The notes under the pieces: generated by a model
The model's input: the letters and a program-made list of their open reading frames with translations, nothing else
The model's database searches: none
Told to the model about the DNA's origin: nothing
NCBI RefSeq assembly: GCF_004421105.1
Contig: NZ_CP038033.1
Location: 2,189,659 to 2,253,658, forward strand
Length of the DNA: 64,000 nt
Source of the DNA: Nitrosococcus wardiae
Lineage (GTDB): Bacteria > Pseudomonadota > Gammaproteobacteria > Nitrosococcales > Nitrosococcaceae
Direction: 5' to 3'
Shown: positions 1-64,000 of the stretch, in pieces
Layout of the letters: every line of letters begins with the position of its first letter
How positions within the stretch are numbered: the first letter of the stretch is position 1
Made by a program: the position numbers and the translations under genes

Positions 1-664
1 TCATTTCATGGGTGACGATTAACATGGTCATTTCGCTCTCTATTGCAATTTGCCGGAGGACATTGAGCACTTCCCCCACCAACTCAGGGTCTAAAGCCGA
101 GGTGACTTCATCAAAGAGCATGACTTGGGGTCGCAAGGCAAGGGCGCGGGCAATGGCTACTCGTTGCTTCTGGCCTCCAGAAAGTTGAGCCGGATAGTTT
201 TCAACCTTGTCTTCTAAACCTACTAATCTTAGAAGATCAACGGCTCCCTTTTCTGCTTCTTCCCGGGGCATGTGCAGTACATGCACCATCGCCTCAGTAA
301 CATTTCGTAATACGCTCATGTGGGGAAATAAATTAAAGTGTTGAAAGACCATTCCCACCTTTCCCCGTACCTTACGGATATGGTGCCGATCCGCAGGCAC
401 TTCTTGACCACCACGCTGCATCGTCCAAATCGATTCACCGTCGATTTCAACCCGGCCTGAATCAATGTCTTCTAGTGTCATCAAAATCCGTAAAATAGTG
501 GATTTTCCTGAGCCGCTAGGGCCAATCAGGGCAAGCTTCTGGGAAGGGGGAATATCTAAGTCAATCCCCTTTAATACATCAAGTCCATCAAAGGACTTCC
601 GTACCTCACGCATCCGAATAATGGAATGTGTTGAGTCTTCTTTATCAAGATTAGGTTTGAGCAA
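1..664 (-). CDS. ehuA: Ectoine/hydroxyectoine ABC transporter ATP-binding protein EhuA (partial, runs off left edge)
   Basis: Amino-acid-type ABC ATPase that would power uptake of ectoine and hydroxyectoine through EhuC/EhuD. The reverse strand shows Walker [10 protein letters not shown], the signature [15 protein letters not shown], Walker B with DEVTSALDP, and a switch region VTHEM that meets the window edge, so only the C-terminus is missing. It follows ehuD with about a 14-base overlap if translation begins at TTG 664; ATG 613 is the first ATG, but it would cut into the conserved [11 protein letters not shown] start. It is the last visible gene of the ect-ehu run. Family assignment is firm; substrate is inferred from context. 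Confidence 0.88.
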
Positions 665-1304
665 AACGGGCTTCCAATTTTCGTACCAATCGGGAAGATA
701 ACAAACTAATGACTAGAAAAAGCAGACCCACTAGGGTGAGTGGTTCCAAATAGCGGAATGTTTCAGCACCACTAAGCTTAGCAGTCTGCAGTAATTCCAT
801 GACCGTGATAGCTGCTAATAAGGGTGTATCTTTAAACATGGCGATTAGATAATTCCCTAATGCTGGAATGACCGGTGGAATTGCTTGGGGAAGAATGATC
901 GCTTTCCAAGTGTGGAAGCGGCTCATATTTAGAGCCATAGCAGCCTCCCATTGTCCTTTGGGGACACCTTCAATCCCTGCCCGGTAGACCTCTGAAGTGT
1001 AAGTACTATAATGCAAACCAAGCCCTACTACTCCGGTTAAAAAAGGTGAAAGCGTGACACCAAAATCAGGCAGGACAAAAAAAAGAAAATAAAGTTGAAC
1101 TAGGAGGGGAGTGCTGCGTATGAACTCCACTACCCAAGCAGTCATGGTAGCCATAATACGAATGGCAGAGCGCCGCAATATAGCCCAGCCCAGCCCAAGA
1201 ATCAAGGCAGCGGTCATTCCCAAAAAAGTAGCCTGAATAGTTACCCAGAACCCCCTTAATAGATCGGGTAAGATATCCAGTGCATACTGCCAGTCGAATA
1301 CCAT
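651..1304 (-). CDS. ehuD: Ectoine/hydroxyectoine ABC transporter permease EhuD
   Basis: A 217-residue HisM/GlnP-type inner-membrane permease. It has hydrophobic segments throughout and the EAA loop ([21 protein letters not shown]) that docks on the ATPase. The N-terminus [20 protein letters not shown] is typical of EhuD. ATG 1304 lies three bases after the ehuC stop, so the two permeases are almost certainly co-translated and form a heterodimer. Related polar amino-acid permeases cannot be excluded on sequence alone, but the position between ehuB/ehuC and ehuA next to ectD makes the ectoine system the best call. Confidence 0.88.
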
Positions 1305-1307
1305 TTT

Positions 1308-1952
1308 CTATCGTCCTACAGCAAACTTGCGCTCCAGGCGCCGGATAATAAAAGCGATAATTTGCGCGAGAAGGAAATATAAGACTAAGACTAGTGCAAA
1401 GATCTCCGCCGAGCGGAGAGTCGAAGCACGCAGCATTTGGCCTTGAAAGGTAAGCTCGCTAAGGGTGATCATGGATACCAGTGCTGTGCTTTTCAAAAGC
1501 TCGATTAGCAGGTTTCCAAAAGGAGGAAGCATGGCAGGAACTGCTTGAGGAATAATGATACGCCAAAGGGTCTGCCGAGGGGTAAAATTAAGGGCAACAG
1601 CGGCCTCTCTTTGCTCTTGCGGTACGGCTTGGATTGCTCCTCGAACCACCTCAGCCCCATAAGCGCCAATATTTAAGCCCAGCACCCAAATGCCGGTCGC
1701 CATGGCACTGAGCTCAACACCTAACATGGGGAGAGCAAAGTAGGCCCAAAATAGCTGTACCAGTGCTGAAGTGCCGCGGAAAAGATCAATATAAACAATT
1801 GAGATAACCCGCAAATACCAGTGGCGAGAAAGTTGCGCTAAACCGGCTGTGAAAGCAGCGACTGCGGCTACTATTATCCCACCTACCGTAAGGCCTGCAG
1901 TCACTGCAAGCCCTGATAGTAGGGGGGGCAAGAGGTCAAAGGGAGGCGGCAC
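1308..1952 (-). CDS. ehuC: Ectoine/hydroxyectoine ABC transporter permease EhuC
   Basis: A 214-residue HisM-family permease with several transmembrane segments and the EAA motif (EAAVALNFTPRQTLWRIIIPQ). It is paralogous to the downstream EhuD. The start is GTG at 1952; the gene begins 37 bases after ehuB and ends three bases before ehuD. Together with EhuD it should form the membrane channel of the importer. Confidence 0.87.
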   Translation of the reverse strand: MPPPFDLLPPLLSGLAVTAGLTVGGIIVAAVAAFTAGLAQLSRHWYLRVISIVYIDLFRGTSALVQLFWAYFALPMLGVELSAMATGIWVLGLNIGAYGAEVVRGAIQAVPQEQREAAVALNFTPRQTLWRIIIPQAVPAMLPPFGNLLIELLKSTALVSMITLSELTFQGQMLRASTLRSAEIFALVLVLYFLLAQIIAFIIRRLERKFAVGR

Positions 1953-1989
1953 GGCAAAGCAGCTCTCTTATCAGAGAATAAGATAAGTT

Positions 1990-2898
1990 CTAATCATTGG
2001 GCTGGCATAATTGCGCAGCAGTGATCTCTCCTGGTAAGTCTGCTTCTGTAAATCCAAAGGGTTCTATCAGGGAGAGGTGCTGAGCAGTTCCAATGAATTT
2101 CTCTAAGTGCTTATTGAACTCTGCTAACAACTTCTCATCTTCTTTACGAAATCCAAATGCGCCATAGCCTACTACTGTCTTCCCATCGATAATGGGATCG
2201 TGAAAAGGTTGAGCCCGCTCAATGCGGGTATCGGTTTTTTCAAGCAAGTTATGGACGGTTAGGCTAGTGGCTGCAAAGGCATCTACTCGTTTTGCCTGAA
2301 CAGCGGCTACGGCGCTAGGTGGATCAGGGAGAATAACAATCCGATCATTAGGTATCCCCGTTGAGCGGGCATATTGAAGCTCCACCGCACCGGCCGTAAC
2401 CCCTATACGCGCTGAGGGGTGGCTTGCCACATCGTCGTAGCTATGCAAATTGAGTGGATTACCTGCTTGGACAATAAAAGCTTCTCCAATTCCATAAGTT
2501 GGGTTTGAAAATGCAATTTCCCGGCACCGCTGAGGGGTAATGTACATGCCAGCAGCAATGATATCGAACCGCTTTGCCTTAAGGCCTGGAATTAACGATC
2601 CAAATTCTGTGAGAACGCCTTCAATATTTTTTATCCCCATTTGTTTGAGTATTTTTTTCGCAATTTCTGGGGCTTCGCCGGTCAATTGGCCTGTTTCATT
2701 ATCCATATAGGCATAGGGCGCTTCATTAGCGTAGCCGAGACGAACCACTTTCTCTTGCTGGATACGTTCTAAAGTAGACTTATCGGCCCCGGAGGGACCT
2801 TGAGTCCCCTCACATCCCATGATAAGAATAATCCCGGCAAACATTGCCAGGACGCTAAACAGTTGTACTAAAGTACACTGAGGTTTATTTTTTTTCAT
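1990..2898 (-). CDS. ehuB: Ectoine/hydroxyectoine-binding protein EhuB (predicted lipoprotein)
   Basis: Solute-binding protein of the SBP_bac_3 family that captures ectoine or hydroxyectoine and delivers it to EhuCD. ATG 2898 is preferred over GTG 2913. The N-terminus has a basic stretch, a hydrophobic core and then IILIMGC, a weak lipobox, so it may be membrane anchored, which is less usual for a Gram-negative binding protein. The mature part shows VRLGYANEAPYAYMD, GTLTEFGSLIPGL-type and DIIAAGMYITPQR segments of this family. It starts just after ectD and leads the transporter genes. Confidence 0.87.
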   Translation of the reverse strand: MKKNKPQCTLVQLFSVLAMFAGIILIMGCEGTQGPSGADKSTLERIQQEKVVRLGYANEAPYAYMDNETGQLTGEAPEIAKKILKQMGIKNIEGVLTEFGSLIPGLKAKRFDIIAAGMYITPQRCREIAFSNPTYGIGEAFIVQAGNPLNLHSYDDVASHPSARIGVTAGAVELQYARSTGIPNDRIVILPDPPSAVAAVQAKRVDAFAATSLTVHNLLEKTDTRIERAQPFHDPIIDGKTVVGYGAFGFRKEDEKLLAEFNKHLEKFIGTAQHLSLIEPFGFTEADLPGEITAAQLCQPND

Positions 2899-2926
2899 CG
2901 TCCCTTTGTACACTAAAGTTCGTCAT

Positions 2927-3835
2927 TTAAATAGGTATGAACTCGCGATTTGCAATATATTCTGGGCGCGGTGGTAATCCACAATAGGGCTGCACTAGGG
3001 TATTTTCCATGCTGTTATAGACGAAAAATATGTTGCTCCGTGGCCAGGGCGAAATATTAGAATTGGAACCATGCATAAGGTTACATTCGAAAAACAGGAC
3101 TGAACCTGCGGGGCCACGGGGGGCCACTATTCCACCCCTTTCAACGAGTCTCTCAATATTTTTATTATCAGGCACCCCATATTCTTGTTTTTTCAGCGAA
3201 GATTTATAGTGGTCCTTGGGCGTCTTTCCTGCACAACAGAGGAAATACTGGTGTGATTTAGGGATCAGCATCAAAGGACCATTATAAATATTGTTCTCAG
3301 TCAAGGTTATAGAGCAGCTGATGGCACGCATACGGGGCATCCCGTCTTCCTCGTGCCAAGTTTCGAAATCAGAGTGCCAGTAAAATTCTTTACCCTGGAA
3401 GCCGGGTTTGTAATTAATCCGGGATTGGTGAATGTAAACCCGACTATTCAGTAGCTGCGTGATCATACTAACAATACGCTCATCCTGGGAGAGCTGTTTG
3501 AATAACTCATTGGTGCGATGAATATCGAATATCGATCGCACCTCCTGGCTTTCGGGTTCTAAGATGGTTTGTGGCGCCTCTTTGACAAGAGGCGCACTGG
3601 AAAGCGCATCCAACTCACGGCGGTAGCGCTGTACTTGTTCTTGAGAAAATAAGTTCTCAAAGAAAAGGTACCCATTTTCTTCATAAAAACTTATTTGTTC
3701 TTTATTCAAAGGACCCGAGTCTGAGTGTTGTCCGTAGAATACAGGATCGCAGCGTTCAATGAGACGCGGCGTATCACTGACGCGGGACGGATAAAGATCC
3801 TCATGGGAATCACTTAAAGCTTGATTGTGGCCCAC
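2927..3835 (-). CDS. ectD: Ectoine hydroxylase EctD
   Basis: Non-heme Fe(II), 2-oxoglutarate-dependent dioxygenase that converts ectoine to 5-hydroxyectoine in the cytoplasm. The 302-residue protein has the EctD signature with WHSDFETWHEEDGMPRMR; H154, D156 and H255 (in NLMHGS) are the expected iron ligands. GTG 3835 is chosen because AAGGAGG lies about seven bases upstream. It follows ectB after about 160 bases and is followed at once by ehuB, linking hydroxylation to uptake. The usual ectC gene is not between ectB and ectD. Confidence 0.95.
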   Translation of the reverse strand: MGHNQALSDSHEDLYPSRVSDTPRLIERCDPVFYGQHSDSGPLNKEQISFYEENGYLFFENLFSQEQVQRYRRELDALSSAPLVKEAPQTILEPESQEVRSIFDIHRTNELFKQLSQDERIVSMITQLLNSRVYIHQSRINYKPGFQGKEFYWHSDFETWHEEDGMPRMRAISCSITLTENNIYNGPLMLIPKSHQYFLCCAGKTPKDHYKSSLKKQEYGVPDNKNIERLVERGGIVAPRGPAGSVLFFECNLMHGSNSNISPWPRSNIFFVYNSMENTLVQPYCGLPPRPEYIANREFIPI

Positions 3836-3996
3836 GCAATAACCTCCTTATGCTTTATCAGTTCAACGCGCCTTGAAATCTTAAACTTTGTAATAGGGGA
3901 CATCCTTTGTCGCCATGAATATCTTCGCCTCCTAGTCCAAAATTAATTTACAGATGAAATTCATTTTGGTTTTAGCGAGGAGATGATGATGGATGG

Positions 3997-5331
3997 TTAT
4001 GCTGATTTAAAGCGAACCAAAGTTTCATTATCCTGTGCACCTCCCTGCGTACTTCCCTGGGTATCTCCGGTGCGCATCTCCCGCTTGTGAGCAAGAAGAT
4101 CTCCTATTGATTGATCGATAATAGCCAGTCCTTGACGTAACATCTTTTCATCAATCGTCAGCGAAGGCAAAAATTTCACTACTTGATCTTCGGCGCCAGC
4201 AAGCTCAATGACTACTCCGTTTTCAAAAGCTTTTTTAGAAACCTCACTGGAAAATCCATTACGAGGTAATTCTAAACCCCAGATCATGCCTACACCGCGC
4301 ACCTTCGCGTTAAGTTCAGGGTATTTTTCAGCAATTGAGTTTAGCTCTGTTTCCATGATCTCGCCCTTATACTTGACTGCTTCGGCCAGATCATCGTTAT
4401 CCCAATAAGCAAGAGATTCGGCAGCGGCAACAAACGCCAAATTATTACCACGGAAGGTTCCCGTATGTTCGCCTGGCTGCCATTGATCCAGTTCTGGGCG
4501 CATTAACAGCAATGCCAAGGGAAGCCCACCACCGATAGATTTGGATAGGGTTACCATATCTGGAGTGATACCAGCACGTTCGAAACTAAAGAAAGTGCCG
4601 GTGCGACCATTGCCTACTTGAATGTCATCGATAATAAGAAGAATATCGAACTCGCGGCAAAGTCGTTCTAGTTGCTGTAGCCACTCATTGCTGGCAACGT
4701 TTATTCCTCCTTCTGCTTGAACAGTTTCCAGAATGACGGCTGCCGGAAGATCGACTCCGCTACTGGCATCTTCTAAAAAGCGACGGAAATATTCAATGGT
4801 GTCCACATCTGGCCCAAAGTAGCCATCGAAAGGCATAAAGGCCGAATTATTCCGGATCCCGTAGGACTCATCCCGATAGAAGGTGTTTCCAGTGACGGCA
4901 AGTGACCCCATGGTCAGACCATGGTAGCCGTTAGTGAAGGCGATGACATTTGATCGCCGCTTGATCATACGGGCTAGTTTTAATGCCGTTTCTACGGCGT
5001 TAGTTCCCGTGGGTCCCGTGAACTGTACCTTATATTCGAGGTTGCGGGGAGATAGAATCGTATCATAGAATTTTTGTAAGAATGTTCTCTTGGCCACAGT
5101 CGCTTTATCTAGCCCATGCATAATTCCATCACGCTCTATATATTTTAGTAACGCTTTGGAAATAATGGGGTTATTGTGGCCATAATTTAGCGTACCCGCA
5201 CCGGCAAAAAAATCAATATACTCATTCCCTTGCTCATCATAGAGAAGGGAGCCTTTTGCCGTGTCGAACATGACAGGAAAGGAACGTACATATCCACGAA
5301 CTTCCGATTCTAGTTGTTCAAAAATTCTCAT
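3997..5331 (-). CDS. ectB: L-2,4-diaminobutyrate aminotransferase EctB
   Basis: PLP-dependent class III aminotransferase that makes 2,4-diaminobutyrate from aspartate semialdehyde and glutamate, the first committed step of ectoine synthesis. The 444-residue sequence contains the cofactor-binding IIDDIQVGNGRTG segment (D236) and the Schiff-base lysine in TLSKSIGGG (K264). ATG 5331 lies 97 bases after the ectA stop. The C-terminal tail is rich in Gly, Gln and Thr and looks like a variable extension. Confidence 0.95.
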   Translation of the reverse strand: MRIFEQLESEVRGYVRSFPVMFDTAKGSLLYDEQGNEYIDFFAGAGTLNYGHNNPIISKALLKYIERDGIMHGLDKATVAKRTFLQKFYDTILSPRNLEYKVQFTGPTGTNAVETALKLARMIKRRSNVIAFTNGYHGLTMGSLAVTGNTFYRDESYGIRNNSAFMPFDGYFGPDVDTIEYFRRFLEDASSGVDLPAAVILETVQAEGGINVASNEWLQQLERLCREFDILLIIDDIQVGNGRTGTFFSFERAGITPDMVTLSKSIGGGLPLALLLMRPELDQWQPGEHTGTFRGNNLAFVAAAESLAYWDNDDLAEAVKYKGEIMETELNSIAEKYPELNAKVRGVGMIWGLELPRNGFSSEVSKKAFENGVVIELAGAEDQVVKFLPSLTIDEKMLRQGLAIIDQSIGDLLAHKREMRTGDTQGSTQGGAQDNETLVRFKSA

Positions 5332-5428
5332 AACGCTGTACCTTGCTGATAGTAAATCTTGGTTAATAGTGAATTAAATTAAGCTAAAGATTAAAACTTT
5401 GATGATTAATCAATGATTAAGGGAATAT

Positions 5429-5917
5429 TTACCTGAGATTTTTTACATCAAATGGGCCAAGGCGAAGAAAAGGTTCTGATTCATGATTTCCTGTTGGAAA
5501 TAAGGACTCCTCAAAGCCAGGCATTTCAACCAGTTCAGTGTTTAAGTCTCGGGCCAACGACATAAAAAGCGCGCGCGAGGCGGTGTTGGATGGGCTAACT
5601 GTAGTTTCTAAAAATGACACATTATGGTGTGCGTTGCGCCGTAAAAGCTCCTTGAGTGCAGATAACGCAAGTTTCCGCCCTCGGGCTTGTTCAGCGACAG
5701 CTATTTGCCATATAAATAGCGAATTTTGAGAGGCCGGTAGACGATATCCGGTTACGAAGGCAAGTAACTCATTGTTATCATCAGCAACTAAGCAGGTATC
5801 TGCAAAATGTTTACATAAAATGAGATAACAGTATGTTGAATTTAAGTCGAGTGTGCCGGACTCTTTTACTAGTCTCCAAATCTTGGGCGCATCTTGAATG
5901 CTTGGATGACGAAACAA
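5429..5917 (-). CDS. ectA: L-2,4-diaminobutyrate N-gamma-acetyltransferase EctA
   Basis: GNAT-family enzyme that acetylates 2,4-diaminobutyrate, the second step of ectoine synthesis. The 162-residue protein has the EctA core IWRLVKESGTLDLNS, CKHFADTCLV and the acetyl-CoA-binding region IAVAEQARGRKLA. The start is TTG 5917, supported by AGGAG eight bases upstream; no ATG fits the conserved N-terminus. It is the first gene of the operon and is preceded by two tandem hairpins. Confidence 0.94.
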   Translation of the reverse strand: MFRHPSIQDAPKIWRLVKESGTLDLNSTYCYLILCKHFADTCLVADDNNELLAFVTGYRLPASQNSLFIWQIAVAEQARGRKLALSALKELLRRNAHHNVSFLETTVSPSNTASRALFMSLARDLNTELVEMPGFEESLFPTGNHESEPFLRLGPFDVKNLR

Positions 5918-6517
5918 AGGATAACTCCTTTTCCTAACTCTAAGAGCACTTTCACAAGTGCTGAGATGCTAACTTTCTATTCGTTAGCATCGATATTTAA
6001 GCTATGTAAATATGTATAAGGTATATAGGTTGCGAATTTATGCTTGAGTTTATAACAGGTTAATTTTAATTATCGGTTTAACTTACAATGAGATTTTCAA
6101 TTCAAGGCATCTGTTACTGTAGTCAGGTTGGGTTTTCATACCAACCTCCTTCAGTTATCTGTGACTGATGAAGAAGTTTTTCAGTAGTAATGTTCGGATC
6201 CCGTAAAACTATGGTTTTGAACAAACTACCTCGAAAGGAGATAGACAGCTTTCATAACGTAATTGGCAACATATCATAACGATTCTGATTGCTGACATTC
6301 TTGACGTTATGGCTAAATGGTGAGTGTTATAGTGTATAGGACAAAAGAAAATAGATCAAGTTTGGTTATTGACTAAACTGCATTTAGCAAGTGCATTCAT
6401 GCACCTTACGTTTAGCGTAGGACGGGCTGATAGATGGCGAAAACGCAATTAAAATTAAGGTTTATGGGTACCTCCTTGTACCCTTATGTTACTGCCTCTT
6501 GATAGGAATATGCAATT
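5918..6517. other. Non-coding region between ftsH end and ectA start; ectA promoter/leader expected
   Basis: About 600 AT-rich bases with no convincing gene. ftsH ends at the right side and ectA reads away to the left, so the osmotic control region of the ect operon should be here. Apart from the two hairpins described separately, I could not place a clear -35/-10 pair. Confidence 0.6.
5945..5991 (-). promoter_or_regulatory. Two tandem hairpins in the ectA leader
   Basis: Seen directly: GATGCTAAC and GTTAGCATC form a 9-bp stem with a 9-base loop (5965-5991), followed towards ectA by AGCACTT and AAGTGCT forming a 7-bp stem with a 4-base loop (5945-5962). They lie 28 bases upstream of the TTG start, just before the Shine-Dalgarno sequence. 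They could be a repressor site or an RNA control element; neither has a U-tract typical of a terminator. Confidence 0.55.
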
Positions 6518-8365
6518 TTATGATCCAATGCCGGAACCAATAGCAGGACGTTTTTGTTCTGTTATCATGCGGGTTTTCGGCAGCTCATCTGAGAGCAGAG
6601 TTTCTTTTTCCAAGAGTAACTTTGCGCCATCATCAAGTTGTTGACGATTAGCATTAAGAATTTGCAAGGCTGTTTCCCGTGCCCGCTCGACCAATTCCCG
6701 TACTGCACAGTCAATTTCACGGGCTGTTTCTTCGCTATAGTTGCGTTGGATTGCACCTCTAGAGGTCATCTCACCGAGAAACGGCTGTTGCCGTTCTTCA
6801 TAAGCCACATTCCCTAACTTTTCGTACATGCCGTAGCGAGTAACCATATTGCGGGCAATATCGGTTGCCTTATCCAGGTCATCAGCAGCTCCCGTGGAAA
6901 TATCCTCAAAAAAAAGGATCTCAGCAGCACGACCGCCTAACAGCACGGCCATTTTGTTTTCTAATTCTTGGCGCGTCATCAGATATCGATCTTCCGTAGG
7001 GCGTTGCAAGGTATAACCTAGGGCGCCAATCCCCCGGGGAATGATAGAGATTTTATGTACCGGTTCCATCCCCGGCAGGGAAAGAGCAACTAGGGCATGT
7101 CCCATTTCGTGATAGGCCACACGTTTCCGCTCTTCAGGATTGAGTAAACGGTTCTTCTTTTCCAAACCGGCAATGGTGCGTTCAAAGGCATTGGTAAAGT
7201 CTTCCATAGTGACAGCATGGGCACTGCGACGGGTGGCTAAGATAGCCGCTTCATTGACCAGGTTGGCTAAATCCGCGCCGGAAAATCCTGCCGTCAAAGC
7301 AGCAATCTGTTCAGGGTCCACCTCTTTAGCACAATGAATCTTTTTCATATGCACTTTGAGAATAGCTATTCGTCCAGTTTTGTCCGGCCGGTCTACAAGA
7401 ACTTGGCGGTCAAAACGGCCCGCCCGCAGCAGGGCTGGGTCTAGGATTTCGGGTCGGTTAGTGGCCGCGAGCAGGACAATTCCCTGACGAGGGTCAAAGC
7501 CATCCAACTCGGAGAGCAATTGGTTTAAGGTCTGTTCCTTTTCATCATGGGCTCCAGCGAGGGGGCCGATGTTGCGAGCCCGACCTAAAGCATCCAACTC
7601 ATCAACAAAAATAATACAGGGTGCCGTTTTTCGAGCTTGTTCGAATAAGTCGCGAACCCGGGCCGCCCCCACACCTACGAACATCTCCACGAATTCCGAG
7701 CCATTAATAGAGAAAAAAGGTACTCCTGCTTCTCCGGCCACTGCACGAGCTAATAAGGTCTTGCCTGTCCCGGGAGGACCCACTAAAAGTACGCCCTTGG
7801 GTATTTGTGCCCCGAGTCGTCCGTAGTCCTGCGGTCGTTTAAGGAAGGAGACAACCTCTTTGAGTTCCTCCTTGGCTTCGTCAACGCCGGCCACATCATC
7901 AAAGCTGACTTGGGTATCTTTCTCCACATAAACCTTGGCTTTACTTTTGCCCACGCTCATCAGCCCACCTATGCCCTGTTTTTCAGCAACCCGGCGGAAG
8001 AAGAATACCCATAAGGCAAAGAAAAAAAGGATGGGGATTATCCAAGAAAGCAGCTGAGTGACAAAAGTATTCTCGATGATGCCAGAGAACTTTACCCCAT
8101 ATTGGCCAAGGCGATCCGCCAGTTCTGGGTCAACGCGGGTTGTGGCGAAACGTTCGCGCCCATCTAATGGTGTTTTTAATTTACCTTCCAGGTGTTGTTG
8201 GCCAACGTAGATTTCCTCGATTTGGCCATTCTGGAGTAATTGCTCGAATTGACTATAGGGAATGACCTTGACCTCTTGGCTGGTGCTCCACCAGTGTTGA
8301 AACAGCAACACAAGAAGCACCGCCACCAGTAGGTACCAGAAATTAAACTGGGCCTTTTTCTCCAT
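6518..8365 (-). CDS. ftsH: ATP-dependent zinc metalloprotease FtsH
   Basis: Membrane-anchored AAA+ protease that degrades misfolded or regulatory membrane and cytosolic proteins. The 615 residues contain a transmembrane helix near 10-25, a periplasmic segment, a second helix near 104-124, Walker A GPPGTGKT (196-203), Walker [12 protein letters not shown], the arginine finger region RAGRFDR, and the zinc site HEMGH (419-423) in place of the commoner HEAGH. ATG 8365 has AGAGGT upstream. The neighbours (ect genes, antiporters) are not the rrmJ-ftsH-folP context of the housekeeping copy, so this may be an additional FtsH paralogue (inference). Confidence 0.93.
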
Positions 8366-8505
8366 GATGCCTACCTCTAATTTTTAGCACTCTAACTGTA
8401 GAGCTGTAGAGAAGATTTAGGTTGCGTCGCTGTTTCTTATATAATGCCAACATCTCAAGAGATCAATGCCCCTTAGCAGCGCTATTGAACCATAGCCTAA
8501 TAGCC

Positions 8506-10482
8506 CTATTTTGAGTTTGTTTGCGTGAGAGAGATTACTGTCTGCTCTAGGGCCTCAGGGAGACCGGAAAGGACTAATACATCACCAGGCCGCAGCCGGG
8601 TGTCTACGGTGGCTCCAGGCACGCGGATTCCCCCCCGACGCACGTTCATGAGCGTGACCCCATACTTCTTAAGCTCCAGTTCAGTGATTGCCTTTCCAAT
8701 AGCAGCATCCTGGTCGGTTAATGTGATGGCGCGCAATTGGTGGCGGTAATCCCGGGCTCTTTCTTCAGATTCATTGGTGTCGTGAAAAAATGTCCGCAGT
8801 GGACGGTAGTTGCTTTCACGGGCCTCATTCATCAGTTGTTCGACCCGTGAAAGGGGAATGCCGAGGAGCAAAAGCAACTGACCTGCAAAAGTTACACTGA
8901 TCTCAAGTCCTTCAGGAAAGACTTCTGTGGCTCCAGCCCGGCGCAGGGAATATTCATGTCGGTCTTCCACGCTTCGCACTAGGATGGGGAGGTCCAGATG
9001 GTGGGAACGTACTTGGCCTATGACTCGTTGAACGATTGTCGCCTCACCAAAAGTAATGACTAGGGCGCGGGCCTGCTCCAATCCGGCAGCCCGTAATATG
9101 CCAGGATGAGTAGAATCCCCATAAACGACAGGTTCTCCGGCAGAACTCGCTTGATGAATCCGCTCGATATCCAGATCGAGAGCGAGATAGGGGATTTGCT
9201 CCCTATCTAGGAACCGGGCTAAGTTCTGGCCCAAACGACCGTAACCACAAATGATGACATGTTTCTCAAGGGTTTCTGCCTGGATCTCAATGTGTTTTTC
9301 TACCTTAATATCTTTTTGGGGTTGAGCAAGTAGCCAGTGGGCGATTGAACCATTAAAGCGCACCATTACTGGAGCCAAGGTCATGCTAAGTATCATGATA
9401 GCGAGCAGGATTTGAGCTAAGAAAGGTTCCAGAATGCCGTAACCAATAGCCATTGAAAGTACGAGCAGGCCAAATTCACCACCGTGTGCCAAGCTAATAC
9501 TTGTTCGCCAGGTATGGAGTAAAGGCTCCCTGAACGCGCTAGCGAGTGCCGCAATTAAGGCCATCTTGGTAAGGATGAATAAGGGTAATAGGAGAGCAAT
9601 CCAGGGGGCAAGTTGGGGCAAGGCCTGGATATTCAATTGCATGCCAATAGTGACGAAGAATAACCCCAGAAGCAGATCCTGAAAGGGGCGTATATCAGCT
9701 TCCACTTGATGCCGAAATTCGGTTTCTCCTAAAAACATGCCGGCCATAAAAGCGCCTAGGGCTGGCGATAACCCTCCAAGCTCGGATATCCAGGCGGCAC
9801 TCAGAGCAAGCAATAAAGCACTGAGCATGAACAATTCTTGGGAACGGATAGCAGCAACATAGCCTAACACCGGGTGGAGCAGCCAGCGGCCAGCAAAGAC
9901 CAGGCCCAGGAATATCAGCCCGGCTTTCAGAAGCTCCCAAATTAAGAAGCTGGTTAGCCAATCTTGACCCTTGGCTAATAAGGGCAAGATCACCAGGAAG
10001 GGAATAATGGTTAAATCTTGGAACAAAAGAATCCCAATCGCCAAACGGCCATGGCGGGTTAGCAGTTCCATTTGCTCCTGCAACTGTTTCAGAACGATGG
10101 CCGTAGAGGACATGGCTAGGGCACCACCTAGGGTAAAAGCACCCCCTAGTGGTACGCCTAGTAACCAAGCACTCAGGGCGAAGACCAATGTCGTCACGAG
10201 GACCTGGGCCCCTCCAATGCCTAATACCATGCGTCTGGCAGCTAACAAGGTGGGAAGGGAGAGATCTAGGCCAATGCTGAACATCAAAAATATCACGCCT
10301 AATTCTCCCAAAAACTGGGTCTCTTCCGACTCCGGTAACCAACCCAATGCATAGGGCCCAGTTAAGACACCGATACTCAGATAACCCAGAATCGGCGATA
10401 GACGCAGATGCTGGAAAAGGGCCACGGTGACCGTGGACAACAGAAGCAACAATAAAATGATTTCTAGCAAAGAGTGGGACAT
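8506..10482 (-). CDS. CPA2 monovalent cation/proton antiporter, KefB/KefC type with TrkA-N and TrkA-C domains
   Basis: Inner-membrane K+ or Na+/H+ antiporter. The first 380 residues or so are a Na_H_Exchanger domain with about 12 hydrophobic helices, including ALGAFMAGMFLGETEFRHQ and SLAHGGEFGLLVLSM. A Rossmann-type TrkA-N domain follows (HVIICGYGRLGQNLARFL), then a TrkA-C domain near the end. ATG 10482 opens at MSHSLLEIILLLL, matching family starts; an upstream ATG at 10563 would add 27 residues. The second antiporter lies just upstream on the same strand. K+ efflux or Na+ extrusion cannot be told apart by sequence. Confidence 0.88.
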   Translation of the reverse strand: MSHSLLEIILLLLLLSTVTVALFQHLRLSPILGYLSIGVLTGPYALGWLPESEETQFLGELGVIFLMFSIGLDLSLPTLLAARRMVLGIGGAQVLVTTLVFALSAWLLGVPLGGAFTLGGALAMSSTAIVLKQLQEQMELLTRHGRLAIGILLFQDLTIIPFLVILPLLAKGQDWLTSFLIWELLKAGLIFLGLVFAGRWLLHPVLGYVAAIRSQELFMLSALLLALSAAWISELGGLSPALGAFMAGMFLGETEFRHQVEADIRPFQDLLLGLFFVTIGMQLNIQALPQLAPWIALLLPLFILTKMALIAALASAFREPLLHTWRTSISLAHGGEFGLLVLSMAIGYGILEPFLAQILLAIMILSMTLAPVMVRFNGSIAHWLLAQPQKDIKVEKHIEIQAETLEKHVIICGYGRLGQNLARFLDREQIPYLALDLDIERIHQASSAGEPVVYGDSTHPGILRAAGLEQARALVITFGEATIVQRVIGQVRSHHLDLPILVRSVEDRHEYSLRRAGATEVFPEGLEISVTFAGQLLLLLGIPLSRVEQLMNEARESNYRPLRTFFHDTNESEERARDYRHQLRAITLTDQDAAIGKAITELELKKYGVTLMNVRRGGIRVPGATVDTRLRPGDVLVLSGLPEALEQTVISLTQTNSK

Positions 10483-10687
10483 GGTTGATTCAAAAGCGAT
10501 AAAAAACCAAGCTTGTGGTATCAAAATAGGTGTGGATTTACTCAGTCCTTTCAAGCTATTCAAGTGACAACTGAATAGCTTGGCATACAGGGCCTAGACC
10601 GCGCCTAAAAAATAACCATAGAAAGCCTGCTATTTGCTTAAACAAGCAAGGTAGAGGGTACGAGACCTTGAAGAGATAAGAATCTCT

Positions 10688-11911
10688 TCAATCCTCTCTT
10701 AGGGGAAGACGTCCATCTAGGCGGGCATAGAAATTTTGCATAGCAAAGGGACCTAGAAGGGTGGTCAGGGCAATCACAATCACCAAGCTGGCATAAAGCT
10801 GGTGATTAAAAATTCCTGACTCGTGCCCTAACTTGGCAAAGATGAGTCCCACTTCACCACGAGGTATTATGGCTATTCCAATGGCTATCCGTGCGGGCCA
10901 GGACTCAGGTATTAGGAAAGCTCCTGCCATCTTGCCGATAACTGCGGCAATAAACAAGGAAAGAGAAAAGATCCAAATAAAAGAAGAAGTCCAATCGACC
11001 GCTTGGAGATCGAGGGAGAGACCGACCGCCACGAAGAAAAGGGGGGTAAAGAGGTGAATGATGGGCTGCATAGTTTTCTCAATGTGGTCAGCAAACTGAG
11101 GATCTGTGGGTAATGCCATTCCCAAGGGGAAGTAAAAACGTCGAGATAAGGCCAACCCGGCAGCAAAGCCGCCTAATATCTCAGGGACACCGAGGAGATG
11201 GGCAATCCAGGCAAAGAACAGCACCAAGGCCACCATGGCGGTCGGAATCAGTCCTGGGATTTGACTGACTTTATCCAAGCGGCGAATCACTCCAAAGATG
11301 AGACGGGCCAGCACAGGGGCTAGAATTAAAAAGGCCCCGACAAAGAGCAGTATTCTTCCGGTATTGACGAGACTAATACCTCCACCGATAGAGAACTGAT
11401 AGAGCAAGGCTAGCAGCACTACACCCATAACGTCATCCAATACCGCCGCGCCAAGCACGATTTGACTTTCGGGAGACTGATGACGCTGGAGGTCTGCCAA
11501 AACACGTACGGTAATACCGATGCTAGTAGCTGTTAAGGTGCTGCCAATAAAAAGTGAAGTCAGTAGGGGAAAATGGAAGATCTCATAGCTTAAGCTAAAT
11601 CCCAGCATAAAAGGCAGTATCAAACCAGCGGTAGCGACAATGATGGAGCGACCTCCCGTGCGCATCAGACGTGTCATATCCGTTTCTAGTCCGACCCTAA
11701 AAAGGAGCAAAACGATTCCCATTTCTGCTAGGGACACGATGAGCGGGGTAGGTTCTAACCAGCCCAGTAAACTGGGGCCAAGGAGAATGCCAGCTAAAAG
11801 TTCACCTACCACAGCAGGAATTTTGAAATAAACAGCTAGCTCCGCCAGGAAGCGAGCCGAAAGCAAAATAAGCATGAGATGAAGAAAAAAAGTATGCGCT
11901 TCAGCTTCCAT
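10688..11911 (-). CDS. CPA2-type cation/proton antiporter, membrane domain only
   Basis: A 407-residue protein made only of the Na_H_Exchanger membrane domain: about 12 helices with AVVGELLAGILLGPSLLGW, LGAAVLDDVMGVVLLALL (paired aspartates of the ion site) and AIIPRGEVGLIFAK. It lacks the TrkA-N/C nucleotide-binding tail of its downstream neighbour, and the two may work as a pair. Likely role: Na+/H+ or K+/H+ exchange in salt and pH adaptation, in line with the adjacent ectoine genes. Confidence 0.87.
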   Translation of the reverse strand: MEAEAHTFFLHLMLILLSARFLAELAVYFKIPAVVGELLAGILLGPSLLGWLEPTPLIVSLAEMGIVLLLFRVGLETDMTRLMRTGGRSIIVATAGLILPFMLGFSLSYEIFHFPLLTSLFIGSTLTATSIGITVRVLADLQRHQSPESQIVLGAAVLDDVMGVVLLALLYQFSIGGGISLVNTGRILLFVGAFLILAPVLARLIFGVIRRLDKVSQIPGLIPTAMVALVLFFAWIAHLLGVPEILGGFAAGLALSRRFYFPLGMALPTDPQFADHIEKTMQPIIHLFTPLFFVAVGLSLDLQAVDWTSSFIWIFSLSLFIAAVIGKMAGAFLIPESWPARIAIGIAIIPRGEVGLIFAKLGHESGIFNHQLYASLVIVIALTTLLGPFAMQNFYARLDGRLPLRED

Positions 11912-12180
11912 CCAAAATACCTCGTTTGCCTGATTCTTCTATTTATTCCGCTTAGCCCAGTAGTGAATCACCCTTGTAAAAACCAGTTGGTAAGCTGCAC
12001 GCTGGTTAGAGACAAAGGCGAAACCCTGGAACTTTTATGTCTACCAGAAGATAAAAGTATAAGATCAGAATAAGCAAACAGGAGGAATTGACAGTGTTTA
12101 CGATAGGGGTATTATCTTTAATAAGGTTTTAACAATCAATTAGTTAATTTAATTTTTTAATATTTTTATTTCAATACTCC

Positions 12181-13465
12181 AGACAGTTTTAAGCTGCCGT
12201 AGCCCCATAGTTTTGCAGGGTTTCATAGGCGGGATGGGATTTTATCAAACTGAAGTCTAAACCTAACTTTTCAGAAAATCGTTGGAGCAGATGCGCGTTG
12301 AATTTACGGATTTTCCAGCTCATGATAGAAATGACGTGCCCCTGTGAGTTTGAAGCTTGCTGACGGTCTTCAAGTTTAAGCAGATTCAACACGGTCATGG
12401 CGGCATTGAAGTGAAAATGAAGGGCTTCTTTGCTTCGCGCCTGGCAGTCGGACAAGCCGGTAAATTGCTTAGCGTCACGAAATAGAAATTCGATTTGAAA
12501 ACGGGCTTTGTAGTACCGATACATCTGCTCCGCAGAGAGTTCGGTATCGGTCGAAAATAGCAGAGCGGTCTGCAACCTGTGCCCATCTGGCTTGAGCAAA
12601 TAGGTGATGCGGATCGTGCGTTTGAGCCCGACACTGTGGACGACTGTGGTGTAAATATAGACCCCCTCCATTTCCCGGACCCACTTAAGGCGGCTCAAGT
12701 CGTCAAATTGCACCTTGCCGTCGTACTGCCTGCGACGGCCCCGGGGTTTTTGTGGACCCTGGTAGAGATAGCGTAGGTTGGCGTCGTGGCGAAGCTTGCC
12801 GATCTGATGAAGACCGATGTCCACGACCCCATCAGTAAACTTCTTTTTGCTGTAATAGCCGTCGGTGACCAGGTAATCGATAACGCGTGCCGGTCTTCTC
12901 TGAGATGCTGCAAGTACCCATCCACTCGTGTTTCATCCGGATGCTCAGGGGGAGGCGTCTGGCGGGTGGAGAAGCTGTAGGCGGTAGCATATTCCACATC
13001 CACGAAGGCCAGCGTAGAGATTTCCAGACCCTTCTGGGCCCTATCGTGCGTGCTGTTGTAGAACTTATCCAAACCATAGGTGTGCCGACCACTTTTTTCA
13101 CTAAAGCTGCAATCCATCACGGCAATAAGCCGGGTACGCTGCGCCAAAAGATCGGCTAAACACAGACGATTGAACTCGACAAAATCAAACGGTCGCCGGA
13201 ACCACCGGGCGTACGTCTTCTCATTGAGTTGGCTATAACGGCTTAAATTACGAAAGGTGGCTTTGCCACGCAGACACATCCACGTCGTTAATAACACCTT
13301 CATCAACTTACGTTGCGCCGTGGAGAGACTGGACATTTGAGCTAAAAGGGTTTCTATTATCAATGTAGGGGCCTTTGGTTATCGTCAAAAAATGGCGTTG
13401 TCGTAGACACCATTTTCCGATACCAGCAGGCCCCTGCCTACAGCAACAAGGTATAAAAACTGTCC
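12181..13465 (-). mobile_element. IS4-family insertion sequence, damaged
   Basis: About 1.28 kb carrying one frameshifted transposase. The ends show a short inverted repeat, GACAGTTTT at 12182-12190 and AAAACTGTC at 13456-13464; the transposase stop codon lies within the left repeat. The right end interrupts recT. No remainder of recT is seen on the left, and no target duplication was recognised, which suggests a deletion next to the element. Confidence 0.75.
12189..13363 (-). pseudogene. IS4-family transposase, frameshifted
   Basis: DDE transposase read in two frames. The N-terminal part begins at 13363 and includes the first catalytic aspartate in IAVMDCSFSEKSGRH. It changes frame near 12885-12890 into the part that carries VTDGYYSKKKF (second aspartate) and the IS4 hallmark YKARFQIEFLFRDAK, which fits Y-x2-R-x3-E-x6-K. 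The frame jump is equivalent to one lost base. Both halves keep conserved sequence, so the damage is recent or is a sequencing error. IS4 elements are not known to need frameshifting. Confidence 0.82.
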
Positions 13466-13866
13466 GAACTATTGATCACAGGGACCTTTTTGTTTTTCTT
13501 GGTACTCGGGTCCCACTGGTAATAAAAACCCTCGACCTCTTCCTCGGATCCCTCTTCACTGAGGTCAAACCTCAATGGAGAAAACCGGCCACAAGAATTG
13601 ATCGCTCCAATAATAAACTTCGCCTCCCAGGAGGGTTTGCCGTGAACAATGGCGAGGTTTTGCATCACGGCAAAAACGGAAGCGCCCATGCGGTTGGCCA
13701 TCTCCAGGGCAATGACGCAGTTGGGGAGGTTGTCCTGATATTGTTTTGGAACCATGTCTGACTTAGCCAACATAGTGGCCATGCGCTGCACGGACTCAAA
13801 TGCTTGAATGCTGCCGAAAGCAGACATCGGGGTTTCTTCTTTGACTGCTAGATTCTGTTCACTCAT
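13465..13866 (-). pseudogene. recT: Phage RecT single-strand annealing protein, 3' end lost to IS4
   Basis: The N-terminal two-thirds of a RecT-family recombinase (annealing partner of a 5'-3' exonuclease). It shows MVPKQYQDNLPNCVIALEMA, MGASVFAVMQNLAIV, GKPSWEAKFIIGAIN and SGRFSPLRFDLSEEG-like segments. The reading frame enters the insertion sequence at about 13465, and the last ten or so residues up to the stop at 13438 are encoded by the element. The gene overlaps the end of the YqaJ nuclease gene by four bases, as in phage red-type pairs. Confidence 0.83.
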
Positions 13867-14750
13867 TTCTCCACTCCTTTCGGTCTCTTGGTATAGCGAA
13901 AATCCATGTAGCTGGCGGGCGCTACGGTGTAGCCCTTGCGCTTGATCTCTTTGCGGGTGTAGCCGCTCCCGTCTGGGAGCAGCGCAATGGAGGCCTCGCC
14001 CATGAGCGCCCTTAAATGATTCTGGGCCACCTCTTTGGCCGTCTTATATTGCTTCTCCAGCTCGGCGGATTGGCTGGCCACCTGGTGCCAGTGCAGGGCG
14101 GGTTCAGGGAGCTCAATAATCTCGCCGGTCGTGCCAGGGTAGAGCTTGCTGAGTAGTTGCCCGGTCGTGGGGTGCTCGTAATCTAAATCAGGCGGCACGC
14201 CTTCTTTCACGCAGTCCCAAAATGCCGCCTCGATAGCTATCAGACTATCGATTAATCCCGGGTCCCGGGGGATGTTGTAAATCCGTAGGTGGTTGCCGGA
14301 AAAGAGGGCGGCCAGCTTGCACAACTCGGCGCCGGTGACGGCCAGGTAATGGGTGCATTGAATAAGATAACTCTCAGGGACTTCGTCGCTGCCCTCGGGG
14401 CCCCACTCAGCGGATTTAAATCCGGCATTTTTGCATTCCATGATCCAGGGTTGCCCGGCCACGTCACGGTCGATGTTGGCGACCATGAAAGGGAACTCCT
14501 TATGGCGGCGCGTCCGGTTAACCCGGCGCACTTTTACCTCCAGGCGGCGGGCCGCTTCCTGTGCGATAACCTCTTCCAGGAGATTCCCGAAGTCGATATG
14601 CTCGCCTTCCACGTCTCCAAAATCGACCTGACCCGTTTTCTCGTAGTAAAGCTGTAGCGGTTGCTTCCATGAAGAAAGCCCCGCGACTATAGGAGCATCT
14701 GATCCACCCAAACCCTTTTCTCGTTCGGTCAATTGTTGCTCTGTTAACAT
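13863..14750 (-). CDS. YqaJ-type viral recombinase / lambda-exonuclease-like nuclease
   Basis: Phage 5'-3' exonuclease that would supply single strands to RecT. The protein opens GLGGSDAPIVAGLSSWKQPL, then IDFGNLLEEVIAQEAARRL, and has catalytic-type acidic residues in MVANIDRDVAGQPWIMECKNAG (Asp ... Glu-x-Lys). ATG 14750 is chosen because it overlaps the stop of the upstream HNH gene as TGATG, a translational-coupling arrangement; an in-frame start at 14765 would lie inside the previous gene. It is intact, while its partner recT is broken. Confidence 0.87.
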   Translation of the reverse strand: MLTEQQLTEREKGLGGSDAPIVAGLSSWKQPLQLYYEKTGQVDFGDVEGEHIDFGNLLEEVIAQEAARRLEVKVRRVNRTRRHKEFPFMVANIDRDVAGQPWIMECKNAGFKSAEWGPEGSDEVPESYLIQCTHYLAVTGAELCKLAALFSGNHLRIYNIPRDPGLIDSLIAIEAAFWDCVKEGVPPDLDYEHPTTGQLLSKLYPGTTGEIIELPEPALHWHQVASQSAELEKQYKTAKEVAQNHLRALMGEASIALLPDGSGYTRKEIKRKGYTVAPASYMDFRYTKRPKGVEK

Positions 14751-15265
14751 CAGATATGCCTCCAAATCTTTCCAGAACGAATCCTCTTAATAGTGGATCG
14801 ACTTACACCATACTTGTTCGCTAGAACTCCTGAACGTGCGCTAGAAGAACGAATCACAATAACGTCATGTTCTTTCAGCTTCGCTTTTACGTTTCTTTCT
14901 CCACGTGCGCCATTTGCTCGACCTTTTTTCTTGCAGTCTCTGCGGTTATCAGTATCAGTTCCTAGAAACAAGTGATTTGGCTCAATGCATAAAGGAAAAT
15001 CGCATCTATGGCACACAATCATCCCATCAGGAATGGGTCCAATGAATAGTTCATATGCAAGTCGCGATGCTGTCTTAGTCTTCCCTTCAACGCTGATGCA
15101 TCCATATCCATTTTTGTTTTTTGCGCCTATCCACATAAGGCACCCTGTTTCAATACGAATAGTCTTCTCCAAAAATCTATTGATTAGTGGGACAGTATTC
15201 ATCTTGTTACGGCCAACCCAATGCTTCTTTCTTGCTAGGGCCTGCCTTTGTGCTTCATTCAGCAT
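14750..15265 (-). CDS. Phage HNH endonuclease
   Basis: About 171 residues from ATG 15265 with the HNH pattern CLMWIGAKNKNGYG, IVCHRCDFPLCIEPNHLFLG and NRRDCKKKGR, plus a C-terminal helix-turn-helix-like stretch (ANKYGVSRSTIKRIRSGK). This combination is common in stand-alone homing-type HNH nucleases of phages. It overlaps the upstream small gene by seven bases and the downstream yqaJ by three. Its presence inside a recombination operon is typical of a phage-borne selfish nuclease. Confidence 0.83.
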   Translation of the reverse strand: MLNEAQRQALARKKHWVGRNKMNTVPLINRFLEKTIRIETGCLMWIGAKNKNGYGCISVEGKTKTASRLAYELFIGPIPDGMIVCHRCDFPLCIEPNHLFLGTDTDNRRDCKKKGRANGARGERNVKAKLKEHDVIVIRSSSARSGVLANKYGVSRSTIKRIRSGKIWRHI

Positions 15266-15516
15266 GGGCTTTCTCCCCGCCGTGCAATGCAAGAATGCAA
15301 AGCGAGGCAATCTCGTCCAGGGCAGTCGCTGACTGCATTGACTCTACCGTCGCCCAACTCTGAAAGTTTTGTTTCCTCGGTGATCTCTGGCGCCGCTTCA
15401 CACAGCTTAAGGATTTTTTCTATGGTGTTTTTGTAGTCTTCCTTGCTTTTGATATCAGGTGCAGCACCCATGTCCATAGCAAACTTTTTCCCTTCTTCTG
15501 TAACGATGTATAGCAC
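15259..15516 (-). CDS. Small phage protein, probably 5'-truncated by IS630
   Basis: 85 codons with no family recognised; acidic and lysine-rich with SKEDYKNTIEKILKLCEAA. The GTG at 15516 lies in the terminal repeat of the neighbouring IS630 element (the border is near 15509), so the native N-terminus was probably lost on insertion and this start is fortuitous. The 3' end overlaps the HNH gene, showing that it belonged to the same phage operon. Confidence 0.5.
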   Translation of the reverse strand: MLYIVTEEGKKFAMDMGAAPDIKSKEDYKNTIEKILKLCEAAPEITEETKLSELGDGRVNAVSDCPGRDCLALHSCIARRGESPC

Positions 15517-16559
15517 TTCCCGTTTTCATTAGGCACAATGTTAAAATAGCTTGTTTTCTTCAACCCGATTAGATGGGTTTAACTGTTATGCCTGCACCCT
15601 ATTCATTAGACCTACGCCAAAAAGTCATTGAAGCCTATAGGAACAAAGAGGGTTCGATTCGTCAGTTGGCGACACGATTTAAACTGTCGAAGAACACGGT
15701 CAGTGGTTTTCTGAGGCGCTTTCGGGAGACGGGGACGGTCCATCCCAAGCGCCGGGAAGGGGTGGGGCATCCGGCAAAAATTGATGAGCCGAGGGCCCAG
15801 TATTTGGCCGAGGTGCTCCAGCGCGAACCCGATTTAACGCTCCAGGAATTGTGTCAGCGATTTGAAGTCCGCTTTGGCGAAACGATAAGCACCTCGGCCA
15901 TGGACCGAGGGCTGAAAAAGCACCGGATCACGCGAAAAAAAAACGTTCTACGATCCCAAAAAGCACACGCCCCGGGTCCAACAACGCTGGCTTGAGTATT
16001 GGGTCGAAGTAAGCCTGTGTTCCCCTGAAGACTTCATTGTGCTTGATGAAACCGGGGCGGTATTGAATCTGACCCCGGCGTATGGACGGGCCCCTCAAGG
16101 GCAAAGAGCCTACGGGGAAAAGCCGACCACCCAAGGCGAGCGCATCAGCACCATCGGCGCCCTATCCCTGACGGGTGCGCTTCCCGCGATGTGCTTTGAG
16201 GGCACGCTCAATGGCCCGGTTTTCCTCTATGATGTCGAACATTTCCTCTGGCCTCATCTGCGGGTAGGAAAAGTGGTGATTTTAGACAATGCCGCTGCCC
16301 ACCGATATGAAGAGGCGATTGAGCGAATCGAGCAGACCGGCGCCAAGGTGGTCTTTTTACCGCCCTATCACCCTGAACTCAATCCCATTGAATACGCCTG
16401 GTCTAAGCTAAAACATGTCCTGAAGAAAAAAGCGGCCCGGACAAAAGAACAGCTTTATGAGGCCCTCAGCAAAGCGCTCACGCTGATTTCACCCCAAAAC
16501 TGTCAAGCCTACTTTAAGCATTGTGGACTCTGTCCCTAACTTAAATGAGAACCGCTATA
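15509..16559 (+). mobile_element. IS630-family insertion sequence
   Basis: About 1.05 kb. Both ends begin TATAGC when read inwards (15509-15514, and the complement at 16554-16559), followed by similar GTTTTCATT and GTTCTCATT stretches, so the terminal repeats are imperfect. The TA at the borders fits the known TA target preference of IS630/Tc1-type elements. It is inserted between a truncated phage gene and the tail of another IS630 transposase. Confidence 0.75.
15588..16539 (+). pseudogene. IS630-family transposase in two frames joined at an A9 run
   Basis: Part one (ATG 15588) is a helix-turn-helix region: YSLDLRQKVIEAY, SIRQLATRFKLSKNTVSGFL, GHPAKIDEP. Part two has the DDE domain: IVLDETGAVLNL, VVILDNAAAHR and FLPPYHPELNPIEYAWSKLK. 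Frame changes at nine consecutive A residues (15935-15943); eight would restore TRKKTFYDPKKH. Some IS elements use slippage on A runs, but the shift needed here is +1, so this is either an expanded homopolymer or transcriptional slippage. A functional fusion is possible. Confidence 0.8.
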
Positions 16560-16643
16560 TATGAGGCCCTCGCTCAGGCCCTCCACACCCTTACGCCAGA
16601 GCAGGCCAAAGCCTATTTGGGGCATGTGGGCATCCGGGACTAA
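16560..16643 (+). pseudogene. C-terminal remnant of a second IS630 transposase
   Basis: Just beyond the IS630 border the + strand reads YEALAQALHTLTPEQAKAY then LGHVGIRD and a stop. This parallels the C-terminus of the intact neighbour (LYEALSKALTLISPQNCQAYF). It is the last 28 or so codons of a related but different element, so the present IS630 lies in or next to the tail of an older one. Confidence 0.7.
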
Positions 16644-16714
16644 CCTCATACGCAAAGGCGCGATGGGCTTCTTTATTCTCCAGACTAAAGTGTCGACCTA
16701 AACGGGAAATGCTG

Positions 16715-16809
16715 TAAATAGCGGTTTACGAGTAAAGACCAAATAAGATCGTGCTGCTATTTAGTCATAAACCGCTATTTAGTATTAGGTTGCTATTTAG
16801 CGATAGCCT
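16715..16809. repeat. Iteron-like array: three 18-bp direct repeats plus an inverted copy
   Basis: GCTATTTAG occurs at 16756, 16774 and 16792, exactly 18 bases apart, with diverging spacers. The middle copy extends to TAAACCGCTATTTA (16768-16781), which is a perfect 14-bp inverted match to TAAATAGCGGTTTA at 16715-16728. The array lies in an otherwise empty 300-base stretch upstream of brnT. Regular helical spacing suggests a protein-binding array (operator or remnant replication iterons). Confidence 0.65.
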
Positions 16810-16911
16810 ACTTACCTTCTAAGGCTCCACAATATTTAGGGGTTCACCCTAGCTGCTACCGCGGCGAAAGGGGAGGGGATGAGGGGTTAGGGTGATAGTT
16901 GCCGCCTTGAA

Positions 16912-16932
16912 GTATTTATATATTGTAAATAC
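16912..16932 (+). promoter_or_regulatory. Probable brnTA operator/promoter palindrome
   Basis: GTATTTA and TAAATAC (7-bp arms, 7-base centre) sit 10 bases before the brnT start in a very AT-rich stretch. BrnA antitoxins autoregulate by binding palindromes near the promoter, so this is the natural candidate site; binding itself is inferred. Confidence 0.5.
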
Positions 16933-16942
16933 ACTATAAAAA

Positions 16943-17230
16943 ATGAACTACGAGTGGGATGAGAAGAAGCGCTCGGCTAATTTGGAAAAGCATGGCCTAG
17001 ATTTCCTGCGCGCCATCGAAGTTCTGGAGAGTTCGGAGCTTCTTGTGGTACGTGATAACCGCAAGGACTATGGCGAGGAGCGATTTATTGCCTATGGCTA
17101 TTTAAATAATAGGGTTTACGTCGCGGTCTACGTACAGCGCAGACCGAAGGTGGTGCGCCTCATCTCCTTCCGCAAAGCCAATCGCAGAGAGGTAATGTTT
17201 TATGAAACGGCCCTGTCCAGAGGAACCTGA
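16943..17230 (+). CDS. brnT: BrnT-family ribonuclease toxin
   Basis: Type II toxin; BrnT proteins are RelE-fold ribonucleases that stop translation. The 95 residues have the family features MNYEWDEKKRSANLEKHGLDF, RFIAYGYLNNRVYVAVYV and RLISFRKANRREVMFYE (the C-terminal conserved Arg/Ser/Lys/Arg region). It overlaps brnA by 29 bases. No Shine-Dalgarno is visible before the ATG. It sits in the cargo block of the prophage. Confidence 0.92.
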   Translation: MNYEWDEKKRSANLEKHGLDFLRAIEVLESSELLVVRDNRKDYGEERFIAYGYLNNRVYVAVYVQRRPKVVRLISFRKANRREVMFYETALSRGT

Positions 17231-17528
17231 TGTGGTGAGGTATACCGAAGAGGAAATCAAAGAGATGATCGCGCGCGGGGAAGATCGGACCGACTGGGAT
17301 CGAGTGAAGAAGATGCGCGACGAGGATATCGTTATTGATGAGGATTCCCCGGAAATCACCGAAGAGATGATGGCGCGCGCCGAAGTTATCCGACGGCCTA
17401 AGGAAATTGTGACGCTGCGCCTGGATGCCGAGGTGCTGGAGTGGTTTAAAGCCCAAGGGAAGGGTTATCAAACGCGCATTAACGCGGTGCTGAAAGCGTA
17501 TATGAGAGCACGTGAGGAACGGCGGTAG
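17202..17528 (+). CDS. brnA: BrnA-family antitoxin
   Basis: The 108-residue antitoxin neutralises BrnT and represses the operon. The N-terminal part YTEEEIKEMIARGEDRTDW binds toxin; the C-terminal ribbon-helix-helix shows PKEIVTLRLDAEVLEWFKAQGKGYQTRINAVLKAY-like order, in pieces typical of BrnA. Its reading frame starts inside the brnT tail, giving tight translational coupling. Confidence 0.92.
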   Translation: MKRPCPEEPDVVRYTEEEIKEMIARGEDRTDWDRVKKMRDEDIVIDEDSPEITEEMMARAEVIRRPKEIVTLRLDAEVLEWFKAQGKGYQTRINAVLKAYMRAREERR

Positions 17529-17532
17529 GTTG

Positions 17533-17892
17533 ATGAAGCGGGTATTGCATGTGGAGATCTCTTCCCTGGAGAAATCCCTGGAGCAGTTTGGCAAGGCTCT
17601 AGAGCAAACCATGCAAGGGGCTGAATTGGAATCCTTCGAAGGTATCGGGTTTGAGAGCCTAGCGGAGTTGCTGGGTACACTCACGCCTAAGCGCTGGGAG
17701 TTGATTCGGCGTTTGAAGCAAGAAGGTCCGATGACTATCTATGCTCTGGCGAAAATGCTGGGGCGAGATTATAAAAACGTGCGCCTGGATGTAAAGGCGC
17801 TAGAGGAATGGGGAATCATTGAGCGGGATGAGGTGGAGCGTGTTCTGGTTCCTTGGGATGAGATCGATGTGAGGGTGCCGCTGGCGGCATGA
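17533..17892 (+). CDS. Winged-helix regulator of the COG4190 type
   Basis: 119 residues from ATG 17533, four bases after the brnA stop. The C-terminal half is a winged helix: LTPKRWELIRRLKQEGPMTI, LAKMLGRDYKNVRLDVKALE and a closing wing WGIIERDEVERV. Proteins of this type are often annotated as regulators or antidotes beside other toxins. Here no cognate toxin follows, so it may be a third member of the brnTA operon or an orphan left by recombination. Confidence 0.7.
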   Translation: MKRVLHVEISSLEKSLEQFGKALEQTMQGAELESFEGIGFESLAELLGTLTPKRWELIRRLKQEGPMTIYALAKMLGRDYKNVRLDVKALEEWGIIERDEVERVLVPWDEIDVRVPLAA

Positions 17893-17943
17893 GGGGCGGC
17901 GATAAAAGCGTAAGTGACAGGGTAAATTAGCTGAGCTAGAAGA

Positions 17944-18984
17944 ATGAGTATAAATGCGTCAGTGGTTGATCTTTTTTGTGGTGCTGGGGGGCTTTCTCAT
18001 GGATTTATTTTGGAATCGATGCCAGTGGCAGCCGGCGTCGATATTGACGAGAGTTGCCGTTATGCATATGAGTATAACAACAGAGCTCCCTTCGTTAAGC
18101 GGGACGTTGCGACTTTGAAGCCCCAGGAGATAGAAAATCTGTTCTATAAGCATAAAAGGCGTATTCTCGCCGGCTGTGCGCCGTGCCAACCGTTTTCTGT
18201 TTATAATCAGAAAAACAACAATCCGAATTGGCAGTTGCTTGCGGATTTCGGTAATCTCGTAGATTACGTCCGTCCGGATGTCGTCTCAATGGAAAATGTA
18301 CCGCGTCTTTTGAAATTCTGGGAAGGTCGTGTATTCCTCAATTTTATAAATATTTTGAGGAAGGCCGATTATTACATAACCTGGGATATTGTCTACTGCC
18401 CTGATTATGGCCTACCTCAAAAGCGATCTCGCCTAGTGCTTCTGGCCTCCCGCTTGGGGCCAATCACCCTATCTAAGCCGATGCATACCAAAAAATACCT
18501 TACCGTCAGAGATGCCATCGGTAATCTGAAATCCATTGATGCGGGCGAAATCGATTCGTCCGATCCTCTACACCATGCGTCCCGGCTTTCGGAAACTAAT
18601 CTCAAACGAATCAAGAATTCCAGACCCGGTGGTAGCTGGCGCGATTGGGATAGCAATTTAATCGCCAACTGCCATCAGGAAAATAGCGGGCGAGGGTATG
18701 CCTCCGTCTATGGGCGTATGGTATGGGACGAGCCGTCCCCTACCATTACCACCCAATTTTACGGATTTGGAAACGGACGCTTCGGCCATCCTGAGCAGGA
18801 TCGGGCACTTTCATTGCGTGAGGGTGCTATTCTGCAGGGATTCCCGATGGACTATCAGTTCGTGGAGCCGGGTCGGCCCATCTATTTCGCAAAGCTCGGC
18901 CGCATGATCGGTAATGCAGTTCCGGTCGAACTCGGTCGAGTAGTCGCCCGGTCTATTAAACAACATTTGAAGGCTTACGAATGA
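17944..18984 (+). CDS. DNA (cytosine-5) methyltransferase of an HgiDII-like R-M system
   Basis: Type II modification enzyme of 346 residues. Motifs: LFCGAGG (11-16, AdoMet site), APCQPFSVY (catalytic Cys of PCQ at 80-84), MENVP (117-120), GLPQKRSRLV, and C-terminal LREGAILQGFP with IGNAVPVELG. The target-recognition region lies around 230-280. The stop overlaps the start of the downstream ATPase-type restriction gene by four bases. By association with an HgiDII/BbrUII-like partner the target may be GTCGAC-like, but that is an inference. Confidence 0.9.
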   Translation: MSINASVVDLFCGAGGLSHGFILESMPVAAGVDIDESCRYAYEYNNRAPFVKRDVATLKPQEIENLFYKHKRRILAGCAPCQPFSVYNQKNNNPNWQLLADFGNLVDYVRPDVVSMENVPRLLKFWEGRVFLNFINILRKADYYITWDIVYCPDYGLPQKRSRLVLLASRLGPITLSKPMHTKKYLTVRDAIGNLKSIDAGEIDSSDPLHHASRLSETNLKRIKNSRPGGSWRDWDSNLIANCHQENSGRGYASVYGRMVWDEPSPTITTQFYGFGNGRFGHPEQDRALSLREGAILQGFPMDYQFVEPGRPIYFAKLGRMIGNAVPVELGRVVARSIKQHLKAYE

Positions 18985-20869
18985 TGCAGAGTAGTTCCGA
19001 CTACGAAATGACATTGAGCCTCAATGTACTGGAACATTTGGGCATTAACCTTTATAGCAACGTGCCGTCGGTTTTGTCGGAAGTCGTCGCCAATGCCTGG
19101 GATGCGGATGCCGATTCGGTGAAAATTTCTCTTTATCTAGGAGAAGATCAAATTATCATCAAAGATGATGGTATCGGTATGACTCGGGAGGATGTCAACA
19201 ACCGTTTTCTCCGTGTCGGTTACCGCCGCAGGGATGAAGGACCGGCATTGACCGAGAAGAAGAGAGCTCCAATGGGTCGCAAAGGTATAGGAAAACTTTC
19301 TTTGTTTTCTGTTGCGGACACTGTTGAAGTACACACGATCAATGATGGGCAGAAAAGTGCGCTCAGGATGCAACTCTCCGAAATACGGGAAAAGATTAAG
19401 GACAAGAACGAGGGAGTTTATAACCCGGAATCTCTTTCCGAGGGCTTGGTGAATTTTGAAAAGGGTACTCGAATCATTGTATCCAAGTTGCGTCGTAAAC
19501 AAACCATTGGAACTGCGAAGGCTCTTAGAAGGCGGCTGGCACGTCGATTTTCTATTATCGGTGCTCAAGAAGGATTTGAAGTCTATGTAGATGATGATGC
19601 GATTACGCCGGCCGATCGCGATTACTATGATAAACTCCAATATTTATGGGCCTACGGTAATCAATCGACCATTGTCTCTCTATGCCGTAATCTTTCTCGT
19701 GAGCCTGAAAATCGATCGGTATCAGCTTCTGAAATTAATCTAGATGTTTCCGGCTGGGTGGGGACCGTTCACGAATCCGGTCAACTGAGGGACGACGAGA
19801 GCAGCGATAATCTGAATCGTGTGGCAATTTTCGTTCGGGGTAAAATGGCCCAAGAGGACATCCTAGATGACTTCAGCGAGCGAGGAGTCTACGCAAGTTA
19901 TCTGATCGGAGAGCTACGGGTCGACACTTTGGATCAAGATGATGAGGAAGATACGGCCACCAGTAACCGACAGCATTTGACGGTTCCAAGAAAGCATTGG
20001 AGATACCTGCAATCAATGACTGGATGGGGAAGTTGCCCAAGCCTCACCAGAGGCATGCTAAAGCATGGCTGGGAAAGATTTATCGGATCAAGACCGACCG
20101 GCCGGAAGAGCGCAAGCAACTTCTGAAGCATGCCGTGTTCGCTTTCGAATTCTATAGGGCGCATCAAAATCTCGAAGCCCTCGAAAGTATCAATGATACC
20201 AATCTAAGTGCGGCGTTTGACCTCTTCCAAGAACTCGATAGTCTAGAAGCCAATTTATACGGGCAGATCGTTCAGCAAAGAATAGCCGTCATCAGGACAC
20301 TACAGGAGAGAGTTGAAGAAAACGCCAAGGAGAAAGTCATTCAAGAATACATTTACGATCACTTGTGGCTACTCGATCCGGCCTGGGAGCGTGCCGAGGC
20401 TACTGAATATATGGAAAGAAGGGTCGGGAAGCTCTTCGAAGAAGTTTCCGCTTCCTTAAATGAAGGAGAAAGATTGGCACGTTTGGATATCGGCTATCGA
20501 GAAACGGCAGGCAAGCACGTAATCGTCGAATTGAAGCGCCCGGGGCGTTCGATAAGCGTTTTCGAACTTAGCGCGCAGATAAACAAATACCGCAGCGGTA
20601 TGAAGAAATTTCTTCAAGATCTGGGTCGCCCGCATGAACCTGTGGAGTTCGTGTGCTTACTCGGGCAGCGACAGAGCGAATGGAATGATGATCCGAAACT
20701 GGTTGAAAATAATTTAGAGACAGTATCGGCGAGGATCAAATTGTATGAAGAACTTCTGGAGCATGCTTTCCGTGCGTACAAGGACTATTTGGATAGCCGT
20801 AAATTCGTCGATCGATTGCAGGAGGTAATCAAGGCGATAGACGATTATGAATCTGAGAATGGAACGTAA
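18981..20869 (+). pseudogene. HgiDII/BbrUII-like restriction protein (GHKL ATPase plus nuclease), frameshifted
   Basis: N-terminal part: a GHKL ATPase with SEVVANAWDADAD (Asn/Asp box), DDGIGM and MGRKGIGKLS. C-terminal part, in another frame from about 19977: LARLDIGYRE ... HVIVELKRPG, a PD-(D/E)xK-like nuclease signature. Restoring one T in the T-run near 19976-19978 gives QHFDGSKKALEIP and a continuous protein of about 629 residues. Both halves are well preserved, so loss is recent or an assembly error. As read, restriction is off while the methylase remains. Confidence 0.8.
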
Positions 20870-21290
20870 TCCTCCAGTCGATCCGCAACGCAGCATCCTG
20901 ATGTCGCGCGTCAGACAAGCGAATACCGCGCCGGAGATGCTCGCCCGTAAAATTTTGCATCGGATGGGTTTTCGATTCCGTCTCCATCGTCGAGATCTTC
21001 CCGGTTCACCGGACATCGTTCTTCCGAGCTACCGCATCGCAATATTCGTTCACGGTTGTTTCTGGCATCGCCATCCGGGGTGCAAAAAAGCCTCGATACC
21101 TAAATCCCGAAGAAGCTTTTGGGAGGAAAAGTTCGCAGCGAATGTCGAACGAGATAGAAAAAACTATATTGCCCTGAATGAGCTAGGTTGGCACTGTGTA
21201 ATTATCTGGGAATGTGAGACCAAAGATATTCCGGCGCTGGAGTCTCGCCTTCAAGCTGAATTGGTCAAGTATATGAAGTGGAGAAATTGA
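20847..21290 (+). CDS. vsr: Very-short-patch mismatch repair endonuclease Vsr
   Basis: 147-residue T:G mismatch endonuclease that repairs deaminated 5-methylcytosine at the sites of the partner methylase. It shows SPDIVLPSYRIAIFVHGCFW, HRHPGCKKASIPKSR, and WEEKFAANVERDRKN, with the catalytic Asp and metal-ligand Cys/His residues in place. It begins 23 bases inside the end of the restriction gene (a second ATG lies at 20859). It completes an M-R-V cassette. Confidence 0.93.
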   Translation: MNLRMERNPPVDPQRSILMSRVRQANTAPEMLARKILHRMGFRFRLHRRDLPGSPDIVLPSYRIAIFVHGCFWHRHPGCKKASIPKSRRSFWEEKFAANVERDRKNYIALNELGWHCVIIWECETKDIPALESRLQAELVKYMKWRN

Positions 21291-21429
21291 GAGAAACCAA
21301 GAAAAAATTATAGATTTTCAAGGTACTAAGTCATAATCATGATTTATGCATTTACCACCCGCCCTCGGCGTTTTGTGATGCCGGATCTGACTGTCTTAGA
21401 AACTGCCTTAGAATTGGGTTATGAGGATA

Positions 21430-21710
21430 TTACTCCGTCTCTCCCCTCGTATCCTCAAGGATATCGTGTATCAATACTGATAAGGTGCCCATGGCCATTT
21501 CGGGCTGCTTTGTAATGGCACCGGCATACCCGCGCGCAGTCCGCTCTCCTTTGTAAATAGCTGCAAAAGCAATACCCACGCACTCACCTGATCGGACCCT
21601 GTCCTCCAGGTAACGGAGTGCCGCGATCATATCACTGGAGGTGATTTTTCGTATTTGCCGTTAAATTTCTTGGTGATCGTCAGATCTTTTTGGTCATTCT
21701 CAGACATCAT
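21430..21710 (-). pseudogene. Small phage protein, paralogue of the next gene, frameshifted
   Basis: ATG 21710 has GAGGGG at good spacing and reads MMSENDQKDLTITKKFNGKYEK. Adding one A to the A5 run (complement of 21645-21649) continues as ITSSDMIAALRYLEDRVRSG and CVGIAFAAIYKGERTARGYAG to the stop at 21430. Without it the upstream reading ends at a TGA and only the last 66 codons (from ATG 21630) remain open. Function unknown; the core GIAF-x4-G-x4-GYAG is shared with the adjacent 98-codon gene. Confidence 0.55.
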
Positions 21711-21730
21711 AATTCCCCTCAAGCGCGCCC

Positions 21731-22027
21731 TTATTGTCTCTTTCTCCTGGCATGCATTAATAGCTCTTGATCAAGCTGCCGGAGAGCGCCCAGAGCAAAA
21801 TTGGGGTCTTGCCCAGCATAGCCGGACCAACCCTTCACCACTCGTCGCCCTCTCGCAACTCCTATAAAAGCAATTCCTATAATACGCCCCTGTTCTGCAG
21901 CTTTAAGAAGTTTTTTTAGGGTGTCAACGGTTCCTTCTGATCTATGTTGCTCATTCAAAGTCGTTATTTTTGTTTTGCTGACCGTCTTCTTCTCCAAAAA
22001 TGTCCTCCAAGGATTCTCCAGGGCCAA
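21731..22027 (-). CDS. Small phage protein of unknown function next to the repressor
   Basis: Up to 98 codons with no recognised family. The core GIAFIGVARGRRVVKGWSG resembles GIAFAAIYKGERTARGYAG in its downstream neighbour, so the two arose by duplication. The listed start is a TTG that overlaps the 3' end of the repressor gene; a later start near KTKITTLNEQ is possible. Genes just behind a repressor often encode lysogenic accessory functions, but nothing in the sequence states one. Confidence 0.6.
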   Translation of the reverse strand: MALENPWRTFLEKKTVSKTKITTLNEQHRSEGTVDTLKKLLKAAEQGRIIGIAFIGVARGRRVVKGWSGYAGQDPNFALGALRQLDQELLMHARRKRQ

Positions 22028-22529
22028 GGATTACACCTTCATCGTCTCTACGGTCTAGCCCACTCCTGCGCTCAAAATCCACTTCATGAACATTCTGCCG
22101 GCGGTCCTTACCGCTGCGGCGGTCTTTCTTTCCCTCCTTTGCGTTCTGATCTGGTTCAGAAGAAGGCGTTTCGCGGAATGGAGGACGAATATGGATTGCG
22201 TTCTCGTTAACCCCGAGCAGCATCAGGATAGCTTTTACTTTCTCTGGTGGGGCCTGGGAAATCAAGCGGGCAAGCTGTAGGGCATGATCCGGGAAATCAG
22301 CAGGGGCTTCTCCATACATAGGGCCTTTGCCTATAGCCAGCCATTTTACAGAGACATTAAGTTTCTCCGCGGTAAAGATAAGATTTTCAGGCTTTAGCCC
22401 TTTTGTTTCTCCACTTTCCCACTGAGCTACAGCAGCGCGACTGACCCCGACATAAGTCGCCAGATCTTGCTGGGTCAGTTTTGCCTTCCTGCGGGCGATT
22501 TTAATGCGCTCACTAATACTGCTAGCCAT
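21951..22529 (-). CDS. CI-like prophage repressor (XRE helix-turn-helix)
   Basis: 193 residues from ATG 22529, just before the operators. The N-terminal XRE domain reads ISERIKIARRKAKLTQQDLA, VGVSRAAVAQWESGETKGLK and ENLIFTAEKLNVSVKWLAIG. The C-terminus has two similar basic blocks, KDRRSGKDRRQ and FERRSGLDRRD, then an acidic tail; there is no S24 serine-lysine peptidase domain. So it is unlikely to undergo LexA-type self-cleavage. It faces a divergent cro-like gene. Confidence 0.85.
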   Translation of the reverse strand: MASSISERIKIARRKAKLTQQDLATYVGVSRAAVAQWESGETKGLKPENLIFTAEKLNVSVKWLAIGKGPMYGEAPADFPDHALQLARLISQAPPEKVKAILMLLGVNENAIHIRPPFRETPSSEPDQNAKEGKKDRRSGKDRRQNVHEVDFERRSGLDRRDDEGVILGPGESLEDIFGEEDGQQNKNNDFE

Positions 22530-22591
22530 GTAAGAAAGCTTACATTGGCTGTTAGTTAGTATGCTTGACCTGTTTTCGTAAGTATGCTTAC
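22530..22591. promoter_or_regulatory. Lysis-lysogeny control region with three operators
   Basis: Between the divergent cI and cro genes are GTAAGAAAGCTTAC (22530-22543), GTTAGTATGCTTGA (22555-22568, imperfect) and GTAAGTATGCTTAC (22578-22591). The outer two are perfect GTAAG-N4-CTTAC dyads. Centres are 25 and 23 bases apart, like the OR1-OR3 layout of lambdoid phages. Repressor and Cro binding is inferred from position. Confidence 0.8.
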
Positions 22592-22602
22592 ATAACCTCA
22601 TC

Positions 22603-22821
22603 ATGACTAAATCCGAAGCAATAAAAATGTTTGGAAGCGTCGGCGAGTTAGCTGCTGCTCTCAAGATTACTCGCCACGCCATTTATCAATGGCCAGAAAA
22701 AATTAAAGAACCCAGGGCAAGCCAGATAAAGCTGATCGCGCTTCAAAGAGCTAACCCTGGGCTGTTTTCTGGCTCTGAAAACAAAACCTATCAACACCCT
22801 AAAGAAGACCCAGCCGCATGA
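22603..22821 (+). CDS. Cro/YdaS-like DNA-binding protein
   Basis: 72 residues opening divergently from the repressor. MTKSEAIKMFGSVGELAAAL, KITRHAIYQWPEKIKEPRASQ form a YdaS/Cro-type helix-turn-helix in which the recognition helix follows the alanine-rich helix. Expected role: early regulator that represses the cI promoter. Its stop overlaps the next start as ATGA. Confidence 0.82.
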   Translation: MTKSEAIKMFGSVGELAAALKITRHAIYQWPEKIKEPRASQIKLIALQRANPGLFSGSENKTYQHPKEDPAA

Positions 22822-23006
22822 CCGTCTCCTGTCAGCACTGCCGCCACGCCAAGCCTTGGCTTGTCCATGGCGGGGTCCACGTCGAATGCCTGGCCAAAGG
22901 CGAGCGGGGATACGCCTGGGATATCGAGCGGCAGTGTGGGCAGTTTGAGCGCAAGTCATTGCAAAAACCTCTCGTCTATCCACCTCAAAAATCAGTGCGC
23001 AGATGA
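22818..23006 (+). CDS. Small cysteine/histidine-rich phage protein
   Basis: 62 codons coupled to the cro-like gene by an ATGA overlap. The CQHC-x2-A ... ECLAKGERGYAWDIERQC arrangement (Cys and His pairs) suggests a small metal-binding fold. No family recognised; early-region location only. Confidence 0.6.
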   Translation: MTVSCQHCRHAKPWLVHGGVHVECLAKGERGYAWDIERQCGQFERKSLQKPLVYPPQKSVRR

Positions 23007-23009
23007 TAG

Positions 23010-23279
23010 ATGGGCGGCAATGCAAATACCCGCAAAATGCGATCGCTCGTTTTGCAGCGAGTTGCAGAAAAGGGTCAGAAGCGCATTGCCGAGCGCATCG
23101 AGTCCACTGTTACGCGGATATCGCGGTTCTTCTCGGGCAATGGCGGGCTCACGCTGGACGAGGTGATCGAGACGCTAGACGAGAACGATTTGAAGGTAGT
23201 GGACAAGGACGCCATCACCATTTCAGCGGAGGAGTACGCCGCGCTGAAGCTGTTCGCGCGGAAGGGGCTGAAAGATTAA
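23010..23279 (+). CDS. CII-like phage transcriptional activator
   Basis: 89 residues with the pattern of lambda CII: a short basic N-terminus, then LQRVAEKGQKRIAERI, ESTVTRISRFFSGNGGLTL and DEVIETLDENDLKVV, i.e. a helix-turn-helix followed by an oligomerising helix. The position after cro and before the replication genes is that of cII. A strong terminator follows. Confidence 0.72.
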   Translation: MGGNANTRKMRSLVLQRVAEKGQKRIAERIESTVTRISRFFSGNGGLTLDEVIETLDENDLKVVDKDAITISAEEYAALKLFARKGLKD

Positions 23280-23336
23280 CGCTCTCTACCGCCATCCCCG
23301 GGGCGGCAATACCGGGGACACCGACGGGAACCGTTT

Positions 23337-23368
23337 GGGTCTGGCAGGAGTGCCAGGCCCGTTTTTTT
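23337..23368 (+). terminator. Rho-independent terminator after the cII-like gene
   Basis: GGGTCTGGCA (23337-23346) pairs with TGCCAGGCCC (23351-23360) around a GGAG loop: ten pairs including one G-U. This is followed by G and seven T residues (23362-23368). It would end the short early transcript and requires antitermination or a new promoter for the genes beyond. Confidence 0.85.
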
Positions 23369-23385
23369 GTGGAGGGTGGTGATAG

Positions 23386-23577
23386 ATGAAAGCACTAACC
23401 AGAAACCATTTGACAATGAGCTCCCTTGAGATTGCCAAGCTGTGTAAGAAGCAGCATGGCCATGTGATGAGGGATATTAAGGAGCTTGATAAGCAGGGAA
23501 TTTTATGTGCCTCCAAATTTGGGGGCACATATCCGGTAAGAGGCAAGAGGATAAAGCAAGATGCAAAACCTCGTTAA
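23386..23577 (+). CDS. Truncated Rha-type domain protein
   Basis: 63 codons with a good ribosome site (GGAGGGTGGTGATAG before ATG). LTMSSLEIAKLCKKQHGHVM, RDIKELDKQGI is the N-terminal Rha DNA-binding-like motif, repeated almost identically at the start of the next gene. The protein then diverges and stops, overlapping the next start by 17 bases. It appears to be a partial tandem copy of rha, either a decayed duplicate or a short competitor protein. Confidence 0.68.
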   Translation: MKALTRNHLTMSSLEIAKLCKKQHGHVMRDIKELDKQGILCASKFGGTYPVRGKRIKQDAKPR

Positions 23578-24202
23578 TTTGGAAGTCCTGGACCAACAGC
23601 TAACTATGTCCTCCGTCGAGATCGCGGAGGTCTGTGGTAAACAGCACAAGAACGTGCTCGCTGATATAAGAGCCCTTGAGGAGCAAGGGGTTATCGATGG
23701 GCTGAAATTCAAGCGTAACTACAAAGACTCTCTGAACAGGGAGAAACCCTGTTATCACTTGCCAAAACGCGAAACCCTCATCCTCACCTCCGGTTATTCC
23801 GCCAAGCAGCGGGCCGCGATTATTGATCGCTGGCTTTATTTGGAGGAGCAAAAAAACAAGAATCTATCGCCTGCGGAGCAGCTACTGATGCAGGCTCAAA
23901 TGCTCGTTAAAAGCGAACGCAGAATAGCCGCCCTCGAGGAGCGGCAGAGAATTACCGAGGGCAAGCTGGAAGATTTCGCTACCGGCGCGGAGCACTTCTC
24001 TATCACGGCCTATCACAAGCTATTCCTTGCTCAACAAATCTCCAATAACCAAGCCAATTCAGACGGGCGCAAGTTATCCCACATCGCCAAGAACCAGGGC
24101 ATTAAGTTAGGCCGAGCTCCGCACCCGGTATGGGGGACTGTCAACACCTACCCAAAGGCGCTCCTGGATGCTTACTACCGTGGCGAATATCAAACCCACT
24201 GA
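23561..24202 (+). CDS. Rha-family phage regulatory protein
   Basis: 213 residues. The N-terminal Rha domain reads LTMSSVEIAEVCGKQHKNVL, ADIRALEEQGVI and KPCYHLPKRETLILTSGYS; the middle is a coiled helix rich in Glu/Gln; the C-terminal part (ITAYHKLFLAQQISNNQAN ... LGRAPHPVWGTVNTYPKALL) is the 'ANT-like' tail found in phage antirepressor proteins. Rha proteins interfere with phage growth in hosts lacking IHF and act in the phage switch. Confidence 0.82.
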   Translation: MQNLVNLEVLDQQLTMSSVEIAEVCGKQHKNVLADIRALEEQGVIDGLKFKRNYKDSLNREKPCYHLPKRETLILTSGYSAKQRAAIIDRWLYLEEQKNKNLSPAEQLLMQAQMLVKSERRIAALEERQRITEGKLEDFATGAEHFSITAYHKLFLAQQISNNQANSDGRKLSHIAKNQGIKLGRAPHPVWGTVNTYPKALLDAYYRGEYQTH

Positions 24203-24213
24203 AGGAGAACTCC

Positions 24214-24570
24214 ATGCTAGCAGAACATCATCTCATTGATCCCCCTATCCTCGATGCTCGACGCAACGACTTCATGCATCAAGTGGGCTACACCGTTTGC
24301 CGGCAATGGCAGGAGGGGATGTGGCGAGACATTTTGCCCCATTGCGATCGACCCCATTCTGGGAGGCGGGTTTCTTATGTGTTCGGGCCCAACCTGAACG
24401 ACATCGCGCGCCGGGAGTTCGCTGAAGGCTGGGATAAGCGCCTCGAGGAGACCCGGGAGCGGAGGAGGCCTGTTGGCGTGGCGAGAGACCGGGAGGGGAA
24501 ACGAATTTTATTAGCGCTGCTGCTGGGCTGCGCTTTGTTTTGGATAGCCGTTTTTAGGCTGATTTTTTGA
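24214..24570 (+). CDS. Phage protein of unknown function with a C-terminal membrane helix
   Basis: 118 codons from ATG 24214 (GGAGAAC upstream). No recognised family. The body is charged and aromatic; the last 20 or so residues, ILLALLLGCALFWIAVFRLI, form a transmembrane helix, so it is likely tail-anchored in the inner membrane. Confidence 0.6.
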   Translation: MLAEHHLIDPPILDARRNDFMHQVGYTVCRQWQEGMWRDILPHCDRPHSGRRVSYVFGPNLNDIARREFAEGWDKRLEETRERRRPVGVARDREGKRILLALLLGCALFWIAVFRLIF

Positions 24571-24573
24571 GTC

Positions 24574-24741
24574 ATGGAGATCACCGAAGACGACCAAGAG
24601 TTTTTCGAGGAACGTGCCGCGATCATGGAATTTGAGGGTGGGTTATCCAGGGAAGAGGCTGAGAGAGAGGCTAGGAAGCTCATGAAACGGAAAATCGAGC
24701 GGCGCGCCTATCTTATCGATGAAGCAAAACAAGGGGGTTAA
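24574..24741 (+). CDS. Small acidic/basic phage protein
   Basis: 55 codons beginning three bases after the previous stop: a helical, charged protein with QEFFEERAAIMEFEGGLSRE and EAEREARKLMKRK. The 'ERAAIMEFEGGLSREEAE' pattern is familiar from small replication-region proteins of phages and plasmids, but no function is known to me. Confidence 0.6.
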   Translation: MEITEDDQEFFEERAAIMEFEGGLSREEAEREARKLMKRKIERRAYLIDEAKQGG

Positions 24742-24743
24742 AA

Positions 24744-24866
24744 GTGGGCCACATGGGCATACAAGAAGCGATTGTTGAGGGCGCCATTGTATGGGGCGTG
24801 AAGGCCGTAGCCATTATTGGCGTGGCGGGGCTTTGTGCGTGGGTTTGGAATCTGTTGAAGAAGTAG
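24744..24866 (+). CDS. Very small single-pass membrane protein
   Basis: 40 codons from GTG 24744 (GGGGG upstream) or 37 from ATG 24753. One hydrophobic helix, VAIIGVAGLCAWVWNLL, ends in a KK tail. The spacing to the neighbours and the visible ribosome site favour a real gene. Confidence 0.5.
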   Translation: MGHMGIQEAIVEGAIVWGVKAVAIIGVAGLCAWVWNLLKK

Positions 24867-24895
24867 TAACCCTGTTACTGAAGGAAAGAAATATT

Positions 24896-25870
24896 ATGGA
24901 ATTCAAGATCAGTGATAGGGAATGGCAGGTTTTATTTGATGAACCCTCCCACTTGTTCAAGATGTACGCTGCTATTCGAAAATATATGGATTACCAGACG
25001 GGAATGTCGGGCATTAAGCGGCGTTTTTCTGAGCAGTTTTTTAGCGGCGTTTTGTATGTTGAACCCAAACCAGGGAGACCTCGGGCACTAAGTGGCTATC
25101 CGACGAAAAAAGAGATTTATTACTCTATCCAGTCACTAGCAAAAATCAAATCGGATGACGGAACCCCTCTCATTATTTTGCGTAAGGATTTGGGGCCTTT
25201 TGTTTTCGAGCTTCCTCTGGCTTCAACTGGCCATTCTCAATGGGGAACTAATAGGGAACTAAAGGGGAACTCAACAGGGAACCAATGGGGAACAGAAAAT
25301 AATAGTAAAAACAATGAGAAAGAGGCTGATAGTGCACCTAATAGGGAACACCAAAAATCACAATACTCCCCTCAAAAGGGCACACTTCTGGAGTCTGGTA
25401 ATAATAATATAAATCTCTTTAACGGGCGTGCGCGTGTAGCAAATAACTGGCCAAGATTTCAGGCTCAAGAGAAATATCCACCACCTGATGAACTCATCCC
25501 GGACGGGAAGACAAAAATGCATGCGCTGAATAAATATTTCCCTGAAGACCAGATCCCGGCGTTAGCAGAATCGCTACTGGATTGGCATCGGGCTAACGGA
25601 GTTTGGCGGACAGACTACCAGGCGGAATTGAGGCAGTGGATTACTAGGCGGGCAGTGGAGACAAAAGAAAACCCGGTTAACCATGGAGACCAACCGGGCA
25701 AATGTGGAAGTACTTCCGGGGGTTATTTTGAACAAAATCGGCGATTTAGTCAACGAAAACTTAGCGCAGCGGAGCGCCAACTTGAACTCCAACGAGAATT
25801 TGAGCGGCTGCACCCCGATGAGGGGGCAGACATCATCGACATCACAGGGCAATGTGCACGAGTTAACTGA
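24896..25870 (+). CDS. Phage replication initiator, lambda O-like
   Basis: 324 residues from ATG 24896 (AAGGAAAG upstream). The N-terminal 90 residues are a winged-helix-like segment with FSEQFFSGVLYVEPKPGRPR. The middle is a low-complexity Asn/Gly/Thr region with repeated WGT-N motifs (possible iteron-coding segment of the origin), and the C-terminal DnaT/O-like part has FPEDQIPALAESLLDWHRAN and WITRR. The gene is followed by a P-like helicase loader, so an origin within the low-complexity part of this gene (about 25230-25420) is likely but not proven. Confidence 0.68.
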   Translation: MEFKISDREWQVLFDEPSHLFKMYAAIRKYMDYQTGMSGIKRRFSEQFFSGVLYVEPKPGRPRALSGYPTKKEIYYSIQSLAKIKSDDGTPLIILRKDLGPFVFELPLASTGHSQWGTNRELKGNSTGNQWGTENNSKNNEKEADSAPNREHQKSQYSPQKGTLLESGNNNINLFNGRARVANNWPRFQAQEKYPPPDELIPDGKTKMHALNKYFPEDQIPALAESLLDWHRANGVWRTDYQAELRQWITRRAVETKENPVNHGDQPGKCGSTSGGYFEQNRRFSQRKLSAAERQLELQREFERLHPDEGADIIDITGQCARVN

Positions 25871-26258
25871 CAAGCTCATCACCCGGCTCTGGGCCAAAAT
25901 GACGCAAATCTATGGACACAAATGGTCGTCGTCCTATGGAGACTCTACCGATCAAGGAAAGCTCACGGAAACGGCACGTACTTGGAAAAAAGGGCTTCGC
26001 GGGATTACAGGAGAACAGATTGCTCATGGTTTGGCTCGGTGCCTTGAACGTGACGATCCTTGGCCGCCGACGTTGCCTGAGTTTAGGGTACTTTGTCTTG
26101 GATGTGATGTGCCACATAAGCAAAATGCTGCGGCTTATCGCAAACCTGAACATTTGGCGTTGCCCAAACCCCGACCCAGCCGAGATAAGGCAAGACCTTA
26201 TTTGCAATCACTGAGAGCGGCGCTGCGTGGAGCAGAGCAGAGCAAAGAGGAGGTGTAG
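25818..26258 (+). CDS. Phage replication protein, lambda P-like helicase loader
   Basis: About 146 residues from ATG 25818; GTG 25855 is another possible start and the open frame reaches back to 25683. LTDKLITRLWAKMTQIYGHK, WKKGLRGITGEQIAHGLARC and DPWPPTLPEFRVLCL match the conserved C-terminal region of P-type proteins that recruit host DnaB to the phage origin. It overlaps the end of the O-like gene. Confidence 0.75.
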   Translation: MRGQTSSTSQGNVHELTDKLITRLWAKMTQIYGHKWSSSYGDSTDQGKLTETARTWKKGLRGITGEQIAHGLARCLERDDPWPPTLPEFRVLCLGCDVPHKQNAAAYRKPEHLALPKPRPSRDKARPYLQSLRAALRGAEQSKEEV

Positions 26259-26263
26259 AGGTT

Positions 26264-26827
26264 ATGCCTGAGAACATCAAATACTCAATCCTCTACGCCG
26301 ATCCACCTTGGAGCTTCAAAGTCTGGAACCGGGATACGGGAAGCGGCCGCAGCGCCGAGTCCCATTACCGAACGATGAGCCTGGAGCAAATCAAGGCGCT
26401 GCCGGTGAATGAGATTGCCGAGAAAAATTCGGTGCTGTTTCTCTGGGCTGTTAATCCATCGCTGCCCGAAGCCATTGAGGTCATGACCGCCTGGGGGTTT
26501 ACCTACAAAACAGTGGGTTTTACTTGGGTCAAGGAAACGATGAGCGGCAAAGATCATGTGGGCATGGGCTACTACACGCGGGCGAATGCTGAGCTTTGCT
26601 TGCTGGCAACCAAGGGCAAACCATTGTCCAGGCAAAGCCGATCAGTGAGGCAGTTAATCCGGGCCAAGGTAGGACGGCACAGCGAGAAACCCGCTGAGGT
26701 GCGAGACAGGATCGTTGAATTGTTTGGTGATTTGCCACGGCTAGAAATGTTTGCGAGGGAGAAAGTATCAGGATGGGATTCCTGGGGGAATGAGGTGTTA
26801 TCGGATATCGAGTTAGAGGCAGCCTAA
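26264..26827 (+). CDS. MT-A70-family adenine-N6 methyltransferase
   Basis: 187 residues with the catalytic DPPW at 13-16 (ILYADPPWSF), then SAESHYRTMSLEQIKALPV, FLWAVNPSLPEAIEVMTAWGF and AREKVSGWDSWGNEV at the end. Enzymes of this family make N6-methyladenine, often in phage or plasmid DNA and without a cognate nuclease, where they may guard against host restriction. A strong GGAGG lies upstream. Position within the replication block is typical. Confidence 0.9.
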   Translation: MPENIKYSILYADPPWSFKVWNRDTGSGRSAESHYRTMSLEQIKALPVNEIAEKNSVLFLWAVNPSLPEAIEVMTAWGFTYKTVGFTWVKETMSGKDHVGMGYYTRANAELCLLATKGKPLSRQSRSVRQLIRAKVGRHSEKPAEVRDRIVELFGDLPRLEMFAREKVSGWDSWGNEVLSDIELEAA

Positions 26828-26829
26828 AA

Positions 26830-27033
26830 ATGCAACGTCACCCCAAATACAAAGAGGGCCGCCGCGCCAGGGAGGGCGAACCTTACAACAGGACCGAGAT
26901 AAAAGCGATCCGGCATTTTAGTTCCCAATTTTCTTGGGAAGTCATTGCTAGGGGGCTGGGTAGAACTAAATCGGCGGTAATGTCCCAGGCATACCAGCAG
27001 GGGATACATAGAAGGGGTAGATGTGCTGATTAG
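26830..27033 (+). CDS. Small phage helix-turn-helix protein
   Basis: 67 basic residues: YNRTEIKAIRHFSSQFSWEV then IARGLGRTKSAVMSQAYQQG, a SANT/Myb- or sigma-4-like helix-turn-helix. It starts three bases after the methylase stop and overlaps the next gene. Could be a late regulator or NinX-type protein; unproven. Confidence 0.6.
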   Translation: MQRHPKYKEGRRAREGEPYNRTEIKAIRHFSSQFSWEVIARGLGRTKSAVMSQAYQQGIHRRGRCAD

Positions 27034-27421
27034 CGAGAGCGATATAACCAAAGCAGTGGAGGAAACGATCTCAAGGGCGGAGAAGCGGGGGAGTGTGCTG
27101 GTGTACTTTTCCCCTCACTATCGAAAAATATCGATCTCCCCGAAGTGGGCGATGAATAGAAAAATCAAGGATTTTATTTTAAGCCATCCGTTTTTGATCG
27201 CGGGGCATTGCAAGAAAGAGGAAGGTTTACAAAGCGTCGAGTCCGCGATCCGTGAAATGGCAGAGCGGATTAATAGCGATGAGGAACATTTGGAAATGCT
27301 CATGGATGAGAGGAAAAAGACGTGGAGCAGAATGGGGCCGAGTCGTCCTAAGAGAAAGCTGCCGGCAAGGTGGAAAGATCTTAATTTTCCGTTGACAGTG
27401 AGGTTGAGTGGGAATGCTTAG
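27023..27421 (+). CDS. Phage protein of unknown function
   Basis: 132 codons from GTG 27023 with AGGGG seven bases upstream. VEETISRAEKRGSVLVYFSP, then an acidic helix with EMAERINSDEEHLEMLMDER. No recognised domain. It overlaps both neighbours, so it belongs to the same transcript. Confidence 0.6.
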   Translation: MLISESDITKAVEETISRAEKRGSVLVYFSPHYRKISISPKWAMNRKIKDFILSHPFLIAGHCKKEEGLQSVESAIREMAERINSDEEHLEMLMDERKKTWSRMGPSRPKRKLPARWKDLNFPLTVRLSGNA

Positions 27422-27821
27422 ACTCACCGAACAGCAGTACCAAGCTATTCAGGGGCGCACCAAGGAAGGGGTGTCCCTACCTGTACCGAAAAACACTGAC
27501 CCGTTTGCACGGATGAACAAAACGGAAAAACGCTATGCCCAGATTTTGGAAGCTAAGAGGAAGGCGGGTGAAATTAAGGACTGGAAGTTTGAGTCAATTA
27601 ATTTGCAGTTATCTAAGCCGGACAAAGCGGCCAAGCAGAAAGGCACATACTATAGGACTGACTTTATAGTAATAACAGATTGTATTGAAATACACGAAGT
27701 AAAAGGCGGTTTTATCATGGAAGACGCCGATCTGAAATTCAAGATCGCGAGGGAGATGTACCCCTGGTTCCGGTTCGTGATGATGCAATATAAAAAAGGA
27801 AATTGGTTAAGGGTTAGATAA
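27414..27821 (+). CDS. DUF1064 phage nuclease-like protein
   Basis: 135 residues from ATG 27414. MNKTEKRYAQILEAKRKAGE is the DUF1064 opening, followed by YYRTDFIVI and IEIHEVKGG, giving a PD-(D/E)xK-type Asp ... Glu-x-Lys set, and a tail FKIAREMYPWFRFVMMQYK. In other phages such proteins fill the place of a Holliday-junction or packaging nuclease; the exact role is unknown. Confidence 0.78.
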   Translation: MLRLTEQQYQAIQGRTKEGVSLPVPKNTDPFARMNKTEKRYAQILEAKRKAGEIKDWKFESINLQLSKPDKAAKQKGTYYRTDFIVITDCIEIHEVKGGFIMEDADLKFKIAREMYPWFRFVMMQYKKGNWLRVR

Positions 27822-27884
27822 ATCCTATGGTTTTTAGCTTTATCAAATGACTAATCGTTAGTTATGTTTTTTGGAGATAGAAAA

Positions 27885-28100
27885 ATGCAACAAAGCAAAG
27901 CGTGGTATCAGTCTCGTGGTGTTTGGGGTGGCGTGGTTACTATCGCGGCGGCGGCGGCTGGAGCTGTGGGTGTCGTGATCTCCCCTGAGCAGCAGGATTT
28001 GATTGTGAATTCCGTGGTGGCGATTGCCACAGGTGTGGGTGGTCTGCTGAGTTTGTACGGCAGGCTGAAGGCGGATAAACCTATCCAGGGGGCAAAGTGA
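27885..28100 (+). CDS. Phage holin-like membrane protein
   Basis: 71 residues with two hydrophobic helices, WGGVVTIAAAAAGAVGVVI and VNSVVAIATGVGGLLSLYG, separated by a short polar turn and closed by a basic tail: a holin-like layout. ATG 27885 has GGAG upstream. No endolysin is next to it, consistent with loss of the lysis cassette. Confidence 0.65.
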   Translation: MQQSKAWYQSRGVWGGVVTIAAAAAGAVGVVISPEQQDLIVNSVVAIATGVGGLLSLYGRLKADKPIQGAK

Positions 28101-28288
28101 TGGGGGTAATCTTGCTCAAGTATTTACCTCAGGCGCTGATGCAAATCGTTCCTTTGATTGCGAAAGAAATCGAGCGGCGCCGGCTGCAAGAGAATGAGAA
28201 TGACGCATTGGAACTCGCGATTGTGCGCAGGAAGCGGAAGCGGATGGGGAAGGAGATTGAGGAGATTGTGAGGGAGAATCAGGAGTGA
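28100..28288 (+). CDS. Small phage protein with membrane helix and charged tail
   Basis: 62 codons from ATG 28100, overlapping the previous stop as TGATG. A short hydrophobic N-terminus (LLKYLPQALMQIVPLIAKEI) leads into a long basic/acidic helix. Possibly an accessory lysis protein; no family recognised. Confidence 0.55.
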   Translation: MGVILLKYLPQALMQIVPLIAKEIERRRLQENENDALELAIVRRKRKRMGKEIEEIVRENQE

Positions 28289-28458
28289 ATTTTAAATGGC
28301 CGAGCACAGAAGATAATTTGTTAGTGCCGTGGTATACCGCAGCTTGGCGCATAATGCTTTTTCCTGCCTTCTATGTTGGAGTGTTGATTTCTACATTGGC
28401 TTTGTTGATTTCTCACGGCAAACACGAGGCGACAAGTTTTTATAGGGATGCTTTTTAA
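28285..28458 (+). CDS. Small single-pass membrane protein
   Basis: 57 codons from GTG 28285, which overlaps the preceding stop (GTGA). A polar N-terminus is followed by one helix, LFPAFYVGVLISTLALLIS, and a short polar tail. Likely part of the phage lysis/membrane operon; function unknown. Confidence 0.5.
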   Translation: MNFKWPSTEDNLLVPWYTAAWRIMLFPAFYVGVLISTLALLISHGKHEATSFYRDAF

Positions 28459-28460
28459 CT

Positions 28461-28634
28461 ATGAACAACTATACCAGTGATATCAGCATTGGCGCTCAAA
28501 ATACACCGGTAGAAGCAGACTCCACTTTCGCGTTTCTGTTTTTTGTCATCATTGCGGTGATATTGCTAGCTCCTGTTGCTGTGCTGCTTGTTGAATATAT
28601 CAGACTTAAATTCTTTGAGTTATTTGGAAAATGA
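28461..28634 (+). CDS. Small single-pass membrane protein
   Basis: 57 codons two bases after the preceding gene. A polar N-terminus of about 24 residues precedes FLFFVIIAVILLAPVAVLL, a clear transmembrane helix. It is the last gene before the second IS4 element, whose border is 15 bases away. Confidence 0.5.
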   Translation: MNNYTSDISIGAQNTPVEADSTFAFLFFVIIAVILLAPVAVLLVEYIRLKFFELFGK

Positions 28635-28648
28635 AATTTATCTTGTTG

Positions 28649-29924
28649 CACTACTGTCCCATAAACTTTCATGAAAACTGCACTGATGCCTGAAGAGATA
28701 GAACTTCCGGTTCTGGCGGATCGCCTCGCAGCAGTGCTTGAAGGTCGCGCCGCTCAAACAGATTGAGCTGGAGCAATCGAATCATCTGCTGAAGAGAGCA
28801 GTTTATTTTGCTGACGAACTTGAGATAAGCGAGCAACAAATAGGCACAAAGGGCGATCCAGAGTTGGGTCATGACCGCGTTTTTTGAGGTCCCCAAGAAA
28901 CGCTTGATTTTTAGATTTTGTTTGATCCACTTAAAAAACAATTCGATCTGCCAGCGAGATTTATAGATTGCCGCGATAGTGCTGGCGGCAAGATGAAAGT
29001 GATTGGTGAGAAAGTAATACTGGATGTGGGTTTCGGTATCTTTGAATCCGATGCGGCGTAGAGCGATGGGGCAGTTTTGGGCCTTGGCGCCGGTCAGTTC
29101 GAGGGTCTGATCGCTCGTCAGGCCCTTGGATTTATCGACTTTACGGCGTTCGACCACGCGATAGCGGGCCTTTTTACGTTGGCGCGTGACAAAAAAGATG
29201 CCCTGGGTATGGAGTTGATGATACCAGGCATAATCGGTATAGCCCCGATCGAAGACCACGATACTGCCTTTGGGTAATGCCAAAGTACGGGCCACGGTGA
29301 TATCATGGACTTTGCCGTCAGTGACGGTCATCAATGCAGGGAGCAGCCCGTCATGATCCAAGCCAAGGTGGAGTTTGACAGCGCCTTTAGTGGTGCGAAA
29401 CCTGGCCCAAGAAAAGACGCTCAGACACAGATCGAGAGTAGAAGCGTCAAGTGAGTAGAGTTTGTTTTTGAACCGGAAACCGTGGCGGGGAGCGAGCCCT
29501 TGACAGCGGGAAAACAGTTTGGCGAATAACGCTTCGTACAGGGCATAGGGTTGTTTCTCATTGACCCGGGCCAGAGAGGAGCGGCTCACCGGCACGGCAC
29601 CTAAAGGGTAGAGTTTTCTGGCCTGGGCAGACAGATTACTGACTACATCACGCAAACTCGTGCGTCCTGATAGCTGTGCCAGGGCCATGGAAACAAATTG
29701 TGACCAACGGGTCATCTTGCGTAGTTTCCGGCCCTCGTGGTGTCGATTTGCCAGCACCTCGAATTCATGTCTCGGAACTAGTTTGAGTCACTGAGAAAAT
29801 ACGGTATTATGATGCGCCAAGGCCTGAACTCCTTCTTGTTCTTCAATGACTTGTCGTGATTTCATTGTATCAAAACAAGTGGGTTTTCAGGCCTTTTTCG
29901 TTAATTCTTAGTGGGACAGTAGTG
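28649..29924 (-). mobile_element. IS4-family insertion sequence (second type)
   Basis: About 1.28 kb. The terminal repeats match: CACTACTGTCCCA at 28649-28661 and its complement TGGGACAGTAGTG at 29912-29924, with TAA one base further in on both sides. It is unrelated in ends and sequence to the IS4-type element at 12.2-13.5 kb. No target duplication was recognised. Confidence 0.85.
28669..29865 (-). pseudogene. IS4-family transposase with an in-frame TGA at codon 26
   Basis: DDE transposase with a DUF4372-type N-terminus. Read from ATG 29865 it gives MKSRQVIEEQEGVQALAHHN, then NTVFSQ, a TGA (29788-29790), and LKLVPRHEFEVLANRHHEGR onward. Relatives have a leucine at the stop position, so one substitution (TTA to TGA) explains it. 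Later parts are intact: LYSLDASTLDL, VFDRGYTDYAW, and YKSRWQIELFFKWIKQNLKIK (Y-R-E-K motif). A GTG at about 29757 would give a 362-residue protein lacking the first part. Confidence 0.83.
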
Positions 29925-30233
29925 ATACAAAGTGATCAAATTTTAACTAGTTCACCAACATTTAAGACATTATTTTCTGGGAGCTTGGTAGCCTTTGGTG
30001 CTGTTTATTTATCAGGCATGATTGCTGCTAAAATTGGAGGTCTTTGTGAGGATGCGATTGACTCCCATCAAGCAATATCAGGTCTGAGGATAAACCCTGC
30101 TGATGATAAGGCTCTACAAGAATTTTCTAAGGCTAATAGGAAAAACATTTGGGCTGCATCTGTCTCAGTAGTAGGCATGATCTTTGTAAATTTATTTTCA
30201 GTATACACTGCTAAATTAATCGGTATAGGATGA
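29925..30233 (+). pseudogene. 3' part of a membrane-protein gene cut by IS4
   Basis: The open frame enters from the insertion sequence and continues with two hydrophobic segments, LFSGSLVAFGAVYLSGMIAA and IWAASVSVVGMIFVNLFSVY, around a polar loop. The native start was removed by the element and the missing part is not found on its other side. Possibly a phage holin or exclusion protein; not recognised. Confidence 0.55.
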
Positions 30234-30347
30234 TAGTAAATCCCGGCCTCAAGCCCTGTCCATTGCCACCCGTGGGCTTGCGGCAACACCCGGCCCATAA
30301 GCCACACTTTAACCACCATTCCTGCATCAGGCTAAATATCAGGTTTT

Positions 30348-31463
30348 TTAAGAATTAGGTAGCACGTCTCTACCTTCTGCTGCATTGATGAGGCGCGGAA
30401 AGGCAAGGGTAGCGGGTTTCCTGCCAGCTTGCTTACGCAGAGTCGTTAAAATACCTGCCTGAAGAAGCTGGCGAATAAGCGGATGGGCGCTGGGTTTTGG
30501 AATACCGGTGCGCTCTATAAAATCACTGGTACGAAAAATAGGTCGGTCAAATAGAGCATCTACAATTTGCGCGCTGTGTTGAGAATGGGTAATCTCCCGG
30601 ATTTGGTGCTTCATCTCTTCATGTAAGGCCATAATTATACTAACCCGGTTATGGTTACCCCGGGCCTGGTGAATAATGGCGTTTAGAAAAAAGGCTATCC
30701 AGCCTGTCCAATCTCTTTCTGTGGAAATTGCTTTCAGCCGAGCGTAATATTCTTCACGATGGGCTTCCAGGTAGCTTGACAGGTAAAACATAGGCTCAGA
30801 TAGGCGTTTCTTGCTGTAAAGGAATAAAGGAATCAATAGCCGTCCGATACGGCCATTACCATCTTTGAAGGGATGCAGCAATTCGAATTGCGCGTGGACG
30901 ATAGCTGTCTGGGAAAGTGGATCAAAATCATTGAAATTTAAATATACTTCCAGTGCTTGGAGATGATCTAGCAACTGCAGCGGGCTAGGCGGTATGAAAG
31001 TCGCTTGCTCAATGGCACAGCCCGGTGGGCCTATCCAGTTTTGTTCTTTACGAAACTGGCCCGGCTCCTTACCTTGACCTCGTACACTATCCATTAGCAG
31101 GTGGTGTAATGTACGAATAAGTCCCAAGGTAACTTGACGTCCTTCGGCCAGCCATTCACGGGCGAGTACCATGGCCTTCCGGTAGTTAAGAATCTCCTGA
31201 ATATCTTGTTCCTTTTGACCCTCATATTTTTGGCCGGCTTCATGTTCAAGGACTTCCTCCACTGTAGCTTGTGTACCTTCAATACGAGACGATAGCACCG
31301 CTTCTTGGTTGGTGAGAGGTGAGAGCATTACCGCAGGGTTAATCATGGCCTGCAGCAAGCCGTTGTAAGTGGCCAAGGCTGCGCTCGCTTCGCTTACTAA
31401 AGTGATTAGCTTGCCTTGATCTAGATTGGCTAAGGGTAAAGATTCTGGGTGATAAGGCTTCAC
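30348..31463 (-). CDS. Fic-family AMP-transferase with N-terminal inhibitory motif and C-terminal winged helix
   Basis: Enzyme that probably AMPylates a host protein. The core motif is HPFKDGNGRIGR. The upstream SSRIEGT fits the (S/T)xxxE(G/N) inhibitory helix, so it is a self-inhibited class II Fic protein. The end (RTSDFIERTGIPKPSAHPLI) is a winged helix that could bind DNA. GTG 31463 is preferred because AGGA lies seven bases upstream and longer frames would run into the palindrome cluster; the frame stays open to GTG 31547. Confidence 0.85.
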   Translation of the reverse strand: MKPYHPESLPLANLDQGKLITLVSEASAALATYNGLLQAMINPAVMLSPLTNQEAVLSSRIEGTQATVEEVLEHEAGQKYEGQKEQDIQEILNYRKAMVLAREWLAEGRQVTLGLIRTLHHLLMDSVRGQGKEPGQFRKEQNWIGPPGCAIEQATFIPPSPLQLLDHLQALEVYLNFNDFDPLSQTAIVHAQFELLHPFKDGNGRIGRLLIPLFLYSKKRLSEPMFYLSSYLEAHREEYYARLKAISTERDWTGWIAFFLNAIIHQARGNHNRVSIIMALHEEMKHQIREITHSQHSAQIVDALFDRPIFRTSDFIERTGIPKPSAHPLIRQLLQAGILTTLRKQAGRKPATLAFPRLINAAEGRDVLPNS

Positions 31464-31466
31464 TGA

Positions 31467-31594
31467 GTATCCTACTTGATGAGTTTTTTTCAATGTTTGT
31501 GAGTAGGATACAAGTTTGTGTATCTTATTTCTATAAACTAGATACACAAAAGGGGTTGAGTATCATAGGTGATACACAATAGAGCTTGTGTATG
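31467..31594. promoter_or_regulatory. Cluster of GTATC-type inverted repeats upstream of fic
   Basis: Two nested perfect 10-bp inverted repeats: GTATCCTACT (31467-31476) with AGTAGGATAC (31502-31511), and TTTGTGTATC (31515-31524) with GATACACAAA (31541-31550). Two further half-sites follow, GATACACAAT (31571-31580) and CTTGTGTATG (31585-31594). They lie immediately before the fic start, so an autoregulatory operator is the simplest reading. Confidence 0.65.
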
Positions 31595-31702
31595 AAGCTT
31601 TCGTTTATCTAATACATAACCGTGCTATACGCAAGCCCCCAGAGAAGCACTGAACAAGACTGGCCCTTTACCTGTGCGGAGTCCGGGGTGTGCAGAGCTA
31701 GT

Positions 31703-31722
31703 GGAAAGGAGGGGGTTGTCAA
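31703..31722. repeat. Direct repeat copy 1 flanking higBA
   Basis: GGAAAGGAGGGGGTTGTCAA; copy 2 at 32422-32442 differs by one extra G. The pair brackets the higBA promoter and genes. Confidence 0.6.
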
Positions 31723-31766
31723 TAAGACAGAAATACTCTCCCGAGTTTTTATTCTTTCTTCCAATA

Positions 31767-31808
31767 TTGACGCTTAACGTTAAACGCTATATAATTTAAC
31801 GTTAAACG
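31767..31808 (+). promoter_or_regulatory. higBA promoter with two operator repeats
   Basis: TTGACG (31767-31772) and TATAAT (31790-31795) are 17 bases apart, a near-perfect sigma-70 promoter. The 13-mer TTAACGTTAAACG occurs at 31774-31786 and 31796-31808, i.e. between the hexamers and just downstream of -10; each contains the palindrome TTAACGTTAA. HigA is expected to bind these and shut the promoter. Confidence 0.85.
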
Positions 31809-31824
31809 TTATATCATTACCTCC

Positions 31825-32103
31825 ATGATCAAGAGCTTCCGCTGCCAAGAGACCCAACGTCTGTTTGAAACCGGCAAATCCCGCCGGTGGCAAAGCATTC
31901 GCAAGGTGGCAGAGCGCAAGCTCGTTCAATTGAACAATGCGCGGGAGCTACGGGACCTAGCCTCTCCGCCAGGCAACCAACTGGAGACATTGGAAGGCGA
32001 CCGCGCTGGACAGCACAGTATCCGCATCAATAAGCAGTGGCGGGTGTGCTTTGTCTGGACGAGCGAGGGGCCGGAGGCCGTTGAAATTGTGGACTATCAT
32101 TGA
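31825..32103 (+). CDS. higB: HigB-type ribonuclease toxin
   Basis: 92-residue RelE-superfamily toxin that cuts mRNA on the ribosome. Family features: MIKSFRCQETQRLFETGKS, LRDLASPPGNQLETLEGDRA and HSIRINKQWRVCFVW ending EIVDYH. Toxin precedes antitoxin, the order typical of HigBA. The gene lies 16 bases downstream of the operators. Confidence 0.93.
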   Translation: MIKSFRCQETQRLFETGKSRRWQSIRKVAERKLVQLNNARELRDLASPPGNQLETLEGDRAGQHSIRINKQWRVCFVWTSEGPEAVEIVDYH

Positions 32104-32115
32104 GGAGGTAAACCT

Positions 32116-32418
32116 ATGTTTAAAAATGGGATGCGCCCAGTTCATCCTGGAGAAATCTTGCGCGAGGACTATCTTGTGCCGCTTGAGATGAGCGTTAACG
32201 CGTTAGCGAAAGCACTGCATGTGCCCACGCCACGCATTAATGAGATTGTGCGGGAGAGACGTGGGATTAGCGCGGATACCGCGTTGCGATTAGCCCGCTA
32301 TTTTGACACCACCCCTCAATTCTGGCTGGGACTACAAGCCGAGTACGACCTGCGCGTTGCTGAAATAAAAGAAGCCAAACGTATTATCAGCGAAATCCAG
32401 CCCCGGCATGTTGCTTGA
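32116..32418 (+). CDS. higA: HigA-type XRE antitoxin
   Basis: 100-residue antitoxin with an XRE helix-turn-helix: RPVHPGEILREDYLVPLEMS, VNALAKALHVPTPRINEIVR, and RYFDTTPQFWLGLQAEYDL. It begins 12 bases after higB behind GAGGAGG. It neutralises HigB and represses the operon. Confidence 0.94.
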   Translation: MFKNGMRPVHPGEILREDYLVPLEMSVNALAKALHVPTPRINEIVRERRGISADTALRLARYFDTTPQFWLGLQAEYDLRVAEIKEAKRIISEIQPRHVA

Positions 32419-32421
32419 TTA

Positions 32422-32442
32422 GGAAAGGGAGGGGGTTGTCAA
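32422..32442. repeat. Direct repeat copy 2 flanking higBA
   Basis: GGAAAGGGAGGGGGTTGTCA-type sequence starting four bases after the higA stop. A more distant relative (GGGGAAAGGGGGGGATGTCA) is at 37756. Confidence 0.6.
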
Positions 32443-32502
32443 CTAAAGGATAGCTATAAGCGGCCGATAGCCTACTGGATTTAATCTTACTTTTGGCATA
32501 AG

Positions 32503-32522
32503 GCGTCGTTTAGGGCGTCTAC
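32503..32522. repeat. GCGTCGTTTAGG repeat, copy 1
   Basis: GCGTCGTTTAGGGCGTCTAC, about 30 bases before the gene at 32551. Copy 2 lies at 33196-33214 with one base fewer. Confidence 0.6.
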
Positions 32523-32550
32523 TTCATGTTAGTGCTACAAAGGAGGTCCC

Positions 32551-32865
32551 ATGACAACTTGGTACTCAAAGGATGTCGGTGATGGAGTGGCTGCCTTCGG
32601 GCCAAGCACTGCGATTCAAAGAGCATTCTTGAGGGTGGTTGATCAGGGTCGGTTTACGACAGATATGGCGGTCTTCTCGCGTTACGACCTGTTTCGAAAT
32701 GTCGTCACTCTTTACTTCACGCCCTCAGCATCCGCACTGGCTGTCAAGTTTGGTGCCACTCCCAGTGAAAAGCCAATCCCGGATTCTCGTTTTGCTCGTC
32801 TTGTTGGGGACCAAAGGAGTAGGGAAATTCACTTCCCCAATTACGAGCCGAGCAGTAGGCAATGA
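32551..32865 (+). CDS. Hypothetical protein
   Basis: 104 residues with a perfect AAAGGAGG ribosome site seven bases before ATG. The composition is mixed and soluble: GDGVAAFGPSTAIQRAFLRV, VTLYFTPSASALAVKFGAT. No family recognised. It follows higBA in the accessory segment. Confidence 0.65.
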   Translation: MTTWYSKDVGDGVAAFGPSTAIQRAFLRVVDQGRFTTDMAVFSRYDLFRNVVTLYFTPSASALAVKFGATPSEKPIPDSRFARLVGDQRSREIHFPNYEPSSRQ

Positions 32866-33376
32866 AAGTAAGTAAAAGGTGAGGACCGCCGGTGCCATTC
32901 CATTGCGCGGGTAGAAAAAAAGCGGCGGCCCTCAAAAAGGAAAGGCTATTTAATTATATAAGGCAATAAACGCTGAATGTCTTATTTTTTTGAGAACTCG
33001 TTCACAGTTTGGTTGATTGCTCGACGCTATGTTGCCCCCCTATCACTTCCTTAGTAGCTTCTTACGCTCATTTATTCACTTCGTAGGGGTCCAAGAATAC
33101 CCGTGCTGCTATATCCCCGACGCTGTTTGCAGGTTGGGGGTGCCTATAGGCTATAATTTTTGCTAAAAGCGAAATAGTTCTCATTTTTGAGCAAAGCGTC
33201 GTTTAGGCGTCTACCTTATGCTTAAGCGCCGCTCGTGGGCGCTTTTCTCTCGTCGCGACGTTTCACTGCTGCTGGAGCGGACACTGCGCTGTGCCTTGTG
33301 CTCGCGATGGGCTCATTTGGATTGCCCACTCTGCCTGGGGTGCCGCTCAGCTCTCGGGACGTTAGGAATATAAGAA
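32866..33376. other. Intergenic region, no gene seen
   Basis: About 510 bases without a supported gene. It contains the second GCGTCGTTTAGG repeat (33196-33214) and, to its right, a GC-rich open stretch (33235-33480) that lacks a ribosome site and overlaps the next gene in another frame. Confidence 0.5.
33196..33214. repeat. GCGTCGTTTAGG repeat, copy 2
   Basis: GCGTCGTTTAGGCGTCTAC, followed by CTTATG; copy 1 is followed by TTCATG. The surrounding 35 bases also align loosely, so the duplicated unit is longer than the core. Confidence 0.6.
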
Positions 33377-33688
33377 GTGGATGTATTCAAGTGTTCAGTG
33401 AGGTTAAGCGATGGCAAGGTTGTGACCTGCGATGGAATAGCCTACGAAGGGAAGCTTTGGCTCGTTCCTTTGTGGCTTAGACATCCGAGAAACCTCGTTG
33501 TCCTACCCGAGCGAATAATCCGCTTTGATTCGTTCCCGCATCAGAAGACGGAAGGGGGTGATCTAGATTACCAAAGCATCCAACTCCCCATACCCAAGTC
33601 CGCCCTTCGGGGCGAGGTACCGGAAGGTATCGAATATATCGATCACCCACAAAACATTCAGGTTCCAGTTCACTTACTACGCCGTTAG
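33377..33688 (+). CDS. Hypothetical protein
   Basis: 103 codons from GTG 33377 with AGGA upstream. VRLSDGKVVTCDGIAYEGKL, LVPLWLRHPRNLVVLPERII is a compact beta-rich pattern. No family recognised. It may be foreign cargo like its neighbours. Confidence 0.55.
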   Translation: MDVFKCSVRLSDGKVVTCDGIAYEGKLWLVPLWLRHPRNLVVLPERIIRFDSFPHQKTEGGDLDYQSIQLPIPKSALRGEVPEGIEYIDHPQNIQVPVHLLRR

Positions 33689-34157
33689 TAGATAGGACAT
33701 TTGCTCCTATGCACTCGTTTCCTGTGGCCACGCCAGGAAATTCTCAGGATCTATCCTGGGTTTTGCCGCTTGCAAGCCTGCCCCAGGCTAAATATCAAGC
33801 TCCAGAGAATCACTGAGCAAGACCCTGCCTAATATTGTTTGTAAACCTCTAGACGGCTTGTTGAAAAAGTTATTTAGCCTATTGATGTGTTACAGATAGA
33901 AGCTCATTATGCTCTTGGATAAGCCCAGGTAGTTATTCAGAACTGACGTTTATAGGAATTTACGGTGGGGGAGGTATTAGAAAGGGGAAGTCCTGATGAT
34001 CTTCTAGCTGACAAAGCTTACCAAATTGACAGGGTGAGCCGGATAAGAGCAGGGGCTCACCCCGCTAAAATAAAAAACTGACTACAGAATATAATGCCTC
34101 TATTTTATGAAATGGGTACATTATTCATCAGTGGGACATGCTCCTATCTTGCGAGCC
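33689..34157. other. Intergenic region with dispersed repeats
   Basis: About 470 bases with no gene. It holds a composite of two short repeats also seen near fic/higBA (33784-33797 and 33802-33823) and the first copy of the 44-base dispersed repeat (33907-33950). Confidence 0.55.
33907..33950. repeat. 44-base dispersed repeat, copy 1
   Basis: Starts TTATGCTCTTGGATAA and ends CAGAACTGACGTT. Copy 2 at 56961-57004 has the same orientation and differs at only three positions. Both copies are intergenic. Confidence 0.7.
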
Positions 34158-34679
34158 TCAATGCCCTCCGTGATAAGGCATACCACCTGAACCACCGCTG
34201 CCTTGTCTGAGGACAGCCGACGATGCGGACTTAAAATTCTCAGGAGTAAGGCCGCCACGAGCTAGGGCAATCTCAACAATGGAGGTTGATTTCGGACTAA
34301 GTTCGACTGTTGAGCTGCTGGCTTTCATAATGGCAGCCTTGACCTCTCCTTGGCCCGACTCAGCCACTTTTGTAGAACGGGGATAAATCGCTGAAAGAAT
34401 AACCGGGTAAGCCGCCCCCGCAGGCAATTCTATCCTGTAGCGTGGACCGTTGTTGACCTCTGCAGTGGCGATGACTTCGCCGTTACGATCCGTCGCCGTT
34501 AGCTTGGCCTCCTTTATCGGCCCGTCTTCTCCGGTCATCGATCCCGAGATCGACACTGGAACAGCAGGCTTGCTTGCTGATTTCTCAGCTTCACTGCAAG
34601 CCGTACCCACAACGAGTACCGCGAAGACCGCAGCCGTCATACGCAACCGCGCCATAGAACAATAAACCAACTCTTTCAT
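34158..34679 (-). CDS. Probable exported lipoprotein with carboxypeptidase-regulatory-like domain
   Basis: 173 residues from ATG 34679 (ATG 34655 also possible). A signal sequence MTAAVFAVLVVGTAC with a weak lipobox is followed by an Ala/Ser/Pro linker and a beta-sandwich segment: VSISGSMTGEDGPIKEAKLT, VNNGPRYRIELPAGAAYPVIL. The C-terminus is Gly-rich and ends in His. Monocistronic; function unknown. Confidence 0.65.
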   Translation of the reverse strand: MKELVYCSMARLRMTAAVFAVLVVGTACSEAEKSASKPAVPVSISGSMTGEDGPIKEAKLTATDRNGEVIATAEVNNGPRYRIELPAGAAYPVILSAIYPRSTKVAESGQGEVKAAIMKASSSTVELSPKSTSIVEIALARGGLTPENFKSASSAVLRQGSGGSGGMPYHGGH

Positions 34680-34891
34680 GGGTTTTAACTCGTATCTATG
34701 AGAATAAAAGCATATAGCCAATCCAATTGGCTTCGGCGCCCACCCCATTTCGTCAGGCTTTTCTATCCTTTACGATGACACATAGCTGTCTCGGTGGCAC
34801 AATTTAAGCAGTTTCCAATCCCCTTAGCAAGGCACAATCCATTAAAAAGCCAGCTATACACATCCGGGACCTTCGTCTGCGGAGAACTGCG

Positions 34892-35713
34892 ATGGTACTG
34901 ACTGGGAAACGCCTTATCGCGGCGGCGCTGATCTTCTCGCTAGCGACCAGCACAGCGGCTGCGGACAGGTTTATTGTAGTGGCCTCTGCCACCTCCACCG
35001 AGGATTCGGGACTGTTCAAGGAAATCCTTCCCAAGTTCAAGCAGAAGACCGGCATCACTGTGCGGGTGGTGGCCCAAGGGACGGGACAGGCTCTGGACAC
35101 CGGCCGGCGCTGTGACGCCGATGTGGTATTTGTCCACGATCCGGCTTCGGAAGAGAAATTCGTTGCCGAAGGCCATGGCCTCAAACGCCACAGGGTAATG
35201 TACAATGATTTCGTCTTGGTGGGGCCGAAATCCGATCCGGCCGGTGTTGCCGACGGCAAGAACATCACCGCAGCATTGAAAAAGATCGCCAAGGCTAAGG
35301 CAGCGTTTGCCTCCCGCGGTGACAACAGCGGCACCCACAAAGCGGAGCGGCGCCTGTGGCAGGCGGCCAAAGTGGACCTAGAAAACGCCCAGGGTCCCTG
35401 GTACCGGGAGATGGGCTCCGGAATGGGCGCGACACTCAACACCGCAGCACAGATGAATGCCTATGTCCTCACCGATCGGGGAACTTGGCTTTCGTTCAAA
35501 AACCCTGCGGATTTGACCATTCTGGTCGAGGGCGATGAGCGCCTATTCAATCCCTACAGCGTCATCCTGGTGAACCCAACGAAATGCCCCAACGTGAAAA
35601 AGGACCTGGGGCAGGCGTTCATCGACTGGCTGGTATCGCCCCAGGGCCAGAAGGCCATCGGCGCGTACCAGATCGGCGGTAAGCAACTTTTCTTTCCTAA
35701 CGCGAAAAGCTGA
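34892..35713 (+). CDS. tupA: Tungstate-binding protein of the TupA type
   Basis: 273-residue periplasmic binding protein with a signal peptide (LIAAALIFSLATSTAAA). It opens FIVVASATSTEDSGLFKEIL and has VVAQGTGQALDTGRRCDADV, VMYNDFVLVGPKSDPAG and SRGDNSGTHKAERRLW, the oxyanion-binding segments of TupA/WtpA proteins. No tupB/tupC permease or ATPase gene lies beside it, so it must use distant partners or act in sensing. Tungstate versus molybdate cannot be settled here. Confidence 0.87.
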   Translation: MVLTGKRLIAAALIFSLATSTAAADRFIVVASATSTEDSGLFKEILPKFKQKTGITVRVVAQGTGQALDTGRRCDADVVFVHDPASEEKFVAEGHGLKRHRVMYNDFVLVGPKSDPAGVADGKNITAALKKIAKAKAAFASRGDNSGTHKAERRLWQAAKVDLENAQGPWYREMGSGMGATLNTAAQMNAYVLTDRGTWLSFKNPADLTILVEGDERLFNPYSVILVNPTKCPNVKKDLGQAFIDWLVSPQGQKAIGAYQIGGKQLFFPNAKS

Positions 35714-35880
35714 GTAACCTATTCAAGCAAAGAAGGTTCCATGACGAGTCTCCAGAGGAATACTGAAGAAACGCACCCTCGCCGACAGGCCAAAAAAAAA
35801 GACGGCAAGGGAGACCTCCCCTGACCGCCAGAGGGCATCGGCACTGACTTGTGCCGGAAGAAGGGAACCCACCACTCTCC

Positions 35881-36606
35881 CTAAGAGGCACGGTCTTTTG
35901 TCGGGGGGAACTCTTGAAGCCTTTCTCTCTGAGAAAGCATAAGGTTAATGAGCTCGGCGCAATTTCTGGCCTGGAGTTTTTTCATCACCTGCGCCCGATG
36001 GATTTCCACGGTTTTGGAACTAATGTTCCACTCAAAGGCCATCTGCTTGTTCAGTTTGCCCGCTATCATCCCTTCCATGACTTCCCATTCACGCCGGGTT
36101 AACTGGGCCAGCCGAGCGGCGATTTCCGCCTTTTTCTTTTGTTCGATTTGGCTTTGCAGAGCTTGGGCGAGACAGGTTTTTAGACGCGTTTTGACCAATC
36201 CCGCACACTTCAAGGGCTGGATAATAAAATCCGTGGCCCCCGCCTGCATGGCCTGGACGCCCTCGGGCACCGTCGCCTCTGCCGAGACGAAGAGCAGCGG
36301 AAGCCGACTGCTCTGGTGCTGCAGCTGTTGCTGCAGTCTTAAGCCGCCCATGTGGGGAACGTGCATATCGAGCAGCAGGCAACCGGAGAGGGTGGGATCA
36401 AAGTCCGCTAAAAACCCTTCAGCGGTGGTATAGACGGAACAGGGGGCGCCCGTGGATTCACTGATTTGGCGTAGCGCCTGGCGCATCCCGCTATCGCCAC
36501 TCACAATCAAGAGGGTGGCTGCTGGGCTCACAGATTCTGGGGTATCGCCAAAGCTCCGCCGGTACTGGGTGAGATCAGTGATGGGTTTTGGATGGGAGTG
36601 ACTCAT
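35881..36606 (-). CDS. FixJ/NarL-family response regulator
   Basis: 241 residues from ATG 36606, supported by GGAGG seven bases upstream. The receiver domain shows ATLLIVSGDSGMRQALRQIS and the phospho-acceptor in CLLLDMHVPHMGG; the usual KP after it is QPLKC. The output domain is a LuxR helix-turn-helix, LTRREWEVMEGMIAGKLNKQ and WNISSKTVEIHRAQVMKKL. No histidine kinase is adjacent, so it is an orphan. Confidence 0.87.
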   Translation of the reverse strand: MSHSHPKPITDLTQYRRSFGDTPESVSPAATLLIVSGDSGMRQALRQISESTGAPCSVYTTAEGFLADFDPTLSGCLLLDMHVPHMGGLRLQQQLQHQSSRLPLLFVSAEATVPEGVQAMQAGATDFIIQPLKCAGLVKTRLKTCLAQALQSQIEQKKKAEIAARLAQLTRREWEVMEGMIAGKLNKQMAFEWNISSKTVEIHRAQVMKKLQARNCAELINLMLSQRERLQEFPPTKDRAS

Positions 36607-37232
36607 GCCACACCTCCGGGACAAGGATAAGGTTTACTCAAGGGATTTAAAGCCGCTTCTTGAGCCGGAGCGGAGGTGAGCGTGCGCGGTAGTGAACAGG
36701 GCAATGACAGGCGCCGCTCTGGCTGGGGAGCGTGTGGGAGAGGCTGTTTACGGCATGCCTCTCTAATGACATCGTGGCCTTCCTTAAGCGCGAAAGCATT
36801 TGGCCGCCTGTACTTAACAGGAGTTTGGCAACTTTTAGTAAAGTTAGAATGAGAATCTAAATGAAGTTCAAAATTCCTGTATAAGTGTTTCTACGTACTT
36901 TTTGTCGTTTTCCTAGCTTCTTACGTTCATCAGGATGAATGCCATTGAATGCGTCCTGGGACGACCGAAAGAGGCCTTTAATGCATTTATTTGAAGACGG
37001 AGCTTTCAGGCGTTAACCCTGGGAAGCCACTCACCCTCTCATTCGGGCCGGAGAGGATACGCTGCCTTTCTCGATAGCACCCCCTGTGAACCCTATTGCC
37101 GTTCCGCAATAGGGGTAATTCGCTATACCCTTTCCCCTTGTGATGTGGGGAGAAAATTCTACCCTTTGATTAGAAAGAAGACATGCTTGGCGTGACTTTT
37201 GTCGATGAAAAACTGAAAGGAGGAACTTCAGG
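36607..37232. other. Intergenic region before the EF-hand gene
   Basis: About 620 bases with no convincing gene; open frames here lack ribosome sites. One perfect hairpin is present at 37091-37114. Confidence 0.5.
37091..37114. promoter_or_regulatory. Perfect 9-bp hairpin
   Basis: CCCTATTGC (37091-37099) pairs with GCAATAGGG (37106-37114) around a six-base loop. No T-run follows, so it is not a standard terminator; it lies in the leader region of the EF-hand gene. Confidence 0.5.
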
Positions 37233-37628
37233 ATGGTTGCGAAATACAAGATGATGTGTCATTCCCTCTTGCTTGGCGGGGTCTTATCGCTGGTTTTAAC
37301 CCCAGCCTTTGCGGGAAACCCCTCTGGCAGTGAAGAAGGAGGGGCCGCAGGGAAGGAGAAGATGCATAAGGAGATGCACAAAAAGGAGTTCCAAAAGCTC
37401 GATAAAAATAGCGATGGCATCATCGGCAAGGATGAAGTTGAAGAGGCCATGAAGAAGAAATTTAAGCGCATGGACACGAATAATGACGGCTTTATAGCCC
37501 AGGAGGAGTGGCAGTCCGCTATTAGGGAATATGAAAAGGAACATAAAGAGGAACATAAAGAGCAGCTGAAAGAGCACCACCGCGGAGCACAGGAAGGCAG
37601 CGAAGGACACCAGAGAGAAGGAATGTAG
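37233..37628 (+). CDS. Exported EF-hand calcium-binding protein
   Basis: 131 residues with AAAGGAGG upstream. A signal peptide (LLLGGVLSLVLTPAFA) precedes a Lys/Met-rich linker and two EF-hand loops, DKNSDGIIGKDE and DTNNDGFIAQEE, each with the D-x-N/D-x-DG-x-I-x3-E pattern. The C-terminus is a His/Glu/Lys-rich tail that may bind metal. A periplasmic Ca2+ buffer or sensor is likely. Confidence 0.85.
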   Translation: MVAKYKMMCHSLLLGGVLSLVLTPAFAGNPSGSEEGGAAGKEKMHKEMHKKEFQKLDKNSDGIIGKDEVEEAMKKKFKRMDTNNDGFIAQEEWQSAIREYEKEHKEEHKEQLKEHHRGAQEGSEGHQREGM

Positions 37629-38139
37629 CCGGCGAGAGGGAAGGGAGTGCCTGTGAAAAAACTTCCTTAAAGCTGATAGGTACCCTCTTCTTTACCTCCG
37701 ATTGCAGGGAGCAGTAGATGAACCGTGTAGTCCAATCGCTGTCTTTAGAGCGCCAGGGGAAAGGGGGGGATGTCAACTCAAGAATTGGGATTGGCAGAGG
37801 AAAGGGTTAGCCTTTTCAGCGTGACTAAATCGTGACTTCGTTTGTCACGGCGTGACTAAAAATCGCCTATTTTGTCACGTTTAGAGGTGGGCATGGCGGT
37901 TAAGTGTCTGATTTTAATTGATATAAATTTTAGGACACCGCACTTAGGGCGGTGGTCCAACTTCCAAGTTTCCGGCCACCGAGGATATAGTCGGACAAAT
38001 CCCGGGTCCGAACGTAGGCCAGCAGGCCAAGCAATAGCATAGCGAGTAGGTAAACCACAAAAGTTGCTGTGAGAGTATTTTGAGCAGAAGACATATTTAT
38101 TTTTTCTAGTGAATAAGGAACGATGGAGTTGGAAGCATT
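37629..38139. other. Intergenic region with CGTGAC repeat cluster
   Basis: About 510 bases between convergent genes, no gene supported. Apart from the CGTGAC cluster (37820-37879) and a relative of the higBA-flanking repeat (37756-37776) nothing stands out. Confidence 0.5.
37820..37879. repeat. CGTGAC/GTCACG repeat cluster
   Basis: CGTGAC at 37820, 37831 and 37851 and GTCACG at 37844 and 37874: three direct and two inverted copies in 60 bases, giving two possible hairpins. CGTGACTAAA itself is repeated at 37820 and 37851. Confidence 0.6.
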
Positions 38140-39237
38140 TCAATAAAGCCGACGACGGAATAGCCAGGCAGCAAGAAACAAAGCGGTGAGGGCGATGAGG
38201 GCCATCGGCCAGATTTGAGCAAAAACAAATTCAGCAGGGGTATCCTTGAGGAAAATACCTCGGGAAATCGCTAGAAAATAACGCATGGGGTTGAGATAAG
38301 TTAACGTTTGAATCCATTCGGGCATGTTGGCAATGGGGGTAGCAAAGCCCGAGAGGATCACGGTAGGGACAATGAAAAAAAAAGCCCCCAGTAGCGCTTG
38401 CTGCTGAGTTCTTGCTAGGGAGGAGATCATCAATCCGATCCCAATACTGGAAAGCAGAAAAAAGAAAAGGCCCAGGTACAGCAGTAGCAGATTTCCAATG
38501 AGGGGGACCCCATACCAATAGACTGATACGAGAAGGATAAGAACGCTTTCTGCCAGGCCGATAACCAGAGCGGGTACGGTCTTGCCGATCACGATCTCGA
38601 GGGGGTGCAAGGGGGTTACCAGAAGCTGCTGGAAAGTTCCTACTTCTTTTTCCCGAGCTACGGCGAAACCGGTAATGGAGAGGGTGGCCACCAAGGTGAT
38701 AATAGCGAGAAAACCCGGCAGTACAGACCAAAGGCTTAAAAGGTTCGGGTTGAACCAGGCCCGTTCCACCAGATGGGACGGTAAAGGCTGGATAGCCCGT
38801 TCCCGATTAAAGTCAGCAATAATTTGGCCAGCGTAATCCAGGAGAATTAAAGCTGTGTTGGAGTTGCGCCCATCCACAATCAACTGTACCGGGGCAGAAC
38901 GCCTTTGTTTCAAATGCTGGGAAAAGTTTTCGCCAATATGAAGCACAAGATCCACATCACCGGTATTAACGAGTTGAGTGATTTCGGCATCATGGGTTAA
39001 AGTTTCCACCAGCTTAAAACCCTGTCCCGCAGTAAAGCGTGCTGCCAGATCCCGTCCCAAAATGCCGCTGTCTTTATTCAGGACGCCAAGTCGGATATAG
39101 GTCACATCCAGGGTGGTGGCATAAGGGAAAACCATCAACTGGAAAAAGGGCAAAGCCATAATCACCGCACGACTTCTTTTATCCTTTAGAGTCGCTAAAA
39201 ATTCTTTTATTATCAGCGCCCTAATACGGCCCCACAT
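38140..39237 (-). CDS. ABC-2 type exporter permease, YbhR-like
   Basis: 365 residues from ATG 39237 (GGAGT upstream, eight bases after the previous stop). One N-terminal helix, a large extracytoplasmic domain with DLVLHIGENFSQHLKQRR and VQLIVDGRNSNTALILL, then five helices including FAVAREKEVGTFQQLLVTPL. Pairs with the YbhS-like gene upstream to form the channel of an exporter for drugs or lipophilic cations. Confidence 0.87.
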   Translation of the reverse strand: MWGRIRALIIKEFLATLKDKRSRAVIMALPFFQLMVFPYATTLDVTYIRLGVLNKDSGILGRDLAARFTAGQGFKLVETLTHDAEITQLVNTGDVDLVLHIGENFSQHLKQRRSAPVQLIVDGRNSNTALILLDYAGQIIADFNRERAIQPLPSHLVERAWFNPNLLSLWSVLPGFLAIITLVATLSITGFAVAREKEVGTFQQLLVTPLHPLEIVIGKTVPALVIGLAESVLILLVSVYWYGVPLIGNLLLLYLGLFFFLLSSIGIGLMISSLARTQQQALLGAFFFIVPTVILSGFATPIANMPEWIQTLTYLNPMRYFLAISRGIFLKDTPAEFVFAQIWPMALIALTALFLAAWLFRRRLY

Positions 39238-39244
39238 GATGACT

Positions 39245-40402
39245 TTACTCCAAACGCTTATGGGTGAGTACCCGGCTGAGGGTAAGTAAAACACTGGCCA
39301 TTAAAAAGAGGGCGGCCGCGTTAGGGAGAATAATGTCCCAGACGTTACCTACTAGAAACAAGGTCTTCAGAATCTCAATGAAATAACGGGCGGCAATGAG
39401 ATAGGAAATTGCCTGAATCCATGCGGGTGTGCTGGCCAAATTGAAAATAAACCCCGAGAGCAAAAAAGCCGGTAGAAAAGTGACCATGATCGCAATCTGA
39501 CCGGCCACAAACTGGTCCTTAGCCAGGGTCGAAATGAGTAGTCCCATCCCTAAGGTCGCGAACATAAAAAGGGCAGCCGTGAAAAAAAGTACCCAGAGGG
39601 AGCCGTGAAAGGGGACCTCGAACAATCCTACCCCTATGGCAAGAGAAAGGGCCATGCCTCCCATCCCTAGGAAAAAGGTGGGAATCAGCTTACCTAGGAG
39701 CAGTTCATCGGCAGTCGCCGGGGTCACCATAAGGGCTTCGATAGTGCCCCGATCGTATTCTCGGGCCACTAACAAGGAAGTGAGTAGAGCCCCCGTGAGG
39801 GTCATAATAATAGCAATCAAGCCGGGGACCAGAAAGTTCTGACTGCGGACCTCTGGATTAAACCAGATTCGGAACTCCTGGTTAACGGGTTGCTGGAAAG
39901 TGAGTCCTTGATTGCGGGCATGGAGTTCTAGCCAGTCACGCCAGACTCGGCGCACATAACCGAGGATTTGGCGGCCAGTATTGGCATCAGTGCCATCCAC
40001 AATGACTTGGATGGGCGCCCCTTCCTTTTTATGGATCTGTTCTGCAAAGTTTTCCCGGAGTACTACTATTCCTTGCACTTTTCCTGCGAGTAGGGCCTTC
40101 TCGGCGATCCGGCGCTGAGGCAGGAGACGCGGCTCAAAGTACTCTGAGCCCATAAAAGAAGCGGTAAAGCTGGCGGTTGCCTCAGTGGGCTGTTCTACCA
40201 CCAGGGCGACCTGGACATGTTTGGCATCTAGGGAGACACCATAGCCAAAGAGAAATAACAGGATTGTGGGGAGAACAAAGGCAATGCCGATGCTACTTGG
40301 ATCGCGCAGAATTTGCCGGCTTTCCTTGACGACGAGTCCCTGCAACCGTTTTAAACTGAGATAGGGAGAAGGTCTCGAAGGCAGGGGGGATTGTTTGGGC
40401 AT
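39245..40402 (-). CDS. ABC-2 type exporter permease, YbhS-like
   Basis: 385 residues from ATG 40402, five bases after the ATPase stop. Same layout as its downstream partner: a basic N-terminus (LVVKESRQILRDPSSIGIAF), an external domain (APIQVIVDGTDANTGRQIL), then helices with VAREYDRGTIEALMVTPATA. The two permeases probably form a heterodimer. Confidence 0.88.
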   Translation of the reverse strand: MPKQSPLPSRPSPYLSLKRLQGLVVKESRQILRDPSSIGIAFVLPTILLFLFGYGVSLDAKHVQVALVVEQPTEATASFTASFMGSEYFEPRLLPQRRIAEKALLAGKVQGIVVLRENFAEQIHKKEGAPIQVIVDGTDANTGRQILGYVRRVWRDWLELHARNQGLTFQQPVNQEFRIWFNPEVRSQNFLVPGLIAIIMTLTGALLTSLLVAREYDRGTIEALMVTPATADELLLGKLIPTFFLGMGGMALSLAIGVGLFEVPFHGSLWVLFFTAALFMFATLGMGLLISTLAKDQFVAGQIAIMVTFLPAFLLSGFIFNLASTPAWIQAISYLIAARYFIEILKTLFLVGNVWDIILPNAAALFLMASVLLTLSRVLTHKRLE

Positions 40403-40406
40403 AGAG

Positions 40407-42158
40407 TTAGCCTTGTTGCCGTTCTTCAATCAAGTGGATAAAAGTCTCCTCAATGCTGGGTTCGGGGTGCTCTGGAGTTTGATATTCTTGCTTCAGTTCA
40501 TCGGGGGAGCCCAGGGCAATTAATTGTCCTTCGTAGATGATAGCGAGCCGGTTACAGTATTCTGCTTCCTCCATAAAATGAGTGGTCACTAGAATGGTGA
40601 CTCCCCGCTCGGCCATTTCATTGATCCGAAGCCAGAATTCACGCCGGGTAAGGGGATCCACCCCGGAAGTGGGTTCATCCAGAAACAGGATCTCCGGCTC
40701 ATGCATAATGGCACAGGCTAGAGAAAGCCGCTGTTTATAGCCCAGAGGCAGTGAACCGCTGGTCTGGTCGGCAAATGCATCAAGGCCGAGTGCCTCAGAG
40801 AAAGTTTTTATTTGTTGCTGGAGGCGCCGGCCCTTAAGCCCATACACCCCGCTAAAAAAGCGCAGATTTTGATTTACCGTCAGGGCTGAATAAAGGGAGA
40901 AATGCTGGGCCATGTAACCGATGCGGCTGCGTGCCACTGCGGCGGCACGGCGCAAGTCAATGCCGGCCACGAGAGCCCCCCCTTCAGTGGGGGGTAAAAG
41001 GCCAGAGAGCACTTTAAAAATAGTAGATTTGCCGGCCCCATTGGGGCCAAGTAGGCCGAAGATCTCACCTCGTTGAACGGAAAAGCTCACCCTATCGACG
41101 GCGGTGAAAGAGCCAAAGCGGCGAGTGAGGGCCTTCGCCTGGATAGGCGCTTGTTCAGTTTTTTGGGTGATATAGTGTGCGGCCAACTCAATTTTGCTTT
41201 CCATAAGACCTTTTTTCCGTTGAGGCTGGAGGGCGGCCACATAGGCATCTTCCAAGCGTGGTTTGACGGCCTTAATCTCCGCTTTCTGGTGTTCTCCTTT
41301 TTTCCCAATGAGATCTTCCAAACGGGGTTTCTCCTTGCCTTCAGTAGTTACAAGGCGTAATCTTTGGCCGCGCAATACCGCATCAACAATATTGCTTTGT
41401 GCTAGCGCCTGGCGTTGGAGTGAGCGTAGATTCGCCTGGGGGGCAGACAAGATAAAAATTCGGCCTTGCATTGGTGTGATGAAATCTTGGGGCGTTCCTT
41501 CGTAGATTTTTCGGCCGTAGTCGAGGGCTAAGATCCCATCACTGCGTTCTGCTTCATCCAAATAGGCGGTGCTCCATAGAACGGTCATGCCCTGCTTGAC
41601 CAGGGTGCGGACAATCTCCCAGAGTTCCCGGCGTGAGAGGGGATCAACACCTACACTGGGTTCATCAAGCAAGAGTAAGCGGGGCGGCCGAATCAAAGTA
41701 CTGGCAAGTCCCAGCTTTTGTTTCATACCCCCGGAAAGCTTGCCGGCGGGTCGGGTTTGGAAGGGTTCTAGGCCAGTAAAGCGCAATAGTTCCTTAAATC
41801 GTTGTCCCCGTTCCACACCGCCTAGGCCCTGTAAGTCAGCGTAAAAGTTGAGATTTTCCCGCACCGTAAGTTCTTCATAGAGGCCAAAACTCTGGGGCAT
41901 GTAGCCAATCTGTTGGCGAAGTTCGGCCATTGAGTGGGCGGTATTTTGGCCTAGCACCTGCAGGGTTCCTCGGGAAGGCAGTAGTAGCCCCGCCATTAAT
42001 CGCATGAGGGTGGTTTTGCCCGCCCCATCAGGTCCTACCAGAGTGGTTATCTGAGCTTCTGGGAGGCTCGCACTCAAATCGGCGATTGCCGTCGAAGGGC
42101 CGGTGGTCGCGGTGAAGGTCTTGGTGACCTCCTTGATTTCGACCACTGAGTTTGCCAT
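40407..42158 (-). CDS. Duplicated ABC ATPase of an ABC-2 exporter, YbhF-like
   Basis: 583 residues with two nucleotide-binding domains. Domain 1: GPDGAGKTT, LSGGMKQKL, LLLLDEPSVGVD. Domain 2: GPNGAGKST, an atypical signature LPLGYKQRL, LFLDEPTSGVD. A linker near 300-340 joins them. It is the YbhF arrangement of the multidrug exporter YbhFSR; four bases separate it from the HlyD gene upstream. The altered second signature is also seen in YbhF-type proteins. Confidence 0.9.
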   Translation of the reverse strand: MANSVVEIKEVTKTFTATTGPSTAIADLSASLPEAQITTLVGPDGAGKTTLMRLMAGLLLPSRGTLQVLGQNTAHSMAELRQQIGYMPQSFGLYEELTVRENLNFYADLQGLGGVERGQRFKELLRFTGLEPFQTRPAGKLSGGMKQKLGLASTLIRPPRLLLLDEPSVGVDPLSRRELWEIVRTLVKQGMTVLWSTAYLDEAERSDGILALDYGRKIYEGTPQDFITPMQGRIFILSAPQANLRSLQRQALAQSNIVDAVLRGQRLRLVTTEGKEKPRLEDLIGKKGEHQKAEIKAVKPRLEDAYVAALQPQRKKGLMESKIELAAHYITQKTEQAPIQAKALTRRFGSFTAVDRVSFSVQRGEIFGLLGPNGAGKSTIFKVLSGLLPPTEGGALVAGIDLRRAAAVARSRIGYMAQHFSLYSALTVNQNLRFFSGVYGLKGRRLQQQIKTFSEALGLDAFADQTSGSLPLGYKQRLSLACAIMHEPEILFLDEPTSGVDPLTRREFWLRINEMAERGVTILVTTHFMEEAEYCNRLAIIYEGQLIALGSPDELKQEYQTPEHPEPSIEETFIHLIEERQQG

Positions 42159-42161
42159 TCC

Positions 42162-43193
42162 CTAGGGGTTGCCCTCTAGATGGTTTTGCAAAGGAATGAT
42201 CAGGGTAACTGGCATCCCTTGGTGTAGCCCATAGTCCGGGTTGGCAATAATGACCCGAATGCGATAGACAAGGCTGGTCCGCACCTCCGGGGTCTGAACG
42301 GTTTTCGGAGTAAATTCGGCGGTGGGTGAAATAAAGCCAATTTGGCCCTGGTAAGGTTGCTCAGGGCGGCTATCGGTGAAGACTTCCACCGGCATGCCGG
42401 GGTAAATTCGTCCCAAATTAGGCTCTGAGATATAAGCCCGTACCCATACAGGGTTTTTAAGGGCAAGGGTATAGACCGGTTCACCTGCAGTCACAATGGC
42501 CCCAGGCTCTAGAATTCGAACCCGGATAGTTCCCGCTGCAGGCGCATAAATTTCGGTGTCCTGCAAGTCTTCCTGGGCTAGGGCCAGTTCTGCCTTAAGG
42601 GCCTGTGCCTCCGCATGGGCGGCTTCAATATCTTCTTGGCGCGGCCCTTCAATAGCCAATTGTAATACTTGACGGGCGGCTTCGAGATTAGCCGCGGCCC
42701 GGTCACGGGCCTCACGAGCATCATCGACAGTTTCCTCGGAAACAGCCTCAGTATGGGCTAACGTTAAGCGACGTTCATAGATTCTCTGGGCATTTCTAAA
42801 CGCAATCTCGGCAGCTTCTTTTTCGGCTCGGGCCTTTTTGATTTCTTCTGGCCGGCTTCCCGTTTCCAGTTCTTTAACTACCGCCCGTTGCTTTTCAAGC
42901 TTGGCACGGGCCGCAGCCACCCTATCGATGAAGCGATCCTGTTCAAGGACGGCGAGCCGTTGTCCTTGGGTGACTTCATCTCCTTCTTCTACTAACATTT
43001 GTTCAACCCGACCAAAGACGTTAAAGCCCAGGTTGACTTCCCGGATATCGATATTGCCGTAGAGCACCAATCGTTTTTGGGGTTGTCGCTCCTGTTGCCA
43101 TAGGTAATAGCCACCAGCGCCCAGGGCGATCAACACTCCCATTAGGCTGAGAGCGAGTCTGAGCGTGTTTACTCTCGCCATTTTTAGCGTCAA
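42162..43193 (-). CDS. HlyD-family membrane fusion protein, YbhG-like
   Basis: 343 residues: one N-terminal anchor (LALSLMGVLIALGAGGYYLW), a biotinyl-lipoyl-like segment (NVFGRVEQMLVEEGDEVTQG), a long alpha-hairpin coiled coil (about 95-215) and a barrel domain ending YRIRVIIANPDYGLHQGMPV. First gene of the exporter operon; it should connect the ABC pump to an outer-membrane channel encoded elsewhere. Confidence 0.89.
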   Translation of the reverse strand: MTLKMARVNTLRLALSLMGVLIALGAGGYYLWQQERQPQKRLVLYGNIDIREVNLGFNVFGRVEQMLVEEGDEVTQGQRLAVLEQDRFIDRVAAARAKLEKQRAVVKELETGSRPEEIKKARAEKEAAEIAFRNAQRIYERRLTLAHTEAVSEETVDDAREARDRAAANLEAARQVLQLAIEGPRQEDIEAAHAEAQALKAELALAQEDLQDTEIYAPAAGTIRVRILEPGAIVTAGEPVYTLALKNPVWVRAYISEPNLGRIYPGMPVEVFTDSRPEQPYQGQIGFISPTAEFTPKTVQTPEVRTSLVYRIRVIIANPDYGLHQGMPVTLIIPLQNHLEGNP

Positions 43194-43470
43194 TTATTCT
43201 GAGTTAAATCAGTCTATTAATACTAACACTAAAATTAAAGTTGATATTGTCATTAGGGTAAATACCCGTTTCTTAATCTCTGTGATTTTCGAGAGAGGCG
43301 GCGATGTGGCACTAGGGAACAAGTAGTTTAGAAGGGCGCATGAAAGCGAGGGGAAACCAGCAGGAGACACCCTCATAAGAAGGGATGCCTAAAAGTTAAT
43401 ACCTTTTCGGTCTCTAGCGAGAGGTTCAAAAAACTGGAAAGTAGGTGGGCTCCGGAGGTATGGGGCGAAG

Positions 43471-44709
43471 TTAATTGCGAAAACGTCCTAATACCAGGCA
43501 AGCATTGGTGCCGCCAAAGCCAAAGCTGTTGGACATTGTGGTCTCAAGCTGCACCCCATCAATGCGTTCTCTGGCAATGGGGAATTCCTGCGCCCCCGGA
43601 TCAATCTCATCGAGATTGGCCGAGGCGGCAATAAAGCCATGCTCCATCATCAGTAGCGAATAGATCACCTCATTGACTCCGGCGGCGCCGAGGGCGTGCC
43701 CGGTTAAGGATTTGGTCGAGCTGATGGTTGGGATACCCCCTTCCCGATCCGCGAAAACTTCTTGGATAGCCTCTAGCTCTTTAATATCGCCTGCAGGCGT
43801 GCTGGTTCCATGGGCGTTGATGTAATCCACAGGGCCATCAATGGTGGCTAGCGCCTGCTGCATACAGCGCACGGCCCCTTCACCAGAGGGGGCGACCATG
43901 TCGTAACCGTCAGAGGTGGCACCGTAGCCTATCACTTCGGCATAAATTTTTGCTCCCCGGGCTTGGGCGTGCTCTAAGTCTTCAAGCACGACTACACCGC
44001 CGCCACCAGCGATGACGAAACCGTCACGATGGATATCGTAGGGGCGAGAGGCTTGGTGAGGAGTCTGATTGAATTTTGAAGACAAGGCCCCCATGGCATC
44101 AAACAACATGGTCAGGGTCCAGTGGAGTTCCTCGCCGCCGCCGGCAAAAATAATGTCCTGTTTGCCAAGCTGAATTTGTTCCACCCCGTTGCCGATGCAG
44201 TGGGCACTAGTAGAGCAAGCGGAGCTGATGGAATAATTGATGCCTTTGATTTTGAAAGGAGTTGCCAGGCAAGCAGAATTAGTGCTGCACATGGTTCTCG
44301 GGACCATATAAGGCCCTACTCGGCGAACTCCTTTTTCCCGCAGAGTATCCGCCGCCAACACCAGATTCTTGGTGGAAGGGCCGCCCGAGCCCATGATGAG
44401 GCCCGTACGGGGGTGGGAGACTAGATTTGAAGCGAGTTCGGCGTCAGCGATAGCCTGTTCCATGGCAAGATAATTATAGGCCGCACCGTCCCCCATAAAG
44501 CGGCGAACTTTGCGGTCGATGAGGGCTTCAATATCGATGTCCACAGAGCCATGAATCTGGCTGCGCAAACCTAGATCCGCATACTCTTGGTGGAACTCGA
44601 TCCCTGAACGGCCGGCTTTTAAGGCTTCAACTACTTCTGCTTTGTTGTTGCCAATACTGGAAACAATACCCAGCCCCGTGATAACAACGCGTCTAAGCTC
44701 TCTTCCCAT
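43471..44709 (-). CDS. fabB: 3-oxoacyl-[acyl-carrier-protein] synthase I FabB
   Basis: Fatty-acid chain elongation, required for unsaturated fatty acids. From ATG 44709 the protein has 412 residues, the E. coli length. Nucleophile in [11 protein letters not shown] (C165), the histidines in [11 protein letters not shown] and [10 protein letters not shown], and C-terminal [10 protein letters not shown]. No fabA is adjacent; 133 empty bases separate it from the OtsB1-like gene upstream. Confidence 0.94.
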
Positions 44710-44869
44710 TTTATTCCTAAATCTTTCCGGGCCCATTCCTTAAAGCAAGGGTGTAAGGCACGTTTGTTCTAAAGATCATCAAGAGGGCTTTAATAATGGC
44801 CTAAGCAATATAAATTAAGGATACCAGGCTCAGTGAAAATTGAATAGATGCTTGAAGCATTGCAGGGCT

Positions 44870-47800
44870 TTAGTCTAGAAAGATCTCTTTCACCTTGCCT
44901 TCTTCAAGTTGGAAGCAGTTGCCTTTGACCTCTACTTCCACCGGTGCTGCCCCGCAGGCCAGGGATCCTATCTTTAATTTCTCACAAGAAATCTCTAGCT
45001 CCAACCAGTGCCCGCGGTAGCGCAGGTGCATGTGGATATTCTTTAGCCCTTCCGGGAACCGAGGGTTGAGGTGCAGCACCTGGCCTCTCGCCTCCAGTCC
45101 AGGATAGCAGCGTTGTACTAAATCGATACAGCCTGCCATGGCGCCGAGATGGATACCTTCAGGGGTGGTGCCTCCCTGAATATCTGCGACATCAGTCTTT
45201 AGCGCTTCCTGGAAGAGTTGCCAGGAGTGTTCCCGATCCCGGCGGGCGGCGACCCAGGAATGAATAATCCAACTGAGGGAGGAACCATTAGAGGTACGCT
45301 GGAGGTAGTAATCAATGTTCTTGGGAATTTTTTCCGGATCAAAAGCATAGCCGAGTTGTGCGAACAGCTCACCCAATTCCTCTGCAGAGAAGAGGTAAAA
45401 CAACATGAGGACATCGGCTTGCTTGGATGCTTTATAGCGGTTGACAGTATCACCTTCCGCCTCCAGAAGGCGGTCTAAACGTTGAATATTATCGTATTTC
45501 TTTCGGTAGCCTTCCCAATCGAATTCTTTTAGATTGCCATAGCCTTCGAATTGGCTAATGATGCCATCGTCATGGAAAACGACTCGCATTTTACCGCTGA
45601 TGTCTTCCCAGCGAGTTTTCTCGGATTCCTCGATGGCCAATTTTTCGCAAAGCTGCTGACACTCTTGCTCAGGCAGCAGTTGGAACAACTCCAAGGCTTT
45701 GTTCAGCACGAAAACAGCCATGAGATTGGTATAGGCATTATTGTTGAGGCCGGGGCTTTCAGCTTCTGGATAAGCATCGTGAAACTCATCTGGGCCCATG
45801 ACTCCCAGAATTTCATAACAATCTAGCGCTTCGTTGTAGGTGGCGATGCTTGCCCAGAACCGGGCAATCTCCAGGAGCATTTCCGCCCCATAAAAAGCGA
45901 GAAAATTTAAGTCGCCGGTGACTTGAAAATACTGCCAGATATTGTAGGCGATGGCCGCGTTGATATGCCGCTGCAAGTAAGAATTATCGGGTATCCAGCG
46001 TCCCGATCGGGGGTTAAGATGAAGTTGCTGGGATTCTTCCCGGCCATTGCTACCGCTCTGCCAGGGATACATGGCGCCTTTATAGCCGAGTGCCTGAGCG
46101 GCCTTGCGTGCTTCATTCAGTCGACGGTAGCGGTACATGAGCAGGGTTCGCGTGATTTGAGGGGCTCGATAATTGAGAAAGGGAAAAATAATCAACTCAT
46201 CCCAAAAGATATGTCCCCGATAGGCTTCCCCATGCCAACCCCGGGAAGGCATACCCACATCAATATCTAGGGAGTGCATAGAGGCACTTTGCAGGAGATG
46301 AAAACTGTATAGTCGAAGAATTTGCTGGATATGGTGATCGCCGGCGCTTCCAGCAATTTCCAGCTGCATATCAAACTGTCGCCAAAGATGTTTCCACGCT
46401 AAGCTGTGGGCATCGAGCAGGCTTTCAAAACGAGGGGATTCTTGGACGGTTTTGACCGCTTCTAGGCCGCATTCGGAAATGCCCGGATCCCGAGCCGTAT
46501 AAAGGGCCACTGTCTTTTCCAAGGTGAGGGGGGTTCCTTTCTCCATTTCCACGGTGAATGCCTGGGCAATATAGGCGGTTTCCTCCTCCGTTTGCCGCTC
46601 TGTCGCCACGGGTTTATTAGCCAGGAAGAGCTCCAGCCTAGCTGCCTGGGTAAGGGTCAATTGGGACTGATTCGTTCGCACCTTGAGCAGAAGAATGTGC
46701 CCATTAATCAGGCGAGTTTCCACGGGCTCCAAATGTCTGCTATTAAGTGCGCGGTATCGGGCTACCCCGGAATTTCTCACTTGTCCATCCAAGGCCGAGT
46801 GCACCTCCAAAGTGCCAGACCAATTTAGCGGGGTAATCATAGTCTCCAATGCAGCCAGGTGCATGTGGGCCATACTGACCAGTCGGTGCTGAATGAGCCG
46901 GGTTTCCCTGCCTTTTTTATCCCGAAAATGAACCACCCGGGTTAACATCCCTTGTTGGATATCAAGTTCTTGACGATAAAAGAGAATATCCGCCTCTTCC
47001 AAGTTAAGCCACTGTCCATCAATGATTCGGAAGTCTAGACATAGCCAGTTAGGTAAATTGACTAAGTCTTCATTCTCGACCGTGCGCCCGGCGATGGCAG
47101 TCTTCAAGCGATTATAACCGCCCGCCAGATAAGTTCCGGGATAGTGGATCTTATCAGCCTGGGATTCGGGGGCTGCCCCGCGGGTGGCAAAGTAGCCATT
47201 ACCCAAGGTGCATAAGGCTTCCCGCAAGCCTTCTTCCTGGGGTTCAAAGCCGCGGTAAGTCAGGGTCCAGGTACGGCGTTCTCCCAGTATTCGGGTCAGG
47301 GCACGGAGAAATTCCCTCACTTGAGCGGGGTCTCTCAGTCGGTATTCAGCGTGGGTATCCCGGGCCTCTTCTCCCACAACTAATCCTAAACCGCGTTCTT
47401 CCAGGACACGAAAGGCATCTTCATCGGTAATATCATCGCCAATATAAAGGGGCAGGACATCGGGGCGATTGAGTTTTAGTTTGTCTAACAGCCACAATAG
47501 GGCTTGCCCCTTATCCCAGGCCACATCAGGCTGGAGGTCATAAACCTTCTTGCCATCACTTTTATGTAACCCGGTATGTTTCTCCAGTGCTAAATCCACA
47601 ATCCTTCCCACGGTGCCGAGTTGGGCTTCTGCCACATTCCGATAGTGGATGGCGATGGAAAATCGCTTACGTTCTAACTGAGCCCCTGCAATATTTTCAA
47701 GCTGCTCACTTAATTCTTTCTCCGCCTCATCGAGGACGGGCAAGCAGGCTTTAGCCTGTGCTTGCTCCATTTTCAAATCTTTGGGACCGGCGATTTCAAA

Positions 47801-48823
47801 GCCATGGCTGCCTGCATAATAGAGGTCCTCAATGGCGACTCGTTGGCGCACGTCTTTTAAATCTCGACCACTAATAATGGCAACTAAGCATTGCTCTGCC
47901 AGTCCCCTCAAGGTTTGGCCCATGTCATCTGAGAGAAGCGCTTCTTCAGGACGGGAGACGATGGGGGTGAGGGTGCCGTCGTAGTCGAGAAAAATGGCGA
48001 TCTCGCACTGGGCTATTCTATTTTGGATTGCGTCCAGGGATTCTAGGGCCGTAGAAAGATCGAGCATGTGTACGATGGTCCCTATTTCCACCAGATCTTT
48101 AATGACGATGTCCGCCCCAGCCTCTTGCAAAGCTCCCATCTGATTCTTCCGATCGACCCCAATTACCCGGCCGAATTTTCCTTGTCTGCCTGCTTGAACG
48201 CCGGCTATCGCATCCTCAAATATCACACAGCGTTTAGGCTGCAACTCTAATCGGTTGGCAGCTTCCAGGAAAATATCCGGATGGGGTTTACCCTTGAGGT
48301 CTAAAGCTTCCGCATCATTGCCATCCACTTTTACGTCAAAGAGATGGGAAAGCTCTACTGCCTCCAGGACTTGGCCACAGTTTTTGCTGGAAGAGACCAC
48401 GGCCGTCTGAAACCCTTTACTGCGCAGGCGCCGGATCAATTGGACGGAGGTCTGGTAGACTTCTACCCCTTCCGTTTTTAGCTTTTCTTGAAAGAGTTCA
48501 TTTTTGCGGTTGCCTAACCCACATATCGTCTCTTTCTCCACTGAATCGCTGGGACTGCCATAAGGTAATGCAATATTGCGGGAGTGGAGAAAACTTTTCA
48601 CTCCTTCGTAACGGGGCTTGCCGTCCACATAATCGCGGTAATCACGGTCATCAAAAGGCTTGAACTCAGCCCCTTTGGCCTGCTTTTGCAGAAAGTCATC
48701 AAACATGGCCTTCCAGGCGGCGGCATGCACGCGAGCTGTGCGGGTAATCACACCGTCCAGATCGAAGATGACAGCGTCAAAGTGGCTGCGGGAAATCGTC
48801 TTGTGGGTATTCAGTAAAGGCAT
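44870..48823 (-). CDS. OtsB1-like fusion: HAD (beta-phosphoglucomutase-like) + trehalose-phosphatase + GH65 phosphorylase-like
   Basis: 1317 residues from ATG 48823. Domain 1: HAD of the beta-PGM type, FDLDGVITRTARVHAAAW (D21, D23), KPHPDIFLEA, FEDAIAGVQAG. Domain 2: trehalose-phosphatase, FLDYDGTLTP (D280, D282), ISGRDLKDVRQRV, YIGDDITDEDAF. Domain 3 (from about 520): GH65 with GWHGEAYRGHIFWDE and the likely general acid in VMGPDEFHD (E1013). The same order and size occur in mycobacterial OtsB1 (Rv2006), whose activity is unsettled. Likely tied to trehalose or a related disaccharide phosphate; reaction unproven. Confidence 0.9.
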   Translation of the reverse strand: MPLLNTHKTISRSHFDAVIFDLDGVITRTARVHAAAWKAMFDDFLQKQAKGAEFKPFDDRDYRDYVDGKPRYEGVKSFLHSRNIALPYGSPSDSVEKETICGLGNRKNELFQEKLKTEGVEVYQTSVQLIRRLRSKGFQTAVVSSSKNCGQVLEAVELSHLFDVKVDGNDAEALDLKGKPHPDIFLEAANRLELQPKRCVIFEDAIAGVQAGRQGKFGRVIGVDRKNQMGALQEAGADIVIKDLVEIGTIVHMLDLSTALESLDAIQNRIAQCEIAIFLDYDGTLTPIVSRPEEALLSDDMGQTLRGLAEQCLVAIISGRDLKDVRQRVAIEDLYYAGSHGFEIAGPKDLKMEQAQAKACLPVLDEAEKELSEQLENIAGAQLERKRFSIAIHYRNVAEAQLGTVGRIVDLALEKHTGLHKSDGKKVYDLQPDVAWDKGQALLWLLDKLKLNRPDVLPLYIGDDITDEDAFRVLEERGLGLVVGEEARDTHAEYRLRDPAQVREFLRALTRILGERRTWTLTYRGFEPQEEGLREALCTLGNGYFATRGAAPESQADKIHYPGTYLAGGYNRLKTAIAGRTVENEDLVNLPNWLCLDFRIIDGQWLNLEEADILFYRQELDIQQGMLTRVVHFRDKKGRETRLIQHRLVSMAHMHLAALETMITPLNWSGTLEVHSALDGQVRNSGVARYRALNSRHLEPVETRLINGHILLLKVRTNQSQLTLTQAARLELFLANKPVATERQTEEETAYIAQAFTVEMEKGTPLTLEKTVALYTARDPGISECGLEAVKTVQESPRFESLLDAHSLAWKHLWRQFDMQLEIAGSAGDHHIQQILRLYSFHLLQSASMHSLDIDVGMPSRGWHGEAYRGHIFWDELIIFPFLNYRAPQITRTLLMYRYRRLNEARKAAQALGYKGAMYPWQSGSNGREESQQLHLNPRSGRWIPDNSYLQRHINAAIAYNIWQYFQVTGDLNFLAFYGAEMLLEIARFWASIATYNEALDCYEILGVMGPDEFHDAYPEAESPGLNNNAYTNLMAVFVLNKALELFQLLPEQECQQLCEKLAIEESEKTRWEDISGKMRVVFHDDGIISQFEGYGNLKEFDWEGYRKKYDNIQRLDRLLEAEGDTVNRYKASKQADVLMLFYLFSAEELGELFAQLGYAFDPEKIPKNIDYYLQRTSNGSSLSWIIHSWVAARRDREHSWQLFQEALKTDVADIQGGTTPEGIHLGAMAGCIDLVQRCYPGLEARGQVLHLNPRFPEGLKNIHMHLRYRGHWLELEISCEKLKIGSLACGAAPVEVEVKGNCFQLEEGKVKEIFLD

Positions 48824-48857
48824 TATTGTTAAAGAGGTAGTTTTCCTTGGTTGAGAT

Positions 48858-51452
48858 TTAGCCAAGACGCGCGTTCGAAGACTTTACCCCCTTAGCCGCT
48901 CCCTCTTGTCTGCCCAATCGATACGCCTGCACAATTCGGAGTGCTTGACCCACCAGCATTGGCATGAGGCTGACCCCCAGAATAATTCCCCAGCCGCTGG
49001 TGTCGGGAGGGACAGTTTGCAGGAGAGTCGAGAGAAACGGCAGGTAGACCGCTGCTAGCAGCAATGCGGTACACAAGCCGATCGAACCCCATATCCAGGG
49101 ATTGCGGACCACATCATTGCGCAGCAGTGTCGTCTCTGGGCGGCGCAGGTTGAAGGTAAACCACAATTTGCCGAAGGCCAGGGTCAGGAAGGACACGGTG
49201 ATGGCCTGTTCACGTTCCAACCCCAGCCCATACCAAGCCGCGGCCAGGGCGCCCAGTACGCCGGCCGCGATCAGGGTCGACCAGCCGCCGATGGCGATCC
49301 AGTGACGGCGCGCCAGCACCGATTCGCCTTTGGGGCGTGGGGGGCGGTGCATGATGCCGGGTTCGCCCTGGCCCATCCCCAGTGCCAGCGCGGGAAAAAC
49401 GTCCGTGATCACATTCAGATAGAGAATCTGCAGCGGCAGCAGGGGCAGCGGCAGAGAGGTGAGCCCGCCCATGGCCACGCCAATATCGGCTTTTTTGAGC
49501 GCCGGAGCGTCATTGACGCCATCACCGGTCATCGCCACCACTTGGCCGCGTTCCTGAAACAGCTTGACAAGGTGGAGCTTCTGGGCGGGGCTGACCCGGG
49601 CGAAAATCGGGGTCCTGAAGATGTCTTCGCGTTCGTTCTCATTCATCTCCCCGGGGTCTTTGAGCTCGCGCCCGTGATGGACCCGCGGCGCTTTCTCCTC
49701 CACAATGCCCGTGGCGCGGGCGATAGCGGCCGCGGTAGCCGGTTGGTCGCCGGTGACCATCACCACACGCACCCCCGCCGCTTGGCATTGCTCGATGGCC
49801 GCACGCACTTCGCGACGGGGCGGGTCGAGCAGCCCCACCAATCCTAGCAGGCGCAGTCCCTGGTAGGGCTCTTCTTCGGCGGACGAGACGATTTTATCGG
49901 CGACGGCCAGCACGCGTAGGCCCTCGCCGGCGAGCCGCTCCTGCTCATCGAGCCACTCGCGGCGCTTGGCCTCACTCATCGGCGTCTCACTATCGCCACC
50001 CCCCCCAATGCGGTCACAGGCCTCCAGCACCCGCAGGGGGGCCCCTTTCACATTCACTCGTAAGCCACCGTCGCTGCGGTGATAGGTGGCCATCATCATC
50101 ACCTCGGAACTGAAGGGCTCTTCGCGCACCTCTTCATGGTGTTTGCGCAATTCGCCACGATCGAGCCCGAGCAGCCGGCCTGCGCGCAGGAGGGCCGTCT
50201 CGGTGGGGTCGCCCTGTTCCTCCTCGGAGGGGCTATCAGGCGGCGCAAGGGCCGCATTGTTGCACAGTACGACCGCCTCGAACAGGCGGCGCAGCAGCGG
50301 GTCGGCTGCCGCCGCCGCGTCAGGTTCGTCCCCGTCGATGCTGCCCTCGGCCTCATTGAGCGTGTGCTCGGCGGCGGGGGTGAGGATCCGACGCATCGTC
50401 ATCTGGTTCTCGGTCAGGGTGCCGGTCTTGTCGGTGAAGATGACCCGCGTGGCGCCGAGCGTTTCGACCGCCGGCAAGCGGTTGATAAGGGCGTTGCGCC
50501 GGGCCAGTAACCACATGCCGCGGGCGAGTGCAATGGTGGCGACAATCGGCAGGCCCTCGGGAATAGCCGCCACACCCAAGGCGATCGCGGTCTCGATCAT
50601 CTGGCGGGGTTCCAGTCCCGTGGCCAGCCCCACCCCGGCGATAGTGGCGGCGATGGTGAGCGCGATCCAGGCCAAATGCCGGCCAAGTCGGTCGAGGCGC
50701 TTTTGCAGGGGCGTTTCTTCCCCTTCGGCGCGCTCGGCCATCTCGCTGATGCGGCCCAGCTCGGTGTTCATACCGGTGCCGATCACCACGCCGCGGGCCG
50801 AACCGTCCGTCAGCGTGGTGCCCTTATAGAGTAGGTTGAGGCGCTCGGCTAGCGGCGCCTCGGGCGCCACCTGTTTCTCGACCGGGACCGATTCGCCGGT
50901 CAGCGGGGATTCATCCACCCGCAGATGATGGGCCTCCACCAGCCGTATGTCGGCGGGAGCTAGATCCCCGCCCTCGAGCACGACTATATCGCCGGGTACC
51001 AGCGCCTCGTCAGCCACTTCCCGCATCTGCCCATTGCGCAGCACCCGGGTGCGCGCCTCGGCCATTTGCTGCAGGGCTTTCATCGAGCGGCGGGCTTTCC
51101 ATTCGGTAAAGAACCCGATGGCGGCATTGATCAGCAGCACCGCACTGATGGCCATGGCTTCAGGCCCGTGTTGAAAAATCACGGCAACGGCGCCCGCAAT
51201 CACTAAAACAATAATTACCGTGCTTTTGAACTGCTCAAGCAGAATCTGCCAGGTGCTGCGGGTTTTCCCCTCGCGCAGACGATTGGGACCGTAGCGCTCC
51301 CGTCGATGCGCGGCTTCCTCGTCAGTCAGGCCGCGTTCGGGGTCGACCTCCAGGGAACGGAGCGTCGTCTCCGCGTCTTCGGCATGAGGGTTTCCCCTGG
51401 GGCCTTCCGACGATGCGGGGATCATCGGTTTCTTATTTTTTTTTAGGTGCAT
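48858..51452 (-). pseudogene. P-type cation ATPase with internal deletion removing the hinge and a transmembrane helix
   Basis: Ca2+/Na+-type P2 ATPase. Conserved: GDIVVLEGGDLAPADIRLV, DESPLTGESVPVEKQ, PEGLP, FTDKTGTLTENQ (phospho-Asp), MTGDGVNDAPALKKADIGVAMG. Relatives follow VAMG with about 50 residues (GTDVAKEAAD..., hinge and helix M5 with ion ligands) before GLPLPLLPLQIL. Here VAMG runs directly into GLTSLPLPLLPLQ (junction near 49455-49470), in frame, leaving an 864-codon ORF. Transport should fail. It is clearly more GC-rich than its neighbours. Confidence 0.82.
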
Positions 51453-51829
51453 GAGTACGAGATCATCTGCTTTTGGTCTCCCTTATCCCGTTGCGCCACG
51501 CCAGAGCCCGATAACCGGATTCGGTCAATTCATCCACTTGGTGTAATACCTGCTGTCGCCTCTCCTGAAACTCTCTCTATTTAAGTAGGGGAGGCACCTT
51601 CTTCTGGAAACTATCTGGGGAAACTAGAGAAATAAAGGATCCATTTTTATTATTTGGAAGATAGCTCACAAAGGTATTCTTTTCCATGTCCAAGCTAATT
51701 AGATCATTCCTCAATTAAAGAGTATTTTGAATTTGAGCGTTCAGGAACTACGCGGGCTGCTATTGACGACTAAAGTGTCATGAGGGTGCTTTCTAACCGG
51801 CTCTCGCTCTCGCAGGCCTCTTGCCTTCT
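51453..51829. other. Intergenic region
   Basis: About 380 bases between two minus-strand genes; AT-rich in the middle. No gene, hairpin or clear promoter recognised. Confidence 0.4.
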
Positions 51830-53158
51830 TCAATGGAGTTTGACTTGGGGATGGACGCTGCGGTGGAACAGATGGGAAAGGGTCAGCATGGCCGTGCGAA
51901 AGGGGCCAAACAAGACTATCTGGTGTCTCTTATAAAGGGATAAATACACCAGTCGGGCAATCCACCCTTCTATCAGGAAGCTGCCGGTTATCGTGCCCAT
52001 CAAATTCCCCACCGTACTATATCTTCCCAAGGACACGAGTGAGCCATAGTCACGATAGTGATAGTCCCGAAGCGGTTTTCCTGCTAGCTGGTTGCGGATA
52101 TTTTGATACAAGAAGCGCGCTTGCTGCTGGGCGGCTTGGGCGCGAGGGGGCACGGTTCCTTCATGGCCTATCCAGGGGCAGGCGGCACAATCACCGAGAG
52201 CAAAAATGTGGTCATCACGGCTGGTTTGCAACGTCGGTCTTACCACCAATTGATGACGGGGATTGGTTTCCAAGCCAGCTAGCGCTTTTAAGAAGTCAGG
52301 CGCTTTGACCCCGGCTGCCCAGACTTTGATTCGTGCCGGAATAAAACGCCCACTGTGGGTATGAATCCCTTTTTCCGTAACTTCAATGACCCGCTCATTG
52401 GCGAGGATTTCTATGCCCAATTGACGAAGCTGTCTTTCGGTAGGCTCCGCTATCCGGGAGGGCAATCCAGACAGGAGACGGGGCGCAGCTTCGATAATGC
52501 TGAGCTTGATATCGGCAGGTTTGACCTCGAGGCCATAAGCGGTAAATAGACGAGAGACGGTATGTAACTGGGCGGCCAGCTCAACTCCTGTAGCGCCACC
52601 CCCGACAATGGCGACATTGAGCTCTCCACGTGCGAGGGGTTTGCCCCGGGCATGGGCACGTACGTAAGATTCGATGAGTTGGCGCTGAAAGTCGGCGGCC
52701 TGCTGGGTCGTATCCAAAAAGAAGCAATGGCTTCGGACGCCGGGAATCCCAAAATCATTGCTGACGCTACCCACCGCCATCACCAAGGTATCATAATGAA
52801 AATGGCGTCGGGGGATAATCTCTTCCCCTTTTTCATTATAAGTCGGCGCGACAGAGATTTCTCGTTGCTGGCGATCGAGAGCCTCCATCCGCCCGAGGCG
52901 ATAGCGGAAGTGGCTCCAAGCCGCCTGCGCCAGGTATTCGATTTCATCTTCGTAGGAATCAAGGGTTCCCGCAGCCACTTCATGGAGCAAGGGTTTCCAG
53001 ATGTGGGTAGGGCTGGCTTCTATCAGCGTAATCTCCACCTGTCCTTTTTTGCCGAGCTTTCGGCCGAGGCGGGTGGCGAGTTGCAGGCCTCCGGTCCCCC
53101 CACCCACGATGACCATTTTATGGTGATGTGGAGTTCCTCCTGCTTTTGCGGTTGCCAT
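51830..53158 (-). CDS. ndh: Type II NADH dehydrogenase (NDH-2)
   Basis: 442-residue flavoprotein that oxidises NADH and reduces quinone without proton pumping, bound to the inner membrane by its C-terminus. FAD site MVIVGGGTGGLQLATRLG; NAD site NVAIVGGGATGVELAAQL; DDHIFALGDCAACP late FAD motif; the C-terminal amphipathic region follows RLVYLSLYKRHQIVLFGPF. Intact, unlike its neighbours. No operon partner. Confidence 0.92.
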   Translation of the reverse strand: MATAKAGGTPHHHKMVIVGGGTGGLQLATRLGRKLGKKGQVEITLIEASPTHIWKPLLHEVAAGTLDSYEDEIEYLAQAAWSHFRYRLGRMEALDRQQREISVAPTYNEKGEEIIPRRHFHYDTLVMAVGSVSNDFGIPGVRSHCFFLDTTQQAADFQRQLIESYVRAHARGKPLARGELNVAIVGGGATGVELAAQLHTVSRLFTAYGLEVKPADIKLSIIEAAPRLLSGLPSRIAEPTERQLRQLGIEILANERVIEVTEKGIHTHSGRFIPARIKVWAAGVKAPDFLKALAGLETNPRHQLVVRPTLQTSRDDHIFALGDCAACPWIGHEGTVPPRAQAAQQQARFLYQNIRNQLAGKPLRDYHYRDYGSLVSLGRYSTVGNLMGTITGSFLIEGWIARLVYLSLYKRHQIVLFGPFRTAMLTLSHLFHRSVHPQVKLH

Positions 53159-53689
53159 GGTGTATCAGACCTTTGTCAGTGCGCTTGACCTTGGTAGTAT
53201 TCTCTTATTCACCTTAGAACATAAGCGCGCCGCGATCTGAGAATATTGAATCCCTGGCCTTGCGCAAAATACTGTGCTTTCTTAAGGGAGCGGAGGAATT
53301 TCAAGAGTGGGGGCCTTCCTCACCCGAGGATGAAGTCCCTGGCGCAGGTGCTGAAGAGGACAGCAGGCGCTCGCTCCTGCCCCGGCGGGTGAGGCAATAA
53401 CCTGGAATACCGGCCAACCCGCCAGCGATTTCCGCCACGATGAGGAAGTTCTGCGTATGGCATTATCGCCTGCACGAAGGGTCGACGTGGACGTTTAAGC
53501 TGGCGCCTGGGCCGCCAAGACTGTGTCCTCAGAGCGTGTGACAGAAAGTCCCCGCTACGGGTTTATCCGGATGGCAGGCTTAAGTGAGGGAAGATACGCT
53601 GCTATTGAGGAGAACTGGCCAAGGAGGGCCCCCCTTAGGGGGTTCCCCCAACGGAAAAAGCCAATGGATTTGAGGATGAAAGAACACTT
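53159..53689. other. Degraded intergenic region
   Basis: About 530 bases with no gene. Short open frames lack homology I can recognise. It precedes the treZ fragment and may hold decayed 5' sequence of it, but I cannot align it. Confidence 0.4.
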
Positions 53690-54102
53690 ATTTTATCGAT
53701 CGGGCGCACGCGGTGGGGTTAGGCGTCATCCTGGATGTGGTCTACAACCATTTGGGGCCTGAGGGGAATAACCTCAAGGCATTCTCTGCCGATTACTTCT
53801 CCCATCAATACCACAGCGAGTGGGGCGAGTCGTTAAACTTTGATGAAGAAAACGCCGCTCCGGTGAGAGCCTTCGTTCTGGCCAATGTCCGCTATTGGCT
53901 AGCGGAGTTTCACCTGGATGGTTTGCGCTTTGATGCCACGCAGCAACTTTTCGATGCCTCGCCCGAGCCTATCCTCTCGGCTGCCGCCCGGGAAGCCCGG
54001 GTGGCGGCGGGAGACCGCGGGATATTTCTCGTGGCGGAAAACGAACCGCTCCTTGACCTGAGCGCGCGGCTGACCCAAAGGCCACGGGTGCAGCACCGCT
54101 AG
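53690..54102 (+). pseudogene. treZ: Fragment of malto-oligosyltrehalose trehalohydrolase (treZ)
   Basis: Middle part of a GH13 enzyme that releases trehalose from maltooligosyltrehalose. It reads IDRAHAVGLGVILDVVYNHL, GPEGNNLKAFSADYFSHQY, EWGESLNFDEENAAPVRAFV, LANVRYWLAEFHLDGLRFDA (nucleophile Asp region). The protein then departs after FLVAENEPLLDLSARL and stops. Both the N-terminal CBM48 part and the C-terminal half are missing. Confidence 0.82.
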
Positions 54103-54121
54103 CCTGGATAATTCATGAGAT

Positions 54122-54148
54122 CACCACAAAGGCACTAAGAGCGCAAAG
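54122..54148. repeat. CACCAC-AAG-CAC type dispersed repeat, copy 1
   Basis: CACCACAAAGGCACTAAGAG followed by CGCAAAG. A related inverted copy (complement of CTTTGTGTCTTAGTGGT) is at 56868-56885; both are next to a GCCTG(G)A-ATT stretch. Confidence 0.45.
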
Positions 54149-54428
54149 CAATCAACGGACAATCACCAGCATTTACTTGCCCTGGAGCCGGCGCTTGAAT
54201 GGTATTTTACGCCTCAGTGGCCAATTAGCCTGAGCGTCCCTGTTGCCTATGAAGAAGGACGCGGAGTTGAACACGGTGATGTGGAAATCGAACTTTGGGA
54301 GGTGATAAGAGATTTTGATCTCAACAGACTGCCCCTATGTGCGTCATGTCGATACTGATTGCGGCGAGGATGGCAATGATGTTCCCGTTCCCGAGGAAAG
54401 TCAGGTGAGAGCAAATGAAGCAAGCACG

Positions 54429-54901
54429 ATGGCCACAGATTCGGTACTGGCAGCCGAAGAGGCCGGGCTACGATACGTTCACGATGATAAACCCGGTATC
54501 ACGCGTCATCACGCCGGCTGCGGCTTTAGTTATCGGGATGCTATAGGCCGTCTTATCCGCGATAAAGATCAGCTGCGGCGGATCAAGTCGCTGGCGGTCC
54601 CGCCGGCATGGACGGATGTCTGGATATGCCCTGACCCCCACGGCCACATCCAAGCTACAGGACGCGATGCTCGTGGGCGCAAACAGTACAGGTACCATCC
54701 CCGATGGCGGGAAGTGAGGTTTGCCGTAAGTGCTATGTTCATCCCGAGGTGGTCAATGCCTATCTGGAGGGGACACTGGCGGGAGAGCTTAAGGAAAGCG
54801 CAGAGGCAGACTTGCCGGTGGAATTTGGCCAATTGGACAAAGGGGAAGCGGTGGTGCTGGCGTTTCTTCAACGGCGCTTAAGTATGGAAGGGAATAGATA
54901 A
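54429..54901 (+). pseudogene. Eukaryotic/poxvirus-type DNA topoisomerase IB, core deleted
   Basis: N-terminal part is normal for bacterial TopIB: EAGLRYVHDDKPGITRHHAG, FSYRDAIGRLIRDKDQLRRI, KSLAVPPAWTDVWICPDPHG, QATGRDARGRKQYRYHPRWRE. Near 54715 it jumps frame directly to the extreme C-terminus, VCRKCYVHPEVVNAYLEGTL, which should hold the probable active-site tyrosine. About 160 residues of the catalytic core are missing, so it is inactive. Confidence 0.82.
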
Positions 54902-54978
54902 AGAGTGACGTAAAATCCTGCTTACCGGAAGTAAAAAGCGTGTTTCTTTGCTGATGGTTCACCCATTCAAAGCCTTGC

Positions 54979-55491
54979 TTATTGGCGGGCGACTGCGTTG
55001 GTCGGCTCGCCCTGTGCGAAGGTGCGAAGGTTTTCGACGGTCGTATCGAGGATCCGCTGCACGGCCTCTCGCGTGTTAAAAGCACTATGGGGCGTGACCA
55101 CTACGTTTCTCATATGCACGAGAACCTCATCTGCCAGCAAAGTCGATAAGTCATGATGCTGCTCATATACAGCACGAAGTAGCTCTGCTTCCTCGCGGAC
55201 TACGGGCTCGTTGGGTAATACGTCCAGACCGGCTGCGGCAATCTTGCCGTCGGCGAGGGCGTGAACAAGCGCTCGAACATCGACCACTTCCCCACGGGCG
55301 GTGTTGATGAGCACGGCCTGATCAATTTTTGAGTAGATGAAAATCGAGATGCCTTCAGCCTCGGCATACTGGCTCGCGTTCTTGGCCGTCAGCGGCTGGT
55401 CAGTAAACTTTAGATCGTGCTCCGCGGCGAGCGCCTCGAATGTGTCGCGTTCCCAGTCTTCTACCTCAAAGATGCAGAGTTTCATTGGCAT
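54979..55491 (-). pseudogene. D-2-hydroxyacid dehydrogenase with NAD-binding core deleted
   Basis: Starts as an LdhA/DdhA-type dehydrogenase (KLCIFEVEDWERDTFEALAA, LTAKNASQYAEAEGISIFIY). At about 55318-55332 it passes, in frame, to QAVLINTARGEVVDVRALVH, GLDVLPNEPVV and VVVTPHSAFNTREAVQRIL. The missing part is about 150 residues including the GxGxxG NAD site and catalytic Arg/Glu region. ATG 55491 or 55485 opens the frame. It cannot bind NAD normally. Confidence 0.82.
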
Positions 55492-55653
55492 GACTTCTTG
55501 CCCGTTCTTAGCCGACGGCTGTTCCCTAGGGCTTACCCCCCTCAAGAAGATTTGACTACCCAACCCCCTATTCCACACGGTATGGGAAGCAGCCCGTCCG
55601 GAAGTCTTCCCCGGTCCTTGGAAAAAGGATCCCGGACGGGCCTGCGTGACTGA

Positions 55654-56406
55654 CTACGACTGGCGCTCGGGGCCCTTGAGCTCCTCTTCACGCAGCTTCT
55701 CTGAAACCACCTCACGCTCGGTGGTCTCCCGCTTGCCCACATGAACCCGCTCCTTCTCGCGGGCCTGCTTCTGGACCACGGCCTCCTCATGGTACAAGGG
55801 AATATAGTATTCCTCCTCGCCCAGCGTTTCCGGAGAGACCTTTTCGCCCGAACCCGGCTCGCGCTCGACCACAAGTTCTTCACTGCGCAATTCGACGGGC
55901 TGCTCTTCGGTCTTGCTGCGCACCACCTTCCTCAGGCGTACACTGCCTTCTTCCACATCGCGCTTGCCTACCACCATCTCCTCCTCCTTAAGGGGAATGC
56001 TCTTCTCCTCACGGGGAATGCTCTTCTCCTCGGCCCGGCCGACGTCGGACTGCTCCCTGGCAGTATAGGAAGCGGTCAAATCCGGACCCTTGTCCTGGAA
56101 GAAGGTGTAGATCTTGCGCTCGTCCTCATCGCGCAGATCCTCCCGGGGATCGCAGGTCGGCGAGGCCTCCACCGTGGCCTTGTCGTAGGCCAGCCGGACC
56201 TTGTTGCCCCGCGAACTCAGCTCAGCGCCTTGGGCAGGAATGACGTGGTTGGCGCTGCCGTGCGTTTGGATGCCCAAGAAGTACGGGTGCGCATTATCAT
56301 CCACCCAGACGTTGGCGACTTTGGCAAATTCCTCACCGTTGCGATCGTAGACCTTGGTATTGAAAAGTTGATGAATATCCACTTCCGTGGCGGTATGCGG
56401 TGCCAT
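55654..56406 (-). CDS. PRC-barrel/DUF2382 (YsnF/AvaK-type) stress protein
   Basis: 250 residues from ATG 56406 with AAGGAGG upstream. The N-terminal PRC-barrel shows LFNTKVYDRNGEEFAKVANV and HPYFLGIQTHGSANHVIPAQ. The C-terminal DUF2382 domain is rich in charged repeats: EEEMVVGKRDVEEGSVRLRK, KTEEQPVELRSEELVVEREP, YIPLYHEEAVV and ERVHVGKRETTEREVVSEKL. Such proteins occur in stress loci, with unknown mechanism. Confidence 0.84.
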   Translation of the reverse strand: MAPHTATEVDIHQLFNTKVYDRNGEEFAKVANVWVDDNAHPYFLGIQTHGSANHVIPAQGAELSSRGNKVRLAYDKATVEASPTCDPREDLRDEDERKIYTFFQDKGPDLTASYTAREQSDVGRAEEKSIPREEKSIPLKEEEMVVGKRDVEEGSVRLRKVVRSKTEEQPVELRSEELVVEREPGSGEKVSPETLGEEEYYIPLYHEEAVVQKQAREKERVHVGKRETTEREVVSEKLREEELKGPERQS

Positions 56407-56681
56407 GGTGCACCTCCTTCTTGATTGTGGTAAATAGAAAAAATCGATTTCAGAAATCATCGGGGATAGATCCTTCCCCCTTAGAAGATAATTTAAGATG
56501 TCTTTTGCAGCGATTACTATCAGGGTGATTCCCTAAAAGGCAAAATAAAATTTAACCCCCTCCGGGAAGGGCTTGAAAACACGCGGTAAAGGATGATGAG
56601 GGGCCAATGGGGATGGTCGAGGATGGATAAACCGCCTATGCTTAATTCTAAGTATCTCAGTAAAATTTTTGAAGTATTTCC

Positions 56682-56781
56682 GGAGCGAGCCGGTGGCGTG
56701 GAGCCGGGGGAGAGGGAAGTCCCCGCAAGCCCTTTTTTTAGGGAGGAAAAACGGGTTTGCGGAACACCACCAGCTCGCTCC
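56682..56781. repeat. 100-base element with terminal inverted repeats and an inner hairpin
   Basis: Outer arms GGAGCGAGCCGGTGG (56682-56696) and CCACCAGCTCGCTCC (56767-56781) match at 14 of 15 positions. Inside, CCGCAAGCCC (56723-56732) pairs with GGGTTTGCGG (56753-56762), with one G-U. The whole can fold as one long interrupted hairpin, as in small non-autonomous elements or structured RNAs. Confidence 0.7.
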
Positions 56782-56960
56782 TAAAACACCTCATATTTTA
56801 TGCATAGGTACTTATACGCAACTCCATCAATTTCTCCCAACTGACTGAGATTCTCTCATCTTCGTGTCCTTTGTGTCTTAGTGGTAAAAAATTCAGGCTA
56901 GGCTGATAGTCTATACCCATCAGCCTCTCAAACCCTCACTTAGCCTGACTAACTAGCAAC

Positions 56961-57004
56961 TTATGCTCTTGGATAAACCCATGTAGTTATCCAGAACTGA
57001 CGTT
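56961..57004. repeat. 44-base dispersed repeat, copy 2
   Basis: Same orientation as 33907-33950; starts TTATGCTCTTGGATAA, ends CAGAACTGACGTT, three differences. Lies about 165 bases upstream of the diheme cytochrome gene. Confidence 0.7.
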
Positions 57005-57169
57005 ATTTTAAGGGCGCTGCTTTCTTCAAGGCCCGAGAAAAAAGAGGGCTTGGTACGTGCAACAGCTATTCTCACAGACGGGGTTCCTATTATTTTCTAT
57101 ACTTGTCACTGGTTAATGGGGGAACAAAGAATAGCCCAGAGGATAAGAACAAAGAGGGGAGAAGCCGTA

Positions 57170-58573
57170 ATGAAGCGAATTGATTTTTTGGGATCCAATT
57201 CTGTAGGCACCTTCATTTGGATGCGAGGAGGAGGTCTCCTTATCACTCTTGTGATGTTGACTGCTTGTCCCGGCTCTCCTCCTCCTGATTTTCCTTCTCC
57301 TCCGTCACCTACCCCTGAGCAGAAACTTATAGTCAAGGGCCGGGATCTTTTTTTTAAAGAGACATTTAACGGCAATGGCCGAACTTGTAGTACCTGCCAC
57401 CGAGCAGAAGCGAACTTCACTATGGATCCCCCTCAGTTCATTGCCACCTTGCCGGACAAGGATCCCTTGTTTGTCGCCGAGTTTAACCCCGATCTGAATG
57501 AGAATTTTGAAAAGCCGGCCTTGATGCGCCAATTTGGGTTGGTTGTTGAAAATCTGGATGGTTTTGAAGATTTGGAAAATGTCTTCGTGCTGCGGGGTGT
57601 ACTTCCGACTCTGGCTTTGCGTACTTCGGTAGAAAGTCCTCAAGGCCCGCGCTTGGGTTGGTCGGGAGACGGTTCAGCGCGGGAGGGAACCCTAAAATTA
57701 TTTGCACTTGGCGCGGTCATCCAGCATTTTCCTAAGACTTTGGATAGAGATCCGGGCGTTGACTTTCGGTTACCTACGGAAGATGAACTCGTAGCCTTGG
57801 AAGCTTTTCAATTGGCTTTGGGCCGGCAGGAAGATCTGCAACTCCCTCTTCCTTTGAAGGGAGACAGGGCCAAGCAGGGACAAGAGGTATTTCTTGACGA
57901 CACCCTTGGAAAATGCAACATCTGTCATCGCAATGCCGGAGCGAATGCCCGCCTGGGAGGCCAAGATGCGGGGAATGCAAATTTCAATACCGGCGTTGAA
58001 AATCTACCTCACCCGGGGGGCAAGCAGATTCCCCCAGATGATGGTTTCGGCACGCCCGGGGATGGGACCTTCAACTCTATCCCTCTTGTCGAGGCAGCTG
58101 ATACAGCGCCCTTTTTCCATAACCATGCGATTGATACCTTGGAAGGGGCGGTGGCTTTTTATAACAGTGAAGCTTTCAATAATTCCCCCTCGGGTCAGAC
58201 ATTGGCAGGCTTAGATCCTAATGGCATTGGTATCCAATTAAATCCAGAACAGGTCGTTGCCGTCGCTGCTTTTCTCCGGGTTATAAATGCTCTGGAAAAT
58301 ATTCGGTGGAGTATAGAATTGATTGAAGGTGCGATGGGCAAGCGTTTCGCTCTCTTTGGTGATAAGGATGAACAGCTGAGGATAGCCAATTTTCAAATTT
58401 CAGATGCCATGAAAGTATTGGAAGAGGGCGATTTACATCCCCAAGCAAGAACGGCTTTAAGCACAGCCTTTACTTTCATTGAAAAAGTCAGAAAAAACGC
58501 TGCATTAATGCATCTTACGACCGAAGCAATTGCTCAGTTGAATAATGCGCGCAGCGATCTCATTCGATCCTAG
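57170..58573 (+). CDS. Diheme c-type cytochrome lipoprotein, cytochrome c peroxidase/MauG-like
   Basis: 467 residues from ATG 57170 (GAGGGGAGAAG upstream). Lipobox LVMLTAC (C33), then a Pro-rich linker. Heme sites CSTCH (C73-H77) and CNICH (C249-H253) lie in two related halves, with FNSIPLVEAADTAPFFHNHA near the second. Layout resembles CCP/MauG proteins, but it has a long C-terminal helical tail. Probably periplasmic or outer-membrane electron transfer or peroxidase; substrate unknown. Confidence 0.82.
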   Translation: MKRIDFLGSNSVGTFIWMRGGGLLITLVMLTACPGSPPPDFPSPPSPTPEQKLIVKGRDLFFKETFNGNGRTCSTCHRAEANFTMDPPQFIATLPDKDPLFVAEFNPDLNENFEKPALMRQFGLVVENLDGFEDLENVFVLRGVLPTLALRTSVESPQGPRLGWSGDGSAREGTLKLFALGAVIQHFPKTLDRDPGVDFRLPTEDELVALEAFQLALGRQEDLQLPLPLKGDRAKQGQEVFLDDTLGKCNICHRNAGANARLGGQDAGNANFNTGVENLPHPGGKQIPPDDGFGTPGDGTFNSIPLVEAADTAPFFHNHAIDTLEGAVAFYNSEAFNNSPSGQTLAGLDPNGIGIQLNPEQVVAVAAFLRVINALENIRWSIELIEGAMGKRFALFGDKDEQLRIANFQISDAMKVLEEGDLHPQARTALSTAFTFIEKVRKNAALMHLTTEAIAQLNNARSDLIRS

Positions 58574-58617
58574 TGATTCGCCAGTCTCTTCCCACCAGGA
58601 GTAACAATGGAGCAGCG

Positions 58618-59028
58618 ATGGTGATGTTTAAAAAGCAACCTGGTTTAGGAACGATCCTGTTTTTGATGCTTTTTATCTCAGGCGCCGATGGCGCTAATTC
58701 TGACAGGGGTGAAGAATTTATAGAAAGATATGAAAAGTTTATTCCTTTTGACTACTCTCCGGGGCTGGAGAGTAAGAAGGTGGCTATCGGCAATATTGTT
58801 GCTATCGATAGAGAGGCTAAGATGGTGACTATTCGCATAGATTCTGAAACTCATCGCTATAAAGTGATGGAAGACACCCCTATCTGGTTAGATCAGCCTC
58901 AGCGTAAGACGAGAAATTTAAAGGGCTCTCTGAGCGATCTTGAGGTTGGTTTGAGAGCCGAAATACAAACGGACCCGGGGGAGGATAAAGAGGTTGCTAA
59001 ATGGATCAAGGTCCAAATTAATGAATAG
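58618..59028 (+). CDS. Small exported protein of unknown function
   Basis: 136 residues from ATG 58618 (GGAG five bases upstream). Signal sequence LGTILFLMLFISGADGA; mature part has KKVAIGNIVAIDREAKMVTI, RIDSETHRYKV and an acidic C-terminus, a beta-barrel-like pattern. It starts 45 bases after the cytochrome gene and is probably co-transcribed. Function unknown. Confidence 0.65.
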   Translation: MVMFKKQPGLGTILFLMLFISGADGANSDRGEEFIERYEKFIPFDYSPGLESKKVAIGNIVAIDREAKMVTIRIDSETHRYKVMEDTPIWLDQPQRKTRNLKGSLSDLEVGLRAEIQTDPGEDKEVAKWIKVQINE

Positions 59029-59102
59029 CGGTCGAAAGGGAGGTAATCCTTCTCCCGTCCCTCCTATAACCCGACAGTTTTAATCATAGAATCCACTATG
59101 TT

Positions 59103-61130
59103 GTGCATTCACTTTTCCACAAAATGGAAAAGGTCCAATGTTCCGGTCGGGAGTACAGATCAGTGTTGAGATATACTGCGGGCGCCGGTATATTCATTCT
59201 ATCTTTCCTGATCGCCATTCCGCAGGGCCTTACGGAAGATGAGGTCACTGTGATCATTGAGCGAGTTGAACAGCTCGAGTGCGTCGATGAAACACTGTGG
59301 TGGTGCGGATCGGCGGGTGACTTTTATGCCAAAGTGACCCTCGACGGCACCTCCTTTCAGAGCAACTCCATTGGCGATGATGCGGATATCTCACCGAATT
59401 GGAGCTTCCGGCACACCGTTTCGTCGCGCCGTATTCCCATACGCCTTGAGATCTGGGATTCGGATGGTGGGCTGCGTTTTGGCGACGACCACGTGGATAT
59501 CACCTCGGGGAGTGGACGTAACCTTGATGTGAACTTGAACCTGGACAGCTGCGCGATCACAGGCGGCGTCTCGGGGACCTGCGGAGCGACGCTGGTATCG
59601 AGTGGCACTAGCGATGACCGGGCCCGTATTCATTTTCGCATCGAGGTAACTCCGGTACGGCTAGGGGAGGTGGAGGTCATCGGCGAGCGCTTAACGACCC
59701 TCGAGTGCGTGGATGATTTTCTTTGGTGGTGTGGCTCGGCTGCTGATTACTACGGGCGCATCGGCATAGATGGCATGGAGCAATCTAATGAAGGGCGCAA
59801 CGAGAGTACGCAGTTCGGCAATCAAGATGACGATGCGGCGTACTGGCGGTTCACCCGCTGGGTGAACCTCAATCGGGCAACGCTTCCGCTCAGCGTCCGA
59901 ATTATGGATTCCGACGGCTTTCTCAATCCGGATGACACAGTGGACATCCAGCCCGGAGCGGGGCGGGTATTGGAGCTGGACTTAAACCCCGCAAGCTGCG
60001 TGATCAGCGGCGAGGCCACCGGACGCTGTGGGGGCCTCCTGGACGTCAATTCGCGAATCGATGTCAGCGGTAATCAAAGCGACCGTGCACGTATGCAGCT
60101 ACGGATCCAAGTTTACGATTCACCTCGAGTTTACGTGCGCTGTCTACATTCGCCAATCTGGCCCCAGCCGGGCGACACGGTAACCTTCAGCGCCGAGGCC
60201 CTGGATGCGAATATGCGCCCCATTGTCGCCGATCGGATTGCGTTGCGCCAGCCAGCAACGGGGGCTGGGACAGTGCACACCTGTGAGAACGCCTCGACCT
60301 GTGAGGTCCATCTCAATGCAACGACGAGCGGTACCTTCAACTACAGCTGTTTAGCCGAGGAACGGGGTGTAGCCACCACTACGGGCAGCCGCGGCTCAAC
60401 CATTGGAACGCCAGCACGTGGCCGCGCGGTGGCCGTACTACAGCACCAGACCACCGATCGGGCAATGGACTTTGTGTTCATACCGGATAGCGATAACTAT
60501 GCGAGCGCCAATGATCTCAGTTTTCGCAATGACGTCTACGGTGTGATTTGGACTGCATTTTTGTCCGATGAGCTGTTCCTACGCAATCAAGACCGGTTCA
60601 ATTTCTGGATCGCGCAGGATAGGGGAGATGCTCACGGCTTTACCACCGGATCACCCTGTTATACGCCGCCAGCAAACTGGACCACGGACTACCCGTTTGC
60701 CGATAGTGGGGTGCTGCTCCATACGGATGATCTTCGGGACTGCGCCACGGGGGGAATATTCAGCAGCGAGCCCGGGTCGACTGAGACCGTGCGCCATGAA
60801 ACCGGGCACAGCCCCTTCGGGTTGGCCGATGAGTATTGCTGCGACGGGGGGTATTTTCAGACGAGCGTTAATCCCAACCTGTTTGGACCGGAACCTCCCG
60901 GCAGTACCGCGGCGCTAACCGCGTGCCAAGCCGATCCGTTAGCTGGGCTGCGCGATTCCTGTCTAGGATTTGTGTCTTCACGCATTAGCAGCGGGAATCA
61001 GTTTTTCCGTGTCGATCATGCCCCGGCCAGTAGAGAGGTAGAGGTGGAAAACGATCGGATGATAGATAATAAGGTACCGCGCGCCGCCGATGATCGCCGT
61101 ATTCAGGCCATCATCGATGCCCTGCCTTGA
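59103..61130 (+). CDS. Secreted M64-like zinc metallopeptidase with duplicated N-terminal module
   Basis: Up to 675 residues (GTG 59103; ATG 59124 also fits). Signal-type helix AGAGIFILSFLIAIPQG. Two homologous modules of about 130 residues begin LECVDETLWWCGSAGDFYAK and LECVDDFLWWCGSAADYYGR. A Cys-containing Ig-like segment follows (about 345-440), then the peptidase part with HETGHSPFGLADEY (H565, E566, H569, D576), matching the HExxH-x6-D site of M64 peptidases. Many paired cysteines support export. Substrate unknown. Confidence 0.78.
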   Translation: MHSLFHKMEKVQCSGREYRSVLRYTAGAGIFILSFLIAIPQGLTEDEVTVIIERVEQLECVDETLWWCGSAGDFYAKVTLDGTSFQSNSIGDDADISPNWSFRHTVSSRRIPIRLEIWDSDGGLRFGDDHVDITSGSGRNLDVNLNLDSCAITGGVSGTCGATLVSSGTSDDRARIHFRIEVTPVRLGEVEVIGERLTTLECVDDFLWWCGSAADYYGRIGIDGMEQSNEGRNESTQFGNQDDDAAYWRFTRWVNLNRATLPLSVRIMDSDGFLNPDDTVDIQPGAGRVLELDLNPASCVISGEATGRCGGLLDVNSRIDVSGNQSDRARMQLRIQVYDSPRVYVRCLHSPIWPQPGDTVTFSAEALDANMRPIVADRIALRQPATGAGTVHTCENASTCEVHLNATTSGTFNYSCLAEERGVATTTGSRGSTIGTPARGRAVAVLQHQTTDRAMDFVFIPDSDNYASANDLSFRNDVYGVIWTAFLSDELFLRNQDRFNFWIAQDRGDAHGFTTGSPCYTPPANWTTDYPFADSGVLLHTDDLRDCATGGIFSSEPGSTETVRHETGHSPFGLADEYCCDGGYFQTSVNPNLFGPEPPGSTAALTACQADPLAGLRDSCLGFVSSRISSGNQFFRVDHAPASREVEVENDRMIDNKVPRAADDRRIQAIIDALP

Positions 61131-61153
61131 GTAAGATGCTGGGTGAAAAAATC

Positions 61154-61750
61154 ATGAATAGCCTATCGCGGAAAGGCCTCTGGACTATGTTACTGCTGCT
61201 CGCAGGCTGCAATGAGGTCCCCAAAGGCGAGCAAAATCCTACGATGGCGCAACATCGAGAAGAGACGGCTGTTGTCCAACGCATTGATGGGGGCACACTG
61301 ACCACCGCGCCAGAAACTGCTGCGCTGCCGTCTCCGGCAAAGTTTACAAAGGTACTTGCCGTCGACATGCGCGTCGACAAGCACAATACTGTGGTATTAA
61401 AGAATCCCAGAATCTATTACGGTGCACCGCCCAACAGCCTCGGCAATCCCCCTATGTTCATGGCGCAATTATTAAATCCCCAAGGCACAGTGATCTTCAC
61501 CGCACTGCTCTGGGACCCGCGTTGGACATTTGTCTGGAGTGACGAAGAAAACAGAGATTTTGTAGATGTGGCGGAAGCGGCCGAAACGGTGGTCATCGTG
61601 CCGTTCAAACGCAATATGAGTACGATGCGCCTGGTCAGAAAGGAAGAACGTATGGCCTCGATAGACCTATCCCAGGCCATCGCGGCGTTCTGCGCCCAAC
61701 ATCGTGAAGACCCAGATTGCCATAGACCTGATCCGGAAAAACCACAATAA
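61154..61750 (+). CDS. Lipoprotein partner of the M64-like peptidase
   Basis: 198 residues from ATG 61154 (61136 also possible), starting within 25 bases of the peptidase stop. Clean lipobox LLLLAGC (C19). Mature part: VLAVDMRVDKHNTVVLKNPR, ALLWDPRWTFVWSDEENRDF and a C-terminal DLSQAIAAFCAQHREDPDCH. No family recognised. Proximity suggests an inhibitor, anchor or helper of the peptidase (inference). Confidence 0.7.
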   Translation: MNSLSRKGLWTMLLLLAGCNEVPKGEQNPTMAQHREETAVVQRIDGGTLTTAPETAALPSPAKFTKVLAVDMRVDKHNTVVLKNPRIYYGAPPNSLGNPPMFMAQLLNPQGTVIFTALLWDPRWTFVWSDEENRDFVDVAEAAETVVIVPFKRNMSTMRLVRKEERMASIDLSQAIAAFCAQHREDPDCHRPDPEKPQ

Positions 61751-61884
61751 TTCGCAAGTAGTGGATGCCACGGGCTACCTTTGAGATCAGGTGGACAGGC
61801 CCTGTGGGCCTGGATAACGCAGGCGCCATCTGCTGAAACAGGTCACGCAAACCGTATTAGAAGGTTGAAAGAGAACACGGACCA

Positions 61885-62898
61885 TTGACCGAACAGCAGT
61901 ATCAAGCTTACGAGCTCATCTTTTTCTCTTTGGCATTTGCCATTGTGGTTTTTTTCCATTTCTATTTCCGCGTGGAGGATTGGGATTGGTTACTGCTGTC
62001 CGGCATATTGACCGCGCTCCTTGGTCTCTGGTTAGTCAAGTTCATTCCCAGGAAAATAAATCACACGCTCACGCGTTTGTTCAATCGTAAAGTGATTTCA
62101 TTAGATTCTGCGCAGGAAGATCATTTAAGAAAAGAACTCAAGGAACGTGCTGCCATCTGGGCGACCGCCTCAGGAGGTCTAGTGGGTAGCGCTGTTTTGA
62201 TAAGCTTTATTATCAAAAATGGGTTGCCCTATCCTGCCGCCCAGATCCCCTTAACCCTCTTTGAAGCCATTGGGGGTTATATTGTCGGCCGCCATCTCGG
62301 AATCATGGCTTCTTACGGCCGACTCGGTCATTGGCTAAAAAGGCAGGGAATTCGGATCCAAATCAAGCCCGGTTACCCCGATGGAGCGGTAGGGCTTAAG
62401 CCCGTGGGCGATTTTTACTTCTTCCAAGCGATGCTCTTGGCCTTGCCTGTGCTGTATTTATTCCTTTGGTGGTTGATGATGCCCTTGTGGCCGAGATATG
62501 AGGCCTGGAGAAACATCTACCTTGGGCTATTACCCGTCGCGATCACTTTTGAAGTGATTGCTTTTTTGGTGCCTGTGTGGTTTTTCCACCGGGAGATGCA
62601 AAAGCAGAAGATGCAGCTTTTGAGGGAAGCGGATGTTCTGGGGCAGGAAATCAATGATGTGGAAACCACTTTAATCGAGTCTCAAGACCCTGCTCAACGT
62701 GAACTTCTTAAAGATCGGTTGTCCTTTATGACGAAACGCTATGGGGAAATCGAACATATGCCCACCTGGCCCGTCAATGCGAAAACCTGGCGTTACTTTT
62801 TTATCAATAACCTCACCTTAATTCTGCTTCCATTATTAAGTGAGTTCATCAAAATGCTGGTAAACCCACTCATTAAAATAATGAATAAACTCTTATAG
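61885..62898 (+). CDS. Integral membrane protein of unknown function
   Basis: 337 codons from TTG 61885; no better start is seen. About seven hydrophobic segments: FFSLAFAIVVFFHFYF, LLLSGILTALLGLWLVKFI, WATASGGLVGSAVLISFII, FFQAMLLALPVLYLFLWWLM, IYLGLLPVAITFEVIAFLV, and a C-terminal hydrophobic helix. A long charged coiled stretch (about 240-290) lies between the last two. No family recognised. Confidence 0.72.
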   Translation: MTEQQYQAYELIFFSLAFAIVVFFHFYFRVEDWDWLLLSGILTALLGLWLVKFIPRKINHTLTRLFNRKVISLDSAQEDHLRKELKERAAIWATASGGLVGSAVLISFIIKNGLPYPAAQIPLTLFEAIGGYIVGRHLGIMASYGRLGHWLKRQGIRIQIKPGYPDGAVGLKPVGDFYFFQAMLLALPVLYLFLWWLMMPLWPRYEAWRNIYLGLLPVAITFEVIAFLVPVWFFHREMQKQKMQLLREADVLGQEINDVETTLIESQDPAQRELLKDRLSFMTKRYGEIEHMPTWPVNAKTWRYFFINNLTLILLPLLSEFIKMLVNPLIKIMNKLL

Positions 62899-63278
62899 GC
62901 CTTGGAACAAAACTCATTTGGATCAGACTCCTCTTTCTAGGCGAAACTCCACAAAAGCCCGGAGGGGGGTCACGGCTAAGCCATAAAATTGACCTTTACA
63001 CCACACGCTATAATGGGAGAATAGCGCAACGGCCTAGGGCTCAAAAAGCCCATCCGCGAATATCCAGGCGGCACAAAGAAACCGTCTATGTTCTATATGC
63101 CAGAGCTTCCAGATAAGGTGGACAATCCACAAGGGGCAATGTCTTTAGCGAGAAGGGGGTAGCGCCGCTTTATAATTAACCGCTTTAACACTGAGGGTTG
63201 ACCGCGGTGCTGATGAATGGACCTTTTTCTATCTTTGTCACAGCGCCGCCGTATGCCTTCCTCTAAAGAGACGTATTG
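62899..63278. other. Intergenic region before trkH
   Basis: About 380 bases, nothing recognised except AT-rich stretches; the trkH promoter is presumably here. Confidence 0.4.
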
Positions 63279-64000
63279 ATGCTCCATTTAGTTGTGGTGA
63301 TCCGCACCCTGGGCGTTCTTCTGCTCGTCTATAGCGTGGCGATTATCCCGCCTTTGCTCATCTCGGTGGGATATCAAGACGGTGAATGGCCCTATTGGCT
63401 GATAATCTGGATGGAGGCTTTGTTACTCGGGTGGGTGATGTGGTGGCCCCTGCGCCGTAGAGAACTCGATCTTCACCGAAGGGATGGCTTTACTATAGTG
63501 ACCCTTTTTTGGTTTATCTTGGGCTTCATCAGCGCGGTGCCTTTTCTTTTTATGCCCCAACTCGATTTTTCCGATGCCGTGTTTGAGGCCATCTCCGCCT
63601 TCACGACGACGGGTGCAACGGTGATAGTGGGCTTGGACCAGTTACCTCCTTCGATTCTATTTTGGCGCCAGGAACTGCAATGGCTAGGCGGCATCGGGGT
63701 CATTGTCACCGCCGTGGCTATTTTGCCCATGCTCGGTATTGGTGGGATGCAGTTATATCGGGCGGAAACTCCGGGACCCATTAAAGGAGAAAAACTGACC
63801 CCCCGTATTGCCCAAACCGCCCGGGCCTTGTGGTTTATTTATGGGGGGCTGACGATAACTTGTGCCACAGCTTATTGGCTCGCGGGTATGTCCTGGTTTG
63901 ATGCCGTGGCTCATAGCCTGACCACCGTCTCTACCGGTGGATTTTCCACCCATGATGACAGCCTAGCGTATTTTGACAGTGCCTTGATCGAAGCTATTGC
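63279..64000 (+). CDS. trkH: TrkH/TrkI-type potassium uptake protein (partial, runs off right edge)
   Basis: The frame from ATG 63279 is open to the window end (240 codons). It shows paired helices and the K+-selectivity loops of the family: AISAFTTTGATVIVGLDQLP, FWRQELQWLGGIGVIVTAVA, ILPMLGIGGMQLYRAETPGP, HSLTTVSTGGFSTHDDSLAY. Inner-membrane K+ uptake, needing TrkA and usually a Na+ or H+ gradient. Fits the salt-adaptation theme. Confidence 0.92.
   Translation, partial: MLHLVVVIRTLGVLLLVYSVAIIPPLLISVGYQDGEWPYWLIIWMEALLLGWVMWWPLRRRELDLHRRDGFTIVTLFWFILGFISAVPFLFMPQLDFSDAVFEAISAFTTTGATVIVGLDQLPPSILFWRQELQWLGGIGVIVTAVAILPMLGIGGMQLYRAETPGPIKGEKLTPRIAQTARALWFIYGGLTITCATAYWLAGMSWFDAVAHSLTTVSTGGFSTHDDSLAYFDSALIEAI

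What the first reader, a model, noticed from the sequence alone, without database searches (positions are those of the whole stretch)
59103..61750. Secreted M64-like peptidase with duplicated WWCGS module and partner lipoprotein
The two N-terminal modules share LECVD-x2-LWWCGSA-x-D-(F/Y)Y and similar ends, an obvious internal duplication I do not recognise as a named domain. With a HExxH-x6-D catalytic part and a downstream lipoprotein this could be a new surface proteolysis or inhibitor system.
Basis: partly seen in the sequence, partly recalled or inferred. Interest (0 to 1): 0.66.

Follow-up and report, generated by a model that had tools for sequence, protein, structure and literature searches.

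The report
Metalloprotease with a separate gate lipoprotein
A bacterium encodes a secreted, M64-like zinc protease whose gate domain, part of the same protein in the well-studied relatives, appears to have become a separate membrane-anchored lipoprotein next door, which suggests a two-piece protease whose access could be controlled.

Summary
ORF 59103-61130 (675 aa) has two tandem modules (43% identity, E 2e-35), a linker, and a divergent M64 (igalysin) metallopeptidase domain (profile-profile E 5.6e-10, but below Pfam's cut-off). A lipoprotein gene follows (61154-61750, lipobox LLAGC). The modules are rare, weakly C2-like, and also occur alone and on a reprolysin-like peptidase. The lipoprotein is the interesting part. 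The one near-full-length relative found (Thermoanaerobaculia, L002) keeps the pair. A three-row profile of the lipoprotein domain finds three new places in 347 Acidobacteriota genomes, all three fused or adjacent to an M64 peptidase. Its predicted structure (pLDDT 79) best matches the N-terminal beta-sandwich of two solved Bacteroides M64 enzymes (three PDB entries, Z 8.0-8.2; next entry 6.0; Foldseek alone not significant). In one of them, BF3526, that domain is reported to restrict substrate access. Best reading: a two-gene M64 peptidase with a detached gate domain, here lipid-anchored. Binding and gating are inferred. The peptidase also lacks the three cysteines of the M64 structural zinc site. 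New variant of a known kind.

The parts
59103..61130 (+). secreted M64-like metallopeptidase, 675 aa (alternative ATG start at 59124)
59103..59234 (+). N-terminal hydrophobic export signal (aa 1-44)
   Evidence: sequence inspection
59235..59651 (+). module 1 (aa 45-183), C2-like, Cys 60, 68, 150, 160
59661..60119 (+). module 2 (aa 187-339), C2-like, Cys 202, 210, 299, 309
60132..60398 (+). linker region (about aa 344-432), conserved in L002 (RCLHxPIWPQPGDTVT); no family found; Ig-like is only a guess
60399..61127 (+). divergent M64 catalytic domain (about aa 433-675)
60795..60836 (+). zinc motif HETGHSPFGLADEY (H565, E566, H569, D576; E577, Y578)
   Evidence: residue roles from BF3526 in PMC12402451 passages
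61059..61061 (+). Met-turn methionine M653 (ND-R-M in place of the usual C-x-M)
61154..61750 (+). partner lipoprotein, 198 aa, lipobox LLAGC (Cys19)
61346..61693 (+). beta-sandwich domain of the lipoprotein that matches the N-terminal domain of solved M64 peptidases (model residues 6-121)
61691..61720 (+). C-terminal cysteine pair (Cys180, Cys189), also present in the L002 partner

Best explanation
The two genes encode one enzyme in two pieces. The first is an exported zinc metallopeptidase of the M64 (igalysin) type carrying two C2-like modules. The second is a lipoprotein whose folded part is the M64 N-terminal beta-sandwich, which flanks the active site in the solved Bacteroides enzyme. Most likely the lipoprotein docks on the catalytic domain in trans. 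There it would (a) help it fold and (b) act as a gate that limits access to short or flexible substrate ends. Its lipid anchor would hold the complex at a membrane, while the C2-like modules bind calcium, a surface or a substrate. Shown: architecture, pairing, recurrence of the pairing, a moderate fold match, conserved catalytic residues. Inferred: physical complex, gating, location, metal binding, substrate.
For: Catalytic domain: hhalign against 31 M64 rows gives probability 96.6%, E 5.6e-10 over 141 aligned columns (row count). HExxH, Asp ligand and Met-turn Met agree in 10 of 10 aligned rows. Partner: kept next to the peptidase in L002 (23% identity, E 1e-8). A three-row profile finds 5 of 347 Acidobacteriota genomes; two were in the profile, and of the three new ones 3 of 3 lie on or beside an M64 peptidase: separate upstream gene in L056, fused C-terminal in L057, fused N-terminal in L058 (M64 confirmed by Pfam for the same places as L070, L073, L074). 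From the other direction, the six-row profile run over 1278 ORFs of 46 M64 loci has one non-training hit at E<1: the gene directly upstream of the M64 in L064, E 1.8e-4. AlphaFold2 model of the partner: pLDDT 79, nine strands. VIA-align top three entries are 9qdi and 4df9 (both BF3526) and 3p1v (BACOVA_00663), Z 8.2/8.2/8.0, 104-105 of 139 residues on chain residues 28-151; next entry Z 6.0. PMC12402451 (passages read) defines BF3526 residues 21-145 as that domain and reports that its E97 contacts substrate, that the catalytic domain alone failed to express, and that after chymotrypsin separated the parts the fragments cut intact IgA. Ordinary M64: Pfam M64_N fused in 30 of 30 high-scoring loci. 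By eye, partner and peptidase share compartment in 5 of 5 two-gene cases: both exported in the window, L002, L064 and L070; neither in L071.
Against: Foldseek alone gave no significant match to the partner model (best E 0.11), and M64 chains are not among the 50 rows shown. Z about 8 is near the typical best for models without a clear match (note), and only one of five AlphaFold models was good (mean pLDDT 79.0, then 59.7, 56.3, 48.5, 40.3). Sequence profile comparison with M64_N is weak: E 0.7 with two rows and 0.095 with three (probability under 1%), E 8.4e-4, probability 24% with six, E 4.5e-3, probability 7.7% with seven; no Pfam M64_N hit and no PDB sequence hit. The peptidase is below the Pfam M64 cut-off (11.9 against 26 bits) and lacks the three structural-zinc cysteines. 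Four of the 11 low-scoring M64 loci taken from the M64 search (L059, L060, L061, L063) show neither M64_N nor the partner domain at E<1e-3, and L072 likewise, so a gate domain recognisable by these profiles is not universal. The catalytic model failed (pLDDT 37), so no interface could be examined.
Confidence: 0.6

Rival explanations
1. The lipoprotein is a dedicated inhibitor or immunity protein that shields the producing cell from its own secreted peptidase. It need not be the former gate domain.
For: Adjacent gene and lipid anchor in the producer; the only other close family member found keeps a partner. A gate beside the active site would look like an inhibitor.
Against: The same domain is fused to M64 catalytic domains in L057 and L058, as a built-in domain rather than a self-protection protein, and the best fold matches are to the M64 N-terminal domain. 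In L002 the partner has no lipobox by eye (sequence) and carries a CARDB domain.
Confidence: 0.15
2. The lipoprotein is an independent beta-sandwich adhesin or substrate-binding protein that travels with M64 genes because both serve the same substrate. No complex is formed.
For: Beta-sandwiches are common; other sandwiches score Z 5-6; Foldseek found nothing significant; sequence support for M64_N homology is weak.
Against: Fusion on either side of the catalytic domain (L057, L058) and three further adjacent-gene cases (L056/L070, L006/L071, L064) with shared compartment; the three PDB entries of M64 enzymes with this domain rank first.
Confidence: 0.15
3. The locus is a horizontally acquired secreted degradative enzyme of no special design; the gene split and lost cysteines reflect decay.
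For: Peptidase present in 1 of 6 family genomes; the two genus members that share the upstream cytochrome pair carry different genes after it; higher GC than its two upstream neighbours (57% against 44-49%), though not higher than all other window genes measured (46-64%).
Against: Both frames are intact with signal and lipobox; catalytic residues are kept; L002, taken to be in another phylum, shares both the split and the cysteine loss, and L064 shows both too.
Confidence: 0.1

Closest known systems
BF3526 (4df9, 9qdi) and BACOVA_00663 (3p1v), two-domain M64 peptidases of Bacteroides
   Same: HExxH-x6-DE-Y motif spacing, Met-turn Met, N-terminal-type beta-sandwich associated with the catalytic domain
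   Different: There the beta-sandwich is fused and the structural zinc has three Cys; here it is a separate lipoprotein, the Cys are gone, and two C2-like modules plus a linker are added
ThomasA / IgAse of Thomasclavelia ramosa (M64 IgA protease; 9qdh)
   Same: M64 catalytic type, multidomain and secreted (passages)
   Different: A different N-terminal domain (DUF6273 in PMC12402451) and further domains; nothing here points to an antibody substrate
L056/L070, L006/L071 and L064 (Acidobacteriota M64 with a separate upstream partner gene)
   Same: Two-gene arrangement, partner-type domain beside an M64 peptidase; L064 also lacks the structural-zinc Cys
   Different: Partner gene lies upstream, no C2-like module, structural-zinc Cys present in L006/L071 and L070
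C2 domain (PF00168)
   Same: P-x-W ... D-x-D ... DD pattern; E 0.003 for the stand-alone module L003
   Different: Below Pfam's cut-off; four Cys per module in the window and L002; fold not confirmed

Membership tests
Peptidase M64 (igalysin, PF09471) | zinc motif HExxHxxxGxxD with Asp as third ligand | tested here: met
   H565, H569, G573, D576; aligned; motif as described in PMC12237041 passages
Peptidase M64 (igalysin, PF09471) | Met-turn methionine below the zinc | tested here: met
   M653 aligns with Met in 10 of 10 rows, the column invariant in 30 ordinary M64; by alignment only
Peptidase M64 (igalysin, PF09471) | score over the curated Pfam cut-off | tested here: not met
   11.9 against 26 bits; L002 gives no hit at E<=1. 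Homology is instead supported by hhalign, E 5.6e-10. Hence 'M64-like outlier', not a filed member
Peptidase M64 (igalysin, PF09471) | structural zinc site of Glu plus three Cys (seen in the solved enzymes; whether it defines the family is not stated) | tested here: not met
   Glu kept (E577); the three Cys columns, invariant in 30 of 30 ordinary M64, are replaced in the window and L002
Peptidase M64 (igalysin, PF09471) | metzincin fold of the catalytic domain | tested here: inconclusive
   AlphaFold2 with three rows failed, pLDDT 36.6
Peptidase M64 (igalysin, PF09471) | zinc binding and proteolytic activity | not testable with these tools
   needs protein
M64_N domain (PF16217), for the lipoprotein | fold of the M64 N-terminal beta-sandwich | tested here: inconclusive
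   Best three VIA entries are M64 enzymes, Z 8.0-8.2, next entry 6.0; Foldseek not significant
M64_N domain (PF16217), for the lipoprotein | sequence match to PF16217 | tested here: not met
   No Pfam hit at E<=1; hhalign with an M64_N alignment at best E 8.4e-4, probability 24%
M64_N domain (PF16217), for the lipoprotein | partners an M64 catalytic domain, fused or adjacent | tested here: met
C2 domain (PF00168), for the modules | Pfam match over cut-off | tested here: not met
   1 of 5 modules matches at E<=1, E 0.0017; L003 full length 18.2 against 22 bits
C2 domain (PF00168), for the modules | C2 fold and calcium loops | tested here: inconclusive
   D-x-D...DD invariant in five modules; module part of the model mostly below pLDDT 70

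The most novel reading that the evidence does not exclude
M64 peptidases have repeatedly had their active-site gate as a separate gene product, giving two-component proteases whose substrate range is set by association with a detachable gate. In this bacterium the gate is a lipoprotein, so the enzyme is restricted while held at a membrane and becomes a broad endopeptidase once released, with C2-like modules steering it.
Probability: 0.35. Interest if true: 0.65.

Novelty: new variant of a known kind. Interest (0 to 1): 0.5.

Why it matters
The published work on BF3526 argues that its N-terminal domain restricts what that M64 enzyme can cut, but the catalytic domain could not be expressed without it (PMC12402451, passages). 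Natural systems in which the two parts are separate genes allow the gate to be added or left out, so the gating idea becomes directly testable. It also offers an explanation for an otherwise anonymous lipoprotein and a rule for finding more such partners.

Tried and rejected
New domain of unknown fold for the modules: set aside in favour of C2-like, because the profile's two best PDB sequence hits are C2 proteins (E 0.046 and 0.076; third hit CD22 at 0.44) and L003 hits Pfam C2 below cut-off. The support is weak.

Module plus peptidase plus lipoprotein as an obligatory triplet: rejected. Module copy number varies, the module occurs without this peptidase (L003, L007), and the module profile has no hit at E<=1 in 1278 ORFs of 46 M64 loci, which include all the other partner-domain cases.

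Phage or plasmid origin: no relative of the linker-plus-catalytic part in viral contigs and no module in phage records. In plasmid records only the Nonomuraea module hit was found, and nothing with L003 or L002 as query.

Wider distribution: a match in 2 of 398 genomes of the own phylum, the own genome and G369 with the module only; 1 of 6 family genomes, the own; 1 of 7 genomes of the L002 family, the L002 genome itself. Linker-plus-catalytic profile in Acidobacteriota: 3 of 396 genomes, one of them the L002 genome and two only local matches to Pfam-recognised M64. Module profile 1 of 329 and 1 of 199 genomes, both already known; G369 is not reported there although L003 is in the profile, so its genome was presumably not in the smaller sample. 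Partner profile in the own phylum: 1 of 229, the own genome. These are thinned samples, and many genomes had more candidates than were scored.

Structure of the peptidase: failed (pLDDT 36.6), so no fold search was made with it. PDB sequence search with the partner profile: nothing at E<=1. Operon evidence: no terminator-like site between the two genes, but the scan found fewer such sites than shuffles give (2 against a mean of 4.8), so it says little.

Literature on a split M64 or a free-standing M64_N: four searches listed nothing describing one. Only the best rows were seen (15 of 259, 8 of 8, 7 of 7, 8 of 794), and most subscription journals are not held. Papers: passages only of PMC12402451 and PMC12237041; all others, including the Nitrosococcus papers, only in listings.

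Rows dropped before counts: L024 is missing from the 29-row M64_N set and the 31-row catalytic set because a search pattern missed it, and L064 is missing from the catalytic alignment for the same reason (its motif and lost Cys were read). L070 to L074 in the 16-row set were chosen because earlier searches had hit them, so the 16 are not a random sample; L059 to L069 (11) were taken from low scorers of the M64 search of 80 genomes.

Full report
What is there. ORF 59103-61130 (+) encodes a 675-residue exported protein and ORF 61154-61750 (+) a 198-residue lipoprotein that starts 23 bases after the peptidase stop. The first-stage description is accurate. The two modules share LECVDxxLWWCGSAxD(F/Y)Y, align at 42.7% identity with E 2.2e-35, and score 277 against a maximum of 55 in 1000 shuffles. 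The DNA repeat is 79% over 47 nt, so the duplication is not recent.

The peptidase. Pfam sees only a sub-threshold M64 match (E 0.12, 11.9 bits against 26) and NCBIfam a sub-threshold M6 match. A two-row profile (window and L002) compared with 31 M64 rows from Acidobacteriota gives probability 96.6% and E 5.6e-10 over 141 columns; against two divergent M64 rows alone, E 1.1e-9 over the 45 columns around the zinc motif. In an alignment of ten catalytic domains the HExxH motif, the third ligand Asp and the Met-turn Met agree in 10 of 10 rows. The residues that PMC12402451 assigns in BF3526 (H311, H315, D322, E323, Y324; passages) correspond by spacing to H565, H569, D576, E577 and Y578. In contrast, the three Cys columns of the second, structural zinc site, invariant in 30 of 30 ordinary M64, are replaced in both the window and L002; D651 and D663 stand at or near two of them. 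Both proteins instead share a Cys pair after the motif (DEYCCD); the divergent M64 L005 has DEYICCD. L064, another two-gene case, also lacks these cysteines, while L070 and L071 keep them. The window and L002 form a divergent branch.

Relatives. One pattern scan of 84,980 species genomes found one relative: L002, a Thermoanaerobaculia MAG (placed in Acidobacteriota by recall), residues 44-672, 35% identity in the best segment. It has one module, the same linker and the same peptidase; linker plus peptidase is 44% identical. The next gene encodes a secreted protein whose first half matches the window lipoprotein (23% identity, E 1e-8) and whose second half is a CARDB domain. The L002 partner has no lipobox by eye, so lipid anchoring is not conserved. 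Both partners have a Cys pair near the end of the shared part.

The modules. They are rare in the samples searched. They occur alone as a secreted 167-residue protein (L003) and in front of a different, reprolysin-like metallopeptidase with DUF11 repeats in Nonomuraea (L007). L003 matches Pfam C2 below cut-off (E 0.003). The five-row profile's best two PDB sequence hits are C2 proteins at E 0.046 and 0.076, and a perforin C2 domain was the best single-sequence hit at E 0.3. D-x-D and DD are invariant in the five. C2-like is the best label but is not proven.

The partner. A profile of the partner domain from the window, L002 and L006 hit 5 of 347 Acidobacteriota genomes at E<=0.01. Two were training members. 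All three new hits, with weak E-values of 9e-4, 1.7e-3 and 8.5e-3, fall on or beside an M64 peptidase: a separate gene directly upstream (L056), the C-terminus of an M64 protein (L057) and the N-terminus of an M64 protein (L058). Pfam finds M64 in 16 of 16 divergent loci examined, which include these. For genomes of 3-4 Mb with a few M64 genes, three such neighbourhoods by chance are very unlikely (inference). From the peptidase side, the six-row partner profile run over 1278 ORFs of 46 M64 loci gave one new hit below E 1: the gene directly upstream of the M64 in L064 (E 1.8e-4).

The fold. AlphaFold2 on the partner domain gave one good model (pLDDT 79; the other four 40-60). Foldseek found nothing significant (best E 0.11). 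VIA-align, applied to Foldseek's top 1000 chains, ranks the three entries of two-domain M64 enzymes first: 9qdi and 4df9 (both BF3526, Z 8.2) and 3p1v (BACOVA_00663, Z 8.0), covering 104-105 of 139 residues and landing on chain residues 28-151. The next entry has Z 6.0. PMC12402451 defines BF3526 residues 21-145 as the N-terminal beta-sandwich. Z near 8 alone would be weak, but the same family was already implicated by gene neighbourhood, an independent line. Sequence profiles support it only modestly: E 0.7 and 0.095 with two and three rows, 8.4e-4 with six (probability 24%), 4.5e-3 with seven; two unrelated comparisons gave 0.16 and 0.26.

Mechanism. In BF3526 the domain flanks the catalytic zinc, and its E97 binds the substrate. 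The authors could not express the catalytic domain without it, and after chymotrypsin separated the parts the preparation cut intact IgA, which they read as the domain being a barrier (PMC12402451 passages). Ordinary M64 proteins in Acidobacteriota carry this domain fused: 30 of 30 high scorers and 6 of 16 divergent ones (L062 and L065-L069). Of the other ten divergent ones, five have the partner-type domain fused or adjacent (L064, L070, L071, L073, L074), though four of these five were picked through earlier partner or catalytic-profile hits; five (L059, L060, L061, L063, L072) show neither. The window and L002 are the downstream-gene version. I therefore propose that the lipoprotein docks in trans as folding aid and gate, held at a membrane by its lipid. 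Docking, gating, membrane, calcium and substrate are inferred.

Context. The upstream cytochrome and small protein are conserved side by side in two of three other genus genomes and are followed there by different genes. The peptidase is absent from all five other family genomes searched. A DNA search with 56500-64000 showed no match to the lipoprotein stretch in the other three genus genomes, with 40 of 59 candidates scored in one of them. The peptidase gene is richer in GC (57%) than its two upstream neighbours (44-49%), but other genes of the window span 46-64%, so GC is no proof. Gain by transfer is likely from the patchy distribution; the source is not identified. The genome layout (4.02 Mb, one contig, four species in the genus, small genomes in sister genera) reminds me of Nitrosococcus, an ammonia oxidiser, and 'Pseudomonadota' for the own phylum rests on the same recall; neither was tested.

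Verdict. A real, recurring two-gene pairing and a divergent, split version of a known peptidase design. New variant of a known kind, interest 0.5.

Noticed in passing
window about 56646-56817 and 56818-57011: Interspersed repeats just upstream of the cytochrome gene: a ~166-bp element with dozens of full or partial copies in the own genome and in G399 (mostly 77-96% identity), and a second ~80-110-bp unit.
   Followed up: no
window 57050-59028: Di-haem MauG/MbnH-like cytochrome (TIGR04039 E 2.4e-7, below cut-off) with a small exported protein (51-53% identical in relatives), conserved as a pair in genus members G399 and G400.
   Followed up: partly
L007 4037-6829: Nonomuraea protein with the same module in front of a reprolysin-like metallopeptidase and DUF11 repeats; no gene is listed there in the PLSDB table.
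   Followed up: partly
L003 1540-2043 (-): Stand-alone secreted copy of the module in a genome of the same phylum (G369), with a sub-threshold Pfam C2 match.
   Followed up: partly
L071 3525-5287 (-): M64 peptidase and partner-type gene that both lack an export signal by eye; the partner has a long lysine/alanine-rich, histone-like N-terminal tail.
   Followed up: no
L070 1572-4286 (-): M64 peptidase followed in the same protein by what looks like a VWA domain (one of the 16 divergent M64 proteins matches VWA), with a separate partner gene upstream.
   Followed up: no
window 61885-62898: 337-aa membrane protein after the lipoprotein with no Pfam family above cut-off and no DNA match listed in the three other genus genomes.
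   Followed up: no
window 53713-55578: Apparent gene remnants: pieces that look like a trehalohydrolase/amylase, a type IB topoisomerase and a lactate-dehydrogenase-like protein (names by eye, recalled).
   Followed up: no
window 63276-63998; G000:C1:362364-363078; G000:C1:943775-944199: Several TrkH-like potassium transporter genes in the genome: matches of 85% over 715 bases and 70% over 425 bases to the gene at the window's end (name by eye).
   Followed up: no
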